Of a DNA stretch of 64,000 bases, positions 1-64,000 are shown one piece after another. Position 1 is the stretch's first letter. Each line of letters starts with the position of its first letter. The notes beneath the pieces are model-generated. The model was not told the DNA's origin. It did no database searches and saw nothing but the letters and a program-made list of their open reading frames with translations. This stretch comes from Gimesia aquarii (lineage in GTDB: Bacteria > Planctomycetota > Planctomycetia > Planctomycetales > Planctomycetaceae). The stretch covers positions 6,526,334 to 6,590,333 of the forward strand of contig NZ_CP037422.1 in the NCBI RefSeq assembly GCF_007748175.1. Direction: 5' to 3'. The position numbers and the translations under genes were made by a program.

Positions 1-118
1 GCATGACGGCGAGAAACCATATTCGAATCGAGTTGGATCTGGCATTCTGGGTGCCTGCCTAGTACTGTTTGCTCTCCGGAAAGCGAATAAGACACTGCTT
101 GACCGGCTTGCAGCATGA
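1..118 (+). CDS. C-terminal fragment of an unknown protein
   Basis: An open frame enters from the left edge (codons from base 2) and stops with TGA at 116-118, leaving 38 residues. The fragment holds a short hydrophobic stretch ([12 protein letters not shown]) followed by a basic tail ending in RLAA, which could be the last membrane helix and cytoplasmic end of an anchored protein. The frame is not tested by any start codon inside the window, so the call rests only on an open frame with protein-like composition. The next gene is convergent, which fits a gene ending here. Family unknown. Confidence 0.4.
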
Positions 119-245
119 CCAGGGTAGCCATATAGAAAACCCTTATTAGAATTTGTTTAAAGATATGATTAAAACTGGATATGAAAAATATTTTATAGTG
201 CTCAAGTTCCAGATGCAATCGCTTCAGAAACTCGAATCGCCTACT

Positions 246-1526
246 TTAACAGCTGAAAATTGTTTCAACATTTCCCCGCAAAACCAGTTTACCGAGTTCA
301 ATAGCGCGCTGTTCAGACCAATTTCGGTTAATTACAAAGTCCGTGGCTAAAACATTTGCTAATACACGACGATACATGCGAAATTTAGGTAAAGCAAATT
401 CCAATTTGTACATATCACTGTAATAACCAATCAGTTTTGTTTTCGGTACTGCTTCCAAACGACTTTTACAATCAAACGTAATAAATGCAGGCGTATTCGA
501 ATACCACCAATGACCATTGATGACAACATTTGGAAAGATCCAGCTATAACTAACCAGTTCCTGATTGCTGGTACTTGTTAACACAGAAACAGGGAATGTA
601 ACTTTCGGAAACGCGTTGAACAGCTCCTTATATTGTATCAGCGATGTGCGTTTGTCATATAAATCCTGTCCCTGGTAAACTCCTGCTTCATAAACCCGTC
701 TATTGACCCCAATCATCAAATCAAATGGTAATCTATATACTCCGCAATATTCTGCCAGTGTCCAGAATACAAATTGACTAACCAGTTTAGACTCTTCAGA
801 ATTTAAGTCATCACCTGCAAAAAGTGAGCGCACGGTAGAGTCAACTTGATCGGCAGTTACTGAAACAGGAGAAAAATCTGGTGGTAACGAAATCGCACAA
901 GCCCGCGCACCGTTTGAGGTGAAATGTTCAAATAATTCGCCAATGGCTTCTCGCAGCGTGCTAGCACACCCAACATCCACCTGAGTCGCTTTCCCAAGAC
1001 GTTCCCGCGTTTCATTTTTTGTAAGGTGAAAGACAAGATCATCCGTTCTCAGACAAGGGATGTAAAGCTTGGTATCGAAACCTTCCAGAGGGTCGTCGAA
1101 ATCATTTGTTAAAAAGACCCGTTCGAGACCACTCTGTTTTAAAACTTGTTGCTCCCAGTCTGGTTGTGCCATTTTCTCGGCAGCTGTGTCATAGAGATAC
1201 TCCCAATTGGATTCTGTAATTGTCTCGTCTTGGAAATCAAAAAATTCGCTACAGATATCCATCAACCAGCTGAGTTGTATCGTATTATCCAGATCACCCA
1301 ACTGAGTGACCAACCGCCCTACTTTTTCTTTGGGATCAATACCAGGCTCTTCGATTGATTCTTTGGCGAGTCCCGCAGAGTGTGCTAACTCCGTGTAGTA
1401 ATGGTACCCCATTATATCTGCTAATGTTGTTGAAGCGGCAGAGTGGGGATTGATATGTGTATGAGGGTCAATCAGAACGAGACTCTCTAATTCATCAAAA
1501 ATACGTTTATTTAACTGTTCAGACAT
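246..1526 (-). CDS. Glucuronate isomerase (UxaC)-like TIM-barrel protein
   Basis: A 426-residue protein of the amidohydrolase-like uronate isomerase family. The N-terminal DPHTHINPH is the metal-binding HxH strand, and the C-terminal stretch around YYSDMYKLEFALPKFRMYRR resembles the conserved R-S/F-Y-R-H-E-Y-F-R-R-I-L block of UxaC. UxaC converts glucuronate or galacturonate to the keto sugar, but planctomycete relatives are divergent and substrate is uncertain. A TTG at 1556 would add ten residues; I prefer ATG at 1526 because an AGGA-like sequence precedes it. It is the downstream neighbour of the secreted cluster read in the same direction, but the strong terminator at 1645-1680 separates them. 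Cytoplasmic; no signal peptide seen. Confidence 0.65.
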   Translation of the reverse strand: MSEQLNKRIFDELESLVLIDPHTHINPHSAASTTLADIMGYHYYTELAHSAGLAKESIEEPGIDPKEKVGRLVTQLGDLDNTIQLSWLMDICSEFFDFQDETITESNWEYLYDTAAEKMAQPDWEQQVLKQSGLERVFLTNDFDDPLEGFDTKLYIPCLRTDDLVFHLTKNETRERLGKATQVDVGCASTLREAIGELFEHFTSNGARACAISLPPDFSPVSVTADQVDSTVRSLFAGDDLNSEESKLVSQFVFWTLAEYCGVYRLPFDLMIGVNRRVYEAGVYQGQDLYDKRTSLIQYKELFNAFPKVTFPVSVLTSTSNQELVSYSWIFPNVVINGHWWYSNTPAFITFDCKSRLEAVPKTKLIGYYSDMYKLEFALPKFRMYRRVLANVLATDFVINRNWSEQRAIELGKLVLRGNVETIFSC

Positions 1527-1644
1527 AATGAGATGGTTCCTGCTAATTTCAGACAATAATCAAGTATTCAGCGAATATAATCAGTCAGCCGTAACAGTGC
1601 AATCAGGTGGTGAATTCCCATAAATTTCAGTAACCAAAATGCAT

Positions 1645-1680
1645 AAAAAAGCGACTCTGCGTCAAATGCCACAGAGTCGC
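1645..1680 (-). terminator. Rho-independent terminator of the WD40 gene
   Basis: On the minus strand a perfect 9-bp stem (GCGACTCTG/CAGAGTCGC, extendable by one wobble and one G-C pair) is followed directly by six T residues. It lies 36 bases beyond the stop codon of the WD40/cytochrome gene and before the UxaC-like gene. Confidence 0.9.
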
Positions 1681-1715
1681 TAAATATTGCTTGATTAACT
1701 AAATGTATGAAAGAA

Positions 1716-4700
1716 TTATTTTCCCACTTTGGCCTGTTGATTTTGTGAAGGAACTGGGGGTGGATTAAAGCTGTTACGTAGCTTACCTGTTTTTGCATCC
1801 CAGACTCTTAAAACCCCATCTTCTCCTCCAGCAATCACGGTCGCTTCATCTCGACTGGCAGCAACACTATAAACATAATCTGTTGAACCACCCAAGTTAC
1901 GATAATTGGAGCCGTTGGTAGTCAAATGCAGACGAACAGTTTTGTCGCCTCCCCCACTGACAACATTAGCGCCCAGCCCAATGAAGGAAATGGATGTTAC
2001 CTGCTTAGAATAACCTTTAATAGTACGTTTTTGTTCGCCAGTTTCGATATTCCAGACTTTGATCACATTATCTGCACCTGAACTGACAATCGTCGATTCA
2101 TCTGCTTTCCAGGCTACATCTAGAACATGGTGTGTATGGCCTTCAAATGACTTAACAAACTTACCTGTTGCGACATCGAAGATTTTAACAAATTTGTCAG
2201 CCGCACCACTCAGCAATGATTTTCCTGTAGGAGAAAAACGTATTCCCAAAACGGTATCACTATGAGCGTTTTCAAATGTTCGTACAACTTTTCCAGTAGC
2301 CACATCCCACAAGATGATTTCTCCACTCCGAGAAGGGTCTCCCCCACCTACAGCAAGTAGCTTTCCATCTGGACTGAAACTCAAACAAAGTGCCCGATTG
2401 GAAATCGGTGAGTTCCCAACTTTGGTTGGATCTTTAGGGTCGGTCCCTAATTGAGCCATCAGAGACCATACAGGTTGGATACTTTGAACTAATACTGTTT
2501 TATCAGTACTACCTGAAACGACTGTCGTTTTTGATGTATACGCTACGGCAGATACTGCAGCGGTATGGCCAGACAGTGTGTCCAGTTCCTTACCAGTGGT
2601 GACATCCCAGATGCGTACTTTCTGGCTGTCATCACCAGTCACGATTTGCTTACCATCTTCTGAAAAGGCGACTGACTTTATTGGATATAAAACGGTCGCT
2701 TGCTTTTTTACTTCTGCTAATGCAGCATCCATTTGTTTGGCCGTTGCATCCAAAGCAGTTTTCTCTTTGGTACGCTCTGCAAATTGGCCTTTGATTTTTG
2801 TCAACGTTGTACCAGCAACCTTCACGGACCGCTCAGCAGACGTAATCTTTTTTGCGGCAGCTGCGGCAGCATCAGCCAGTTTTTTTGCTTCCGCTTCCGT
2901 ATCTGTAACCTTCTTATCGACGGCTTTGGTATTTGGCTTACTGGCAGCAAGCTTAGTCGCAGCCGTCACAGCAGCAATTGCTTTTGTGACTGCTTGTTTT
3001 GCAGAATTAACAGCCTTTGCCGCCTGCTTTTCGTCATTTGTTTTTTTCAGTTTGGCTGCTGCTAATTTTTTCTGAGTGGCATCAAATGTCGCCTTAGCTT
3101 TTGCGACAGCGTCTTTTTTCTTTTGTACGGCAGCTTTATCAGCAGGATCAGGCTTGACCGCATTAGCAACATCCAATGCTTTTTTAGCAACAGCGACTTC
3201 TTTTTCTACAGTGGTTATAGCAGTCTGATTTGCCTGGTTCACCTGCTTTAGTTTTGCATCAGCATCTGCTACTGCTTTATCGGCCGCCACTTTTTGTGCA
3301 TTTGCTGCTTTGACAGCATCTTCGCCTTTCTTCTTATGATCTGCTAACAGTTTTAACTGTTCATCCTTAGCTGCTTTCACTTTAGGGGCATAATCCGTAA
3401 CCTTCTTCTGTGCTTCTGGTAACGCCTTTTTCGCTGCCGCTAATTCTTCATTTCGTTTTTTCAATTCCGCTTCACGGTCTTTCACATTCTTGTCAGCGGC
3501 TTTCACTGCTGCATCACCCAAAGCAACCTTTTGCTTCGCGACTGTCTGAGCTTCTGTTGCTAGAATCATTTGACGCTCTTTACTCAAATCACCTCGGAAC
3601 TCTTTGAGCATTTTACCGTTACTTAACTGCCAGATTTTCCCGGTTCCATTTACAGAAACCGATACTAAATTCTTAGCATCCGGGCTGACATCAAGATCAC
3701 TCACGGGAGCTCCATGATTAATCGATCTGATTTGCTTTTTGCCTTTCAAATCCCAAATACGAACGGTGTTATCTTCACTACCTGAAACCAATTGTACGCC
3801 GGCTGGCATGACTAGCTTTAATGAAGTGACTGGTTTAGCGTGTCCTTTGAGTTCAAATAAAGCAGCAGGAATTTCTGGTGCTTTTTCTCCTGCTTTCGGT
3901 ACAGGAATCACCAGCGACCAGACATAAATAATATTGTTGACTCCACCAGCAATCACCTGTATACCATCTTTACTGACTGTCAATGTGTTGATGATCGCAG
4001 GAGTTTTCATTGTAGAAATTTGCTTGCCATCTGCGGCATTCCAAACACGCAGACTTTGATCAGCAGATGATGTGACTATTTTCGTACGATCTGGCGTAAA
4101 AGCCAAACCTTTGATTTCACCGCCATGTCCTTTCAACTCAACGAGTTTCTGTCCTTCAGGCAATTTCCAGAGAGAGGCGCTGTTATCGGCGGTTGCCACA
4201 GCCAACACACTCCGATCTGCGTTTAATGCCAAACCGGTAATCGCCGCAGGCAGGTCCATTTTTTTTACAACCGCTCCTAATGATTTTTTCCAAAGTTTCA
4301 CAACTCGATAACCGCCAGAGGCCAGCATGTTACCATCGGAATTAAACGCCAGCGAATGAACAAAATCACGATGTGCGGCTCCTTGTGGGTAAAATGGTTT
4401 GCTTCCCTTTTTTAATTTCACTAAAGCAGGATCATTTAAATTCGCTGCTTCTATTCCTGTAGCAAGGTCATAGATGGCAATCCGATTCGCGCGTCCGACC
4501 GCAGCATAACGTGCCCAGGGAGAAAGTGCTGTACTATAAATTGAATTCAAACCAGGTGGTAATGACTGCCAGACAATACCCGCATCAGTTGACTTTCCAC
4601 TGGATTTGGCTCCTTCAAGAATCCACTGACGCAGGATACCAACCTGCTGAGGAGTAAGAGCTTTTGCACCTACCTTATTTGGCAGAGGAGGCATGAAGCT

Positions 4701-5012
4701 TTCTTCTGTGCGGGACGCTACTTGATAGAGATAACTTTCATCCGGCTTACCGGGTACAACAGAAGCCCCGCTGTCTCCTCCTTTGAGCAAATCCTTTACG
4801 TTTTCCAGAACAAGCGCGCCTTCCTTTTTGGCAACGTTATGACAGGCAATACAGTTGGCATCGAGGATCGGAAATACATCCTTCTCGAAGCTGACAGGGC
4901 GCCCCAACTCCACTTTCGCAGGTTGAATCGGTTTCTCTTCAGCCACTGAAAAGCGCCCCACCACGAGGACGATAGCTAACATGACACATAAATTTGTAAA
5001 CCGGTTCCACAT
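1716..5012 (-). CDS. Secreted cytochrome c / WD40-repeat protein with central coiled coil
   Basis: About 1098 residues from the preferred ATG at 5012, which has GAGGGA seven bases upstream; a GTG at 5033 would add seven residues. After a signal peptide ending near FSVAEE comes a planctomycete-type cytochrome domain (PSC1-like) with one heme site, CIACH. A first block of WD40 repeats (recurring VRIWD / VKLWK / SLRVWN ends) is followed by about 250 Lys/Ala-rich residues typical of a long coiled coil, then a second WD40 block (VRIWDVTTGKEL, IKVWNIETGEQ, LRVWDAKTGKL). This looks like two beta-propellers joined by a helical arm with an electron-transfer domain, acting outside the cytoplasm. It is last in a three-gene minus-strand cluster with the PPC and DUF1549/1553 proteins. 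The exact role is unknown. Confidence 0.85.
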   Translation of the reverse strand: MWNRFTNLCVMLAIVLVVGRFSVAEEKPIQPAKVELGRPVSFEKDVFPILDANCIACHNVAKKEGALVLENVKDLLKGGDSGASVVPGKPDESYLYQVASRTEESFMPPLPNKVGAKALTPQQVGILRQWILEGAKSSGKSTDAGIVWQSLPPGLNSIYSTALSPWARYAAVGRANRIAIYDLATGIEAANLNDPALVKLKKGSKPFYPQGAAHRDFVHSLAFNSDGNMLASGGYRVVKLWKKSLGAVVKKMDLPAAITGLALNADRSVLAVATADNSASLWKLPEGQKLVELKGHGGEIKGLAFTPDRTKIVTSSADQSLRVWNAADGKQISTMKTPAIINTLTVSKDGIQVIAGGVNNIIYVWSLVIPVPKAGEKAPEIPAALFELKGHAKPVTSLKLVMPAGVQLVSGSEDNTVRIWDLKGKKQIRSINHGAPVSDLDVSPDAKNLVSVSVNGTGKIWQLSNGKMLKEFRGDLSKERQMILATEAQTVAKQKVALGDAAVKAADKNVKDREAELKKRNEELAAAKKALPEAQKKVTDYAPKVKAAKDEQLKLLADHKKKGEDAVKAANAQKVAADKAVADADAKLKQVNQANQTAITTVEKEVAVAKKALDVANAVKPDPADKAAVQKKKDAVAKAKATFDATQKKLAAAKLKKTNDEKQAAKAVNSAKQAVTKAIAAVTAATKLAASKPNTKAVDKKVTDTEAEAKKLADAAAAAAKKITSAERSVKVAGTTLTKIKGQFAERTKEKTALDATAKQMDAALAEVKKQATVLYPIKSVAFSEDGKQIVTGDDSQKVRIWDVTTGKELDTLSGHTAAVSAVAYTSKTTVVSGSTDKTVLVQSIQPVWSLMAQLGTDPKDPTKVGNSPISNRALCLSFSPDGKLLAVGGGDPSRSGEIILWDVATGKVVRTFENAHSDTVLGIRFSPTGKSLLSGAADKFVKIFDVATGKFVKSFEGHTHHVLDVAWKADESTIVSSGADNVIKVWNIETGEQKRTIKGYSKQVTSISFIGLGANVVSGGGDKTVRLHLTTNGSNYRNLGGSTDYVYSVAASRDEATVIAGGEDGVLRVWDAKTGKLRNSFNPPPVPSQNQQAKVGK

Positions 5013-5102
5013 AACTTGTCCCTCTTTTATCACTGTTTGGACAGTTGAGATAAACGATCAACTGTTTTTTATTTGAAATAATTTAATCTGATTGATTTAA
5101 AA

Positions 5103-7904
5103 CTACTTTGTGACTTTTAACTTAATAGGTGCATCAACTAATGCTTTTCCTTGAAAGTCAGCTTTTGCCTGGACAACCAAGTTGGCAAGGTCACCTTCAG
5201 TGGCTTCAGCACTCGCTTTAATTGGAAACGTTACTTCTGTCTTGTCCGCAGGGATTTGAGCAGTGCCCGCAGTGACTCCCTTTACTCCGGGAGGAAGTGG
5301 CAATGTCAATTCGACTGGTCCTTTGAATCCGTTAATGCGTTTAACAGTCGCTTTTACATCGATGGTCGCTCCTTTTTTCAATGCTCCACCACCGGGAACA
5401 CTGAGAGCCAAAGTAACCGGTGCCGGATTGACACGAATAACTAAAGGAGTCGAAGGGGCATATACCTTGATTTTCTTAGGAGCGGCTGCCTTTTCCGCGG
5501 CGGTGACTCGTTTATCAGCTGCTTTTTTAGCAGCATCAGCTGCTTTCACACGATCTGTGGCTGCTTTCACTTCCTGCGCGGCTTTAGCCTGTTCTGCTTT
5601 CATTTGCTCAGGAGTTTTACCTTTCGCTTTGGTAAGTGCATCGCGTGTTTTTGTTGCAGCGGCAAGAACTGCCTGGGCTTCAGTCAATCGCTTAGTAAAT
5701 TCAGCCTGTTCTTTCTTCGCCTCATCTACTTGACCTGGATTGCGGCGGTATGAGACATCAACTGTTGATTGTAAATAAGTGGTATACACACCAGGCTTCG
5801 CATTATTTTTGACGAAGATCTGAAACAATTCGTCCTGCTTCCCTTTAGCAATTGTTTTATTCTGGATCGTGATATTGCTGTTTTTGGGAATACCATTCCA
5901 GGCCAAGGCAACAGCGTTATCGAAGCCAGTCCGCTTCACGACTTTGACGGGAACCAGAATTTGTCTGCCCTGATTCACATTTACCTCTTTCACATCGGCT
6001 ACGACTTGATAGGGAGCCACCTCATCAATTACTGAAAGTCCCAGGGAACGTGCAATACGCGACTCTGCACGAACATTATTTGCAACAGGACGCAATACAG
6101 TGGCAGCACGTGCAACTCGTTCCAGCTTCTTAGCATCTGCTCCTGCAGCATGACCTACGATTTCAATCTGACCTGACCATTTTTTTGCGGTTTCATCCGC
6201 CTGGATAATCATTTCTGTATTATTCTTGCCAGCACCGATGCTGGCCGCTTTGCAAGATACACCTGGTGGTAAACCTTTCACTGATAGATCTATTGTTTCA
6301 TTAAACCCATCCTGTCTAAGGGCCATGACAGAAATCTTGAAACAATCTCCCTTACGCAGAGCAATTGCAGCAGGTCCTCCTCCTGTATTCACGGCCTGAG
6401 GATACAAGGGTAATGCAACAAGTCGATAATCGGGCTTTGGTTGTCGAACAATAGCGCGGTAAACCATTTGTGGATTGCCTCGCGTTTCAAACTGCAGGTC
6501 ACGAATAGTAACACGGTATTCACCATCAGCGGGAGCAGTCAAAATGTAATACGGGTCATCACTTCGTGTATCAAATAATTTGCCACCAAGGTCAGGAAAG
6601 ACACTCGTTGCCCCCACAGAAGCTAATCGTTTGAACGTTTCTTTTCCTTCTTTGTCTTTAATAACCTGATCGACAACAATCACAGGGTCCATGACCATTC
6701 CGTTTCTCTGCCCATAGACTTCAATCGAGTATTTTTCTTTCGCTTTTCCTGTAAAGCGAAACATGTCAACGTCATTCTTTGCTTCAAATTGACCGACAAA
6801 TTCTCCTGGTAAGGCCAATTTTTCTTCGATGTTCTGTTCATCTTGAACAATTTTGCCTTCCGCATAGAAAATAGTTACAGGATTCGAACTTCCTGCGGGT
6901 GTTTCCCAAACGTAAGGAAAGCCATCAGAACTGACTTCATAAGAAAAACCCTGCTCCCCCATTTGTAATGTTTTTGGTTTAGCAGGTAGTGCAATTTGAA
7001 CCTGCACTTCCTGAAGTGACTCTTTGCCAATGCTTAAATTCGAGACTTTACCTCCCGGCAGATTATAACCGTACAAAGTATAGTTCGAAGTAGTCCCCGG
7101 AGTTCCGGAGGGTGGAATGATGAATTCAATATGAGGTTTTTTGTGGACACTCAAGCGATAAATATGTTGCGCGCCGCCAGAGTAAGTCAGATCATAAACT
7201 TTAACCTGATATGTTCCGTCCAGAGGAAGTGTAAGATTGACATACGGGTCACTACGAAACGTGTCGCGTTCACTGGCAAGACGTCTTTGATCAGGACCAT
7301 AGACCTCGACAATCGCAACCATGGGTGAATCAATTCGCGCTGCACGACAGTCGATAGAAACCTTCTCGCCCTTCTTACCAGTAAAAGAAAAGTAATCAAT
7401 ATCAGTTGCTCCCTGCAAAGCTGCATTCACAACCGAATTTAATTCCATTGGGGTTGCCTGATTTAATTGGTTATTCGGCTCAACCTCTGCTTGTTCCTTT
7501 ATATCGCTGACAACAAACGAACGAGGATTGCTGAGTCCATATAAACCATGTGCTCTGATATCATAAACTCCGGCAGGGACATCTTTACCAATGGTTACCA
7601 GGAATGTATTCAGCACTGGAGTCTTTTTGCCATTACTCTCTTGCATTTTAGGTACGGCGGTAATTCCGGCGTGACTGAACCACAGTGAATCGAGTTTTTC
7701 CAGATCTTTTCCATTGGTAACCTTTAATTCAAAGGTTTGTCCTTTTTGGCCTCCCGATGGAGAGACTGCATACACAATTGTCTGCGGTAACTGTGCCCAA
7801 AGCATCTGAGAATTCGACAGGAAGAGGGAACTCACTCCTGCAACGAAAAAGCAGACAACCTTCGCAAAAAAACGACGTCGGTCAAAAAATTGCGTTTGCG
7901 TCAT
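5103..7904 (-). CDS. Secreted PPC-domain protein with C-terminal coiled coil
   Basis: A 933-residue exported protein. The N-terminus has a run of arginines before a hydrophobic segment (DRRRFFAKVV...), a possible Tat-like signal. Residues around 135-260 and 350-490 have the look of bacterial pre-peptidase C-terminal (PPC) domains: N-N-x-x-x-A-T-P followed by DIDYFSF and DVDMFRF strands and GTYQVKVYDL / GEYRVTIRDL ends. Ig-like segments follow. A Lys/Ala-rich helical stretch near residues 735-800 resembles the coiled coil of the downstream WD40 protein. The last about 100 residues look like another beta-sandwich. PPC domains usually mediate binding or targeting outside the cell; I see no catalytic motif. 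It sits between the DUF1549/1553 gene and the WD40 gene, all on one strand. Confidence 0.8.
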   Translation of the reverse strand: MTQTQFFDRRRFFAKVVCFFVAGVSSLFLSNSQMLWAQLPQTIVYAVSPSGGQKGQTFELKVTNGKDLEKLDSLWFSHAGITAVPKMQESNGKKTPVLNTFLVTIGKDVPAGVYDIRAHGLYGLSNPRSFVVSDIKEQAEVEPNNQLNQATPMELNSVVNAALQGATDIDYFSFTGKKGEKVSIDCRAARIDSPMVAIVEVYGPDQRRLASERDTFRSDPYVNLTLPLDGTYQVKVYDLTYSGGAQHIYRLSVHKKPHIEFIIPPSGTPGTTSNYTLYGYNLPGGKVSNLSIGKESLQEVQVQIALPAKPKTLQMGEQGFSYEVSSDGFPYVWETPAGSSNPVTIFYAEGKIVQDEQNIEEKLALPGEFVGQFEAKNDVDMFRFTGKAKEKYSIEVYGQRNGMVMDPVIVVDQVIKDKEGKETFKRLASVGATSVFPDLGGKLFDTRSDDPYYILTAPADGEYRVTIRDLQFETRGNPQMVYRAIVRQPKPDYRLVALPLYPQAVNTGGGPAAIALRKGDCFKISVMALRQDGFNETIDLSVKGLPPGVSCKAASIGAGKNNTEMIIQADETAKKWSGQIEIVGHAAGADAKKLERVARAATVLRPVANNVRAESRIARSLGLSVIDEVAPYQVVADVKEVNVNQGRQILVPVKVVKRTGFDNAVALAWNGIPKNSNITIQNKTIAKGKQDELFQIFVKNNAKPGVYTTYLQSTVDVSYRRNPGQVDEAKKEQAEFTKRLTEAQAVLAAATKTRDALTKAKGKTPEQMKAEQAKAAQEVKAATDRVKAADAAKKAADKRVTAAEKAAAPKKIKVYAPSTPLVIRVNPAPVTLALSVPGGGALKKGATIDVKATVKRINGFKGPVELTLPLPPGVKGVTAGTAQIPADKTEVTFPIKASAEATEGDLANLVVQAKADFQGKALVDAPIKLKVTK

Positions 7905-8024
7905 AGTAATGCTACCAATTTTCTGGATGGAAGTTTCTGGGAGGAATCATGGGAGGAGATCGCCAACAATCTCTTTTTCTCTTATAAAAGAAACGAAAAT
8001 CGCAGGCTATCTTTAGTTTATTGT

Positions 8025-8070
8025 AAAAAAGCCGACAGCCATTGTCTAAACCTAAAATAGCTGTCAGCTT
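8025..8070 (-). terminator. Terminator after the DUF1549/DUF1553 gene
   Basis: Minus-strand stem AAGCTGACAGCTAT / ATGGCTGTCGGCTT (with wobble pairs) followed by six T residues. It lies 31-76 bases beyond the stop codon of the heme protein, so the PPC gene downstream is probably transcribed from its own promoter in the 7905-8024 gap or by readthrough. Confidence 0.85.
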
Positions 8071-8100
8071 GAATTTCAAAGAGTTTATCAAATATCGAAA

Positions 8101-10629
8101 TTAGTGATTAAACAAGAATTCTTTAGTATTAATCAGAGCCCATATAATATCCTCATAAGCAATTTGTGGTTTCGCTTTATGCTTTTCGATGTACGAAAGC
8201 GCGAACTTCATTTCCTGCTCTTGAGGAGCACGGGAATACACCCAACGATAAAGCTCCTGAATTTTCTCTTCATTTGACCGCTTGGTATCTTTAGCGAGAG
8301 TTGCAGCGCGGCTGGATCCATTCGTGATCTTATCCTGTACTTCCTTACTGTTCAGCAAATGTAAACTCTGAGCAAGGTTGGCACTTTGTGAACGCTCGCA
8401 CTCACAAGCCGTATCCGCCTGAGGTTGTCCAAAGACTTTCAAAAAATAAGGTGCTGAAGTCGCATCTGTAATTTGAATCGCTTTCGCTTCCGCAGGCAGT
8501 CCGGAAAAACGTTGTGTCGAATTCGTGACTTGATGAAAGACATCATACAAAACTTCTGCAGTGAGTCGCTTGGGATAATAGCGTGAGAAATTTTGTTTAT
8601 CTTTCAAGTTGTGCTCATTGGGCAATGAACTCAGTTGATAGGCATTGGAACGACAAATCGCACGCACGAGTTCCTTTAAGTCGAATCCACTTTCGACAAA
8701 ATGTTTTGATAGACCGTCCAGAAGTTCCGGATTAGCGGGAGGATTAGTCGCCCGCATATCGTCTTCGGGTTCAACAATTCCTCGACCAAAGAAATGTTTC
8801 CAGTAACGATTAACCAGCGCTTTGGCAAAGAACGGGTTATCCGTTCGAGACAACCACTGCACAAGTGCCACACGAGGATCACGTTCTGGGCTTAATTCAA
8901 AAGGTTCCATTCCCAGAGCCGTTGGTTTTAGATTTTCTCCCGAACGAATATTCTTTGCAGTTGCAGTACCTTCTTTATGGAAAATTCGCTTATCACGAAA
9001 ACCTCTTGTACCAATGGGTCCAGAGCTGGGATCTTTCGTCCCCACACGACTGAAGAAAGCAGCGAGTCCGTAATAATCATTCTGGCTCCACTTCTCAAAG
9101 GGATGATGGTGACAACGAGCACATTGAATACGAAGCCCTAGGAATAGTTGGGCTGTGTCTTCCACTTGTTCTTCGACGGTATTGACTTCACGATACCAGA
9201 CCACCGCAGGATTCTGTCGATATTCTCCCGATGCAGAAAGAATTTCGCCTACGAATTCATTGTATGGCTTATTCTCATAGAGACTATTCCAAATCCATTT
9301 ATAAAAAGCATTCGTACCTGCGATATCAATCGGTTGAAGTTTTTTGTTACGTAAAACCATATTCCATTTATTGGCAAAATAGTCCGCGTAAGCGGGACTG
9401 TCGATCAAACGATCAATCAGTTTGTCCCGTTTCACAGGATCTTTATCTGCCAGGAACACTTTTACTTCGTCTTCAGTGGGTGTCGAACCTGTAATATCGA
9501 TATAGACTCTCCGCATGAACGTAGCATCATCGGATACAGGTGAAGGAGGAATTCCTAAAACCTTCAACTTATTGAAAACAGCTTCATCAATCAGATTACG
9601 CGATTTAGGGAGATTCGCAATCGTGACCCCCAGAGGAATCGTCGCCCGGAAGGTAGACACCTGCCCTTGATAACGGGCCATTATGGCAACCTCACCAGAT
9701 AAGTTTAAAGTTTTAACCAAACCGGTTTTATTGACTTCCGCCATCTCAGTGTCGTTGGCTTCGAAAAGAGCCATCCGAGTGACGTCTTCCGTAGAACCAT
9801 CTGAATAAGTGGCAATGACTGAGATCTGCTGTTCGGCTTCCTGCCCCATTGTTCTTGACTGAGGAAAACATTCAATTGAGGCAACTGTGCGATCCTGATC
9901 ACTCCCATAAGGCATCCCCTGCTCTATCCAACGATAAAGCAAACGATACTCATAGGAATCGGATTTGATCAATTTTCCACCACCGTGTGGAGTAACGCCG
10001 GTCCCTTTCATCAAAAGGAGACTTTCTGCGGGCGACGTAGGAAACAACCGACGCCCCCGGCCTTCTTTGACAAGAAACTCATAATCATCTTCAGGATAAA
10101 ATCCAAGCAGTGATAATTTAAAACCGTTCTGTCCGCTGGCTTTTCCGTGACACCCACCGCTATTACAAGTCAGCTTGGTAAATATAGGAACTACTTGATT
10201 CTTGAAATTGATCGCCTCGGGTGATGCGATTCCCTGGACTGAGATAGGAATCGATGCCTTCTTACCATTTTTTGCAGTGACAGTGAGTTGAGTCTGGCCA
10301 TCATTATGTGGTGTGATATAACCATCGCTTGAAATCGTAGCAATATTCTGATTCGTAATTGCATAAGTCACATTGCGAGTCAAGTCCTGCAATTTACCGC
10401 TCGCCAAAACTCCAGTCACAAAAACTTGCTGGCGTGAATCGGGGCCTCTTAACAAAAGCAATTCTTTCTCACCCGGATGAGGTCCAATCTGGATTTCCTT
10501 AAAGTCCGCAGGCACATTGGCAGCCGGCGCCCCCAACACATTCGTTGCACCGAAACCAGAGATAAGAAACATCACTCCACATAGCATAAGGATCTGTGGC
10601 ATCCGAGAGCCCTTGAATCGGAAATCCAT
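8101..10629 (-). CDS. DUF1549/DUF1553 c-type-heme protein with Ig-like domains
   Basis: An 842-residue exported protein of the planctomycete cytochrome family. A signal segment (ILMLCGVMFLISGFG) is followed by a BIG2-like domain (about 45-135), a heme-binding segment with the unusual spacing C155-x4-C160-H161, a second Ig-like domain (about 250-335), DUF1549 (about 345-545, containing CARCHHHPFEKW) and DUF1553 (about 580-840, ending in the typical NTKEFLFNH). AGGAG lies nine bases before the ATG at 10629. These proteins are abundant in Planctomycetes, where they are thought to act at the cell surface in redox-linked degradation of polymers, but no reaction is proven. The usual partner, a DUF1501 sulfatase-like protein, is absent here and PPC and WD40 proteins follow instead. 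Confidence 0.9.
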   Translation of the reverse strand: MDFRFKGSRMPQILMLCGVMFLISGFGATNVLGAPAANVPADFKEIQIGPHPGEKELLLLRGPDSRQQVFVTGVLASGKLQDLTRNVTYAITNQNIATISSDGYITPHNDGQTQLTVTAKNGKKASIPISVQGIASPEAINFKNQVVPIFTKLTCNSGGCHGKASGQNGFKLSLLGFYPEDDYEFLVKEGRGRRLFPTSPAESLLLMKGTGVTPHGGGKLIKSDSYEYRLLYRWIEQGMPYGSDQDRTVASIECFPQSRTMGQEAEQQISVIATYSDGSTEDVTRMALFEANDTEMAEVNKTGLVKTLNLSGEVAIMARYQGQVSTFRATIPLGVTIANLPKSRNLIDEAVFNKLKVLGIPPSPVSDDATFMRRVYIDITGSTPTEDEVKVFLADKDPVKRDKLIDRLIDSPAYADYFANKWNMVLRNKKLQPIDIAGTNAFYKWIWNSLYENKPYNEFVGEILSASGEYRQNPAVVWYREVNTVEEQVEDTAQLFLGLRIQCARCHHHPFEKWSQNDYYGLAAFFSRVGTKDPSSGPIGTRGFRDKRIFHKEGTATAKNIRSGENLKPTALGMEPFELSPERDPRVALVQWLSRTDNPFFAKALVNRYWKHFFGRGIVEPEDDMRATNPPANPELLDGLSKHFVESGFDLKELVRAICRSNAYQLSSLPNEHNLKDKQNFSRYYPKRLTAEVLYDVFHQVTNSTQRFSGLPAEAKAIQITDATSAPYFLKVFGQPQADTACECERSQSANLAQSLHLLNSKEVQDKITNGSSRAATLAKDTKRSNEEKIQELYRWVYSRAPQEQEMKFALSYIEKHKAKPQIAYEDIIWALINTKEFLFNH

Positions 10630-11255
10630 ACTTAATCACTCCTGTGCAACTGGTTTTATTTTTAGCTTCAGGCCTGTCAACAAACTATTTTGTGCGACTA
10701 CGAGCAGACCTTTTCAAAATATGGGTTTAAATCTGAAAACGTTAGTAATCTGGTTGGTTTATAAGGAAAGTTTTTTTAGGTAAGCTTACCAACCAGTTCA
10801 GACCAGTTGGTTAAGTTTTGCGGACTTGGCCAAGCCCATTACTGAATGGACTTTTCCTATTTATTCAATGTATCAAAGTTTATTGAATTGTCAATCTTTT
10901 AACCAAGCACTTGCGAAAGAAACTGTTATTTTGAACACATTCAATTGCCACACTCATGATTCGCTACACATTGCCATTTGATTCAATTGTGATTAGTACA
11001 ACTGTCAAAAGCCGATTCACTCGCAAAACTCGTACAATAATTAAAATGTATTAACCACCTTAAAACAGTGTTCTTTGCCAATAAATCTCACTGGAATCAG
11101 TCAGTTCTTTCAAAAACAGGATTTCTTTGATTGCCAGTAAATATCTCTTCTATAGAATAAAAGTTAGCACAGATTCTGCCTCAGGGCTTTCTCGTTGAGT
11201 AAATTTTGAGAATCAACTTTCTTACTAACTTTCCAGGTGGCTCCAAAACAATCAC
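10630..11255. promoter_or_regulatory. Divergent regulatory region with inverted repeats
   Basis: This 626-base gap separates the minus-strand heme protein from ribBA. It carries CTGGTTGGT at 10750-10758 and its perfect complement ACCAACCAG at 10788-10796; ACCAAC (10788-10793) is also mirrored by GTTGGT at 10806-10811, and a 10-bp palindrome CTTGGCCAAG lies at 10825-10834. Such arms resemble operator half-sites, closer to the minus-strand gene than to ribBA. The rest is A+T-rich. I looked for an FMN riboswitch before ribBA and did not find the conserved core. Confidence 0.45.
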
Positions 11256-12506
11256 ATGTCTGACTCAGAAAATTCCAGTCCTCAAATTCCCAATATTCAA
11301 CTTGTCTTTGAACAACTACGAGCAGGCAAACCGGTTATTGTGACCGATTCCACTGAGCGAGAAAATGAAGGTGATTTTATCGTCGCCGCTGAATCGATCA
11401 CACCACAGATTGTGCAATTCCTCTTACGTTATGGTAGTGGAGAATTGTGTGTCTCTCTTCCCGAGGAAGTCGCCGAACGCCTGCAACTAAATCCCATAGT
11501 AGGACCTGATGAAAATACGGCTCCTAACCAGACACAGTTTCTCATCCCCGTCGATCATAAAGATAGTGGAAGCGGCGTGAGTGCAGAGTTTAGAGCTCTC
11601 ACAATTCGCGCTTTGAGTGACGAACATTCCCAAGCATCCGATTTTGTCCGCCCCGGTCATATTCACCCGTTACTTGCCAAGCAGGGTGGTATACTTCGTC
11701 GCGCTGGTCATACAGAAGCCACAGGTGACTTACTACAAATGGCCGGGCTAAAGCCTGTAGGTGTGCTCATCGAAATTCTCAGTCAGAAAGGATTCGGAAT
11801 GGCTGACGCCGACGAACTCCGAGAAATTTCTGATCAGTTTGATATTCCCATTATTTCGACAGCCGAGGTTATTCGGCATCGATACATTAGTGAAAAACTG
11901 GTGCACCGTGAAGTAGAAGTCCCTATCAAAACAAAAAAGTATGGCACAGTTCAAGTAATTGGTTATTCGGTGGAACATGAGAGTCAACAACCTGTGGCAT
12001 TAGTCTGGGGTAATCTTTCAGCAACTGAAGCTCCTCTGGTCCGAATGCATTCTTCATGTTTTACAGGTGACTTGCTCGATTCTTTGCGCTGTGATTGTGG
12101 AGATCAATTGCATATGGCAATGGAGGCAATCTGCCAAGAGAAAGCGGGAGCCGTTGTTTATCTCCCGCAGGAGGGACGCGGTATTGGATTGATTCCCAAA
12201 CTCAAAGCATACGTACTGCAAGATGAGGGTCTCGATACAGTAGAAGCAAATCTTCAGTTAGGATTCAAAGCGGATAGCCGAGACTTCACCGTGGGAGTCC
12301 AGATCTTAAAAGATCTGGGACTTACCAAAGTACGTTTGCTGACCAATAACCCCAAAAAAACAGACTCAGACGTTTACACAGGCTTCGATTTGGAAGTTGT
12401 AGAACAAGTACCGATCGTAGCGCCACCTCATAAAGACCGTGAGTTCTATCTGCAGACCAAACGCGATAAGATGGGACACATTCTGCCGACCACTCCCGCT
12501 GATTGA
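11256..12506 (+). CDS. ribBA: Bifunctional DHBP synthase / GTP cyclohydrolase II
   Basis: A 416-residue fusion catalysing both entry reactions of riboflavin synthesis. The N-terminal half (about 1-205) is RibB: it carries DSTERENEGD with the acidic metal-binding residues and the HTEATGD block, and makes 3,4-dihydroxy-2-butanone 4-phosphate from ribulose 5-phosphate. The C-terminal half (about 206-416) is RibA: it has zinc ligands in the C-x10-C-x-C pattern of CFTGDLLDSLRCDC, the PQEGRGIGL loop and the NNPKK segment, and opens GTP to the pyrimidine precursor. Length is normal for the fusion. It stands alone on the plus strand and ends two bases from the stop of the convergent oxidase gene. Cytoplasmic. 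Confidence 0.95.
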   Translation: MSDSENSSPQIPNIQLVFEQLRAGKPVIVTDSTERENEGDFIVAAESITPQIVQFLLRYGSGELCVSLPEEVAERLQLNPIVGPDENTAPNQTQFLIPVDHKDSGSGVSAEFRALTIRALSDEHSQASDFVRPGHIHPLLAKQGGILRRAGHTEATGDLLQMAGLKPVGVLIEILSQKGFGMADADELREISDQFDIPIISTAEVIRHRYISEKLVHREVEVPIKTKKYGTVQVIGYSVEHESQQPVALVWGNLSATEAPLVRMHSSCFTGDLLDSLRCDCGDQLHMAMEAICQEKAGAVVYLPQEGRGIGLIPKLKAYVLQDEGLDTVEANLQLGFKADSRDFTVGVQILKDLGLTKVRLLTNNPKKTDSDVYTGFDLEVVEQVPIVAPPHKDREFYLQTKRDKMGHILPTTPAD

Positions 12507-12508
12507 AT

Positions 12509-13645
12509 TCACGCAGAAGAGAAACGGCTCGCTGAGAGAAAATTGATCGGGTGCTTGGTCGTACCTTGCGTTACTAAATCGGCCAGTATTTCTCCGATCA
12601 CTGAAGCAAACTTGAATCCGTGTCCTGAAAAACCGGCTCCATACACAACCCGGTGATTAAGTGCGTGACGATCAATGATGAAGTGACCATCGGGAGTCCT
12701 CGTATACATACACGTTCCATGCCTTGTTGGCATTGATTCTAACTCAGACATAACTTCGCTGATAAAACGCGAAATGGAATGCATGTCCGTCTCCAGTAAG
12801 TCTCGATTCAAGTTCCCTGGATCAACAACCGTTTCTCCTCCAGTGTGTTCAGCCAGCTTGAGAGTCTCCCCATCAAGGGAAGGAAAGCCATAGAACTCGC
12901 CATAAGGCATATCAAAAAAGAAACCTCCCCTTCCCGCATCTAAATCATAAACTGGTTGTTTAACCGGATTCCAAAACAGAAGCTTTCGCACTACTTCGAG
13001 TGGCAAATTCAGATCCTGCAGATAGGTACTACTCCACGCTCCTGCCGTCACGATCACAGCGGAAGCAGAATATTCTTGAACGTCAGTCGTCACTTCAATC
13101 GAGTCATCATGAATTGAAACGGAGTGTATTTTCTCATCGAGACAAACCTGAGCGCCCTGCTCTATCGCACACTCAATATGAGTACGCACACATTCTTCCA
13201 CATACAGTAGTCCAGCTTCGGATTCATAGGTGACTTCAAAATCATGGGGGATTTGAAATCCTGGAAAACGCTCGACAGCATCTTCTGAAGAAACTTTCTC
13301 AACGGCGACATCATATAATCGGGCAGCCTCGTACACACCTCGAATCACTTGACCATCGGGTGGGCCCGCTACCATTAAGCCGCAGGGATTGAAAAGCAAT
13401 TTTCCCGAGGCCTGCTCCAGTTCACGCCACAATTCGTATGCACGCTCAAGCAAAGGAATATAATTGGGATGCTCGAAATAAGCCTTGCGAATGATGCGCG
13501 TCTCACCATGAGAGCTTCCACGATCATGGGCCACTCCGAACTGCTCAATACCCAGCACATTCAAGCCGCGTCGTGCGAGATGATATAACGCACTACTGCC
13601 CATACCACCTAAGCCCAGAACCAGATAGTCAACATGAATCGTCAT
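12509..13645 (-). CDS. Monomeric sarcosine oxidase / N-methyl-tryptophan oxidase-like flavoenzyme
   Basis: A 378-residue FAD-dependent amine oxidase of the MSOX/MTOX family. The N-terminal dinucleotide fold reads GLGGMGSSALYHLARRG, followed by the substrate-side GSSHGETRIIRKAY block typical of the family. Cys312 in CMYTRTPDGHF corresponds to the cysteine that binds FAD covalently. The reaction is oxidative demethylation of an N-methyl amino acid (sarcosine, N-methyl-tryptophan or similar) to formaldehyde, amino acid and hydrogen peroxide. The substrate cannot be fixed from sequence. The product formaldehyde could feed the pterin-dependent C1 pathway hinted at elsewhere in the window (inference). 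It converges on ribBA with only two bases between stop codons. Confidence 0.85.
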   Translation of the reverse strand: MTIHVDYLVLGLGGMGSSALYHLARRGLNVLGIEQFGVAHDRGSSHGETRIIRKAYFEHPNYIPLLERAYELWRELEQASGKLLFNPCGLMVAGPPDGQVIRGVYEAARLYDVAVEKVSSEDAVERFPGFQIPHDFEVTYESEAGLLYVEECVRTHIECAIEQGAQVCLDEKIHSVSIHDDSIEVTTDVQEYSASAVIVTAGAWSSTYLQDLNLPLEVVRKLLFWNPVKQPVYDLDAGRGGFFFDMPYGEFYGFPSLDGETLKLAEHTGGETVVDPGNLNRDLLETDMHSISRFISEVMSELESMPTRHGTCMYTRTPDGHFIIDRHALNHRVVYGAGFSGHGFKFASVIGEILADLVTQGTTKHPINFLSASRFSSA

Positions 13646-13715
13646 GAAACAAGCTTACTCTTTCCTAATTGTATCAACACGCACAAAGATGATTTGGCTC
13701 AAACAAATTCGAATC

Positions 13716-14609
13716 TTAATTTGACGTTTGAGATTGTTGATTTCGTTTTTTTGCATCTTCGATGATTTTTTTCTGGGCTGCTTTCAAACGTTCTGGCCAT
13801 TTAAAATGCTTGGCCTTCACAGGATCATACCCTTGTAAGTGATTCTTGAGTCTTAGCAGAGGTTTACTGTAAACCAACTTTGTCTCGCCAAAAACCTCTT
13901 TGCATAAAGCAGCCAAATCTGGATCATAGGCAACTAATTCTTCTCGCGTATTGACATGATTATGGTCCAAATCATTTTCGCGATTATTATTGAACCAGGA
14001 TTGTACGCCTTCCGCAAAATATTCCATCCGGTTCACCGAAGGATATTTTCCTTTCCATAAACCTGCTTTCATCGCTTGTTGATATACTTTTTCTAGTCGC
14101 TCATCAAACGTCGGATCAATCTGATTCAGACCTCTTAAATGAATGTTATGTGCAAACTCATGAATTAAGATGCATTCCGCTGCATACGGGTCACCGGGAA
14201 ATGCAAGCAAATTTTCTTCTCCACATGAACAAACGGGATCTGTAGCTGACCCTCCCAAGCCCCGCGCACGTACGTCCCAATAATCCTTAGGTTTAAGGTG
14301 TGCATACTCCGGAATGTCGGTTGTAAAAGCATTACAGGGAATCACAATAAATCGTGAGCCGCTTTCAATCATTGCTTTACGGATATCTGGCCGATGGGCA
14401 AGCATGATATCAATAAGCCAGGCTGCTTCTTTCAAGGCATAATCGTTCACTTGGTCAAAAGCAACAACCGGATAACCACTCGCACTTACATATTTGGTAT
14501 ATGCCTTGGGTAGCTTCAATGCATCAGGTGGAATAGTAACACGATATTCTTTTGCATGTATGAAAGCCGGAATAAGTAACGACACGAGCAAAAAAAGAAC
14601 ACGCTTCAC
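13716..14609 (-). CDS. Secreted HExxH zinc metallopeptidase-like protein
   Basis: A 297-residue protein with a clear signal peptide (MKRVLFLLVSLLIPAFIHA). Residues 150-154 are HEFAH, the zinc-binding and catalytic helix, and EYFAEGVQSWF near residues 196-206 supplies a glutamate in the position expected of the third ligand of gluzincins. The arrangement resembles the lethal-factor-like / M34-type fold group, in which a Tyr and Glu lie on the helix after the active-site helix. Two cysteines in CSCGEEN could bind metal or form a disulfide. Probably acts in periplasm or outside the cell on unknown substrate. It is a single gene between the oxidase and the palindrome-rich spacer. Confidence 0.7.
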   Translation of the reverse strand: MKRVLFLLVSLLIPAFIHAKEYRVTIPPDALKLPKAYTKYVSASGYPVVAFDQVNDYALKEAAWLIDIMLAHRPDIRKAMIESGSRFIVIPCNAFTTDIPEYAHLKPKDYWDVRARGLGGSATDPVCSCGEENLLAFPGDPYAAECILIHEFAHNIHLRGLNQIDPTFDERLEKVYQQAMKAGLWKGKYPSVNRMEYFAEGVQSWFNNNRENDLDHNHVNTREELVAYDPDLAALCKEVFGETKLVYSKPLLRLKNHLQGYDPVKAKHFKWPERLKAAQKKIIEDAKKRNQQSQTSN

Positions 14610-14732
14610 CTTGAATCTCCTCGAAATGATTGACCAACACGAATCTCTATCTTGACCAGATTACTCTGTATGATCAAGGTTTTATTCGAATTACTATCAC
14701 AGCTGGATTTAATCCAAGGGTATATGATAAAA

Positions 14733-14810
14733 AATTACCGGGTGTTCGGAAAAAGACAGTCAACCTACCCCACATACACACTGACCATCAAATTTGAACA
14801 CCCGGTAATT
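14733..14810. repeat. 15-bp perfect inverted repeat flanking a 48-base core
   Basis: AATTACCGGGTGTTC at 14733-14747 is the exact reverse complement of 14796-14810. The core contains an A-run and pyrimidine-rich sequence without an open frame. It could be a miniature transposon remnant with terminal repeats or a long hairpin RNA. I see no convincing target-site duplication outside the arms, apart from a TA dinucleotide that is part of each arm. Confidence 0.6.
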
Positions 14811-14851
14811 AATGACATGACAGAAAACCATCAAAGGATGATCATTTTCTG

Positions 14852-14944
14852 TTAAAAGATCTGGAACAGCATCGCACGGCTTGCCACTTCACGATTACAA
14901 CCCATACAAGCCGCGCTTGTTGTTACAGTATCTGTTTCCGTCAA
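14852..14944 (-). CDS. Possible 30-residue cysteine-containing small protein
   Basis: An open frame on the minus strand ends at TAA 14852-14854 and includes AACMGCNREVASRAM with a C-x2-C pair. It has a good AAAGGAG upstream, but the only start in place is a TTG (14942-14944) one base after it, which is too close, and the next start is an ATG 39 bases further on. The frame stays open upstream to 14992, through the palindrome at 14963-14990. It may be a degenerate relic or a repeat-derived peptide. Low confidence. Confidence 0.2.
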   Translation of the reverse strand: MTETDTVTTSAACMGCNREVASRAMLFQIF

Positions 14945-14962
14945 ACTCCTTTCTTTACTCGC

Positions 14963-14990
14963 TGCCGGGAAGGCAAATCGCGCTTCCCAG
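14963..14990. repeat. REP-like palindrome, copy 1
   Basis: GCCGGGAAG (14964-14972) and CTTCCCAGC (14983-14991) form an imperfect stem around the core GCAAATCGCG. It closely resembles the palindrome at 15132-15173 (both begin GCCGGGAAG and share AATCGC). No T-run follows on either strand, so it is not a classic terminator. Confidence 0.5.
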
Positions 14991-15003
14991 CTTTAATCTG
15001 TCC

Positions 15004-15030
15004 ATTTCCAAACCGAAATGATTTGGAAAT
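15004..15030. repeat. Perfect 9-bp inverted repeat downstream of csrA
   Basis: ATTTCCAAA (15004-15012) and TTTGGAAAT (15022-15030) with a nine-base loop. It lies 51 bases beyond the csrA stop codon on the minus strand and is preceded there by a run of G residues. It could stabilise the csrA 3' end, although no U-tract follows. Confidence 0.45.
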
Positions 15031-15080
15031 CCCCCCTGGGCAGATAGATCGTCAGCAGCGGTTATCTACTCTTCGTGTAT

Positions 15081-15356
15081 TTAACAAACTAACCGGGCTG
15101 CTTCTGCAACGGAAAGTACTCCGATCGACGTTGAGCCGGGAAGAGAATCGCCGTCCCGATTATCCTCCCGGCTCTTATGCACTGGTTTACTTTCTGCCTC
15201 TAGTTCTTCCTCGAATAATTCACCTCTAACAACGCGGAGGTGATCTGGAGCATCAACGCCAATTTTGATGGAGCCTTTTCCTGTACGAATCACTTTCACC
15301 AGAATTTCATCTCCAATTCGGATTTCCTCAGTCAACTTCCGTGTCAAAACCAGCAT
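15081..15356 (-). CDS. csrA: Carbon storage regulator CsrA (RNA-binding translational regulator)
   Basis: The start MLVLTRKLTEEIRIGDEILV is a textbook CsrA N-terminus, followed by KIGVDAPDHLRVVRGELFEE. CsrA dimers bind ANGGA motifs in mRNA leaders and alter translation and stability. I choose ATG at 15356, with AAGGAG eight bases upstream, over the GTG at 15362, which would lie too close to that site. This gives 91 residues. The last 30 or so residues (from about SKPVHKSRE) go beyond the usual 61-75-residue core, and part of this tail is encoded by a REP-like palindrome at 15132-15173. The leader itself contains AAGGA over the ribosome site, so autoregulation is possible. Divergent from rpmB across a 466-base gap. 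Confidence 0.92.
   Translation of the reverse strand: MLVLTRKLTEEIRIGDEILVKVIRTGKGSIKIGVDAPDHLRVVRGELFEEELEAESKPVHKSREDNRDGDSLPGSTSIGVLSVAEAARLVC
15132..15173. repeat. REP-like palindrome, copy 2, inside the csrA 3' end
   Basis: GAGCCGGGA (15133-15141) and TCCCGGCTC (15165-15173) pair perfectly, enclosing a core related to copy 1 (AGAATCGCCG versus GCAAATCGCG). It encodes the csrA tail residues around SREDNRDGDSLPGS on the minus strand. Confidence 0.5.
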
Positions 15357-15594
15357 GATCACTACTCCTTTATCATTCGATCCTAGCCCAGATGCATAAT
15401 TAGTTTACTTTTGTCCAAAATTGCCTGTCCACAAGCAATCTGTTGGTCATCTGCAAATACTTAATGCGATTAGTGTGCCAATCCAATTTCTGCACAGACA
15501 TATTTCCCTTAAGATATTTATCAGAAATCACTTAAGACTTTTTCATTAGTTTTGTATTTCGTTCAAACCACAGTCCTTTTTTCAATAATCTGTT

Positions 15595-15791
15595 CCCAAT
15601 AGTACAATTTTCAATTGGGTAATATTCTCAGGACATGATTTTTATCTTTTCCAAGGGTAGGAAACGATAAGGGTGCGGCTTCGGTTGCATTATGGGACTG
15701 GGCAAATATACTATTGGGTTCCTTTAAAGGATCGAGCTTCAAAACTGCGATCATCTTACGTCAAGTAGTCTCAGCAAGCGCTGAGTTTTTT
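15595..15791 (+). ncRNA. Candidate structured RNA or attenuator leader upstream of rpmB
   Basis: Several structural signals lie together on the plus strand. CCCAATAGTA (15595-15604) is the exact complement of TACTATTGGG (15709-15718). Between them is a C(UUCG)G tetraloop hairpin at 15674-15689 with a six-pair stem. GATCG (15730-15734) pairs with CGATC (15748-15752). The end is CTCAGC-AAGC-GCTGAG (15770-15785) followed by six T residues, an intrinsic terminator 31 bases before rpmB. Either a free-standing small RNA ends here or the L28 leader is attenuated. I cannot match it to 6S, SRP or tmRNA. Confidence 0.35.
15770..15791 (+). terminator. Terminator-like hairpin just before rpmB
   Basis: Six-pair stem CTCAGC/GCTGAG with loop AAGC, followed by TTTTTT. 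On the plus strand it ends 31 bases before the rpmB ATG, so it ends an upstream RNA or acts as an attenuator. Confidence 0.65.
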
Positions 15792-15822
15792 AGAACCCAC
15801 TAGATAGTCAAAGAGTTTACAA

Positions 15823-16083
15823 ATGGGTCAAAAGTGTGATTCCTGTGGCAAGACTCCTGTAGTCGGTAATCGAGTTCGTCAACGTGGTAAATACAAATAC
15901 CTAGGCGGTAACGGTCGTCAGACAACGGGTATTTCCAAACGAGTTTTCAAGCCGAACTTGCAAAAAATCCGTGTTCAAGTTGGAGGCAGCGTTCAAACAC
16001 TACGTGTTTGTACCCAATGCATTCGATCTGGTAGAGTTACCAAAGCCGTCGCTAGAAAACCGTTTACGCTACCAACTAAATAG
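15823..16083 (+). CDS. rpmB: 50S ribosomal protein L28
   Basis: An 86-residue L28 protein of the large ribosomal subunit. The N-terminal MGQKCDSCGKTPVVGNRV matches the conserved start. Cysteines C5, C8, C63 and C66 form the zinc-ribbon version of L28. Length is usual. It is first in a plus-strand run with gatC, 30 bases downstream, so tRNA amidation and a ribosomal protein may be co-transcribed. A terminator-like hairpin in its leader (15770-15791) could attenuate expression. Confidence 0.95.
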   Translation: MGQKCDSCGKTPVVGNRVRQRGKYKYLGGNGRQTTGISKRVFKPNLQKIRVQVGGSVQTLRVCTQCIRSGRVTKAVARKPFTLPTK

Positions 16084-16113
16084 TATTAGTCTCGCTCTAA
16101 AATAGAACAAACG

Positions 16114-16404
16114 ATGAGCACTCAACTCTCAGAGGATGATGTACTTAAAGTTGCTTCACTTTCCCGACTAAAACTCTCCGAGACGGAAGTTCATACTCTG
16201 GGGAAACAGATGGAGTCCGTGTTGAAGTATATCGACATGCTAAACGAGTTGGATACCAAATCCATCGAACCCATGGCTCACGCGATTGAGATTTCCAATA
16301 TCTTTCGCAATGATCAACTGCAGGAAAGCCTGCCACGAGACAAAGCGCTCTCTAATGCGCCTCAAACGGATGGAAATTACTTCCTCGTTCCCGCAATTCT
16401 CTAG
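16114..16404 (+). CDS. gatC: Asp-tRNA(Asn)/Glu-tRNA(Gln) amidotransferase subunit C
   Basis: A 96-residue GatC: the helical N-terminus (SEDDVLKVASLSRLKLSETE) and the MEPMAHA-type segment (SIEPMAHAIEISNIFRNDQ) are characteristic, and the end NYFLVPAIL matches the usual FxVPxVL tail. GatC wraps around GatA and joins it to GatB. The three together convert misacylated Glu-tRNA(Gln) or Asp-tRNA(Asn) to the correct amide. Here it comes before gatA, but a strong hairpin at 16450-16479 lies between the two genes. Confidence 0.93.
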   Translation: MSTQLSEDDVLKVASLSRLKLSETEVHTLGKQMESVLKYIDMLNELDTKSIEPMAHAIEISNIFRNDQLQESLPRDKALSNAPQTDGNYFLVPAIL

Positions 16405-16449
16405 TTGTCCGGCGTTTAAACAATTGCTTACCTGAAAGCAAAAAATTCC

Positions 16450-16482
16450 AAGGCCCGGCTTGATCACAAGTCGGGCCTTTAA
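16450..16482 (+). terminator. Strong hairpin between gatC and gatA
   Basis: A 13-pair stem (AAGGCCCGGCTTG / CAAGTCGGGCCTT, one G-T wobble) with loop ATCA. Only TTTAAAA follows, a weak U-tract, so it may be a partial terminator or an RNA-processing/stability element adjusting gatC against gatA levels. Confidence 0.6.
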
Positions 16483-16507
16483 AACTAAAAGGGAGACTCG
16501 ACATTCC

Positions 16508-17965
16508 ATGTCCAACATGTCAATGACCGCAAGTAAATTGCTTGCGAAAATGAGTTCAGGTGAAATCAGCAGTGAAGAAATCACTTCTGCCTGTTTGAAT
16601 GAAATCGCCCACCGAGACAACAACATCAACGCCTTTCTCTCTGTCCAGCAGGAATCTGCATTAGAGAAAGCGCGAGAAGTCGATCAAAAACGAACAGCGG
16701 GAAAGCCGCTGGGAAAGCTGGCAGGCATCCCCGTTGCACTCAAAGACAATATCTGTACCGAAGGCGTGAACACTACTTGCGCCAGTAGAATGCTGGAGAA
16801 TTTCGTTCCGCCTTATGATGCCCATATTGTTGAAAGGCTGAAAGCGGCTGACGCGGTCTTGATTGGCAAAACCAATCAGGATGAATTTGCCATGGGTTCG
16901 TCAACCGAAAATTCAGCGTTCAAGACCACAACCAACCCCTGGAATACTGCCCACGCCGCCGGTGGTTCAAGTGGAGGCTCAGCAGCAGCGGTAGCCGCTG
17001 GTTTTGCGCCGCTGGCATTAGGCAGTGATACAGGTGGATCTATTCGTCAACCAGCCAGCTTTTGTGGCGTTGTTGGTTTGAAGCCTACTTATGGCCGCGT
17101 TTCTCGTTATGGATTAATTGCTTTTGCCAGTTCTCTCGATCAAATCGGCCCTTTTGCCAGAGATGTCACCGATGCCGCACTAGTGATGGAAATTATCGCA
17201 GGTAAAGACCACCGTGATACTACAAGTCTTGATGCAGCAGTTCCTGAATTTACATCGGAGTTAGAACAACCACTCGAAAATCTCAAAGTCGGATATGTCG
17301 AACACCTACAAGAAGAAGGGCTTCACGACGAAGTCAGAGAAGCGACTCTTCGTGCACTGGATGTTTATAAATCTTTGGGAGCAGAACTGGTCCCAATTAA
17401 GTTGCCGCACGCTAAATATTGTGTTGCCACTTATTACATTATCGCTCCTTCCGAAGCCTCCAGTAATCTTGCCCGTTACGATGGCGTGCATTACGGTTAT
17501 CGTGCTGATCATTTTGAAAATATGATTGATATGTATGCTGCAAGCCGCGGGGAAGCATTTGGTGATGAAGTCAAACGCCGTATTATGCTGGGGACTTATT
17601 CACTCTCATCCGGTTACTACGATGCCTATTACCTCAAAGCATTGAAGGTCAGGCGATTGATTCGAAATGATTTTGAGCAGGCGTTTCAATCAGTTGATAT
17701 CATCGCTTCGCCGGTAACACCCACTCCCGCTTTTGCTATCGGTGAACATGTAGATGATCCGCTGGCAATGTATCTGGCTGACATCTTTACAACCAGCGCT
17801 AATCTTTCTGGTATCCCAGGAATCTCAATTCCTGCCGGCTTCAGTGAAAATAAATTGCCGATCGGCTTACAATTATTGGCACCTCCACTGGAAGAAGAAA
17901 GACTCTTACGTGCCGCCCGCATGTTTGAGCGGGAAACAGAATGGCACTTGAAGCATCCAGAATAA
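16508..17965 (+). CDS. gatA: Glu-tRNA(Gln)/Asp-tRNA(Asn) amidotransferase subunit A (glutaminase)
   Basis: A 485-residue amidase-signature protein that releases ammonia from glutamine for transfer in GatB. With ATG at 16508 (GGGAGA eleven bases upstream) the catalytic Lys-Ser-Ser triad falls at K79, S154 and S178, the same numbers as in Staphylococcus aureus GatA, which supports this start over the longer frame beginning inside the hairpin. Signature segments are GGSSGGSAAAVAAG and GSDTGGSIRQPASFCG. The C-terminus (AARMFERETEWHLKHP) is complete. Between gatC and gatB in one operon. Confidence 0.95.
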   Translation: MSNMSMTASKLLAKMSSGEISSEEITSACLNEIAHRDNNINAFLSVQQESALEKAREVDQKRTAGKPLGKLAGIPVALKDNICTEGVNTTCASRMLENFVPPYDAHIVERLKAADAVLIGKTNQDEFAMGSSTENSAFKTTTNPWNTAHAAGGSSGGSAAAVAAGFAPLALGSDTGGSIRQPASFCGVVGLKPTYGRVSRYGLIAFASSLDQIGPFARDVTDAALVMEIIAGKDHRDTTSLDAAVPEFTSELEQPLENLKVGYVEHLQEEGLHDEVREATLRALDVYKSLGAELVPIKLPHAKYCVATYYIIAPSEASSNLARYDGVHYGYRADHFENMIDMYAASRGEAFGDEVKRRIMLGTYSLSSGYYDAYYLKALKVRRLIRNDFEQAFQSVDIIASPVTPTPAFAIGEHVDDPLAMYLADIFTTSANLSGIPGISIPAGFSENKLPIGLQLLAPPLEEERLLRAARMFERETEWHLKHPE

Positions 17966-18044
17966 AATAAATGGACGATATTTCTCATTACGAAATTACT
18001 TTTAACTGAATCTAGAACATTGAAATAAAGGTTAGCGTGACATA

Positions 18045-19529
18045 ATGGACTATACGGTCATCATCGGTCTTGAAGTTCACGTGCAGTTACAGACCAACAC
18101 CAAACTCTTCTGTGGCTGTTCTACAAAATTCAACCCGGATGAGCCTAATACACAGACCTGTCCCGTCTGTCTGGGTTTACCTGGTGCACTGCCGGTATTA
18201 AATCGAGAAGCATTTGAATTAGGCATGAAGACAGGATTGGCCATTAATTGTGAGATTCCTTCTTTTACAAAATGGGACCGTAAACAATACTACTATCCTG
18301 ATCTTCCCAAGGCATACCAAATCAGCCAATATGATCTCCCTATGAGTCAAAACGGCTGGCTGGAAATCGAAATTAATTCTGAAACTCGTGAGAAGAAAAA
18401 AATCGGGATCATCCGGGCTCATCTCGAAGAAGATGCCGGCAAAAACAGCCATGATGAATCTGGGAGGGGACAAGATAGCAAGGTTGATCTGAACCGTTGT
18501 GGAACGCCTTTAGTAGAGATTGTTTCCGAACCAGATTTACGATCAGCTCAGGAAGCTCGTACCTATCTGGAAGAATTGAAACTGTTACTAACATATATCG
18601 ACGTTTCCGACTGCAATATGCAGGAAGGGAGCCTTCGCTGTGACGCCAATGTAAATCTCCATGTCCATCAAGAGACTGGTGAATCCATACCAACTCCGAT
18701 TGTGGAAATCAAAAATCTGAATAGCTTTCGAGGCGTAGAGCAAGCAATAGAATACGAAATACAAAGACAATGGAAAGCATGGCAGGAAACGGGGCTCAGC
18801 CTGAAAGAAGTACCTAAAGAGACTCGTGGCTGGGATGCAGATCGCGGTATCACTTTGGAACAACGGGGAAAAGAAGATGCAGCAGACTACCGCTATTTTC
18901 CCGATCCGGACCTGGCACCTGTCAAAGTCACTGACGCAGATCGCGAACGTATCTTAGAAAAACTATGCGAACGCCCGGCCGAGCGCAGAGCCCGCCTTGA
19001 AGAACGCTATCAACTCTCTTCCTATGATGCAGCAGTCATTATTGATCAGGGAATTGATTTTGCTGACTATTTTGAAGCCGTTGCCGAAAGTTCTCAAAAT
19101 GGTAAACAAGCCTCCAACTGGATCACACAGGATGTGCTACGTGAGTTAAAAGAACGGGAACTAGAAATCGCAGAGTTTCCAATTAAACCAGATGTTCTCT
19201 CTGCAATCCTGCAAAAAGTCAAAGCCAATGAAATTACGAATAATAGTGCCCGCATCGTATTCCAGGAGCTACTTAACAATTCAAAAGATGCTCCCCGAGC
19301 TGAACAAATACAGCATATTGTTGAAGAAAAAGGTTTGGGACTTGTCTCTGATACGGGCGAACTTGATGCGATCATCCAAGCGGTCGTTGATAAAAATGCA
19401 AAAGCGGTAGCTGATTTTCAGAGCGGAAAACAAGCTGCGGTGGGCGCACTGATTGGCCAGGTCATGCGTGAAATCAAAGGAGCAGATCCGAAAATGGTTC
19501 GTCAACTCTTAATTGAAAAAATGAGTTAA
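18045..19529 (+). CDS. gatB: Asp-tRNA(Asn)/Glu-tRNA(Gln) amidotransferase subunit B
   Basis: A 494-residue GatB, the subunit that binds tRNA and activates the misacylated carboxylate with ATP. The N-terminus [20 protein letters not shown], the zinc-type cysteines (CGC ... CPVC), the [16 protein letters not shown] block and HLEEDAGK are all conserved. The C-terminal YqeY-like helical domain ends at [15 protein letters not shown]. Presence of GatCAB implies that Gln-tRNA and/or Asn-tRNA are made indirectly. It lies 79 bases after gatA and is the last gene of the run. It is convergent with the suf operon. Confidence 0.96.
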
Positions 19530-19580
19530 AACGAACTCCCATTTTCGGCATGGCCCACGATCAGCCAGGATCAGGGGATA

Positions 19581-19967
19581 TTAAAAAATCCCCAATTCAT
19601 CGCGCGCATCATCTGTCATTAAATCTGGTGACCAAGGAGGTGTCATGGTTAGTTGAATGCTCACCTCGTCTACATCATCGAGACGCTCTAACGCCATTTT
19701 CGCCTGTTGAATAATTTGAGGACCAGCTGGACAGGCAGGGCTCGTTAATGTCATACAAACAGAGACCTTCGAACTGTTTTCTTCTGCTCTCTGAATTTCA
19801 TAAACCAACCCCAAATCAACGATATTGATGTTGAGTTCGGGATCAATTACCTGCTTCAGGGCATCAACTAATGCATCTTCCCCTCCGACTCCCTTCACCG
19901 CAGAAAATACTGGTAGTTGTCCTTCTTCACTATTTTCCTCAGAGACATTGTTTATTTCATCTGACAT
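19581..19967 (-). CDS. sufT: SufT-like DUF59 iron-sulfur assembly factor
   Basis: A 128-residue protein. After a flexible acidic N-terminus of about 28 residues comes a MIP18/DUF59 domain: DPELNINIVDLGLVYE is its signature and TLTSPACPAGPQI carries the conserved cysteine. SufT-type proteins assist maturation or transfer of iron-sulfur clusters. It is the last gene of the suf operon, 115 bases after the Rieske gene. A small GGGGAT/ATCCCC hairpin overlaps its stop codon (19574-19593) but lacks a T-run. Confidence 0.88.
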   Translation of the reverse strand: MSDEINNVSEENSEEGQLPVFSAVKGVGGEDALVDALKQVIDPELNINIVDLGLVYEIQRAEENSSKVSVCMTLTSPACPAGPQIIQQAKMALERLDDVDEVSIQLTMTPPWSPDLMTDDARDELGIF

Positions 19968-20082
19968 AGTTTACCCCTTACGACACATAGACACAGTATA
20001 AATTAATAATAGCTAAATAATGAACTTCCACAAGAAGTGAATAAATTCGTATGAATATCTATAAAAATCTCAGATTTAACAA

Positions 20083-20397
20083 TTAATCTCTAGGACGTGC
20101 AAAGATTTTTGAATCTTTTACTTTGATCTCAAAAGTCTGAATCGGCTTGGTGGCAGGCATACAGAGAGCATTCCCTGTAAGTAAATCAAAGCGAGCACCA
20201 TGACGGGGACAAATAATTTCCCCATTCTCAATACAACCAGCAGTCAAAGGTTGACCGTCATGGGTACACACATCTTCTATTGCTAAGTACTGATCATTTA
20301 AGCGAATAAGCAGTACAGGTATATCATCTACAAATACCTCCAACCGATCAAGAGAACCGAATTCATCGGTGGATGCAATTTCTTCAAAATCAGGCAT
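20083..20397 (-). CDS. Rieske-type [2Fe-2S] ferredoxin in the suf operon
   Basis: A 104-residue soluble Rieske ferredoxin. C44-T-H46 and C63-P-R-H66 supply the two Cys and two His ligands, in the order CTHDGQPL and CPRHGARFD. No signal peptide or membrane segment, so it acts in the cytoplasm. A small Rieske protein between sufD and sufT is a recurring arrangement in bacterial suf operons; it probably donates electrons during cluster assembly or is a dedicated client (inference). It starts 35 bases after sufD. Confidence 0.9.
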   Translation of the reverse strand: MPDFEEIASTDEFGSLDRLEVFVDDIPVLLIRLNDQYLAIEDVCTHDGQPLTAGCIENGEIICPRHGARFDLLTGNALCMPATKPIQTFEIKVKDSKIFARPRD

Positions 20398-20432
20398 ATC
20401 TCTTACTACTATTGTCTAATGGCGGCAGAATA

Positions 20433-21767
20433 TTACCGTCCAAATCCTAATTTTTTAATAATTGCCTGATTTAGCGTCTCACGTACCACCTCAACCGGAA
20501 TCCGATCAAATACAGTTTGGAAGAATCCCTCTACAATCATGTGCATGGCTTCATACTCGGACATGCCACGTGTCATGCAATAGAAGATTTGTTCTTCATC
20601 AACACGGCCTGCGGTTGCACCATGAGTACAACGCACATCATCGGCTTCAATCTCTAAGCCCGGAATGGCATCAGTACGACAGGTGGGAGATAACATTAAG
20701 GAATCATTCCGCTGATATCCGTTTGTCTGCTGACCTTCTGGTTCAACACGAATCATTCCCCGCCAAATCGCACGGGAATGGTCACGTAAAACCTGCTTGT
20801 ACAATAAATCTGAACGCGTTTCTGGGGCATTGTGAGCTTGTTGCGTGTAGAATGAGTGAATTTGCTTATCTGTAGCAAAGGTCACACCATTCACCTCAGC
20901 TTCTGAGCCACGACCATCTAGTACTACATCCTGATGAATATGGGCCAATTTGGCACCAATCCCTCCGACTGTCCATTGAAGAAAACCATTATTCTCCACT
21001 CGGCCTGCCTGATGTGCAATATGCCAAACTTTATCATTCCAATTCTGTAATTGAACATACCGCAATCGTGCTTCTTTGGCCAGGATCAATTCGACGGCAC
21101 CAACATGGAGCCCCAGATTTTCTTCCGTGGCAGAAGCAGTCTCTTCTAGTAATGTAGCTGAAGCCCCCTCCTCCAGAATAATGAGTGTATGACTAAAATC
21201 AGCGGTTTTCTCTGCCTGAAGAGAAATCAAACTGTGTAAGGGAGTCTCGATGACAACATTGCGCGGCACATACAAGACAGTACCACCAGTCCAGAATGCG
21301 GCATGCCATGCTGAAAAACGATCTGTCTCACTACAAACAGCTTTCGTCATAAAGTGTTTTTGAATCAGCTCGCTATGCTCTTTGGCAACCATACTCAGAT
21401 CACCAAAGATGACTCCTTTCTCTGCCAATTCCGGCGCCAATTCAGTGGAAGCCAGTTGACCATCAATGTGAGTGACGTGTCCTGCAAATTCAGCTTGACC
21501 TTTTAGCAAAGTTTCTGCTGAATATTTAGCGACCTCTGATCCAGCACTTAGCTGAAAACGATCCGGACGCAGCGCTCGTAAATCGACTCGACGCCATTCT
21601 TCAGGATCCAATTCTGATTCCAAAAGCTCACAATATCGCTTGAAAGCCTGTCGCCGTAATTGAGTCACCCAGTCAGGTTCATCACGAGTCGTCAGAAAGG
21701 CTTCAAAGGCTGCTTCACCAAATCCGACTGGGATCTCAGCAGATGTATTAATCGAAGAAGTACTCAT
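20433..21767 (-). CDS. sufD: Fe-S cluster assembly protein SufD
   Basis: A 444-residue SufD, the SufB paralogue of the SufBC2D scaffold. The C-terminal beta-helix has the family blocks RSDLLYKQVLRDHSRAIWRG and the conserved DDVRCTHGATAGRVDEEQIF with its cysteine and histidine, followed by YCMTRGMSEYEAMHMIVEGF. Length is normal. The gene lies between sufB and the Rieske gene. SufD is required for iron acquisition by the scaffold. Confidence 0.94.
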   Translation of the reverse strand: MSTSSINTSAEIPVGFGEAAFEAFLTTRDEPDWVTQLRRQAFKRYCELLESELDPEEWRRVDLRALRPDRFQLSAGSEVAKYSAETLLKGQAEFAGHVTHIDGQLASTELAPELAEKGVIFGDLSMVAKEHSELIQKHFMTKAVCSETDRFSAWHAAFWTGGTVLYVPRNVVIETPLHSLISLQAEKTADFSHTLIILEEGASATLLEETASATEENLGLHVGAVELILAKEARLRYVQLQNWNDKVWHIAHQAGRVENNGFLQWTVGGIGAKLAHIHQDVVLDGRGSEAEVNGVTFATDKQIHSFYTQQAHNAPETRSDLLYKQVLRDHSRAIWRGMIRVEPEGQQTNGYQRNDSLMLSPTCRTDAIPGLEIEADDVRCTHGATAGRVDEEQIFYCMTRGMSEYEAMHMIVEGFFQTVFDRIPVEVVRETLNQAIIKKLGFGR

Positions 21768-21892
21768 AACTATTTCTATTATGCCTTCAATATCTTGCAG
21801 TTAGATTAACAATTTGAAAGTATTCTACTTTCACTTGTAAGATCTGTTTAAAGTTAGCTTTTGTAGTAAGTCAGCAACTTAACTTGTCGCTA

Positions 21893-23317
21893 TTAACCAA
21901 TCGAGCCTTCCATTTGTAATTCGATCAGCCGATTCATCTCAACCGCGTATTCCATCGGCAATTCTTTCACCAATGGCTCGATAAAGCCTGTGACGATCAT
22001 TGAAGAAGCCTCTGCTTCTGTGAGACCACGGCTCATGAGATAAAACAACTGTTCCTCTCCAATTTTGGAAACACTGGCTTCGTGTTCGATCGCAACATCA
22101 TTATCTTCAATTTCAATATAGGGATAAGTATCGCTACGGCTTGCCGGATCCAATAAGAGTGCATCACAGACAACGTTCGATTTGCATCCATGAGCTTCAG
22201 GATCGACTTTAACCAACCCACGATAACTGGATCTTCCACCATCTTTTGAAATACTCTTGGAAATAATACGGCTCGAGGTGTTAGGAGCACAGTGAACCAT
22301 TTTAGCACCTGCATCCTGATGCTGCCCATCACCGGCAAAGGCAATCGACAGAGTCTCTCCTCGTGCCCCTTCTCCCATCAAGAAGATTCCAGGATACTTC
22401 ATCGTTAACTGGGAACCCAAATTACCATCAACCCACTCCATGAGTGCATCTTCATAGGCAAAGGCCCGCTTCGTCACAAGATTATAGACATTATTCGACC
22501 AGTTCTGAATTGTGGTATAACGGAACCGTCCGCCTTTCTTCACCATGATCTCGACAACGGCTGAATGCAGACTATTAGAACTGTAAGTGGGTGCCGTACA
22601 GCCTTCAACATAATGGCAGGAAGCCCCTTCATCTACAATCACCAGGGTACGTTCAAACTGTCCCATATTTTCCGAATTGATTCGGAAATATGCCTGAAGA
22701 GGAAATTCAATATTCACTCCGGGAGGGACATACACAAATGAGCCACCCGACCAGACAGCCGAATTCAAGGCAGCATATTTATTATCATCTGGAGGAATGA
22801 TTGTCCCAAAATATTCTTTAAAGAGATCTGGATGATCCTTTAAAGCGGAATCAGTGTCAGTAAAAATGACTCCCTGCTTCGCCAGATCTTCCTGTAAGCT
22901 ACCGTAGACAACCTCAGATTCATACTGAGCTTTGACTCCAGCAAGAAACTTCTTCTCTGCTTCAGGGATCCCCAAACGATCATAAGTTTTTCGAATGTCA
23001 TCAGGCACATCGTCCCAACTTCGTTCCTGCCCTTCTGACGCTCGAACAAAGTAGTGGATATCCTGATAATTGATATCGTTCAGATTCCCACCCCATTGCG
23101 GAGTTGGTTTTTGCTCGAAGATTTCGTATGACCTCAAACGAAAATCCCGCATCCAAGTTGGTTCATTTTTCATCTCGGAGATTTGAGCGACAATGTTAGC
23201 ATTTAAACCTTTTTCACCAGTAAACACATATTTGTCAGTAGGATCGTGAAATCCATATTGATACTCACCGATATCGGGGTTTTCATTTTCAGAATTCGTA
23301 TCCAGCTTCGTTGCCAT
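21893..23317 (-). CDS. sufB: Fe-S cluster assembly scaffold SufB
   Basis: A 474-residue SufB, the core scaffold on which clusters form. Recognisable blocks are [19 protein letters not shown] near the N-terminus, [34 protein letters not shown] with the conserved cysteine, and [20 protein letters not shown]. Length fits the family (about 470-495). It follows sufC with a 125-base gap. The order sufC-sufB-sufD differs from the E. coli sufBCD order. Confidence 0.96.
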
Positions 23318-23442
23318 TTGAATTTCTCCAGAAATTTATTAAAACTACCCCTAATTGCGGGATTGTCTTTTTTTAAATTGAATAGGTTTATTCGTTTAAT
23401 ATCACTGAGCTCTGTTCAGAATCAGTATTTCAAAAATATAAG

Positions 23443-24240
23443 TTATACCGCTTCTACAACTTCTTCTGCAGCTGCTTCGGGGTGACGTTCGCGAACGCTG
23501 GAATAACCATGCTCATGCAGCTCTGCTGCCAACTGAGCATCTCCCGTCTCGACGACTCTGCCTGCTAACATCACATGTGTGAATTGCGGCTGATTGAACT
23601 CTAGTAATCGCTCATGGTGGGTAATGATTAAGACTCCCATTTCAGGTCCGGATAACCGGTTAAGGCCTTCGCTGACCACTTTGACGGCATCACTATCCAA
23701 TCCACTGTCTGTTTCATCAAGTACAGCAAATTTTGGTTTTAACATTGCAAGCTGTAGGATTTCCATACGTTTCTTTTCACCACCAGAAAAGCCATCATTC
23801 AAATAACGACGTGCCATTTCAGGGTCCATACCCAATTCGCTCATCCTGTCTCGTAACTCTTTACGAAATTCACGCATAGGAATGAGCTTTTCCCCCTCTT
23901 TACGATCTGGATTCCGAACATTAGAAATAGCATGCCGCAGAAAATCAGCAACCTTGACACCGGGGATCACAACAGGATATTGGAATGCCAAAAATAGCCC
24001 CAATCGAGCACGTTCGTTAGGGTCAAGTTCTGAGATATCAGTTCCCTCAATCTCGATTTTTCCTTGTGTAATCTCGTAACGCGGATGCCCCGCCATGGCG
24101 TACGCCAGTGTGCTTTTTCCGGAACCATTGGGGCCCATCAAAGCATGGATTTCCCCCTGATTAATTTCAAGGTCGACTCCTTTTAAGATCGGGGTGTCAC
24201 CAACTGATACATGCAGATCGGAAATTTTCAACAAACTCAT
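23443..24240 (-). CDS. sufC: SufC ATPase of the Suf iron-sulfur machinery
   Basis: A 265-residue ABC-type ATPase. The Walker A motif reads GPNGSGKST, the signature is FSGGEKKR, and Walker B is FAVLDETDSGLD with the SufC-specific ETDSGLD sequence. SufC powers conformational change in the SufBC2D complex and is soluble. It is about 15 residues longer than E. coli SufC because of an Ala/Glu-rich C-terminal tail. First structural gene after the regulator, 74 bases downstream of sufR. Confidence 0.96.
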   Translation of the reverse strand: MSLLKISDLHVSVGDTPILKGVDLEINQGEIHALMGPNGSGKSTLAYAMAGHPRYEITQGKIEIEGTDISELDPNERARLGLFLAFQYPVVIPGVKVADFLRHAISNVRNPDRKEGEKLIPMREFRKELRDRMSELGMDPEMARRYLNDGFSGGEKKRMEILQLAMLKPKFAVLDETDSGLDSDAVKVVSEGLNRLSGPEMGVLIITHHERLLEFNQPQFTHVMLAGRVVETGDAQLAAELHEHGYSSVRERHPEAAAEEVVEAV

Positions 24241-24314
24241 TTTTAATACTTGTCCTATTTATTCAGAATTTTAAATAAATCCAGAAACATAAATTTAGTT
24301 CAATTTTATCCAAC

Positions 24315-24938
24315 TTAGCTGATTTGTGCTTCAAATTCACAACAATGATGACCATCCAAACAACATTCTGCCAGATTCATTTTTGTTCCCAAAACCCGCT
24401 CAAAAACTCGTTGCTCCAGTTCACAAATAGATGAGTCGCCACTGGCAATATCGTGATAGGGACAATTATGCTCTCTTAAAATAGGAAGTGGGCCAGTTTG
24501 ATCTATCTCAACAACAAAACCACGTTCCTGCAAAGCTTGCTTCAACTGCTCCATACGTCCTTGCAGCGAAGTAGCATCAACACTTCTACTATACTGTTGC
24601 ACTAAAGCAGTTTGGATTCGCGTCGCTAATCGACATCGCAGGTCTTCGTCATCAATGGCTTTAAGCTCTTCCCAGAGAATATTAGCTAGTTCTGCATAAT
24701 TGTCACCCAGAAGTCGCATCCCCAGACTCGTCACTGAATAAACGTAATGAGGCCGTCCACGCCCTTCTTTTACCTGAGTACGCGCAATTAAATCCAAACC
24801 TTGCAAACGTACCAAACGTTGACGAACAGCAGTAGCCGTCACACCTTCTTGCTCACAAATTTCTTGAATTGTCGCGGACTTAAGCTGATTGAGACTCAGC
24901 AAAAAACTACGATCATTTTCATCAATGGAAACTCGCAT
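24315..24938 (-). CDS. sufR: SufR-like iron-sulfur-sensing repressor
   Basis: A 207-residue winged-helix regulator. Residues about 18-75 form the DNA-binding domain (ATIQEICEQEGVTATAVRQRL then the wing with EGRGRPHYVY), and the C-terminal half carries cysteines in NCPYHDIASGDSSIC (C-x12-C) and ECCLDGHHCCEF that can hold a cluster. Cyanobacterial and mycobacterial SufR use such cysteines to sense cluster status and repress suf. It is first in the suf operon, and a perfect inverted repeat overlapping a promoter lies 133-158 bases upstream of its start, fitting autoregulation. Confidence 0.92.
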   Translation of the reverse strand: MRVSIDENDRSFLLSLNQLKSATIQEICEQEGVTATAVRQRLVRLQGLDLIARTQVKEGRGRPHYVYSVTSLGMRLLGDNYAELANILWEELKAIDDEDLRCRLATRIQTALVQQYSRSVDATSLQGRMEQLKQALQERGFVVEIDQTGPLPILREHNCPYHDIASGDSSICELEQRVFERVLGTKMNLAECCLDGHHCCEFEAQIS

Positions 24939-25403
24939 GAATTGTTTTCTACCGTTTAAGAGAAGTAACGATGTATTTCAAAAATGGTACTTTAGACGCT
25001 GCAAACCCGAGTCAATACGTCCAGCTTCCACTTCATACTCTTTATAGCAGAATCCTAGGCATATTTATTATTTTTGACAACCAATATTGTCAAAAATAAA
25101 TAATTGAGATTCAGTTTCAGAAGCCAAGTGTATTTGCAGGACTTTTTCTAAAATCACCTTGGAACGTAAACCGTTATTTGATAGCCTCATACAACAATTA
25201 GATCAGTTTGTTTTCAAAGTACAAATCCTGAGGGACTGGCGCTCAACTCAAATTCAAGATAAAAAATTACCGACTCAATTCACAATTTTGAAGAAATCCT
25301 GTAACAAATCATTTTTTTTACGCTTTGGTCTATATCAAACGATCTAAATCTGATTTGATTTTTATCTCTGACAATTCTTATCTGCAAATAGGGACTCACT
25401 TTT
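24939..25403. other. Divergent spacer between sufR and the AGCS symporter
   Basis: Apart from the operator/promoter at 25065-25102 this 465-base gap is A+T-rich. A 62-codon open frame at 25159-25347 has no ribosome site and no protein-like signal, so I do not call it. No terminator is needed because both flanking genes read outward. Confidence 0.5.
25065..25102. promoter_or_regulatory. SufR-type operator overlapping the suf promoter
   Basis: TTTTTGACAA (25071-25080) and TTGTCAAAAA (25087-25096) are perfect 10-bp arms around a six-base spacer, CCAATA; the similarity extends to 18 bases with two mismatches. On the minus strand TTGACA (25093-25088) is followed after 17 bases by an AT-rich -10 (25070-25065), so a protein bound here would block the suf promoter. 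A mirror-image TTGACA on the plus strand could serve the divergent symporter gene. The geometry with a six-base spacer resembles the cyanobacterial SufR site. Confidence 0.7.
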
Positions 25404-27077
25404 ATGAATTTTGACCGGCAACACAGCCCCACCAATTTGCTACTTTGTTTGGGATTGGCAGCAGTTCTCGTGTTTCTGGTCCTAAACCCAGCTAATACTC
25501 GCTTGGAAGCCGCGCAGAATTCTCCTGAGGCAAATAAAAGTATCCCAAAAGCAGCAAACGAAATCGAAAAATCGGAACCGAAAGGATTTGCACGCATTGA
25601 GAAAAAGATTGATGATGTATTTGGACAGTTCAATGGAATTGTTGCAGGTGTTTTCTTTTATCCTGTTCCATTTACATTAGAACAATTTCAAAAGAAGGAG
25701 GGATTCCCTCTGGCCGTATTATGGCTCATCATCGGTGCGACCTATTTCACGTTCCGCATGAATTTTATTAATATACGCGCCTTCAAACATGCCATTTTAT
25801 TAGTTCTCGGAAAGTATGATAATCCAGAAGATGAAGGGGAAGTCACACACTTTCAAGCATTAACTGCAGCCCTTTCTGCAACTGTCGGATTAGGTAACAT
25901 TGCTGGCGTAGCGATCGCCATCGGCACTGGTGGTCCCGGAGCAATGTTCTGGATGATGCTGGCAGGCTTATTAGGCATGACGTCCAAATTTGCGGAATGT
26001 ACTTTGGCACAAATTTATCGCCGCATCAGTCCAGATGGACGTGTGATGGGCGGCCCGATGTGCTATCTCTCAGAGGGGTTAAGAGAACAGTTTCCTTCTA
26101 ATCCAGCAGCGAATGGATTGGGAAAGTTCTTAGCTGTTTTCTTTGCCATCCTATGTATCGGAGGTTCCCTGGCGGGTGGCAATTCGTTTCAAGTCAAACA
26201 ATCATTGGGCGCAGTCACTGAAACGATTCCCATTCTAAAAGATTACAGCTGGGTCTATGGTCTGCTTATGGCATTTTTTGTAGGCATTGTCATCATCGGT
26301 GGAATCCGCAGCATTGCACGCACCACGGAAAAGATCGTTCCCATCATGTGTGGTATTTATGTTCTTGCTTGCCTGGCAATTCTGGTAATCAATGTTGGAA
26401 AAATCCCCGAATCTTTTACAGCGATCATTGATGGCGCATTTGACAAGGATGCCCTCTACGGTGGCTTCTTAGGCGTGTTGATTCTTGGGTTTAAACGAGC
26501 TGCCTTTTCGAATGAAGCCGGTGTTGGCTCTGCAGCAATCGCTCACTCGGCAGCAAAAACAAATTACCCCGTGCGAGAGGGAATCGTTGCTTCACTAGGG
26601 CCATTTGTCGACACGATTGTAATCTGTACCATGACGGCTCTCGTGATGATCATTACAGGTGCCTATAATGATCCCCAATACGCTGACCTGATTAAAAGCG
26701 ATAACGGCGCAGCGTTGACTTCAGAAGCAATGAACTCGCAGATCCCCGGTTTTCAGTATGTGCTATCGGTATCTGTCATCTTATTCGCTTATTCAACGAT
26801 GATTTCCTGGTCTTACTACGGGGAGCGCTGCTGGGCGTTTCTGTTTGGTGACAGTAGATCGGCTTCGCTATCCTATCGCATTCTCTTCCTGGTATTTGTT
26901 GTACTTGGTTCAATTGTTTCTGCAACGAATGTTTTAGACTTTGGTGATTTAATGATTCTGGGAATGGCCTTTCCGAATATCCTGGGAGTACTCTTACTTT
27001 CTAACCAAGTCAAAAGAGAACTGGATGATTATTGGAAACGCTACAAATCTGGCGAATTCGATAATCAGAAAAGCTGA
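25404..27077 (+). CDS. Alanine/glycine:cation symporter (AGCS family)
   Basis: A 557-residue polytopic inner-membrane transporter that takes up small amino acids with sodium or protons. The family signature is seen in LTAALSATVGLGNIAGVAIAI, with MWM-type blocks at FWMMLAGLLGMTSKFAECTLA and the FSNEAGVGSAAIAHS segment. About ten or eleven hydrophobic segments. An additional N-terminal region of about 80 residues includes a signal-like helix (LLLCLGLAAVLVFLVL) and a charged linker, so the N-terminus may be exported. It is the first plus-strand gene after the suf divergent promoter and may be independent of suf. Confidence 0.92.
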   Translation: MNFDRQHSPTNLLLCLGLAAVLVFLVLNPANTRLEAAQNSPEANKSIPKAANEIEKSEPKGFARIEKKIDDVFGQFNGIVAGVFFYPVPFTLEQFQKKEGFPLAVLWLIIGATYFTFRMNFINIRAFKHAILLVLGKYDNPEDEGEVTHFQALTAALSATVGLGNIAGVAIAIGTGGPGAMFWMMLAGLLGMTSKFAECTLAQIYRRISPDGRVMGGPMCYLSEGLREQFPSNPAANGLGKFLAVFFAILCIGGSLAGGNSFQVKQSLGAVTETIPILKDYSWVYGLLMAFFVGIVIIGGIRSIARTTEKIVPIMCGIYVLACLAILVINVGKIPESFTAIIDGAFDKDALYGGFLGVLILGFKRAAFSNEAGVGSAAIAHSAAKTNYPVREGIVASLGPFVDTIVICTMTALVMIITGAYNDPQYADLIKSDNGAALTSEAMNSQIPGFQYVLSVSVILFAYSTMISWSYYGERCWAFLFGDSRSASLSYRILFLVFVVLGSIVSATNVLDFGDLMILGMAFPNILGVLLLSNQVKRELDDYWKRYKSGEFDNQKS

Positions 27078-27100
27078 TTGAAATACAAAAGAGATTACCA

Positions 27101-27130
27101 TTGTTGCCTCCTGTTGAAATTTCATACAAT
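27101..27130 (+). promoter_or_regulatory. Possible sigma70-type promoter before usp
   Basis: TTGTTG (27101-27106) and TACAAT (27125-27130) are separated by 18 bases and lie 43 bases before the Usp start codon. Good but unsupported match to -35/-10 boxes. Confidence 0.4.
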
Positions 27131-27172
27131 TGAGCTTACTTGATATCTTCTGCATTATGAAAGCACTATACC

Positions 27173-27610
27173 ATGGGCTACTTTACTGGGAAAAAAATTC
27201 TCGTTCCTGTCGATTTTTCTGAAAGCTCTCTGCAAGCGGTTACAAAGGCAATTCAAATTTCAGAAGACCCTGCTAATGTGACAGTAGTGCATGTAATGGT
27301 CCCCTTGGATATGGTCTCTCCAGGGGTACTCTTTGGAGGCCTGACAGATGAAAAACGTACAGAGCACGTCGAAAAACATGCAAAAGAAGAATTCGCAAAA
27401 CATCAAATTGCAGGAGTTGCGTTCCAGACACTGGTTGGTGACCCAGGCATCAAATTGGCAGACTTTGCCAAAGAAAACGGAATAGAACTGATTGTCATTC
27501 CTTCACATGGCTATACGGGTATCGCCAGACTGGCATTAGGATCAGTCGCCGAGCGTGTACTTAGACATGCCCCTTGCCCCACCTTAGTACTACGACAGTC
27601 TAAAAAATAA
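27173..27610 (+). CDS. Universal stress protein (UspA family)
   Basis: A 145-residue single-domain Usp. The start ILVPVDFSESSLQAV is the usual first strand and helix, and the C-terminal GYTGIARLALGSVAERVLRH followed by CPTLVLR is the ATP-binding G-2x-G-9x-G-S/T-type block of nucleotide-binding Usp proteins. Cytoplasmic stress-related protein; specific partner unknown. It ends 11 bases from the stop of the convergent DUF1080 gene. Confidence 0.93.
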   Translation: MGYFTGKKILVPVDFSESSLQAVTKAIQISEDPANVTVVHVMVPLDMVSPGVLFGGLTDEKRTEHVEKHAKEEFAKHQIAGVAFQTLVGDPGIKLADFAKENGIELIVIPSHGYTGIARLALGSVAERVLRHAPCPTLVLRQSKK

Positions 27611-27621
27611 GAATGCAGAAT

Positions 27622-28479
27622 TCAATTTGATTTCGGTGTCGTCTCTGGCTTTGAGACTGTTGATTTCGGAGGGACAACTGGTTCTGGATTGAGTATTTCG
27701 ACGATTAAATTTCGAAAATGGATTTCAGACCCTTCACTCTGGAGGGCAATTGCACCTTTACTTGGATCACAACCGGTTACTTCGCCCAGTTTCACCCCAT
27801 TGATCATGACGGAAATCGTACCTTTCCGACACGTCAAGACACATTTATGCCATTTTCCGACAGGTAAATCCAAAGGAGTTGCCGGTGAAAGTCCATTCGC
27901 AGATTTGGCGCCACTGCCTGGAGTAGGGAAAACATTGCCAGCCTCTGGTCGATGTAACTGTACTTGAAATGCCTTAGGCCAGACTTTATCTGGTCCAGAA
28001 GTAAATAATAAAATTCCACTGTTTGCATTGGGGTCATTGGGATACATCCACTCCATACTGAATCGAAAATTTTCGTATGACTTTTGCGTACGGATATAAC
28101 CGTAAGGCTTACCAGAGCAAATCAATATACTTGGTTGGTCCTTGCCACCACTGACAACTTTCCAGGTGACGTTTCGGTTGGCCTCTTTCTCTTCTTCGCT
28201 GATATATTTCCAGTGATCCCAGAAATTTCCACCATTTAATAACTTCTCAGGCCCAGGAATTTTTTTCGTTGCTGCAGTTGTTTTCTCTAAATTTTGAGGA
28301 GGACTCAACTTTGTTGGAGTGGCTGGTTCCTGGGCATTAGCATACGACATGCCCAATACAAAATGCGCCAATCCACCTACCAAGAGTAACAAAGAATATC
28401 GTTTCTTTATTTTAATTTGATTCGTAGAGACAGATCTCTGTCGTAACTTATCCCAAATTCGACGATGAAAATTCAGCAC
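27622..28479 (-). CDS. Exported DUF1080 (3-keto-disaccharide hydrolase-like) protein
   Basis: A 285-residue protein. A basic N-terminus and hydrophobic segment (YSLLLLVGGLAHFVLGMSYANA) give a long signal peptide or anchor, then a Pro-rich linker and a DUF1080 concanavalin-like beta-sandwich at about 75-265 with the typical YGYIRTQKSYENFRFSMEW and NSGILLF blocks. A member of this family has been described as 3-keto-disaccharide hydrolase; most planctomycete copies are uncharacterised. The end is Pro/Thr-rich (PVVPPKSTVSKPETTPKSN). Acts outside the cytoplasm, probably on glycans. ATG at 28479 could be one of several starts. Confidence 0.82.
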   Translation of the reverse strand: MLNFHRRIWDKLRQRSVSTNQIKIKKRYSLLLLVGGLAHFVLGMSYANAQEPATPTKLSPPQNLEKTTAATKKIPGPEKLLNGGNFWDHWKYISEEEKEANRNVTWKVVSGGKDQPSILICSGKPYGYIRTQKSYENFRFSMEWMYPNDPNANSGILLFTSGPDKVWPKAFQVQLHRPEAGNVFPTPGSGAKSANGLSPATPLDLPVGKWHKCVLTCRKGTISVMINGVKLGEVTGCDPSKGAIALQSEGSEIHFRNLIVEILNPEPVVPPKSTVSKPETTPKSN

Positions 28480-28864
28480 GCTTTTTTTTGCCCGACTAGA
28501 CTGTTAAAAGAAAACGATTGTGGAAATGTAGATAAGAGAGCCAAGTATTCTAAACTGATACTCATCAACATTCAATTATGTCCGTATCTGGTTCCACGAG
28601 ATTTCATAAATGTCCAACCTACAAAAGTATACACAAGAACACACCCCTGTCTATCGAAAACTCAGGCGGGCCACCAAGTACAAATCCTTATGATTCCCAG
28701 GAAATTAGCCAGGTCTGACGGCCAGGGAACCTCATCAATCGTGAGACCAAAGCCATATCAATCATCGTGATTTTATTTGACGACTAAGTCAAATGGTTGA
28801 TAAACTAAATTTATCTGCCAGACGGCGCCCCTATTAACACACTATAAAAAAGATTGGTGTTCTC
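28480..28864. other. Divergent spacer without recognised elements
   Basis: Between the DUF1080 gene (reading left) and the DUF3500 gene (reading right). A 101-codon plus-strand frame at 28465-28770 overlaps the DUF1080 start and shows no family signal. No clear hairpin or operator. Confidence 0.4.
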
Positions 28865-29920
28865 ATGGAATTTAACTCTCTCTCTTCGCTACAAGCCTTC
28901 AGTTCTGACTCTCAGCAGATCTCACGACGTCATTTTATGAGAACAATGGGCGCTGCCCTGGCTGGCACACACTTTCTCGGTGCTGACAGACTACTAACAG
29001 CAGGACAGCCTGAGGAGTCTTCTCAGCCAACTCCTGAACCTCTCGTCAAAAAACTTTATGAAAGCATGAAACCAGAACAAAAAACGAAAGTCTGTTTTGA
29101 TTGGGATCATAAAGACAAACATGGACTACTGCGCCAACACATACAAGCAAACTGGAATATTACAGATCCCACTGTGAACAGTGATTTCTTTACCAAAGAT
29201 CAACAAGAAATGATTGAAGCTATTTTCTTCGGTCACTTTGATCCCAGTTGGCATAAGAAGATTCGCAAACAACTTCAGGATGACCAGGGGGGGTATGGTG
29301 AAGAACAATCAATTGCCATTTTTGGAACTCCTGGCACTGATCGATTTCAATTTGTGATGACCGGTCGTCATACGACAGTGCGCTGTGATGGGGACAGCGC
29401 AGAACATCTTGCCTTTGGTGGCCCCATTTTCTATGGTCATGCAGCAAGTGGTTTTAATGAAACAGCCAACCATCCCGGAAACGTTTTCTGGGAACAAGCA
29501 TTAAAAGCGAATCACGTCTATAAAATTCTCGATGGCAAACAACGTAAGGTCGCCTTAATTCCCCAGGCACCACGTGAAACCAAAGTTCATTTCAAAAAAT
29601 CAGCCGATAAGATCACCGGATTAAAGATTGCTGATATGACCCGCGATCAAAAACAGGAGATGCAAAAAGTTCTCAGTTCGTTAATCGAACCTTTCAGAAC
29701 TTCTGATCAAAGTGAAGTTCGAAAATGTATCAAAAAACAGGGTGGCCTGGATCAATGCCGAATTTCTTTTTATCAATCCGGTGATATCGGTAATGACCAA
29801 GTTTGGGACAATTGGCGACTTGAAGGACCTGCCTTTGTCTGGCATTACCGAGGCGCTCCTCATGTGCATGTCTGGGTCAATGTCTCCGATGATCCAAAAA
29901 CACAAATTATTGCCAGTTAA
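28865..29920 (+). CDS. Tat-exported DUF3500 protein
   Basis: A 351-residue protein with a twin-arginine signal (SRRHFMRTMGAALAGTHFLG, about 21-40). The body matches the DUF3500 family, which contains a run like FQFVMTGRHTTVRCDGDS and the glycine-rich GGPIFYGHAASGF; the C-terminus HYRGAPHVHVWVNVSDDP has two histidines that might bind metal. Tat export suggests a folded, possibly cofactor-bearing periplasmic protein. Function unknown. It has no nearby partner on the same strand; the next gene is 637 bases away. Confidence 0.8.
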   Translation: MEFNSLSSLQAFSSDSQQISRRHFMRTMGAALAGTHFLGADRLLTAGQPEESSQPTPEPLVKKLYESMKPEQKTKVCFDWDHKDKHGLLRQHIQANWNITDPTVNSDFFTKDQQEMIEAIFFGHFDPSWHKKIRKQLQDDQGGYGEEQSIAIFGTPGTDRFQFVMTGRHTTVRCDGDSAEHLAFGGPIFYGHAASGFNETANHPGNVFWEQALKANHVYKILDGKQRKVALIPQAPRETKVHFKKSADKITGLKIADMTRDQKQEMQKVLSSLIEPFRTSDQSEVRKCIKKQGGLDQCRISFYQSGDIGNDQVWDNWRLEGPAFVWHYRGAPHVHVWVNVSDDPKTQIIAS

Positions 29921-30557
29921 TTTATGTGACGAAGCATTTTATAAATTGAAAGAAATGTATCTGAAAGTGCTATTTCGATCTGTCTGTTGAAATCGATGTC
30001 GGTTCTTATGAATTGCAATGCTATTGAGGCGTTTCCCGCTTTGACCCGTGAGCATTCGAACGAGCAGGAAAAAATTTTCCTGCTCGTTATTGCATGTTTC
30101 ACAAAGTAAAAACTCCATTTTCATAGCTGCGTCTGTGATCCGATAAATTCACCTCTAATTATTTTCAATTCATACCAACTCTTTTAATCCATCCTGCATA
30201 GAAATTTTCCCTGTATATCAATTCATCAAATTCACTACTTTTATTTTAGAAAATGCTTAACCATACAGAACATAAAAAGAAAGTTTTTTTGAACTCTTTA
30301 AAACGCTTATCAATGTCGGTTGACTTTCTCGCTTGATAAGCAATATTGGTCTGTAGTAAAAAACTTTCTTTGATTTTTTACTATGGAAAATTTTTTAGAG
30401 TCTCCTATGATATCCTGGCAAGGCCTATCAGCAAAGTAGATAGTAAAAGCTCATAGATTATTTTCCTGACTACCAACTTATTGTTATTGACAATCAGATC
30501 CATAAAATCTGATTGAATATATATACCTGATCTACTCTCAAGACCACAGGTGACCGA
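29921..30557. other. Long A+T-rich spacer with two inverted repeats
   Basis: This 637-base gap holds a perfect stem AACGAGCAGG/CCTGCTCGTT with an A/T core (30059-30088), likely the DUF3500 terminator although its T-run is internal, and a 9-bp inverted repeat GCTTATCAA/TTGATAAGC (30307-30315 and 30335-30343) 215-250 bases before the next gene. TTGACA at 30487 lies 70 bases before the start, without a good -10 at normal spacing. Confidence 0.5.
30059..30088 (+). terminator. Hairpin downstream of the DUF3500 gene
   Basis: Ten-pair GC-rich stem AACGAGCAGG/CCTGCTCGTT enclosing AAAAAATTTT, 139 bases after the stop. There is no U-tract after the stem, so termination is only a possibility. Confidence 0.4.
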
Positions 30558-31442
30558 GTGACTAAAGAGCTTCTCTCACAGCGTAAAGTCAATTCGTTCT
30601 CTTCTCCTCTATCCTCTATTGAATGTCAAAATAGCAAACGTTCAATTTCCCTTATTGATCGTATTTCAGTTCATCAAATCACGACCTATCAATGGTCACT
30701 CAAAGAAAGTCTACTAGGTTTATGTTCTGCCGGTATTCCTGCGATTGGTCTATGGAATCGAAAAATACTTGATATTGAACTGGCTCAAGCCGCTGAGCTA
30801 GTCATTGACTCAAAATTGAAAGTCTCGACCATTTCTCTTGGCGGTGGATTTACGGGTGGTAATGAATATTCTTTTAAAGAAGCAATTTCAGATGCCCTCG
30901 AGATAATCAAATTTGGTGGCCAAGTAAATGCTGCAGCGATCCAAGTTGTAAGTGGTCCGCGTGCGGGACACACTAGAAATCATGCGAAGCAATTGACCAT
31001 TGACGCGCTTAAACAGTTAGGCGATGCGGCTGCTTTGCATGGTACCAAGCTAGCTTTAAAAGTGATGCAATTGCCCCTTGGAAAAAATTGGACATTCCTT
31101 AATTCTTTAGATTCAGCTCTAGAGATTATCGAAGCTTGCAATCACCCCGCTGTTGGAATTGCAATTGACTCCACTCAAATTTGTTATGAAATCAATGCGC
31201 AAGGTCTATTTTCAGAAATTATATCCATGATTGCAGCAGTGCAGATTTCTGACTTTAAGCTTGGCACGTCACCTCAACAATCTTTTTCTCATCTTGATAT
31301 CATCGAAGCCATTGACCATGCCGGTTACGATGGTTTTTTTGATCTGGAAATCTGGTCTGAACAGGTTTGGTATTCAGATTATCAGAACCTCTTATCTCAA
31401 CTACGTTTAGCATGTCAAACGGAACTACCCTCAGAGTTCTGA
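30558..31442 (+). CDS. Sugar phosphate isomerase/epimerase-like TIM barrel, ligands altered
   Basis: A 294-residue AP-endonuclease-2-type TIM barrel (residues about 33-285). It keeps the family texture: QVVSGPRAGHTRNH, the AIDHAGYDGFFDLEIW end with Glu264, and Asp204. But the strand that normally reads LALEPMHP reads LALKVMQLP, so the first metal-binding Glu is Lys168, and the histidine that follows the aspartate (normally D-x-x-H) is Gln207. This suggests a changed or lost metal site. Start is a GTG at 30558, 30-40 residues before the barrel. Function unassigned; possibly non-catalytic. Single gene. Confidence 0.7.
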   Translation: MTKELLSQRKVNSFSSPLSSIECQNSKRSISLIDRISVHQITTYQWSLKESLLGLCSAGIPAIGLWNRKILDIELAQAAELVIDSKLKVSTISLGGGFTGGNEYSFKEAISDALEIIKFGGQVNAAAIQVVSGPRAGHTRNHAKQLTIDALKQLGDAAALHGTKLALKVMQLPLGKNWTFLNSLDSALEIIEACNHPAVGIAIDSTQICYEINAQGLFSEIISMIAAVQISDFKLGTSPQQSFSHLDIIEAIDHAGYDGFFDLEIWSEQVWYSDYQNLLSQLRLACQTELPSEF

Positions 31443-31735
31443 TACAATCCACTTGATATTACACCTGAATTCAGGGATCAACTGTAATAACAAAGCCTGT
31501 TATGTTGATTACTCACTCACTTTTGCGTTACCATTGTGTAGATGAAATCCACTAATATGGCACAATCGTGAGATTCTTCCAACCCTTGCTGCATTCCTAT
31601 GATTTTTGCTAATTACTGTTTCCGACGACATTAAGTATTGCGAATCGTAATTCATTTGAATCAGAAACTGATTCTTGGCAAAGATTATAGCTGACTTTTC
31701 ATTCCTAAATTTCTTCCAAAATATGGTAATCTGAA
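31443..31735. other. A+T-rich spacer before the HTH-EIIA gene
   Basis: Only a small 7-bp hairpin (31658-31674) stands out, 61 bases before the start codon. No terminator for the TIM-barrel gene was recognised. Confidence 0.4.
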
Positions 31736-32443
31736 ATGGCTCACAGACCTTTTAGCCTGAATGATTTATCAAAGCAACTCGGTAGAGACAGACGCGAGCT
31801 TGAGAAACTGGCGAACAGAGGAAGAATTCCAGGCCGGAAAGTAAATGGCGAATGGCAATTCCATCCCACGGAAATTACACATTGGCTGGAAAAAGAGATG
31901 CGTGGCTATACGATCTCTGAACTTGAGCAAGTGGAACAAAACAATTCGCACCCTCAACTTGACTCAGATTATCTGATTAGTAGTTTAATGCCTGAGAAAT
32001 TAATTGAGGTTCCACTAAATGCTCGCACAAAAAGATCCGTACTGGAAACTTTAATTGAAACTGCTGGTAGAACTTGGCAAATCTGGGAGCCGGCAACCGT
32101 TTTGACAGCAGTCCAACAACGTGAAGAAGCGTATTCTACCGCTTTTGAAAATGGTGTTGCCATTCCTCACCCCAGAAATTCAATTCCCGATGCAGTAGGT
32201 GATCTATTAATAGCCTATGGGCGTACACTTTCCGGAATTCCTTTTGGCGCCCCCAATGGCAAACTCACAGATATTTTTTTTCTTGTAATCTGTAGTGATA
32301 CATCGACACACCTTTCAGTACTTGCCAGATTAGGGAGGATGATACAACTTCCAGACTTTTTAGACCAATTACGTGAGGCACCTACTCCACAGCAAACGAG
32401 ACACGTGATAATCGAAGCAGAAAAAAAAATAGCCGAAATTTAG
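31736..32443 (+). CDS. HTH domain fused to PTS EIIA (PtsN-like) domain
   Basis: A 235-residue fusion. Residues 1-52 form an excisionase/MerR-like helix-turn-helix (FSLNDLSKQLGRDRRELEKL then RIPGRKVNGEWQFHPTEITHW). Residues about 80-235 are a PTS fructose/mannitol-type EIIA domain like PtsN, with phospho-accepting His145 in the motif GVAIPHPRN. No transport EIIB/EIIC gene is nearby, so a regulatory role, possibly phosphorylation-controlled, is more likely than sugar uptake. The gap upstream carries a 7-bp hairpin GAATCAG-AAA-CTGATTC (31658-31674). Similar HTH-EIIA proteins occur in other planctomycetes (from general knowledge). Confidence 0.85.
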   Translation: MAHRPFSLNDLSKQLGRDRRELEKLANRGRIPGRKVNGEWQFHPTEITHWLEKEMRGYTISELEQVEQNNSHPQLDSDYLISSLMPEKLIEVPLNARTKRSVLETLIETAGRTWQIWEPATVLTAVQQREEAYSTAFENGVAIPHPRNSIPDAVGDLLIAYGRTLSGIPFGAPNGKLTDIFFLVICSDTSTHLSVLARLGRMIQLPDFLDQLREAPTPQQTRHVIIEAEKKIAEI

Positions 32444-32819
32444 TATCAACTAAAGCAAGCTTTGTCCCTCGACAATTTTCAAACTGAAGAGCATTGTTTC
32501 AAGCACAATCTGAACTGGGTTTTGTATCGTTTTACTGATTTCTCATTTACTAATTGAAACGCGATATCCTCTCATCTTACTCAATTCTTAGATCGAACTT
32601 CATCATCTCTTCAAACGAAATTAATTACGAATTGTGAATCAAAGTGTAACATTACTGACTTCGATTATTACGATTCTCAAGATATTCAAGTTTCTATCGT
32701 TGACGAATACTTATTAAAGACAAAGAATAGTTCCCAATGCTTTTATATAGGTGTTATTTCTAAACTGAAAGACATCAAATTTTTATCAAAACTAAAAAAC
32801 ATCTCAATTTTCAAATTGC
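32444..32819. other. A+T-rich spacer before the BshB-like gene
   Basis: A 376-base, strongly A+T-rich gap. I see no reading frame, hairpin with T-run or palindrome of note; it presumably holds the promoter of the deacetylase gene. Confidence 0.4.
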
Positions 32820-33566
32820 ATGAGAACCAAGCTTATGAACGCAGAGCCACTGGAACCGCTTGACGTAATCGCCGTTGGTGCACACCCTGATGACGTTGAG
32901 ATCGCCTGCGGCGGAACATTGGCAAAACTAGTCCTGCAAGGTTATCGTGTTGGAATTGTTGATCTTACTGACGGTGAACCAACTCCTTTAAGTCCAGGGC
33001 CTGAAGCAAGACTGAAAGAAGCAGAAAAAGCAGCAGAAATTCTGGGAGTTCATGTCCGAGAAACATTGGAACTGACAAATCGACGGCTTTTCGATAACTT
33101 TGAAAACCGCGTCGCTTTGGCTACTCTTTTTCGAAAATATCGTCCACAAGTTGTCCTGGGATTAGCAGGAAAAACACCAATGGCTTCTCCGGACCATTGG
33201 CAAGCCATGCAGATTACAGATGCAGCGGTTTTTTATTCTCGTTTGACAAAGTGGAACGAACATTTTAACAACACAGAACCTCATACAATTAAAAAACAAG
33301 TGTGGTACCCCCTGGGATTTGGTTCATTAAATTATCCAGAAGGAAGTGGGCACTTTGTTGTCGATATTTCAGAAACACTGCAACAAAAGCTGGATTCCAT
33401 ACGTGCCTATCAATCCCAGTTTCCTCCTGAAAAAGAACGCATATTTCGTCTCGTTGAAAGCCAGAACACTCTGTTGGGAACCAGTGCCGGATTTGATGCG
33501 GGAGAACTCTTTATCTGTTCAACAACACTGGGAGTACGAGACCTGGTGCAGACTGTTTGCCCCTAA
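32820..33566 (+). CDS. PIG-L family deacetylase, BshB1-like
   Basis: A 248-residue zinc-dependent N-deacetylase. AHPDD at 21-25 gives the zinc ligands and catalytic base, and SPDHWQ with His126 is the later ligand. The arrangement [17 protein letters not shown] ... LTDGE ... SPDHWQAM is closest to BshB1, which removes acetate from GlcNAc-malate in bacillithiol synthesis, so it may make a thiol. But bshA and bshC are not in the window, so another glycan substrate is possible. ATG at 32820 or 32835 are both possible starts; no strong ribosome site. Confidence 0.8.
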
Positions 33567-33722
33567 CTTTTTTCTAAGACAATAAAAAACCACTAGATAC
33601 AGCCTTTTTAAAATTTCCATCTCCTATAAAAGATGTTATCATGCCACGGAGATATTAGACATTTGGAAAATGAGATCTCAACCTCTACTTGATAGATCAT
33701 CGCGAGTAAAACAGGCTTATAA

Positions 33723-34463
33723 ATGGTTGGAATTCGTTACGGCACTGTCAGCATTACCGGAAATTTCCGCGAAAATAATGAAGACAATTATTACATTGAT
33801 TCTCTCAATAAATACTTTCTGGTTGCAGATGGTATGGGAGGACAGAGTGCAGGTGAAAAGGCCAGCCAATTAGCGATCGAATTGATTCCAGAAAAATTGA
33901 ATGAACTTATCGACTTTGAGAATGATAATGCAGAAAACGTGATCCAATCCATTGATAATGCAGTCTCTCATGCAAACACAGAAATTATGGCACTTGGAGA
34001 AGTGGACCCTAATTGCCGGAGTATGGGAACAACAATCGTCTTTGCCATTCAGGTTAATGGAAAATTTTTTATTGGAGGCGTTGGCGATAGTCGTGTTTAT
34101 TTATTGAGAAATAATACACTGCATCAGTTAACCACAGATCATTCTCTCACACAAGCATTAGTCGATGCTGGTACCATTACAGAAGAAGAAGCACAAACTC
34201 ATCGATACAAAAATGTACTCTATCGATATCTAGGCACAAAAGATGGAAGTGCTGGCACGCAAGCGCGACAGTTAGATCCTTTACCGCAGGATCGCATTAT
34301 CCTCTGCTCAGATGGAGTTACCGATGGGCTTCCGGACGAAAATCTACAAGAGCTGCTGGGAAAGTCAGAAGATCCACAGGCTACAGCTGAAGCAATTGTA
34401 AAAGCGGCACAAGAAGGAGGATCAAAAGATAATATAACCTGCATCGTTTTATTTACTGATTAA
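33723..34463 (+). CDS. PP2C-type serine/threonine phosphatase
   Basis: A 246-residue PP2C. Metal-binding motifs are all present: [46 protein letters not shown] and [10 protein letters not shown]. Soluble. It probably dephosphorylates targets of Hanks-type kinases, which are abundant in planctomycetes; no kinase gene is in the window. It is 86 bases upstream of a membrane-protein gene. An FHA protein at 40 kb could belong to the same signalling network (inference). Confidence 0.93.
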
Positions 34464-34549
34464 CGATTTATGCTACTCCACAATAGAAGCCTCAATATCT
34501 CACGCTCCTTTGCAAACTGTTTGCTTCAATTTTCAATCTGGCTCAGTTC

Positions 34550-36133
34550 ATGCAATTACGAACATTACTCCCTTTTCTGATCACAGTAGTTATTACAATC
34601 TGCCTTTTTTGGTTTTCGAAAATACCATTGGGAATTACCGATGAATGGGCTTGGCAGCGACTGACAGATGTGGGACCAGAAATGATCCTTGGGTGGATAG
34701 TTTCCGGAATTATTTTCGGAGTCTATTTACTGGTAACTCTGTTCGTTCTTTCCCGAATCAAATTTTGTTCACGTTGGGAATTATCAATCTGGCTAGTTTA
34801 CTTAGCGACTTCGGGAATAATTTGGTCGCTAATGTTACAGGACAGCCCACCAGCTGAGTACCGACTTTCAAAAGCACCATTTGTTCTCTATTACAAAGGT
34901 TCCTCAGGTTATTTTACTGAAGCACGCGATGAGATAACTGATGCCAGTGATTTTATGACGCATTATGAAGAAAAAATGAAAAAGGGAGATGTGTTGCACG
35001 AAGGAACTCACCCTCCTGGGCTCCCCCTTTTTTATCTCAGCCTGATTCAGCTTTGTGAAAACGTTCCTGAATTACAATCCTTGCTTCTTAATTCACAACC
35101 GACCTCTTTTCAGGAAGCCACGGAAACGATTACTCAAATTACTGCTGCATCTGAAAACCCATTCACAAATCTTGATAGCGCTGTACTCTGGCTAGCAACC
35201 ATCATCACCCTCATAATGTCTTCACTTACAGTGATTCCCCTTTTTTGGCTGTCGCGAGAATTCACATCACGTGAAGTTAGCTGGCAAGTATCCGCATTCT
35301 GGCCGTTGATACCATCCACATTGATTTTTCAACCGAAATCAGACGCACTCTATTCCGTCATCGCGGTTCTGTTTTTATACTTCTGGGTCATTGCCTGGAG
35401 ACACAACTCTAAGTCGCTGTTTGTACTGGCTGGTTTATTCCTCTGGATCGGCTTTTTCTTGTCACTGGCCTTTCTGCCTGTAGCGCTTTGTGCGATATTC
35501 TATTGCATATTAGAAGTTTGGTATCTTCACTTCGATAAAAGCCAACACAAACCTCTCTGGAAGCCGTTTTTTTTCGCTGTATTTTATGGTCTTCTCGGTT
35601 TCTTGATCCCCACACTCTTAATGGCAGTTTTATTTGATCTCAACCTGTTAAATGTCTGGATTTTAAATTTACAAAATCACGCCGGCTTTTATTTGCAATA
35701 TCCACGTACTTACTGGAAATGGTTACTGGTGAATCCAATTGAAATTAGCCTGGCACTCGGGTTACCTTTGTCCTGGCTTGTTGTGAAATCTTTCTATCGC
35801 CAGAAACTTTTTCTGTGTAATCAAGAATATGAGTACTTTGACCCAAGTTTAAAAAATCTAGTATTTTCTTGTGTCATCGTATTGGGACTGTTATGGCTCT
35901 CTGGAAAAAATATGGGGGAGGCTGCTCGCCTCTGGTTAATATTTCTTCCATGGTTCCTGCTAATGACAATCCCGTACTGGCACATGATTCAGATCGAATC
36001 AACTTTAAATTATTCTGCACCATCCGCTTTTCTAAAATCACAATCGGTTTGGATTGTTGCTTTGATCGCTCAAGCTGTTGTCTGCGTGGCGACTGTCAGC
36101 AGAATCACAGGCTTTCACTTTCCTCCCGGATAG
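34550..36133 (+). CDS. Polytopic membrane protein, GT-C glycosyltransferase-like
   Basis: A 527-residue inner-membrane protein with about eleven hydrophobic helices. A large loop between the third and fourth helix contains GTHPPGLPLFYL; the H-P-P-G motif before a helix is typical of GT-C transferases such as ArnT/PMT-like enzymes that use polyprenyl-linked sugars. Later helices (IPSTLIFQPKSDALYS) are consistent. Substrate unknown. The PP2C gene precedes it. A 216-base gap follows; I see nothing in it. Confidence 0.65.
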   Translation: MQLRTLLPFLITVVITICLFWFSKIPLGITDEWAWQRLTDVGPEMILGWIVSGIIFGVYLLVTLFVLSRIKFCSRWELSIWLVYLATSGIIWSLMLQDSPPAEYRLSKAPFVLYYKGSSGYFTEARDEITDASDFMTHYEEKMKKGDVLHEGTHPPGLPLFYLSLIQLCENVPELQSLLLNSQPTSFQEATETITQITAASENPFTNLDSAVLWLATIITLIMSSLTVIPLFWLSREFTSREVSWQVSAFWPLIPSTLIFQPKSDALYSVIAVLFLYFWVIAWRHNSKSLFVLAGLFLWIGFFLSLAFLPVALCAIFYCILEVWYLHFDKSQHKPLWKPFFFAVFYGLLGFLIPTLLMAVLFDLNLLNVWILNLQNHAGFYLQYPRTYWKWLLVNPIEISLALGLPLSWLVVKSFYRQKLFLCNQEYEYFDPSLKNLVFSCVIVLGLLWLSGKNMGEAARLWLIFLPWFLLMTIPYWHMIQIESTLNYSAPSAFLKSQSVWIVALIAQAVVCVATVSRITGFHFPPG

Positions 36134-36349
36134 AGGTTTGTGTGCAAGTCAAAATTTTCCGATTGTGCCATCGTTGATGGCCCGCACATATTCCATATAA
36201 TCCCGATATTCGTAATTCTTATGAGCGGAACTGCTTCACCACTAAAACATGTCGATAATTGTAGAGAGGTATCTTATCAAATGTTATGTCCTTGATACTC
36301 AATCAAAGCATGATCGTCAATCTGTGTCTTAAGATTTTGGATTCTATCC

Positions 36350-37198
36350 ATGGTTAATATGAACAGAATCTTGTCACATTTCAGAGATTCTATGATCTTC
36401 TATAGTCTGAGTCTGATAAGCTTTTGCTTTAACGTTTCTTGTTCTGATAATTCTCTCGACTATACTGAACTCAAACAAATCAACGAAAAAGTCACTGAAA
36501 GCGAACTGAAAAAATACCTCAAAGTTATCAGGCTGTTACCACAAAAAAAAGTCCCACCTTTTCCTTCCGTTTACGCTCCTGCTCCCAATTGGAGTCATAT
36601 TCGCTCTTTACCCATTGAAGATCTTGTTAACAGCGAACAAATCAATTTATCGCAGTTGTGGGAAATAGAACGGATTAGTGATCACTTTGGAAATCGAAAC
36701 CGAACGTTGAAAAAAGCGTTGCACCGCAGGGAAATGTCCAAAGACCAGTTCATCAGTATTACATTGGCCATTGGTCTGGCAGCGAGCCGTCACCAACTAC
36801 GCGAAGATCAAAATCTGGAAGCGATCATGCAGAAGGGTAATAAAGTTATTCATCAACTTCAGTTAGATAAGCGACCTTTCTCATCACTCTCACTAGAAGA
36901 GCGACACCGCACACTAAATGAAGCAATGTGGATCGCACGTGTGAATCGTGCAGAACATCTCATTCAAATCCCTCCAGAAAATGTCAATCTGGTCAGAACT
37001 CATTGGGATGAATTGAAAGAGGTCTTACCTCCTGAATTTCTAAAAAACCCTCTTGAAGATCTTTTAGATCCACTTGAAGAACACGGAATTCCCTTCACAA
37101 TAGATGAAATAGATTCTAACGATCGCCTGCAATGGACTTCTACAGAAGCAATTATTGGAACTGATCCGCCTGATCCTAGGCTGGACAAAATAAAATAG
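36350..37198 (+). CDS. Hypothetical exported protein, possible lipoprotein
   Basis: A 282-residue protein that I do not recognise. The N-terminus (SMIFYSLSLISFCFNVSCSDN) is a signal sequence ending at a cysteine in the right place for lipid attachment, though Asn at -3 departs from a good lipobox. The rest is charged and mostly helical, with no cysteines and no catalytic motif seen. The tail, LGT-type GTDPPDPRLDKIK, is short and hydrophilic. Probably a periplasmic or membrane-anchored protein. It ends 41 bases before the stop of the convergent aroH gene. Confidence 0.5.
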   Translation: MVNMNRILSHFRDSMIFYSLSLISFCFNVSCSDNSLDYTELKQINEKVTESELKKYLKVIRLLPQKKVPPFPSVYAPAPNWSHIRSLPIEDLVNSEQINLSQLWEIERISDHFGNRNRTLKKALHRREMSKDQFISITLAIGLAASRHQLREDQNLEAIMQKGNKVIHQLQLDKRPFSSLSLEERHRTLNEAMWIARVNRAEHLIQIPPENVNLVRTHWDELKEVLPPEFLKNPLEDLLDPLEEHGIPFTIDEIDSNDRLQWTSTEAIIGTDPPDPRLDKIK

Positions 37199-37239
37199 GC
37201 GATATTATTTTGCCTCAATCAATTCGGCATTTCTCAAAG

Positions 37240-37611
37240 TCATTGTGCGGATGCCACATCCGGACGAAGCTTTTGTGCTTCGTTTAAATAGACGTGAACA
37301 ACCTCTGATTGTTTCTGACTAGTATTTACATGAAGCATGACACGGATACAACGAGGCATTGCCCCTTTTACAGCGATTTCAGAAGCACAAATTAAAGGCA
37401 CTGATTTCATACCCAATTCGCGTGCTGCTTCAGCTGGAAATACTGAGGTTAGATCTGGCGTTGTCGTAAAAAAGACAGATACGATATCTTCATAGTTATC
37501 GATTTGATTTGCTGTAAGAAGCTGCTCAAGTAACCCACGTGTTGCGGACAATACCTCCACAGAGTTATCCTGAGTTACCGTTGTTGCACCACGAATTCCA
37601 CGCACCGACAT
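37240..37611 (-). CDS. aroH: Chorismate mutase, AroH class
   Basis: A 123-residue monofunctional chorismate mutase converting chorismate to prephenate for Phe and Tyr synthesis. RGIRGATTV at the start, the [20 protein letters not shown] block and [22 protein letters not shown] with the active-site Glu and Arg match the Bacillus AroH trimer family. ATG at 37611 fits the usual N-terminus; another ATG at 37623 would add MVFA. Neither has a good ribosome site. It is alone on the minus strand between a plus-strand lipoprotein-like gene and lpxD. Confidence 0.92.
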
Positions 37612-37623
37612 CGCAAATACCAT

Positions 37624-38027
37624 GTATCTATAAAAAAATCTGTTGCAATCCCGATCCAGTATTCAAAAGCTGATAAACACGACTTTGTTAACCGGGAATA
37701 ACTAAAACAGCCATAATCACATCCTAACTAATTCATCGGCTGTTCGCTACTAGTTGCATTCTCAAATTATGGACAACCTATGACCATGTAATGAAGTTTA
37801 ACTATAATGATCAGTAATACTTAACAAAATAGCAACTAGAAGTCGATCAGGCTGCATTTTTAAAAATGCTCTTGCGTTACTTTCGCTTTATCAGGTAAAA
37901 ACCGCTCTCTTTACTTGATCAGAGGAGAATAGAACCATAAGGATCACCATGATGGTGTCACTCATTCTCCTGAAATAAGTCTGGATATTAAATTTAATAA
38001 CGTGCATCTTTTGGAAAGGACTCCTTG
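37624..38027 (+). promoter_or_regulatory. lpxD leader with nested inverted repeats
   Basis: In this gap AGGAGAAT (37923-37930) pairs with ATTCTCCT (37964-37971) and encloses CACCAT-G-ATGGTG (37945-37957). The structure ends 56 bases before the lpxD start and could be a leader RNA element. The rest of the gap shows nothing clear. Confidence 0.45.
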
Positions 38028-39110
38028 ATGTCGACGACTGTCGAGTGGATCGCTCAAGCACTGGACTGCCCAGCGAGGGGTAATCAGAGGCTGGAAATAC
38101 ATGGCGCAGAATCTGTTCTGAAAGCAGGACCGCATGACATTACATTCGTCGGCGACGAACTCAATCTAAAGCGACTACAATCAAGCAACGCAGGTGCGGT
38201 AATCGTTGAGCAACGGTTGGAAGAGTCGTTTCAAAAGACATATGAGGGTGCAACCTTCGCATCCCTAACAGTAGTCGATGCACAGGCAGCATTTATTCAA
38301 ATTATCCAGAAGCTGCGTCCCCCACGTTCATTACCCGAAATAGGAATTTCATCCGAAGCAGAAATTAGCAATGAAGTGACAATAGGCAATAACTGCCATA
38401 TATATCCTCAGGTTACGATTCGTCCTGGAGTTCAAATCGGTAATAATTGTAGAATTTATCCCGGTGTTTACATAGGTGATGATTGTGTCATTGGAGACGA
38501 TGTCACCATTCATGCAAACGCCGTTTTGTATCCCGATGTAAAGATAGCAAATCGTGTACTCATACATGCAACTGCAGTTCTGGGATGCGATGGTTTTGGC
38601 TATCGATTTGAGAATGGCAGTTATCTCAAAATTCCTCACTTGGGAAGTGTGCAAATTGAAGAAGACGTCGAAATTGGAGCAGGCACTACGATTGACCGAG
38701 GGATGATCGGAGCCACCGTCATTGGAGAAGGATCAAAAATTGATAATCAGGTCATGATTGCCCACAACTGCGAGATTGGAAAACACAACGCTTTCGCTTC
38801 ACAAGTTGGATTTGCAGGTTCTATTACAACTGGAGACTATGTTCGCTGTGCCGGCCAAGTTGGGATTGCAGATCACGTTCATGTTGGAGATAAAGCGACA
38901 TTGGGGGCACGCGCTGGCGTTCATCGTGATATTCCTTCTGGAGAAATTCATATTGGGACTCCAGCGGCTCCTGAAAAAGAACAGCGTAAGATCGTAATGT
39001 CCATTCGAAAAGTTCCGGAAATGAGAAAACAAATTCGTGATCTGGAAAAACACATTCAAGAACTGAATCAACGCTTTGAAGAATTAAAAAATGAATCCCC
39101 TGCAGCATAA
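38028..39110 (+). CDS. lpxD: UDP-3-O-acylglucosamine N-acyltransferase
   Basis: A 360-residue LpxD catalysing the third step of lipid A synthesis, adding the N-linked acyl chain to UDP-3-O-acyl-GlcN. An N-terminal uridine-binding domain (about 1-100) is followed by hexapeptide repeats forming a left-handed beta-helix, with the catalytic histidine in VMIAHNCEIG, then a C-terminal helix (VPEMRKQIRDLEKHI). ATG at 38028 has AAGGA seven bases upstream; a TTG at 38025 would add one residue. Likely an operon with lpxI, which starts 61 bases on. Confidence 0.95.
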   Translation: MSTTVEWIAQALDCPARGNQRLEIHGAESVLKAGPHDITFVGDELNLKRLQSSNAGAVIVEQRLEESFQKTYEGATFASLTVVDAQAAFIQIIQKLRPPRSLPEIGISSEAEISNEVTIGNNCHIYPQVTIRPGVQIGNNCRIYPGVYIGDDCVIGDDVTIHANAVLYPDVKIANRVLIHATAVLGCDGFGYRFENGSYLKIPHLGSVQIEEDVEIGAGTTIDRGMIGATVIGEGSKIDNQVMIAHNCEIGKHNAFASQVGFAGSITTGDYVRCAGQVGIADHVHVGDKATLGARAGVHRDIPSGEIHIGTPAAPEKEQRKIVMSIRKVPEMRKQIRDLEKHIQELNQRFEELKNESPAA

Positions 39111-39171
39111 ATCTGCACTAAACTGAGATGATAGCTGTTTAAAGAAATCAGAATAAAACCCTCTCATATTG

Positions 39172-40062
39172 ATGAATAAACTTCAATCCAAGAACACAAC
39201 ACCGCTAAAGCAAATTGGGCTTCTGGCAGGAGCAGGTCGATTCCCTATCGTGTTTGCAAAGCAAGCACGTAAGCAAGGATATTCCGTTTGTTGCCTTGGA
39301 ATCTTTGGAATGGCCAGTGAAGAGTTAATAGATGTCTGCGACACGTTCCACTGGATTCCTTTGGCACGCATCGGCCGAGCAATCAAGCTATTTCATCACG
39401 AAAAAGTAAAGCGTATTGTGATGGCTGGGAAAATTGAAAAAACAGTATTATTCAGTCCGTTTCGAATTTTTAAATTACTACCGGATCTGCGCACATTGCA
39501 TATGTGGTATCGATATGCCAAAAAAGATCGAAAAGACGATACCTTGTTACTGGCCGTCATCAAAGAGTTTGAACGCGATAATTTATATTTTGAATCTGCC
39601 TTGGATTATTGTCCGGAGTTACTTGTGAAACATGGATTTCTTACAAAAAGACACCCCAATCCATCTCAATGGGAAGATATTAAAATGGGATGGGATATCG
39701 CCAAACAAATGGGTCAATTAGATATTGGACAAAGTGTTGTAATCAATGATAAAGCAGTCATAGCAGTCGAAGCGATTGAAGGTACAGACAGGGCCATCCA
39801 ACGTGCGGGAGAGTTATGTAAACGAGGTGGCTTCTGTGTCGTGAAAGTAGCCAAACCACAGCAGGATCGACGATTTGATGTTCCCACAGTCGGTATTAAA
39901 ACTCTACAAACCATGCACGAAGCTGGGGGACGCGTTCTAGCAATCGAAAGCAATCAGACCATCATGATTGATCAGCAGGAAGTTGCCGATCTGGCAGACA
40001 AATTAGGGATTGCAATCGTTTCACTCAATGAAGAAGAACTAACTTTGCAATTAGCCAGTTAA
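39172..40062 (+). CDS. lpxI: UDP-2,3-diacylglucosamine pyrophosphatase LpxI
   Basis: A 296-residue LpxI (DUF1009) that hydrolyses UDP-2,3-diacylglucosamine to lipid X, replacing LpxH. It has the N-terminal IGLLAGAGRFPIVFAKQA strand-loop and the C-terminal VVINDKAVIAVEAIEGTDRAI with the aspartate implicated in catalysis, then GFCVVKVAKPQQDRRFDVPTVG. ATG at 39172 chosen; a TTG at 39169 precedes it. It follows lpxD directly, so two steps of lipid A synthesis sit together. Confidence 0.92.
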   Translation: MNKLQSKNTTPLKQIGLLAGAGRFPIVFAKQARKQGYSVCCLGIFGMASEELIDVCDTFHWIPLARIGRAIKLFHHEKVKRIVMAGKIEKTVLFSPFRIFKLLPDLRTLHMWYRYAKKDRKDDTLLLAVIKEFERDNLYFESALDYCPELLVKHGFLTKRHPNPSQWEDIKMGWDIAKQMGQLDIGQSVVINDKAVIAVEAIEGTDRAIQRAGELCKRGGFCVVKVAKPQQDRRFDVPTVGIKTLQTMHEAGGRVLAIESNQTIMIDQQEVADLADKLGIAIVSLNEEELTLQLAS

Positions 40063-40109
40063 AGACATGTCTCAACTAATTCAATCCCATAATTCAATCC
40101 CAAGAGATT

Positions 40110-40526
40110 TCATTCAGAAATCAATTTGATTTCGTTCCCGCTGTCCGAATCGAGGCGATCGTTTTCGATTTCCAGATTGAATGCCGTCAGCATCTCTGTC
40201 CTCTGATGAATTGCGGTAGGTGGATCGTCTTCTTTATGCTCCCCAGATAGTTCCACTTCGTATTTTGTAGAAGCGATCGATAATTCATCTCCCGGTAACA
40301 ATGCACCACGAATTATCTTTTGGCCATTCACACGTGTACCATTTGTGCTACAGAGATCTCGGACAAATAGAAGTCCATCTGTTTTGATAATCACGCAATG
40401 AATCTTTGAAACACTATTCGTATCAATCTGAATGTCACACAAATCAGATTTGCGACCGACAACAGTCACATCATTTTTCAAAACAATGGGCTGGCCTCCA
40501 TTTACAGGAATCAATCGCGCTATCAT
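40110..40526 (-). CDS. FHA-domain protein
   Basis: A 138-residue protein that is mostly one forkhead-associated domain (residues about 5-95), which binds phosphothreonine. Key motifs are VGRKSD (GR), the S-x-x-H of VSKIHCVI, and STNGTRVNG (NG). The C-terminal 40 residues are acidic and probably disordered. It probably reads out Ser/Thr kinase signalling; the PP2C phosphatase in this window may be in the same circuit. It is convergent with lpxI, 47 bases apart. Confidence 0.9.
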   Translation of the reverse strand: MIARLIPVNGGQPIVLKNDVTVVGRKSDLCDIQIDTNSVSKIHCVIIKTDGLLFVRDLCSTNGTRVNGQKIIRGALLPGDELSIASTKYEVELSGEHKEDDPPTAIHQRTEMLTAFNLEIENDRLDSDSGNEIKLISE

Positions 40527-41108
40527 GTGTGCAGCCCAGAGTAAGACCTAAAATACATAAGTAACTGTTTTTATATAATTTATTGTTATTGAGAGAGATG
40601 CAAAGTCAATAGAAATTGAAGGCCATTTCATGCATGTTATCAAACCTAAAAGCAATTTCCATGCGAATTTACCCAGATCAGTATAAAGTGAAAATTGTCT
40701 ATTCGATGAGATGCTTCCGGCTGAATCAGAAGAATTCGAATGGCATTTAACCTGAATAGGGCCAGTCGCTTGACGGTGAGACTGAGCAATGGTAGTGTCC
40801 CTAGTAAATATGCTGCAAACTGATGGCTTAGCGTATAGTGATTCAATCACAATCAACGAGAAAAATCAGCCTGAAAATGATTCTGCAGTATTCGGATCAA
40901 CGGGACATCAGGTGTCATATACGAGTCTATCTTAAGACAATCGCTGCCGCGATTTCCGGAATTGAATATGAGAGGGTGCTGAATCTCAGCCCCTCATCTT
41001 AAAAGGAAGCATTAAGCTTCTTAACAATAGATATGTACTGGTTAGCAACCAGTTTCTTCACGTGAAGGAACCGCAAGCCTAATCGATTAACATTAAGAGG
41101 ATTTAAGT
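40527..41108 (+). promoter_or_regulatory. ppdK leader with three hairpins
   Basis: The last 140 bases before ppdK contain GAGGG-T-GCTGA / TCAGC-CCCTC (40972-40995, one bulge), ACTGGTT-AGC-AACCAGT (41037-41053) and the 12-base palindrome CTTCACGTGAAG (41056-41067), close together and ahead of the ribosome site AAGAGG (41095-41100). The rest of the 582-base gap shows no supported gene; a minus-strand frame at 40548-40856 has no protein-like signature. Confidence 0.45.
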
Positions 41109-43841
41109 ATGTCAGGTCAAAAGTATGTGTACTTCTTCGGCGATGGAAAAGCAGATGGCGACGCCACAATGCGGAATACCCTGGGGGGTAAAGGAGCGAA
41201 CCTGGCAGAAATGATTAATATCGGCCTTCCTGTACCAGCCGGATTCACTTTGAATACAGATGTGTGTATTCACTACAGCAAAACAAAAGGAGAATACCCG
41301 GAAGGCATTGAAGAACAAGTCGAAAAAGCACTGGCACAAGTGGAAGAAGCCATGGGTGCAAAATTTGGTTGTGCTACCAACCCGCTTCTGGTCTCCTGCC
41401 GCTCTGGGGCACGCGAATCAATGCCAGGTATGATGGACACGGTCTTGAATATTGGGCTCAATGATACGACTGTCGAAGCCTTGGCTAAGCAGTCTGGCAA
41501 CGAAGCATTCGCATGGGACAGCTATCGCCGCTTCGTGCAAATGTATGGTGATGTCGTACTAGGCATGAAAGGAGCAGACGAAGACCCATTTGAACACGCT
41601 CTAGAAGCCAAACGTGAAGCTGCCGGGGTTCAATACGATTCGGAGCTGAATGCAGAACAACTAAAAGAACTGGTCGCTGAATTCAAACAGTTGATCAAAG
41701 AAGGAACCGGTTTGGACTTCCCTACTGATCCTAAACAACAGATCTGGGGTGCCATTGGAGCGGTATTCAGCAGCTGGGACAATGACCGTGCTGTCGTTTA
41801 CCGACGTGACTATGGCATACCTCACAATTGGGGTACTGCCTGTAACGTACAAGCAATGGTCTACGGAAACTTGGGGGATGACTGTGCCACTGGCGTTGGA
41901 CTAACTCGAAATTGCTCGACCGGAGAACCCGGTTTCTGTGGTGACTACCTTATCAACGCTCAGGGTGAAGACGTGGTTGCCGGAATTCGCACTCCCAAAC
42001 AGATTGAGTTGACTTTGAGCACGGACATGCCCGATGGCTACAAACAGCTCGACGACATCGGGCGAAAGCTGGAACAGCATTACAAAGATGTTCAGGATAT
42101 CGAGTTTACGATTCAACGTGGTAGAGTCTGGATGCTGCAAACTCGAAATGCAAAACGTACCGGTTTTGCTGCTGTTCGTATTGCCGTCGATATGGTCAAC
42201 GAAGGCCTGGTCAGCAAAGAGCAGGCAATTACAAAAAAACGGATTCCCGCCGATGACTTGAACCAATTACTTCAACCAATTTTCGATCCTGCAGAAAAGG
42301 AAAAAGCGACGAAAGAAGGAAATCTTCTTACCAAAGGGATCAATGCCGGCCCCGGTGCTGCTTGTGGTCACATCTGCTTCAGTGCTGAAGATGCAGAGGC
42401 AATTTATAACAACGATAACTCAGCAGAGCTTGTTTTAGTTCGAAGAGAAACCAGCCCAGAAGACTTGCGAGGCATGCGTGTCTCCAAGGGAATTTTGACA
42501 GCCTTGGGTGGTGCCAGTTCTCACGCAGCCCTTGTGAGCCGTCAAATGGGAAAAGCCTGTATTGTGGGAGCTTCAGAACTAAAAATAGATAATGAAGCGG
42601 GAACTATCACAGCAGGTGACAAAGTACTCAAAAAGGGTGACTGGATCAGCATCGACGGTTTCACAGGCGAGGTCTTTGCTGGAAAAGTGGAAACAAAACC
42701 AAGTGAAATTGTCGAAGTGCTGATTTCAAAAACAATGAAACCGGAAGATTCAGAAACATTCCAACGCTATCAACAACTGATGAGTTGGGTTGATGAAATT
42801 CGAAAACTAAAAGTACGCACTAACGCCGATCAGCCAGATCAATCTGCTGAAGCGATTGCATTTGGTGCTGAAGGAATTGGACTTTGCCGTACCGAGCATA
42901 TGTTCTTCCACCATCTGGCTGAAATTCGCGAGATGATTGCAGCTGGCGATGTTGAGTCCCGAACCAAAGCAGTCAACAAACTGCTTCCGTTCCAACGTGA
43001 GGACTTTACTGGAATCTTCAAGGCAATGAATGGGTTACCGGTTACGATTCGACTCTTAGATCCACCGTTGCACGAATTCCTTTCTGATCGCCACCTCGAA
43101 GAAAACCCGACATTGGCTGAGGAACTTGCAAATGAGTTGGGTGTTACAGTTGAATTCATCCGTCGTCGTGTAGAAGAACTCCATGAACTGAACCCGATGC
43201 TTGGTCACCGTGGTTGCCGCCTGGGAATTGTTTATCCAGAAATTACAGCAATGCAGGCACGAGCCATAATGGAAGCTGCCTGTGATGTCCAGAGTTCTGG
43301 AATTGATGTCTATCCTGAAATCATGGTCCCTCTGGCCGGATTCAAAACAGAATTTGATAACCAGGCAGCCATTATTCGCAATGAAGCGGAAAAAGTACTG
43401 CAGGAGAAAGGCGTCAAAGTCAACTATCTAGTTGGTACAATGGTTGAACTTCCTCGTGCTGCGATTTGTGCTGATCAGATCGCGGAAACAGCTGAATTTT
43501 TCAGCTTTGGAACCAATGACTTAACACAAACGACTCTCGGAATGAGCCGTGATGATTATGGTACATTCATCGGTCATTACCGTGAAAACGACATTGTTCC
43601 CGCAGATCCCTTCCAAACCATCGATCAGGATGGAGTGGGACGTCTTATGAAAACAGGTGTCGAACGAGGTCGTGGAGCTCGCTCGGATCTGAAAATCGGT
43701 ATTTGTGGTGAACATGGCGGTGATCCTGCCAGTGTCATCTTCTGCCATAAACTAGGTCTTGACTATGTGAGTTGCTCTCCCTTCCGAGTGCCTATTGCCC
43801 GGTTGGCAGCAGCCCAGGCCGTCCTGGAAGAAAATGCCTAA
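41109..43841 (+). CDS. ppdK: Pyruvate, phosphate dikinase
   Basis: A 910-residue PPDK interconverting pyruvate, ATP and phosphate with PEP, AMP and diphosphate. The N-terminal ATP-grasp part begins [20 protein letters not shown] and [10 protein letters not shown]. The phosphorylated histidine lies in the swivelling domain motif [22 protein letters not shown] (mid-protein). The C-terminal TIM-barrel binds PEP/pyruvate ([36 protein letters not shown]). Length is normal. Cytoplasmic; likely gluconeogenic or reversible glycolytic. A strong terminator follows. Confidence 0.96.
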
Positions 43842-44269
43842 GACTATTTAAAGAAAGTACTTAACAACAGGGAGAGATTCATGTAAATCTCTCCCTGTTT
43901 CTTTTGCCTTGAATTTCAAAATGATCCGAATATGTGAATTAAGTAATAAATCAGTGAGTTTTCTGAATTTAACCAAAAATCCTCTTCCCCCAAAGACGAT
44001 ACAACGATAAGATTCTACGCTCACACCTTACGCTCAGATTGCCTACTTGCGAATGTCCCGATGACAGTGATCCCATGTTTACAAAACCTGCCGGATCAAC
44101 CATCACACCAGTAGAGTGATGCGATTTTGCAGGGCCATCCCCTGTGAAAACTTGAGTGTTTCTTCTCACTAAACGTTCCTGTAAGAATTGAGCTCTTTAA
44201 CTAGGTCGGTATGTTGCCGTCCGTTTTGTATCCATAACCTGTTACCTTAATTAAACGTTCATCAAAGCC
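43842..44269. other. Spacer between ppdK and fusA
   Basis: Besides the ppdK terminator there is little. A 66-codon minus-strand frame (43969-44169) could be read as a small protein but has no ribosome site and no relatives I recognise, so it is not called. The fusA promoter must be in this gap. Confidence 0.4.
43866..43905 (+). terminator. Terminator after ppdK
   Basis: Perfect 14-bp stem AACAGGGAGAGATT/AATCTCTCCCTGTT with loop CATGTA, then TTTCTTTTG, starting 25 bases after the ppdK stop. Confidence 0.9.
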
Positions 44270-46414
44270 ATGAAAAATCTGGACAAGTATCGAAACATTG
44301 GAATTTCGGCTCACATTGACTCTGGTAAAACGACACTTACCGAACGAGTTCTGTACTATTCAGGACGAATTCATAAAGTACGTGAAGTACGTGGCGGCGA
44401 TGGTGGCGCTACCATGGACAGCATGGACCTTGAACGTGAGCGAGGTATCACAATCGCTTCCGCAGCGACGCAGGTCCAGTGGAAAGATACAACGATTAAT
44501 ATCATTGACACCCCGGGTCACGTTGACTTCACTGTGGAAGTAGAACGTAGCCTGCGTGTGCTGGATGGTGCTGTGCTGGTACTTTGCTCTGTAGGTGGTG
44601 TGCAAAGTCAATCATTAACGGTTGACCGTCAGATGAAACGTTATGGTGTCCCCCGTATCGCGTTTATCAACAAGATGGACCGTACTGGTGCAGACTCTGC
44701 CAGCGTGATTCAGCAAATCGAAGAAAAGCTGCACGTCGTACCTCTGCCATTACAGATTCCAATGGGTGAAGGAGCGCAATTCGAAGGTGTCATTGATCTG
44801 GTTACCATGCAAGCTGTCACCTATGAAGGTGAGCAAGGCGAAAATGAGATCTTTGGCGAGATTCCTGAACAATTTAAAGAAGCTGCTGAAGAAGCGCGCT
44901 CTGCGATGCTTGAAACGCTCTCCATGTTCAGTGACGACTTGATGGTTGCATTGCTCGAGGAAGCAGAAGTTCCTGTGGAAGATATCTATACGGTTATCCG
45001 TGATGCTACGCTTTCACACGAAATCACCCCAGTCATGATGGGTACTGCATTCAAAAACAAAGGAGTTCAAACTCTGCTTGATGCAGTCGTACGCTTCTTG
45101 CCTAGCCCACTTGACCGTGAAATCTCTGCAATTGATCTGGACGCACAACAGAAAGCAATTAAAGAAGGTCAGGAAAAGACAGACAGCGAATCTTTCCGAA
45201 CCAAACTGTCACATTCTTCTGATAAACCTTTGGTAGCCATGGCGTTCAAGATTGTCGATGAGACATTCGGCCAATTGACATACATGCGTATTTATCAAGG
45301 TAAAATTGAAAAAGGTCAAAGTTACATTAATACCAGAACAGGGAACTCTACCCGGTTTGGTCGCTTGGTACGTATGCATGCTGACAGCCGTGAAGATGTA
45401 GATTGCGGTGAAGCCGGTGATATTATTGCCGCTGTTGGTATGGAATGTGCCTCTGGGGATACCTTCTGTAGTGATGATGTTAACTTTGCACTCGAGAGTA
45501 TCTTTGTTCCCGAGCCTGTCATTCGGCTTTCCATTGAACCACTCGACCGGGATGGAGCAGACCGTCTGGCTAAAGCCATTCAACGCTTTAACCGAGAAGA
45601 TCCTACTTTCCACGTGATGACTGATGAAGAAACCAATCAGACCATCATCGCAGGAATGGGCCAGTTACACCTGGATGTTTATATCGAGCGTATCAAACGT
45701 GAATATAAAGTGGAATGTATTGTTGGTGAGCCACGTGTCGCTTATCGCGAGACTCCTACTATTCCTGTGGAATACAATCACAAGCACAAAAAGCAAACTG
45801 GTGGTTCTGGTCAATACGCTCACGTCGTTGGGCAAATTGAGCCGATCGCTGTTGAGAACGATAGTGAAACTTATGAGTTTATCAATGATATTAGCCAGGG
45901 TCGTATTCCTCGAGAATACATTCCTGCTGTAGATAAAGGTTTTCAGCGAGCTTTGGTCAAAGGTCCTCTTTGCGAGTGCGAAGTCGTGGGAGTTAAAGCC
46001 ACACTTTCTGATGGTAGCTATCATGACGTCGACTCATCAGAAATGGCTTTCAATGTTGCTGGTTTCAATTGTATGCGAGATGCATTGAAGAAAGCGAACA
46101 TGGCTCTGCTTGAACCCATTATGAAACTGGAAGTGGAAGTTCCTGAAGAATATCAGGGGGCTGTTTCCGGTCATGTCGCACAGAAACGAGGCGTGATCAA
46201 TACTTCTGAAACGAAAATGGGAACCAGTATTTTCATCGCGGAAGTACCACTGGCAAACATGTTCGACTATGCCAATGAACTACGTTCGATGACACAGGGT
46301 AAAGGTGGATTCAGCATGGAATTCTCTCGTTACTCTCAGGTCCCCAGAAATATTCAAGAAGAGGTCGTGGCACGACGTCTGAAAGAAAAAGAAGAACGCA
46401 TGGCAACAGCCTAA
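44270..46414 (+). CDS. fusA: Translation elongation factor G
   Basis: A 714-residue EF-G. GTPase motifs are AHIDSGKTT (P-loop), the switch I region [15 protein letters not shown] with the catalytic His84, and NKMD. Domains II-V follow in order ([15 protein letters not shown] and the C-terminal [14 protein letters not shown]). It is a standard-looking translocase that moves tRNAs and mRNA through the ribosome. The neighbours are ppdK upstream and a convergent aldolase gene downstream, with its terminator inside that gene. Confidence 0.96.
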
Positions 46415-46429
46415 GTTCTAAACCAGATA

Positions 46430-46460
46430 AAAGCCCCGTTTTGTTAAACGGGGCTTTTTT
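46430..46460 (+). terminator. fusA terminator inside the end of a convergent gene
   Basis: AAAGCCCCGTTT/AAACGGGGCTTT stem followed by TTTTT, beginning 16 bases after the fusA stop. Read from the other strand the same bases encode the last residues and stop of the DapA-family gene (stop at 46444-46446). Confidence 0.9.
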
Positions 46461-47373
46461 GTTGCGCGAATTCCTCTTCCGCCTCGAGAATCGGTTCCAT
46501 TAATTGCCGAATCTCCTTTTCTTGTTCAGCAGTGAGTGTTCGCTGTGGCGGGCGTGGTGGACCGAAATCTACACCTGTCAAAGTAATCGCATATTTCAGC
46601 ATACTAATATTGAAACTATCCCCTGCTCTAGCCCGATAGTCCTCAATGGGCAGAATCAGTTGTTGAATTTGCATCCCTCGCTCAAATTCCCCCGAAGCAA
46701 AGGCAGCGTGCATAGCCAATGATAAATGTGGACAAAGATTTCCAGCACCACTCGTAAACCCACCTGAACCAGCCAGCATATAATACGGAGCAAATCGCTC
46801 GGCTGAACCACAAATCCATTCTAAACCATCTTGATCTGCGTTAACCGTCGTGCGGAACTGATGCATCTGATTCACCGAGTACTTTACTCCAATCGATCGC
46901 TTATCGGCGGCTAATTTAAGCAGCAATGAATCGCTGGGAATGTCTGACTTTTTGTAGTACAAAGTCGGGCAATCCGCGGCATCCATCACACTCAGATAAT
47001 ACTCTTCCGCACCACGATCACTCATGTAAGGGTGGGCAAACGGCATGAACATGATTCCTGTAGCACCAGCTTTCATGGAATCAATCGCAGTCTGACAAGC
47101 GACACCAACCTGATACCCAATCGGAGCAAAGATAAGGGCATCCGGCCCGGCTACTTCGCGCGTAATTTTCACCAACTCAATAATTTCCTCTGGAAGCAAG
47201 CTATGAAATTCACTGGTACCCGCTCCGGGCAGAAAAACGCGCATCCCTGCTTCATATAATTTTGCAGTATGAGCAGATTGTACTTCTGCATTAATCTGAT
47301 CGTTTTGATCAAAAGCCGTCAGAGGTACAATGTGAACAGTTTGCAGTTGTTGGTTCTCTATTTGGAGGCTCAT
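46444..47373 (-). CDS. Dihydrodipicolinate synthase-family aldolase
   Basis: A 309-residue (beta/alpha)8 aldolase of the DapA/NAL superfamily. The Schiff-base lysine is Lys164 in GVKYS and the catalytic tyrosine lies in LYYKK (139/140); GAGTSEFHSL replaces the usual GTTGE loop. Closest overall to the KDG/5-dehydro-4-deoxyglucarate dehydratase-like branch, so a sugar-acid substrate is more likely than lysine synthesis, but this is not firm. Its last codons overlap the fusA terminator. Single minus-strand gene. Confidence 0.82.
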   Translation of the reverse strand: MSLQIENQQLQTVHIVPLTAFDQNDQINAEVQSAHTAKLYEAGMRVFLPGAGTSEFHSLLPEEIIELVKITREVAGPDALIFAPIGYQVGVACQTAIDSMKAGATGIMFMPFAHPYMSDRGAEEYYLSVMDAADCPTLYYKKSDIPSDSLLLKLAADKRSIGVKYSVNQMHQFRTTVNADQDGLEWICGSAERFAPYYMLAGSGGFTSGAGNLCPHLSLAMHAAFASGEFERGMQIQQLILPIEDYRARAGDSFNISMLKYAITLTGVDFGPPRPPQRTLTAEQEKEIRQLMEPILEAEEEFAQQKSPV

Positions 47374-47538
47374 AAAACAATTCCTGTTACCTGGGGAGAT
47401 CGATACGCCAGAGACTTCATTTCCGGGGTTTCATCCTGCAAAATTGAAACGATAAACTGAAATCCAGCAAGATAAATTAATTTTCTTTACATACTGTTGT
47501 ACGCGGAATCCCTCTCGCCATCAATCTCACCGAGGCTT

Positions 47539-48444
47539 ATGAGCAAAAATAATCTACAACTCGAAAACTGGCTTTATCTAGCTTGTTTAATGGAAGCAAC
47601 CGCCAGAAAACCGGGAAACGTACATCCTGAAGCTTCATTCCCTGATTTAACCTATCGTGATTTTTTGAAATCTGCCAACGTGATTGCCCCCATCCTGGTT
47701 AATTCATGTTCACAAAATATAGGTTCTGTGATTAAGGAATGCATCAAAGAGACGCAGAAAGCCATTCCAAGTAACTCAAACCTCGGAATCGTATTATTAC
47801 TGGCACCGTTGTCAGCTGTTTCGTTAGAAGAAACTGTGGCTGAAGGAATTCAAACTATTTTGAATCATCTTTCCATTGAGGATGCCAGAGAAGTTTACGA
47901 AGCAATTCGCATTGCCAAACCAGGAGGGCTGGGAAAAACAGAAGCAGAAGACGTGACTACTGAACCGACGGGAACACTTCGAGAAGTGATGGGGCTGGCC
48001 GCTGATCGAGATTCTGTTGCCAGTGAATACGCAAATAATTTTCAAATTACCCTGGGCACAGCAGCGCCGGTGTTGAAAGAACTATGGAATACATGCCTTA
48101 ATTGGGAAGAGGTCATCATTCGGCTGCAGCTTCAACTAATGGCTGAGTTCCCAGACACTTTGATCGCGAGAAAATGTGGTCGTGAAGAGGCATGGCAAGC
48201 TGGACAGTTTGCACGCGAAGTCCAGAACTCTAACCAATTCTTCAAAAGTTTAACTCGATTCGATGCGTGGCTACGCGATAACGGAAACCAACGCAATCCG
48301 GGAACTACAGCTGATTTGATTGTTGCCGGCCTTTTTGTTGCAATGCGGGATGGTTTTATTCCCACTCCTGATCTTAGTACAATCACAAAACAGATTCCCC
48401 CAAAATATGTAACCGACTTGAGAATGATCCCAAATCATGAATAA
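47539..48444 (+). CDS. CitG/MdcB-like protein (COG1767), possibly pterin-linked
   Basis: A 301-residue protein of the triphosphoribosyl-dephospho-CoA synthase family. Signature segments are ACLMEATARKPGNVHPEASF, the LAPLS loop, GGLGKTEAEDV and a C-terminal RNPGTTADLIVAGLFVAMR. In citrate lyase systems CitG makes the prosthetic group, but no citrate lyase gene is near. Planctomycetes and methylotrophs have a CitG-like gene among their tetrahydromethanopterin (C1) genes (from general knowledge), and this gene overlaps the next, a pterin-type gene, by eight bases. ATG at 47539 preferred (GAGG upstream); a TTG at 47497 would add 14 residues. Confidence 0.75.
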   Translation: MSKNNLQLENWLYLACLMEATARKPGNVHPEASFPDLTYRDFLKSANVIAPILVNSCSQNIGSVIKECIKETQKAIPSNSNLGIVLLLAPLSAVSLEETVAEGIQTILNHLSIEDAREVYEAIRIAKPGGLGKTEAEDVTTEPTGTLREVMGLAADRDSVASEYANNFQITLGTAAPVLKELWNTCLNWEEVIIRLQLQLMAEFPDTLIARKCGREEAWQAGQFAREVQNSNQFFKSLTRFDAWLRDNGNQRNPGTTADLIVAGLFVAMRDGFIPTPDLSTITKQIPPKYVTDLRMIPNHE

Positions 48445-48940
48445 TTCAGCACAATACAAAGTACGCGTCACCAAAGATCATCTTGTATTTAGTGCCGCTC
48501 ATTTCATTACTTTTAATGGAAATATTTGTGAAAGGCTCCACGGACATAATTGGCGAGTCGCCGCTGAATTATCTGGGCCATTGGATGAAAATTGTTATGT
48601 GTTTGACTTTATTGCGTTACGAGATCGATTACAAAAAACAGTTGACTCCCTCGATCACCGCGTCTTGCTCCCGATGAAGCATCACATGATTGAAGTATCA
48701 GAAATCGATGAAGAAGTCCAAGCAACTTTTGAAAAGCGGCGTTGGGTATTTCCAAAAGAAGATTGCATTTTGCTGCCTATTGAAAATACAACTGCAGAAT
48801 TAATTGCTCATTGGATTGGCCTGCAATTAATGCCTGTGATAGGATCTAATGCGTCGAGTCAGCTCGAACTATTACAAATTGAAGTGGAAGAAAACTTTGG
48901 GCAATGGGCTATCTGTCAACTTGCCATACCTCAAAACTGA
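48437..48940 (+). CDS. 6-pyruvoyl-tetrahydropterin synthase / QueD family protein
   Basis: A 167-residue PTPS-family protein. Zinc ligands are H22 (FSAAHF), H35 and H37 (HGHNW), with the catalytic Cys31 in CERLHGH. Family members make 6-pyruvoyl- or 6-carboxy-tetrahydropterin from dihydroneopterin triphosphate, or act in folate or methanopterin synthesis as PTPS-III. Its ATG lies inside the end of the CitG-like gene (ATGAATAA overlap), so they are translationally coupled. Because of that neighbour a role in tetrahydromethanopterin-type cofactor synthesis is possible, but queuosine synthesis is equally open. Confidence 0.88.
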   Translation: MNNSAQYKVRVTKDHLVFSAAHFITFNGNICERLHGHNWRVAAELSGPLDENCYVFDFIALRDRLQKTVDSLDHRVLLPMKHHMIEVSEIDEEVQATFEKRRWVFPKEDCILLPIENTTAELIAHWIGLQLMPVIGSNASSQLELLQIEVEENFGQWAICQLAIPQN

Positions 48941-48990
48941 TGTTCTACCAAATTTCAAGATAAGAATATGAACCAACCAAGGAATCAAAA

Positions 48991-49854
48991 ATGTCAGCCA
49001 ATACTACATGGATTACCGATATCACTGAAGAAAACTTTGAATCAGGTGTCGTAAAACAATCTGAACAAACACCAGTTCTAATTGATTTCTGGGCTCCCTG
49101 GTGTGGCCCTTGCCAGCAGTTAACTCCGATCCTGGAGAAACTGCTTGAGGAGTATCAGGGAAAATTTCACCTCGCTAAAATCAATATCGATGAACAACAG
49201 GGTTTGGCGGCTGCGTTTCAAGTACAATCCATCCCCACTGTTGTTGCTTTTCTAAATGGGCAACCCGTCGATCACTTTCAGGGAATTTTACCTGAAGAAA
49301 CATTAAAAGAATGGATCGGTCGACTGATCCCCTCACCTGCTCAAATTTTGTTACAGGAGGGGCAAGATGTTGAAGAGGAAGATCCTGGACTGGCGGAAGC
49401 CAAATATCGTGAAGCCTTCCACTTGGAACCTGATAATGATGTGTTAAAATTACGGATCGCAGCGGTGTTAGCAAAGCAGTCTCGATTTGAAGAATGCGCG
49501 ACAATCATCAATGAACTGGAAGCGAGGGGGTTTCTGGAACCCGAAGCAGAGCAGATCAAATCGCAACTCGAACTTCAGGCAGCAGCAGATGAAGCAGGCG
49601 GTGTCGAAGAAGCAAGAGCGACTTTAGCTGCAGACCCGGAAAATGCGACACTAAAAATTGCATTAGCAGATGCCCTGGCGATTGCGAACAAACACGGAGA
49701 GGCTCTCGAAATCTGTCTTTCAATCATCGAACAAGATAAAACAGGAGCTGGAGTTGAAGCCAAAGATACAGCCTTGAAAATTTTTGACGTACTTGGGCCA
49801 CAATCGACTCTAGCAAGTACTTATCGCAAAAAACTGGCGACACTGCTTTATTAA
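48991..49854 (+). CDS. Thioredoxin-TPR protein (CnoX/YbbN-like)
   Basis: A 287-residue protein. Residues 1-110 are a thioredoxin fold with the active site W37-C-G-P-C41, and the cis-proline in SIPTVVAF. Residues about 125-285 form helical TPR-like repeats (AEAKYREAFHLEPDND, then ARATLAADPENATLKIALADAL). This is the CnoX/YbbN design, a chaperone-linked thioredoxin; unlike E. coli CnoX it retains both active-site cysteines and should be redox active. Cytoplasmic. It starts 51 bases after the PTPS gene and ends eight bases from the convergent ExbD-like gene. Confidence 0.9.
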   Translation: MSANTTWITDITEENFESGVVKQSEQTPVLIDFWAPWCGPCQQLTPILEKLLEEYQGKFHLAKINIDEQQGLAAAFQVQSIPTVVAFLNGQPVDHFQGILPEETLKEWIGRLIPSPAQILLQEGQDVEEEDPGLAEAKYREAFHLEPDNDVLKLRIAAVLAKQSRFEECATIINELEARGFLEPEAEQIKSQLELQAAADEAGGVEEARATLAADPENATLKIALADALAIANKHGEALEICLSIIEQDKTGAGVEAKDTALKIFDVLGPQSTLASTYRKKLATLLY

Positions 49855-49862
49855 TGATGTGA

Positions 49863-51023
49863 TCATTGTCCGGCAGATCTGGTTCCCTGCGGAGAACCTG
49901 CAATTGGTACTCCAAATGGTAAAGGGCGACCAGCGACCTGATAGCCTAAAGAGTGCGCATGTTTCTGTAAGGCACGATAAAGCTCAAAGCTATCAGGATA
50001 CACCCAAAATGTGAGTGTAGAACCTGTCCCGATATCTGTTAATGCCTGATAAAATCGAGATTGAACCTGAAGTGCTACTTCTTCATTCTCTTCACGCACA
50101 TCATTATCACGATCAATTTCCCACTTGGTTACCCCCACACGAAATCCCCTACTACCTCCGTTCCTTAATTGATCCATGGCCGAGAGTACCTGGCGTTCAA
50201 CTACATACTTCATGGTATATCCTCGAATGGGCCCCACCTTACCATGATGTTCTCGATATTTGGCAAGCCAATTTCCGCGTTTCATGACTTGATCTCTCAA
50301 ATCATCAAGTAATTCATTGATCGGTACATAAGATACTTTATTTTCAGAAAGTAAAAAGTGCCACTCTTTATCAGTCACCAACTGGCTCACGGGAGTCAGC
50401 CGATGCTTCAGTTGCTTCACTTCATCGCGTGGTACGGAAACCTGGCGAGACTGGGCCACGACCCGTTCCAGCTCTCTTTGTGTTTCTTCTTTCGACGTCA
50501 CTAAACCTAATAATTTTTCATAACGCTCTTCTAACGTATCGCTTTTTCGTTCAAGCTGAGAAACCAATGATTGCACTTTTCCGCTGACAGTCTGTTTTTG
50601 GAATAATAATTCCTGGGTACCGATTTTTCGATTTTGCATCACTTGATCCAACTCTGACAACTCTGCTTCCATTCTCCGTACCTCACTAAGCAATTCTGCT
50701 GAAGGTTCTTTATAGATAATTCTTGGTTGTTGAGGAACAATCTGCTTTGGTTCAGGTGCCTGTTGAGTAAGAAGTAGCCCAGGCGCTTCCTTTATTGGTG
50801 GATCTGCTTCTATTTTGGGAAGAAACACCTCTAAATCAGTATCAATAATTTCTGGTTGTGGTGGACTAAGCGGTTGGTTCTCAGTCATCGTAACCGGAGC
50901 CTGACTCATCCTGACACCAGCAATCACAATCAAAATAATGAGAATCCCCACAATATTGGCAACGATATCCAAAAAGGAATCAGAACCAAAATTAGCTTCC
51001 CCCTGTGGTGTGCGGCGGCTCAT
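49863..51023 (-). CDS. ExbD-like motor partner with conserved Asp (protein B)
   Basis: A 386-residue protein with one N-terminal transmembrane helix. The start of that helix, DSFLDIVANIVGILIIL, has the ExbD/TolR pattern and Asp19 at the place of the proton-carrying aspartate. A Pro/Glu-rich stretch, a coiled coil (about 115-200) and a C-terminal domain (about 215-375) follow, ending LPFGVPIAGSPQG. Similarity to the C-terminal end of the next gene upstream (protein A) is visible: FWVYPDSFELYRALQ versus FTVSPGGNQFYERLK, both ending in LP-x-x-x-SPQ. It starts one base after the protein A stop codon, so the two are probably translationally coupled. I do not recognise a named family. Confidence 0.7.
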   Translation of the reverse strand: MSRRTPQGEANFGSDSFLDIVANIVGILIILIVIAGVRMSQAPVTMTENQPLSPPQPEIIDTDLEVFLPKIEADPPIKEAPGLLLTQQAPEPKQIVPQQPRIIYKEPSAELLSEVRRMEAELSELDQVMQNRKIGTQELLFQKQTVSGKVQSLVSQLERKSDTLEERYEKLLGLVTSKEETQRELERVVAQSRQVSVPRDEVKQLKHRLTPVSQLVTDKEWHFLLSENKVSYVPINELLDDLRDQVMKRGNWLAKYREHHGKVGPIRGYTMKYVVERQVLSAMDQLRNGGSRGFRVGVTKWEIDRDNDVREENEEVALQVQSRFYQALTDIGTGSTLTFWVYPDSFELYRALQKHAHSLGYQVAGRPLPFGVPIAGSPQGTRSAGQ

Positions 51024-51024
51024 A

Positions 51025-53244
51025 TTATTGCCCCTTCTCAGATTGGGGAGAAGAAATGACTGGCAAAGGATCTAACGTATGTTTTGCCGCTGTCTGTAAA
51101 CCCATTTTCTGGGCTGACGATTTCAATCGCTCATAAAACTGATTCCCGCCCGGACTGACCGTAAACTGAATCGTGGGAACCCAGTAAAAACCTTTTGGTG
51201 CCGGCCCCCAGGCGTTAACGTGTTGATCCATCACCATAATCATTGATTGTAGTAATTCTTCTTGTGTCACTCCCTGATTAAGCTTCACACTTTGATTTTC
51301 ACCGACGATAATTCTGTCGGCTCCCACCTGAACCGAGATCTCTCTTTCGAATCCGATCCCTGATCGAGATTGATGAGGGCGCCAGCGTTGTTTGTTTGCA
51401 GACTCTATTTCTGAATGAGGGCTACCTTTACTTCGATTAAAAGCGAATGAACTCATACTGTTTCCTGCGCCTGAAGCAGACTTCCCGGGAGGGGCTCCTG
51501 ACGAACGAGCCTGCGATTGAGAGTTTCTTTTCTCTACTTTCGAAATTTTTGATCCAGCTTCGGTTTGGTTTTCGTCATTTTGAGTTCTCTGGCTTTGAGT
51601 TCCTTCCCTTCCAAATGCGTTTTCAATCATGCGATCTGAAGCAGACATCGTTGCAGACCTACTTCGCTGCTCCTGTTTTCGAATATCTGAAACTCCACTC
51701 GTCTGTGTTCCATCAAGGGCAACTAAATGTTGCTCTGCCTGCTGTTTGAGTTGGTCACGTCCCATTACTTTTGCCTGCTTCAATCCGACACTATTACTTT
51801 CGCCTTGGCGCTGACCACTTTGTGCTTTTAAATCTGCCAGATCATAAACTTCTGCTCTTTGTCGACTTCCGGGGATTCGCTTGAAAGTGTCAGCATGTTG
51901 CGGTGTTGAAATAGAGTGTTTACTGGAATGCAATCCTCGTTGTTCAGAATTGGAAGTTCCTTCACCTTCGTCAGCTACAATATGTCGTTGATTTGCGAGC
52001 CGTTGTAAATATTTTGCACGTGCCAGTTGTTGTCGCGCGGTTAATACGTCACTAAAACGAGACTCACCATCAGCTGTACCACGCTTATGTTTTGCCCGTT
52101 TTCGTGCCTGTTGATGTGACCCTGCTCCTGTTCCCAGCTCATCTTCAGGTTCAATAACTCGTACCATGCCGGTACGCGCGTCAAATTGTAGTCTGCGGCC
52201 ACCAGAACCTGATCCTTCCTGATGCTGATGCAGCTGTGAGACAAGTTGTTTACGTTCACTTAAAACCCGATCGATGGCATCCTGACAGACCTGTTCTGCA
52301 ATTAAATCTTTTTCAGGTAGCTCAAAGTCCCAGTCAGCATCAATTAGCTCATAACCGGAATCTAGTTTCAAATTATTTAATAACTTTCTCGCAACATAAT
52401 AACCCACACTTCCACTTGGTCTGACCAGAATCAAGACATACGGTTCCCGATTTGATTGTTGACTATTATTCTGCCAGTGTTCCACTAATGCCCGCGTACC
52501 AGCCAACAAAGGATTGTACCCAGGTGTAAAGTCTTTTAAATCATCCGGAGTCAAAGTAATTCCTTCCGGAATAAACGTCAGTCCCTTATCAGTACATTCA
52601 ATCAAAATAGGCCGTTTCGCAGTCCCGGTCTGACCATCATAAGGAATCACAGAATATTTACTGCGCGCGGTCTTTTGTGACTGTTTTTTCTCTTTAAGTA
52701 AGTGTAATTCTTCTTGAAGCAGTTCAGCAACACGGAGCTTTTGCTGCGTGATTTGTGTCATTTTATCATTGAGTTCTTGATCTTTTTGACTTAAGACTTG
52801 AAGTTGTTGTTTACTCTCAATCAATAATTTTTCGGATTGAGTCAATTCATTTTTCAATCGGATCAATTTTTGATTCTGTGATTTCAGATCCGCCAACTTT
52901 TTTGCTCTCTCTAAACTGAGAGCTCTTAACTTTGCTTCCTGCTCTAACGCTAGATTAATCACTTGAGGTTCTGGCTCTGTGATAACAACAGGCTCTTCCG
53001 GTCTTATTATTTTCGGCGCAGGTAGTTCCGGTTCAAGAACTTCTGCAGCAAATAACACAGGAGGATAAAAGTCTTCATCGACCACCTCTTCCACGGAGAC
53101 GCTTTGTACCTGCTGCAGAGCCTGGTGACGGATCCGGCGCGTGGTGACGACCAACAGAAAAATCAAAGCCCCCATCGCACAAATAAGAACCGCTAAAAAC
53201 GGAAATAGCGATACCGAACGTGTTTCGCGACCATGCTTACTCAT
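51025..53244 (-). CDS. Long ExbD-like motor partner lacking the Asp (protein A)
   Basis: A 739-residue protein with one N-terminal helix, SVSLFPFLAVLICAMGALIF. It has the ExbD-like shape but where the proton-binding aspartate is expected there is Ala18. A coiled coil (about 97-195) follows, then a folded segment (about 205-330) and a long Ser/Gln/Arg-rich, low-complexity region (about 350-600) that is likely disordered. The C-terminal domain (about 610-739) resembles that of protein B and ends PLPVISSPQ. Most of the chain should lie in the periplasm, where the flexible region would allow it to reach the wall. It is the middle gene of the cluster, 69 bases after the ExbB-like gene. Confidence 0.65.
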   Translation of the reverse strand: MSKHGRETRSVSLFPFLAVLICAMGALIFLLVVTTRRIRHQALQQVQSVSVEEVVDEDFYPPVLFAAEVLEPELPAPKIIRPEEPVVITEPEPQVINLALEQEAKLRALSLERAKKLADLKSQNQKLIRLKNELTQSEKLLIESKQQLQVLSQKDQELNDKMTQITQQKLRVAELLQEELHLLKEKKQSQKTARSKYSVIPYDGQTGTAKRPILIECTDKGLTFIPEGITLTPDDLKDFTPGYNPLLAGTRALVEHWQNNSQQSNREPYVLILVRPSGSVGYYVARKLLNNLKLDSGYELIDADWDFELPEKDLIAEQVCQDAIDRVLSERKQLVSQLHQHQEGSGSGGRRLQFDARTGMVRVIEPEDELGTGAGSHQQARKRAKHKRGTADGESRFSDVLTARQQLARAKYLQRLANQRHIVADEGEGTSNSEQRGLHSSKHSISTPQHADTFKRIPGSRQRAEVYDLADLKAQSGQRQGESNSVGLKQAKVMGRDQLKQQAEQHLVALDGTQTSGVSDIRKQEQRSRSATMSASDRMIENAFGREGTQSQRTQNDENQTEAGSKISKVEKRNSQSQARSSGAPPGKSASGAGNSMSSFAFNRSKGSPHSEIESANKQRWRPHQSRSGIGFEREISVQVGADRIIVGENQSVKLNQGVTQEELLQSMIMVMDQHVNAWGPAPKGFYWVPTIQFTVSPGGNQFYERLKSSAQKMGLQTAAKHTLDPLPVISSPQSEKGQ

Positions 53245-53313
53245 GAATTAAACCGGGGAAATAGACTTCGTTCAGTATGAAATAAATAAGAATCTCAACA
53301 TCCGTTTTCATTA

Positions 53314-54804
53314 TCAAGCAGCATTATTTCGATTCGATCGAGCTGTGAGTAGATGTACTGCCGCACTTAAACTATGCAAAGTTTCTTCAAAAGTCTCTGC
53401 AGCACGAATAGCATCTAGATTTTCATTCAATCTTTTCTGTAAACCAACCAGATGCTCTTCCTGACCAACTATTTTTAGAAGATTTTCACTCTGTGAATTA
53501 AGCGCTTCAATCTGTAAAGAAGAAACTTCAGATGTTTCTTTCAACTGATGATTCCACTGTCTAACTTCACCAGCTATTTCTTTAGTGGCTTCCTCGATTT
53601 GTGATGTCTGTCGTGTTTGTGCCGATATCACATCCTGATGAACTTCGTTCCAAATCTGGGCCAGATGCTTTGAAAACTGATTGTTCGATTCTTTCTGTGT
53701 TTCTTGCCAGCGAGTCATCATGAGCTCAATTTGTTCGGTCGTTGATTGATAGGCACTCAGGAACTCGTTACGCAATGATTCCAATTGTGAAGAGTGAGTA
53801 TCTAGAGTATTTGACATTCCTTGCTGCATCGATTGATCAAAATTGACTTGTTGCCGCTCCATCACCTCGTTCCAACGACTCCGCAATGACTCCAGGTTTT
53901 GCTGCCAAAGCTCTGTTTGGCGCTGTATCATTTCTTCTGTACTCTGAACCAATTGCTGGGCTGCCTCTGCTTCTGCTAGCTCTAACGGACTAACAGACTT
54001 TTCTGAAACACTCATACAAGTCGCAATATTTTGAATCCCAAACAACTCAATTTTCTCAAGTTGTTTTTGTTCCATACGTTCTACAACAAAAGTCGAAAAG
54101 ACCAAAACCAAAGATAAACCTAATGCCAATGCCGTCGTATCAAAGGCAACCGCCAATCCACCAGTCACTTCTGATAGAGAGGTATCCAGTTGATCGGGTG
54201 TGACATTAGCAATGGCAATCGTGATACCAATTACCGTCCCCAGGAATCCGATAATGGGAACTGCCCAGGTAATTGTTCGAATGAGAGAATAGCTGGCATG
54301 CATCTGCTCAGATGCCAGTTCTGCCAAATACTTGAGATGCTCATCAAGATCCTGAACAGACCTTCGTGCTTTCACATAGGAAACTACATCCTGTAGTCTT
54401 TTGCCAAGATAAGTCTCTCCAATCCAACCGGGAAGAATTTGAACCTGCTCCTCAAAAACATCAATTCGCTCGTTAATGTCTTCAACTTCACCTATTGTTT
54501 CCCAGTCAATGTTTGTTTCTGTTAATGATTTATTCTGGCCATGCATACCGATGCCCTTCACACCGATAATTGCCATACCAATAAAGAAGAGAGCTGTCGT
54601 TGCGTATTCAAGCGGATGACTACAAAAATACCGTTCTACGAGCGCCTGATATAAAGGAAGATGTGGAATCAGCGCGTAAAATCCAAAGGTGGCAGCTGTC
54701 CCCCAAAAAAGGGGAGATTTCAGGACTGCTTTTGACCAATTCAACAAGTGATCTTCTTTTTCACTTTTCGTCAGCAATTCTGCATGTTCCATCTGTATGC
54801 TCAC
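53314..54804 (-). CDS. MotA/TolQ/ExbB-family proton-channel protein with coiled-coil tail
   Basis: A 496-residue protein. Two N-terminal helices (FWGTAATFGFYALIPHL; YATTALFFIGMAIIGVKGI) precede a cytoplasmic loop and the two pore helices, of which ITWAVPIIGFLGTVIGITIA and VTGGLAVAFDTTALALGLSL carry the family's P-x-x-G-x-x-G-T-V and T-x-x-A-L-x-x-G patterns. After these comes a long predicted coiled coil (about 270-490) in the cytoplasm. A MotA/ExbB channel with a long tail recalls ZorA of Zorya defence, but no ZorC/D/E gene is nearby. First gene of the motor operon, divergent from a 1372-residue exported protein. Confidence 0.85.
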   Translation of the reverse strand: MSIQMEHAELLTKSEKEDHLLNWSKAVLKSPLFWGTAATFGFYALIPHLPLYQALVERYFCSHPLEYATTALFFIGMAIIGVKGIGMHGQNKSLTETNIDWETIGEVEDINERIDVFEEQVQILPGWIGETYLGKRLQDVVSYVKARRSVQDLDEHLKYLAELASEQMHASYSLIRTITWAVPIIGFLGTVIGITIAIANVTPDQLDTSLSEVTGGLAVAFDTTALALGLSLVLVFSTFVVERMEQKQLEKIELFGIQNIATCMSVSEKSVSPLELAEAEAAQQLVQSTEEMIQRQTELWQQNLESLRSRWNEVMERQQVNFDQSMQQGMSNTLDTHSSQLESLRNEFLSAYQSTTEQIELMMTRWQETQKESNNQFSKHLAQIWNEVHQDVISAQTRQTSQIEEATKEIAGEVRQWNHQLKETSEVSSLQIEALNSQSENLLKIVGQEEHLVGLQKRLNENLDAIRAAETFEETLHSLSAAVHLLTARSNRNNAA

Positions 54805-55270
54805 ATCCTAAAAGGCGCTGGTGCTCTATCGAGCTTAGTGTTTGGGTTTAACCCCATAGGGGTCGTACCGTTTGAGGTCCATCACCTTCTTGCGAAAGCT
54901 GATAAACTTGTGGTAATACCTAAAAACTGGTGACAATGAACTCTTATCAGAGCTTGGTAATCAGAGTCGATTTTGATTCCATTTATGGAAAATCACTCAA
55001 TTACCTGTCACTTGAGTAATACGCATATTCGTTATAATCGACATATTGTGACATCCAAGTTGAAGAAAAGTTCTGTCTCAAGTTGAGAAGGAAAAAGTAA
55101 TCAAGTCCATCCACATGAACACTATCTTATATAGGCAAAACCGATGATAAGATATTTGATGAATATTTTTCGATAAACTGCTTTGACAATTGAAGTTAGA
55201 ATTCACAAACTGGATGCCGTTTTGACTCCAAACTACTAAAAAGAAAAATTGCTTCTGGGATTCAGTCCTT
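54805..55270. promoter_or_regulatory. Divergent promoter region of the motor locus
   Basis: A 466-base gap between the ExbB-like gene and the large exported protein. A plus-strand candidate promoter is CACTTG (55009-55014) with TATAAT (55033-55038), 18 bases apart, about 235 bases before the large gene. No strong operator palindrome seen. Confidence 0.4.
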
Positions 55271-58200
55271 TTGGACTGTTCACGAAGGAAACAGGCTGTT
55301 TTACTGCTGATTGGTAGTTGTCTTTGTTCAATTTATTTTTTACTGATTCAAACATTCACGTTTGCTAATATGACTACATCGCGAAATCATAGCTCGGGAC
55401 AAAATTCATTACCCACCGTTGATAAATTAATCACACGGGAGATTTTGGGATATCTGAATTTTTCAAATGGAAAACCTGATCCCAAATTTCGCTTTAACTG
55501 GAATCAACTCTTTTCCGAATTAGATAGACTTCCTTCTTCAGAAATACTTTACTCGCTTTTGTCCTCTGAACTAAATGCACTCAAAGGTACAACTCCGGCT
55601 TTCCAGGAAATCAAGCAGGCGGAAAATGTGCTTCGAATCGCTTTCAAGGAATGCCTTCCTAAATACAAACAGCATCATCGCGATTTGTTATTTCATGTCA
55701 CAGAACAAGATTTTTTACAGCCTTATTTTTTGGCGGTTCTGTTTGAAGCGATCCTCGAACAGCAAACTCCCTGGGAATCAGACACACATGTCGTTCAAGG
55801 GGCGATTGATAAACTAAATGATTTTGTCGGTTTTCGACCTGTAGCTATTCTTGAGAATAACCAAAAAATGCAGGTTTACCCGCATGAGAAATTTCGCCCT
55901 ATTCCTCTCTACTTTCGTGAAAGCGGTGTTGCCTGTGGACCATATCAGCGATTAATTGAATTCACCCTTAAGACATTACAATCCACCCCGAACGATCTGT
56001 TGCACCAGGCGCATTTTGGACTGGATAAAATGGATGAAATCGCTATTGATTTACGTGCACACGATCACCTGCATCCCGTTAACAAACGAACCAACTATAT
56101 GTTTGGGGAATGGGATCCCCACACCATAGACAACCAGGGTTACTATCGTCGGTTTATTATCCGTAAATTAATTCTTGACTCATTGTTAGCCTGGATCGAC
56201 GAAAACAAAGAGCTGCCTCTGCAAGAACGCTTACAGGATGCCGCCGCTGTCTTGAGTGGTACCATGCTGATGGCGTCTTCGATTAGTGGATCAGGGCCAG
56301 ATACTCACTCTAGTGAAACCAGCTTAACGTCACTACTTCCCAAAGTCGCCCGACAGCGTGATGACTATTACAATCGACTATTGGCTTCTGCATCAGGACA
56401 GCGTGCAGAAAGGCTACTGAAAGAAGCAAAACAGTCACAACAACCCTTTGGACACATTCGTCATTATCTGAATTTACATTTAGCGCGTTACGGAGCGCAA
56501 CAGGTACAGCATCGCCAGCTTTCAAGGATTTATGCGCGCATGGGTTTCGCAACAGCGGCTCGTTGTGAATCTGCAGTTATTCCGTGCACTTCAGTTCGAT
56601 TCGAGTGTGAAATCCAATGGAGAGTGACCTTGGTTCACCTTCATTTAGAACGATATGAACTGGAAGAAGCCTGGAATCTCATACCCGAAATAGAGGATTT
56701 TTTAACAAGGGGTATCGAATGCGGAGCATTAATTGACCCTTGGAATATCTTAGGGTTTCAAGGTTTATTTCCGCTTTTCATTTCCCGTGAAGACAGCATA
56801 CCTGACCAACGTAGCGAAGTCCTCCTTGATCTGATGGAAGAAATTTTTTCTGCCTATTCAGCAACTCTCAGTGAAGCGGCTGCACAAGGAAACAATAAGC
56901 TCAAACTTCAAATTTCTGATCGTTTTCAAAAATTGGCAGAGAAATGGGATCGCTATGCCACAACTACGGTTGAAGATTTACCTCAGGTCAATGGTCAGGA
57001 CTCATTTGAATCAGCGGCACATGTTTCACAAATTCTGACTGAGTGGAAGAACGGAGGAGAATCTGTAGGAGATATCTCATTCTGGAGACAGCACGTCGAC
57101 CGGTTCGAATCTGCAAAAGCATATGCATTAACGGTCGATGCACTCTTGCAAAAACGAGATCATGTCGCTGCTATCGGGCTAATCATGCAATGGCTCAGTC
57201 AAGTTGATCAGACCGGACTTGAATCGGGACCTTATTCGATTCATTCCGTACTACTACAATGGATGCGTCAGCTCACATCCAACCTTGATCCGAAAACGAT
57301 TGCAGCAAACTGTCTTTCCATTCGTAAGATGTTCGATTACCTGGAAGCCAATGCTGCCGATTATTGGTCGGTGCCTCGATTTGACGCAGTCTTACCTGCT
57401 CCTGAAAAAGAAATTGAAGATCCTTTCGAGGATAATCTTGAAGATCCGGATGAGGAAGATTCTCTGTTCGATGCCGCATATGAAAATGTCACGTTTCGGG
57501 ACAGTGCCGACGATGGTGTCCAAGGTGAGATGATGGATTCTGGATACTCATCCAGTAACTCTGAAATCGAATCTATTAATCGGCAACTGGAACCACGACT
57601 CAAGTTTTTGAATACACTTTCTCAACTTTGGCAAATCTCAGCTGCCTTTTTCTGTGAATCAGAGATCATTCTGCATAAGGAACAAGTCGATGACTCTCAA
57701 GCTACAGAACAATCACAGTTGTTTGACCGTTCAACCAAACAGTCCATCGAAGGCTGGATCCAACATACCGAACACTTACAACAGGAATTAGTGGTTCTAC
57801 TCAACTCGATTTGGAATTATCAAATTCCTAAGCCGAGTGGAGATCATGATTCAAATATTGAATATGACTTACAGCTCCAGACAAAATTTTATTTGATGCA
57901 TGCCATTATCATAACAACGGTCAATTGTCGTTCTGCAAGGTTAATGCTACTCTCTACACTTCCAAAGTCCGACTCAGAACCAGAACTTACGGAAAATGAG
58001 AAAATACTGGTTCCCATCTATCGTGGAGTGCTCACTCGAGACATCGAACTGGTGCAAAAAGAATTTCCAACATTTTTGAGTAACATTTCAGAGACTCCAC
58101 TTCTATATACTCCCCTGGATCAAGGTGGAAAACCAAATGTTGTTCTGAAAGTTCGGTCATTGCAAATGATCTTACGGTTTCTACTATCACAGTTACCCAG

Positions 58201-59389
58201 TTTGGCAATGCTACGTGAAACCTGGCAATTATTAAAAACCGTATACCGAATGGAGCGTTCTTCACGTCCGGAAGGGATTGCAGTGAGTGAATTTGATCGC
58301 CTGTTTAGAACGGCGTTGAGAAGTTCCCTCTCAGCAATTATTCGATCGGCTCATGCTTGGGATTCTGAGCAATTGGACGATGAAAAATTGATTGATATTG
58401 CAGGAAAACTCGTCGAAAAATATCGAGAACAATGGCTCAAACATAGTCGCACAATGCGACTTTCCAGTGCCGAAGCGTTGAATCAGGAATTTGTCTGGAT
58501 GGAAGTGAAACAGTTCATCCAACAGTATGGATCGGAATTGTTCCACGCCCAATATCTCACATTGGGAAATCTGCGGGCAATTCTACATAACGGAATCGAA
58601 CAATACCTGAATTACTTGGCAGAGTACCATGAACCTGCCGAGCCTATGCTTCTGCTCACTGATCTTGAAGAGGGAGAAATTGACATGGATGAAGCAGTGT
58701 CTAATCTCAAGATCATCTTCGATTCCGTTGTTGATAAATTCGATCGATTCGTAGAATACAATAGCACAACCACTCAATCAGACTACGGCGAAATGTTCTA
58801 CTGTTTGTTAGACTTTTTACGTATCGAAGCCGCTTATGAACGTGATGATTGGAAGATGGTCCCATTGTTGATCGCCCATAAAGTTCTCGCCCAAGAAGAC
58901 CGCAACGAATCTGCATTAATTTGGGAAGCCGTCTTTGAAGCAAACTCTGAAGAGATTGCAAAAAAACATCTGAAAAAACTGAAACAAACAGAATCGGAAT
59001 ACAAAATTAATCTCCCACTGATTTCAGATCACCTGAATGAGAGATTTGTTAAACCATTGGCGGTAAATCGAATGATGGCACTTGTACCCCGTGCCATGAA
59101 TGATGCCCGCAATGGAAACGAAGACTCTGCTGCTTTTTCGATTCTCCGAGAGGAAATCGAGCGTTACCTGGCATCTACAATTGGTTCAGGAATTGATGTG
59201 CCTGACTGGATGAGAAATCTGGAAGATGAAATTGATCGATTAGACGAAAAAGTTACCAGTGAGCAGTATGACATCGAAACAGAAATTAAACTGTCGCCAG
59301 TTCCAATGTCTCTCGATGATATCAAAAAACAACTGAAATTATGGAATCAACCACTGGCTCGCAATCGAAAGAAAAAGAATAAAGAGTAA
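55271..59389 (+). CDS. Large exported protein of unknown function
   Basis: A 1372-residue protein without recognised domains. The N-terminus from the TTG at 55271 (RRKQAVLLLIGSCLCSIYFLLIQT) is a signal or anchor helix; an ATG at 55370 would remove it, so the start matters. The body looks helical, with repeated Leu-rich segments and an acidic patch near residues 714-740 (EKEIEDPFEDNLEDPDEED); the end is basic (NRKKKNKE). It is the divergent partner of the motor operon and could be a structural component working with it, but no co-transcription is possible. Codon use looks like its neighbours. Family not identified. Confidence 0.6.
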   Translation: MDCSRRKQAVLLLIGSCLCSIYFLLIQTFTFANMTTSRNHSSGQNSLPTVDKLITREILGYLNFSNGKPDPKFRFNWNQLFSELDRLPSSEILYSLLSSELNALKGTTPAFQEIKQAENVLRIAFKECLPKYKQHHRDLLFHVTEQDFLQPYFLAVLFEAILEQQTPWESDTHVVQGAIDKLNDFVGFRPVAILENNQKMQVYPHEKFRPIPLYFRESGVACGPYQRLIEFTLKTLQSTPNDLLHQAHFGLDKMDEIAIDLRAHDHLHPVNKRTNYMFGEWDPHTIDNQGYYRRFIIRKLILDSLLAWIDENKELPLQERLQDAAAVLSGTMLMASSISGSGPDTHSSETSLTSLLPKVARQRDDYYNRLLASASGQRAERLLKEAKQSQQPFGHIRHYLNLHLARYGAQQVQHRQLSRIYARMGFATAARCESAVIPCTSVRFECEIQWRVTLVHLHLERYELEEAWNLIPEIEDFLTRGIECGALIDPWNILGFQGLFPLFISREDSIPDQRSEVLLDLMEEIFSAYSATLSEAAAQGNNKLKLQISDRFQKLAEKWDRYATTTVEDLPQVNGQDSFESAAHVSQILTEWKNGGESVGDISFWRQHVDRFESAKAYALTVDALLQKRDHVAAIGLIMQWLSQVDQTGLESGPYSIHSVLLQWMRQLTSNLDPKTIAANCLSIRKMFDYLEANAADYWSVPRFDAVLPAPEKEIEDPFEDNLEDPDEEDSLFDAAYENVTFRDSADDGVQGEMMDSGYSSSNSEIESINRQLEPRLKFLNTLSQLWQISAAFFCESEIILHKEQVDDSQATEQSQLFDRSTKQSIEGWIQHTEHLQQELVVLLNSIWNYQIPKPSGDHDSNIEYDLQLQTKFYLMHAIIITTVNCRSARLMLLSTLPKSDSEPELTENEKILVPIYRGVLTRDIELVQKEFPTFLSNISETPLLYTPLDQGGKPNVVLKVRSLQMILRFLLSQLPSLAMLRETWQLLKTVYRMERSSRPEGIAVSEFDRLFRTALRSSLSAIIRSAHAWDSEQLDDEKLIDIAGKLVEKYREQWLKHSRTMRLSSAEALNQEFVWMEVKQFIQQYGSELFHAQYLTLGNLRAILHNGIEQYLNYLAEYHEPAEPMLLLTDLEEGEIDMDEAVSNLKIIFDSVVDKFDRFVEYNSTTTQSDYGEMFYCLLDFLRIEAAYERDDWKMVPLLIAHKVLAQEDRNESALIWEAVFEANSEEIAKKHLKKLKQTESEYKINLPLISDHLNERFVKPLAVNRMMALVPRAMNDARNGNEDSAAFSILREEIERYLASTIGSGIDVPDWMRNLEDEIDRLDEKVTSEQYDIETEIKLSPVPMSLDDIKKQLKLWNQPLARNRKKKNKE

Positions 59390-59422
59390 ACACAAGACTC
59401 TTGCAAGCGATGAGCGGCGATC

Positions 59423-59453
59423 CCCGCCACAGTGAAGCTATCACTGTGGCGGG
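59423..59453. terminator. 13-bp hairpin between convergent genes
   Basis: CCCGCCACAGTGA (59423-59435) and TCACTGTGGCGGG (59441-59453) pair perfectly around AGCTA. It lies between the stop codons of the large exported protein and EF-G2. There is no T-run on either side, so it may be a bidirectional stop, a 3'-end stabiliser or a repeat element. Confidence 0.5.
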
Positions 59454-59481
59454 AAGAAAACTGTTTTGGACTTAAGCCATC

Positions 59482-61593
59482 CTACTCCTTTGGTTTGTTG
59501 AGCAAATCGACGATTTTTCCCTGTTCATTAGGTGGAATCATTTCGTAATGACTTAATTCAATATCATAAGTGCCCCGTCCCCCGGTCATACTGGAAAGAG
59601 TGCGGGCGTAAGTCATCACCTCAGCTAGCGGGACGCGCGCCTGAATAATTTCGTAACCACCTGGAGAAACCTGCATGCCTTCCATTCGTCCTCGTCGACT
59701 GGAAAGATCGCTACTGATATCTCCCACATTTTCTTCGGGGATGAGTATTTCGATTCGAACAATTGGTTCCAGTAAAGCAGGCCGTGCTTTTTCAAATAAC
59801 TCGGCAAAGCACTTACTCCCTGCAATTTTGAAAGCTGTTTCGTTACTGTCTACAGGATGGTCCTTGCCGAAGAAGACTTCACAAATTAAATCTTGCGCTT
59901 GACAACTTGCAATCACGCCTTGTTTCATCCGCTCCCGCACTCCTTTTTCAACAGCGGGAATGAACTGATTCGGAATGGATCCTCCTGAAATCCGGTCAAC
60001 AAAAGCAAAATTGAGGTCAGGATCATAATGGTATGATCGGAGATGATCAAAATTCGCTTTTGTAAAGTATTCTTCCGGATTAACATCGGGCGGCATCGGA
60101 GAAACTTTGAGGTGAACCTCAGCAAATTGCCCTGCCCCTCCGGATTGTTTTTTGTGTCGATAGCTACCCTCGACAGTTCCCATAATCGTCTCTCGGTAGG
60201 GAACTTTAGGCTGATGCGTAACCACTTCTACCTTGTCGCGATGTAAGAGGCGTTCTTGTACGATTTTCAGGTGCAACTCACTCATTCCCTGCATAACCAT
60301 TTCATGTGTTTCTTCATCATGGACGACATGAAACGTCTGATCTTCTTCTTCAATTTTGTGCAGTGCCCCGGAGATTTTCTGCTGATCATTCTGACTCTTC
60401 GGCTCTACTGCTAAACCTACAACGGGATGAGGAAATTTGATCTCAGGCAATGATAACCCATCACCGTTCGCATCTGCGGTAATCGTATCCCCCAGTTTTA
60501 AATCATCGACTTTAGCCACAGCGAAGATATCTCCCACGGAAACTTCTTCAACGGGTTCCTGTTTTCCTCCCTGCACATCAAGTAATTGATTTAATCTGAC
60601 TGGTTTCCCGGTACGAACATTAACGACAGAGGAATCTTTACTCAGCTTACCGGAAAAGACTCTTAAATAGTTCATTCTTGAAATGAAGGGGTCAATGCGT
60701 GTTTTAACAACCTGAGCGACAAACGGTTGATCAGGAGAGGGATCGAGCATCACTGAACGACCATCTTTCGTCTCTTCCATTCGTTGAATATCTTGTGGAC
60801 ATAATGTGTAGTTCGACATTGCATCCATAAATTCAGTAACGCCAACACCGGTTTTGGCGCTCATGAATAATACGGGAATCAAAGTTCCTGCAGCCATTGC
60901 TTTCGGTATATTCTCTGACAATTCTTGAGCATTGAGCTCATCACCATCAAAAAATCGTTCCAGTAGCGTTTCATTAGATTCTACGATGGCTTCAATCAAA
61001 GCCTGACGCGTTTCCTCTGGATCTCCTAACACGCCGTCTCCTGGCGCATTAGAGTTTTTCACAAGATCATATACGGCACTAAAATCGGCTCCCAATCCAA
61101 CCGGCAGGTTAATTGGTATGCAATGAGAGCCAAATGTTTCTCGAATAGAAGATAATAAAGAATCATAATCTATATTATCTGCATCACATTTATTGAGGAC
61201 AATCATACGGGCGATACCAGCTTCCTGTGACATTTTGGAAACTCGCAAAGCATTGATTTCGACTCCATGGCCAGCGTTCAGTAAAATGATAGCCGTCTCG
61301 ACAGCACGCAGAGCACCAGAAACTTGCCCAATAAAATCAGGGTAACCTGGTGTATCTATGAGATTAATATGGTGACCACCATAGTCGAAATGAATTAGCG
61401 TCGAAGCGATGGAAATCCGATGGTCGATCTCTTCCTCATCGGTGTCCAACTGACTGGTACCATCATCTACAGAACCTAATCGTGTAGAGGCGCCAGATTG
61501 AAAAAGCAAAAGGTCGGCTACAGTTGTTTTGCCAACAGCCCCGTGGCCGACCAATGCCACATTCCTTACGTCATCAACCTTGTATTCGTTCAT
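59482..61593 (-). CDS. Elongation factor G-like protein (EF-G2 type)
   Basis: A 703-residue EF-G paralogue with P-loop GHGAVGKTT (16-24), NKCD for base recognition and the EF-G domain order. Switch II reads DTPGY: Tyr84 replaces the catalytic His84 of the window's fusA product. This is typical of the EF-G2-like group (for example mycobacterial FusA2, which is described as poor in ribosome-dependent GTP hydrolysis). It may have a role in ribosome recycling, stress or another GTPase function. Start at ATG 61593 with AGGACGAG just upstream. Its leader has two perfect hairpins (61690-61745). Confidence 0.9.
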   Translation of the reverse strand: MNEYKVDDVRNVALVGHGAVGKTTVADLLLFQSGASTRLGSVDDGTSQLDTDEEEIDHRISIASTLIHFDYGGHHINLIDTPGYPDFIGQVSGALRAVETAIILLNAGHGVEINALRVSKMSQEAGIARMIVLNKCDADNIDYDSLLSSIRETFGSHCIPINLPVGLGADFSAVYDLVKNSNAPGDGVLGDPEETRQALIEAIVESNETLLERFFDGDELNAQELSENIPKAMAAGTLIPVLFMSAKTGVGVTEFMDAMSNYTLCPQDIQRMEETKDGRSVMLDPSPDQPFVAQVVKTRIDPFISRMNYLRVFSGKLSKDSSVVNVRTGKPVRLNQLLDVQGGKQEPVEEVSVGDIFAVAKVDDLKLGDTITADANGDGLSLPEIKFPHPVVGLAVEPKSQNDQQKISGALHKIEEEDQTFHVVHDEETHEMVMQGMSELHLKIVQERLLHRDKVEVVTHQPKVPYRETIMGTVEGSYRHKKQSGGAGQFAEVHLKVSPMPPDVNPEEYFTKANFDHLRSYHYDPDLNFAFVDRISGGSIPNQFIPAVEKGVRERMKQGVIASCQAQDLICEVFFGKDHPVDSNETAFKIAGSKCFAELFEKARPALLEPIVRIEILIPEENVGDISSDLSSRRGRMEGMQVSPGGYEIIQARVPLAEVMTYARTLSSMTGGRGTYDIELSHYEMIPPNEQGKIVDLLNKPKE

Positions 61594-61987
61594 CGCTCGT
61601 CCTGCCTTTTTAAAAAAATGGCGGGGCGTATTGTCTCTGTTCCGTTAAAGGCAACACGCTTAGCCAGGAAATGATGCGAACGTGTGCCGGGGAAAAGAAC
61701 TTTTCCCTGACATATCCTTAAACCAGTTTTCCTTGAGAAAACTGGACCAGTCTTGCGATAAATTCTCATTTGTGTGCTACATACACTTATACTTTATCCT
61801 ATTGTTCCTCTAACAAAAGGATAACTTTTGGGTTTCTAAAAGGCGAAAGGATTTTCTGAAAAATAGACTTGCAATCAGAAATAACCCTACATGCCTTAAA
61901 ATAGGCAGAAGAAAGAAGCCTGCAAATAGAAAGTGGATTTTCGCAAGACAAGCTGATAACGCGGCTTAAATACAAGATCAAGCAAAT
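61594..61987 (-). promoter_or_regulatory. EF-G2 leader with two hairpins
   Basis: GGGAAAAG-AA-CTTTTCCC at 61690-61707 and CCAGTTTTC-cttga-GAAAACTGG at 61723-61745 are perfect stems in the region upstream of EF-G2, about 100-150 bases from its start. The rest of the 394-base gap has no recognised gene (the 60-codon frame at 61799-61981 is not supported). Confidence 0.5.
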
Positions 61988-63349
61988 TTAGAATGGAACT
62001 GGTAATAAAAATAAATGGTGCTCAAGTAGAACTCCACTTCCATGAACTCCAATAAACTGTGTAAAGAACACAATAAATACATAGACTGCCAAAAGCGGTA
62101 GTACGATGGTGCGACTCAACCAACGCCAGCCAAACCAGGCATTTTTTGTCCGGGAAGAAGCACGAAAATACACCCAGCCTAAGAGAAGTTTTGTGGGATA
62201 AATGGTCGCCACAAAAATCAAAGTAATTCCCCAAACAGCATCACGGGGTAATGCAGCCACTTTAAACAGATACAACGGTAAAGACAATACAAAAACCACA
62301 ATGATCGCCAACATCCATGCTATCGGCGTGCGTTTAAATTTGCTTCTGATCGCTCGCAATTCAAACATTGCAGAGAACCGATTCTCTGCTGCAAAATGAG
62401 CCTGCAGCAAAGGCAACCAGCCAAGTACAATCACAAGACTCGCTCCTCCTAACAAGGTGATCAAGACGGAAATCCCTTTATTACTCTCAGGAGAACTGGT
62501 AGCTGCTAACATCAACGAAGGAATGACCAACCATATGAACGCTCCCAGGAAACCTCGTAAGCCCAAAGAAAAATTCTCCCCCAGTTTGAGAGAGGCAACA
62601 AATGAACTGACATTAAGCGCTGCCCTGTCGAAGTAACCACCAGCACGAATCTGTTTAATTAACCAAATCGCATTTTTGAGAGGACGAATAAAACAGGAAA
62701 AAGTTCCTCCTCTTGCTAATGCAAGACAGAGATGAATCGAAATTAAAATGGATGCCAGTAATGTGAGAGCGTGTAATGTCTGGTCAGAAGGCCCACCCGG
62801 TTCAATCAATCTGGCATCTGCAGCGGCTCCTGCAAGTAATAACAAAGGTATTAACCATAGTGTCACACCAATGACAATGGTTCCCATACGAGGGGCGATG
62901 TCTAATAGAGGAAATGCCAGACGTATCTTGCCCGTGCGCGCGACGCGTCCTTCAACATCCAACAGATACCCTAAAGCGATAAAGTTGACTAAGGGAACAG
63001 CCGCAATCAGCGCTAGAAAAATAACCAGACAAAAAATTCCAAAAGTCATTCGCATCATCCAGAAGGCAGCTTTAATTGGATGACGAAATAGATGGGGAAA
63101 AGGGGGAATATTTCCTACAACTTCATCAGGATAAAACTGGTCAACCTCAATCGACTCAGCCTCAACTTCAACCTCTTCTGAAATAAAATCCTCTACTTCA
63201 AACGCAGTTACCAACTTGCCCGTTTGTGAATCCTCATAATCGTTATCTTGCGCGGAATTTTCGTTCACAAGATGCTCCGTCTGATTCTTAGAAATTCGGG
63301 ACGCTGATTTTAAATTTAAGGTTTTCCCAGAATCGGCATGGTTTTTCAA
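61988..63349 (-). CDS. Polytopic membrane protein (DUF4013-like)
   Basis: A 453-residue protein. The first about 90 residues are acidic and disordered (EDFISEEVEVEAESIEVDQF), then comes PFPHLFRHPIKAAFWMMR and about eight transmembrane helices. The segment VPLVNFIALGYLLDVEGRVARTG followed by an LAFPLLDIAPRMG loop resembles DUF4013-type membrane proteins of planctomycetes, but I am not certain. No catalytic motif seen; inner membrane. Upstream is a divergent DUF1549-domain gene. Confidence 0.6.
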   Translation of the reverse strand: MKNHADSGKTLNLKSASRISKNQTEHLVNENSAQDNDYEDSQTGKLVTAFEVEDFISEEVEVEAESIEVDQFYPDEVVGNIPPFPHLFRHPIKAAFWMMRMTFGIFCLVIFLALIAAVPLVNFIALGYLLDVEGRVARTGKIRLAFPLLDIAPRMGTIVIGVTLWLIPLLLLAGAAADARLIEPGGPSDQTLHALTLLASILISIHLCLALARGGTFSCFIRPLKNAIWLIKQIRAGGYFDRAALNVSSFVASLKLGENFSLGLRGFLGAFIWLVIPSLMLAATSSPESNKGISVLITLLGGASLVIVLGWLPLLQAHFAAENRFSAMFELRAIRSKFKRTPIAWMLAIIVVFVLSLPLYLFKVAALPRDAVWGITLIFVATIYPTKLLLGWVYFRASSRTKNAWFGWRWLSRTIVLPLLAVYVFIVFFTQFIGVHGSGVLLEHHLFLLPVPF

Positions 63350-63578
63350 AGTATCACCTGTGTATAGGTAAGTCCAACATATAACAGATATTTATCGCAG
63401 TATCGAGAATTAACACAGCAATATTCTCAGCAGCTCTCTTAATGGTACTCAGAAAAAAGTCCTAAGTTTCAATAATTGGCTGAAACTTTCGAATTACCGA
63501 TCTGGTATGATTACATGAAAGCGTGATTGAATCTCTCAACCGCTGCCTTGTCATTCACATTTATTCAGAGATCATTTC

Positions 63579-64000
63579 ATGAAGCAGAACATTCTCAAGT
63601 GGAAAGCTGTTTGCCTGCCGCTCTGTGTTGTAGCTCTGGTTATTACTCTGGTGACGTGGGCGTCAAGTAGCCCTATCAAGAACTCTCCCAAAGCTCCCGT
63701 GACCATAGAGGGAAACCCCTTCCAAAATACTGTGAAACAGGTTGATCAGTTTTTTGAAGATCAATGGTCAGAAAGCAACATCTCTGCATCAAAATCCACA
63801 GATGACCTTAACCAAATAAGAAGACTTTCCCTTGCCTTGCATGGAACTGTTCCCTCGTTGGAAGAAATCCGCGAGTTTGAACAAATGGAGGGAAACGATC
63901 GATTAGAACGCTGGACTCAAAAACTATTAGCAGACCGACGATTCGCCGATTACTTTTCTGAACGACTGGCCCGTGCTTTTGTAGGTGTAGACCAAGGTCA
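63579..64000 (+). CDS. DUF1549-domain protein, N-terminal part (runs off window)
   Basis: An ATG at 63579 opens a frame that continues to the right edge (140 codons). A signal segment (ILKWKAVCLPLCVVALVITL) is followed by a linker and the beginning of DUF1549: IRRLSLALHGTVPSLEEIREF and ERWTQKLLADRRFADYFSERLARAFVG match the N-terminal pattern. It is likely a second secreted DUF1549/DUF1553-type heme protein. Separate from the cluster at 1.7-10.6 kb and reading the opposite way. The C-terminus is outside the window. Confidence 0.85.
   Translation, partial: MKQNILKWKAVCLPLCVVALVITLVTWASSSPIKNSPKAPVTIEGNPFQNTVKQVDQFFEDQWSESNISASKSTDDLNQIRRLSLALHGTVPSLEEIREFEQMEGNDRLERWTQKLLADRRFADYFSERLARAFVGVDQG

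Follow-up and report, generated by a model that had tools for sequence, protein, structure and literature searches.

A three-gene planctomycete locus with two unequal ExbD-like partners, a candidate ion-driven motor with a heterodimeric axle

Three adjacent genes of Gimesia aquarii, which we call B, D2 and D1, probably encode one ion-driven motor (we put the probability at roughly 0.6), in which a D1:D2 heterodimer stands within a ring of B subunits and usually offers a single proton site. The genes lie in a stretch of 64,000 nucleotides, referred to here as the window. The heterodimer is suggested by the covariation of the connector lengths of the two partners, by the association of an acidic D2 with one lineage of the ring gene, and by the presence of a D1-like membrane helix in one D2. 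In our judgement, the need for both carboxylates of an axle dimer and the number of ions used per turn are questions bearing on all motors of the MotA/ExbB type, and the loci described here provide natural matched sets, with close relatives that have different ring types and either one or two acids on the axle.

Results

All three genes are on the minus strand, and their coordinates and lengths, as well as the gap of a single base between D2 and D1, are as given in the preliminary description of this DNA. B (53314..54804, 496 aa) is a channel protein of the MotA/TolQ/ExbB type. Its score against Pfam MotA_ExbB (PF01618) was 49.9 bits, above the cut-off of 22.9, which places it in that family, and it also matched proteins with the MotA/TolQ/ExbB domain in two solved complexes of five chains each. 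Hydrophobic segments were found at residues 69-87, 181-199 and 223-241. In alignment A3 (14 rows) Thr190 (codon 54235..54237), which belongs to a GTVIG motif, Thr223 and Thr224 were invariant, and we take them to be the counterparts, within the two core helices, of the pore threonines of ExbB. The long tail of B (approximately residues 247-496; 53317-54066) is presumed, by analogy, to be cytoplasmic and helical.

D1 (49863..51023, 386 aa; alignment A1) and D2 (51025..53244, 739 aa; alignment A2) each have a single strongly hydrophobic segment near the start, the best 19-residue window beginning at F17 in D1 and at F16 in D2. In the structure models Asp19 of D1 (codon 50967..50969) falls inside a predicted helix spanning residues 14-40, and Ala18 of D2 (codon 53191..53193), which aligns with it, inside a predicted helix spanning residues 14-52. 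The D2 helix retains a conserved motif in which Gly25 is invariant (alignment A2). A further long helix is predicted in each model, at residues 109-195 of D1 (50439..50699) and 93-192 of D2 (52669..52968), and both would be periplasmic according to the topology. D1 continues into a head domain (residues 217-380; 49884..50375) with a grey-zone match to the ExbD fold. Two head domains, rather than a single one, are predicted for D2, the first with a weakly TolR-like fold (residues 196-302; 52339..52659) and the second with a weakly ExbD-like fold (residues 629-727; 51064..51360). Between them lies a region rich in Ser, Arg, Gln and Gly (residues 344-628; 51361..52215), most of which had a pLDDT below 50 and is predicted to be disordered. 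The resemblance of the D1 and D2 heads to ExbD/TolR thus consists of weak fold matches in the grey zone, and a Foldseek search with D1 returned nothing at E <0.001. Sequence links of D1 and D2 to solved structures were discarded, as the matches fell on coil regions and look like chance.

Neither partner reached a Pfam cut-off, and PF02472 was absent from both at E up to 1; a search of the same genome with PF02472 found seven other places, D1 and D2 not being among them. Profile comparison with the canonical ExbD of this genome (alignment A6, 7 rows) gave hhalign probabilities of 0.1% and 0.2% for the two partners. When the D1 and D2 profiles were compared with each other, FLD of D1 paired with FLA of D2, in an alignment that covered 51 columns only (97.4%, E 9e-12). 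A longer alignment was obtained with the paralogues of a second set, D2' and D1', which matched over 248 columns (98.4%, E 8e-15) and led us to conclude that homology between the D1 and D2 families extends past the helix. The expectations that Asp19 would lie within the membrane helix and that the two partners would be related to each other were both borne out by these analyses.

In the G. aquarii genome, B' and D2' of the second set are together (L069) and D1' is elsewhere (L067); in other planctomycetes, including members of other classes, B'-D2'-D1' are contiguous and in the same order. Homology was found between D2 and D2' (E 4e-29) and between D1 and D1' (E 6e-30), and these relationships, together with that of D2' to D1', imply that the split between D1 and D2 is older than both sets. 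In 12 second-set loci (L224-L231 and L380-L383) D1' had Asp in all 12 and D2' had Ser in 11, that of L228 being unread; since the motif script admitted no residue other than Ala, Ser or Thr for D2', the Ser count was taken from the sequences themselves. The sequences thus indicate that the older paralogous triple has the same asymmetry, Ser versus Asp, in every readable locus examined. Matches to D2' above 200 bits were present in at least 23 of 392 genomes of the phylum.

Profile searches found D1 in at least 240 of 297 genomes searched within the class, and D2 in at least 54 of 392 genomes of the phylum at E 0.001, with matches outside the class that were weak (62 bits or less); these counts are lower bounds, as the class and phylum searches scored the best few candidates of each genome (6 in the searches for D1 and D2', 2 in that for D2, and 4 in that for the B-alt ring gene described below). 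In a search of relatives, D1 was found in 53 of 59 genomes (that of G. aquarii counted), usually as one strong match in each. Outside a family that we call f2, the order B-D2-D1 was seen in 21 of the 22 loci among 29 taken from these relatives, and the remaining one starts within D2. A survey of 138 distinct loci, which excluded 5 duplicates and the seven loci of f2, showed B-D2-D1 in 100, although B is on the opposite strand in one of them. Next to D1, a D2 could be recognised in 132 of the 138, and in the other 6 D1 is at the end of a contig; the two partners thus occur as a nearly fixed pair, a point that had been raised as a check.

A feature of ExbD/TolR, an Asp close to where the one membrane helix begins, was present in D1 at all 134 readable loci (4 of 138 were unread). 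The corresponding residue of D2, Ala18 in the window, was Ala in 99 loci, Asp in 14, Thr in 5, Ser in 2 and Glu in 1, with 11 unread and 6 in which D2 was not recognised. The previously noted contrast between Asp19 in D1 and Ala18 in D2 was thus confirmed, D2 being neutral in 106 of 121 readable loci; the stricter statement that D2 always lacks the Asp was rejected, as 15 of the 121 are acidic. The spread of D1 and the constancy of its Asp are far beyond chance. Together, the results point to a putative motor found across this class of planctomycetes that annotation likely misses, because D1 and D2 both fall short of the Pfam cut-offs. Among the readable D2, Glu occupies the site in L308 (6013-8043) only.

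In the seven loci of family f2 (L057, L059, L060, L061, L063, L064 and L065) B was recognised beside none, D2-D1 was kept in six, D1 alone being recognised in L065, and the membrane motifs of D1 and D2 were not readable. The persistence of these partners in the absence of membrane motifs or an adjacent B suggests that the heads may serve some purpose outside the motor. In loci L219-L223, which also belong to f2, the pore motif of a separate channel gene includes Glu (GTVEG), and the small partner encoded next to it has a helix reading DSFVAVVVTKLTGALLF or nearly so, where Ala occupies the Asp position and a Lys lies within the membrane; this is perhaps a motor whose charges have been moved.

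The connector of each partner, taken as the distance between the helix site and a motif in the head (of the YPDS type in D1 and PI-EC in D2), was measured in 89 of the 138 loci; the other 49 were dropped since a motif or residue was unread. The lengths of the D1 and D2 connectors were correlated, with a raw r of 0.88, which became 0.84 after correction for the tree and 0.69 when two outliers were also removed; rank correlations of the contrasts were 0.65 and 0.62. With an alternative end mark in D1 the tree-corrected r was 0.67, and 0.48 without the two outliers. The controls, corrected and with the outliers out, were low: comparison with the rest of D2 gave 0.19 for the D1 connector and 0.11 for that of D2, comparison with the B tail gave 0.00 and 0.01, and the D2 connector compared with the D1 domain gave 0.04. 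Without correction, the controls against the rest of D2 and the B tail were weakly correlated (r 0.26-0.45). A looser first measure of the connector, whose loose GP motif struck spurious places, gave a corrected r of 0.03. Matched connector lengths are what a rod shared by two chains requires.

The state of the D2 site went along with gene order. Loci with a neutral D2 were arranged B-D2-D1 (97) or D2-D1 (9), and those with an acidic D2 were D2-D1-B (8), D2-D1 (4) or B-D2-D1 (3). Acidic D2 are scattered, with at least 8 supported changes on the D2 tree (121 rows) and at least 5 on the D1 tree (87 rows), and the 11 acidic loci with an adjacent B form 6 separate groups on both trees. On the B tree (108 rows) the acidic state of D2 needs only 2 changes, as 10 of the 11 B genes linked to an acidic D2 belong to one lineage, named B-alt, the exception being L113. 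Two residues mark this lineage: position 193 (Gly in the window, codon 54226..54228) is His in 10 of 10 B-alt and Gly in 96 of 97 B genes beside a neutral D2, and position 222 (Asp in the window, codon 54139..54141) is Asn in all of these 10 and Asp in 93 of the same 97. For the five acidic groups with a linked B-alt, the nearest kin in both partner trees have Ala and the standard ring, B-std, although two of these ten joins have support below 80 (L115 on the D1 tree and L284 on the D2 tree).

At the level of genomes, B-alt was present in at least 29 of 397 of the class, separated by a clean score gap (448 versus 244 bits) and often unlinked to the D2-D1 pair. His or Tyr at 193 together with Asn222 was found in 24 of these 29 (23 His, 1 Tyr), 5 being unread by the script. 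Where B-std is present, D2 was neutral in 100 cases and acidic in 1 (L113), while in the 26 rows with B-alt only, 18 D2 were acidic and 8 neutral; the absence of B-std was checked in 22 of these rows, and L101, L115, L117 and L128 were assigned from their linked B-alt. Extra channel matches in G485 and G507 correspond to B' genes of the second set. Among independent pairs drawn along supported branches of the D1 tree, typically 6 agreed in direction, none was opposite and 3 showed no difference (p between 0.03 and 0.22, with a median of 0.03); a few of the 200 random pairings contained one opposite pair. As judged from these sequences, the association between the D2 residue and the B lineage appears strong, weaker at the genome level yet real, and it is not a rule, given the eight neutral B-alt-only rows and the B-std with Asp in L113. 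The statement that B-alt always means an acidic D2, which holds for 10 of 10 linked loci, was accordingly rejected, 8 of the 26 B-alt-only rows being neutral.

Intermediates were found within one genus (g301), which has genomes with B-std only and Ala (G631, G690), with both rings and Ala (G541, G565, G722), with B-alt only and Ala (G580, G619, G521, G549, G556), and with a linked B-alt and Asp (G571). Their existence makes the gearing, the assembly of the heterodimer and the matching of ring to axle directly testable. In a B-alt-only genome, G641, D2 (L364, 4225-7146) has a D1-like membrane helix including the Asp, apparently as a result of a helix replacement between the D1 and D2 genes.

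Discussion

The motor that we propose would consist of a ring of B, a pentamer by analogy, whose pore encloses a single helix from each of D1 and D2, with Asp19 of D1 as the sole protonatable site of the axle in the usual form. If each B subunit passed one proton, a turn would use five rather than ten. Beyond the membrane, the two partners would form a coiled rod of matched length with ExbD-like heads at its end, and the disordered tether and second head of D2 could act like TonB or TolA, reaching and pulling a partner in the cell wall or the outer membrane. In rings of the B-alt lineage D2 would often regain an acid, and the axle would then have two sites. A heterodimer carrying a single proton site was among the options of the preliminary description and is the best reading of our data. 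The sequences themselves show the conservation, the pairing of D1 with D2, which residue occupies the site, how the D2 residue goes with the B lineage, and the covarying connectors; we infer the 5:1:1 count, the rotation, the proton as the ion and a task in the envelope. Somewhat short of even odds, and put forward tentatively, is a broader proposal: that the B-std form is single-site and uses five protons, that a two-site form using ten has repeatedly arisen once the ring gene had changed, and that gearing has changed several times within the class.

The invariance of the Asp in D1 only, and the survival of f2 partners with neither the motif nor a neighbouring B, would also be expected of a normal 5:2 motor made of B and a D1 homodimer, with D2 as a membrane-anchored arm or regulator outside the pore. 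We regard such an arrangement as unlikely, since the helix motif of D2 is conserved and its Gly25 invariant, several D2 lineages are acidic at the aligned site, one D2 helix is D1-like, and the connector lengths of D1 and D2 covary. The conserved motif, the acids and the D1-like helix likewise weigh against the suggestion, made earlier, that D2 is a structural arm. Being homologous beyond the helix, D1 and D2 could each pair with themselves, and one ring might then serve two homodimeric motors, an active B with D1-D1 and an idle or braking B with D2-D2, whose ratio would set the output; however, homodimers would not need connectors of matching length in D1 and D2, and the pairing of the two genes is nearly fixed at one to one, which makes this scheme more doubtful than the preceding one.

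A different objection concerns the link between the B lineage and the D2 acid, which could reflect shared ancestry or joint transfer only, in the absence of functional coupling. B-alt is one lineage, so that its residues may have changed just once, and 8 B-alt-only rows are neutral. Against this, the acidic loci sit beside different Ala kin on the D1 and D2 trees, the independent pairs typically stand at 6 to 0, and one acidic D2 seems to have arisen through helix replacement; we therefore consider ancestry alone an improbable explanation. Far less probable is a defence motor of the Zorya type. B resembles ZorA in being a channel with a long tail, scored 44.6 bits against PADLOC ZorA2, and matched the two solved complexes mentioned above. 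Nevertheless, its NCBIfam ZorA score was 28.9 bits against a cut-off of 100, D1 and D2 had no PADLOC ZorB match in a run that covered B, D2, D1 and a 1372-aa neighbour, and, unlike ZorA-ZorB, the locus has two unlike partners and a class-wide, vertical pattern with conserved order, which is not that of a mobile defence gene. Membership of Zorya was rejected on these scores and this distribution; the likeness to Zorya first proposed is confined to the channel and lies below the NCBIfam cut-off.

In ExbD the Asp lies at the start of the membrane helix, and in known motors both axle chains are alike, each with an acid. The present locus resembles ExbB-ExbD-TonB and TolQ-TolR-TolA in having an Asp at the start of a partner helix and heads with a weak fold match to ExbD/TolR, and differs from them in its two unlike partners, long coils and long B tail, and in that the triple contains no TonB or TolA gene. 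Motors of this kind are described in PMC9389320 as a pentamer around a dimeric axle; the same paper presents AglR-AglQ-AglS of Myxococcus xanthus, with one TolQ-type gene and two different TolR-type partners, AglQ and AglS, which both have the conserved Asp and of which it is described as unknown whether they form hetero- or homodimers. AglQ and AglS match PF02472, according to the section concerned of PMC3169522. Planctomycetes and their relatives are also described, in the section dealing with them, as having tolQ-tolR-tolR-vWA sets (PVC sets), which include TPR genes as well. Loci with two TolR genes are, with these two examples, already known. As far as those sections go, our locus is like AglRQS in combining one channel gene with two unlike partners, but D2 is mostly without the Asp (106 of 121 neutral) and PF02472 matches neither partner; it is like the PVC sets in joining a TolQ-like gene to two unlike TolR-like genes, but Pfam detects no vWA domain in B, D2, D1 or the 1372-aa neighbour. 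An Asp-less partner is not mentioned in the section on the PVC sets. Neither a class-wide partner of this kind nor its link to a ring lineage was found in the literature searched, which was covered mostly at the level of abstracts, and the main text of a paper on the essential genes of Planctopirus limnophila, a species for which a genome-wide transposon analysis is available (PMC10632474), makes no mention of ExbB, ExbD, TolQ, MotA or Tol-Pal.

Other sets with paired partners were observed. The G. aquarii genome has a third three-gene set (L070, 4831-10702), with a 1194-aa channel bearing the motif AFDTT and two unlike partners that both read SFLDLLSCALGG, with Asp, or nearly so. The presence of both this channel motif and an Asp in each partner implies that Asp222 of B cannot by itself explain the absent Asp of D2; its compensation for the missing residue was rejected as a sufficient rule, also because the B-std genes of L291 and L292 have Asn222 and are still beside a neutral D2. 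Three further places in the genome have two adjacent Pfam ExbD matches, both partners having Asp at two of them, where read. In L212 (3308-6001) a short channel of 292 aa is accompanied by two partners, each acidic (LFSFQD and LLLDTICNTFGG).

The 1372-aa protein (55271-59389), which had no match in a Pfam search, is transcribed divergently from the triple, and its relatives occur close to the triple at 35 of 137 loci, corresponding to 7 of 57 groups; no neighbour of the triple was conserved in more than 10 of the 57 groups. Two different elongation-factor-G-like genes (44270-46414 and 59482-61593) are on either side of the locus, and each matches the other copy of a relative, L040 (E 1e-88 to 1e-106). 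In L040, from a genome of the same genus, D2 is split into two open frames (8712-10987), through a frameshift or a sequencing fault. The C-terminus of B (53317-53322 in the window) is Ala-Ala in 104 of 109 loci, and that of D1 (49866-49871 in the window) is Ala, Gly or Ser followed by Gln in 129 of 138; these conserved ends may be recognition or degradation signals.
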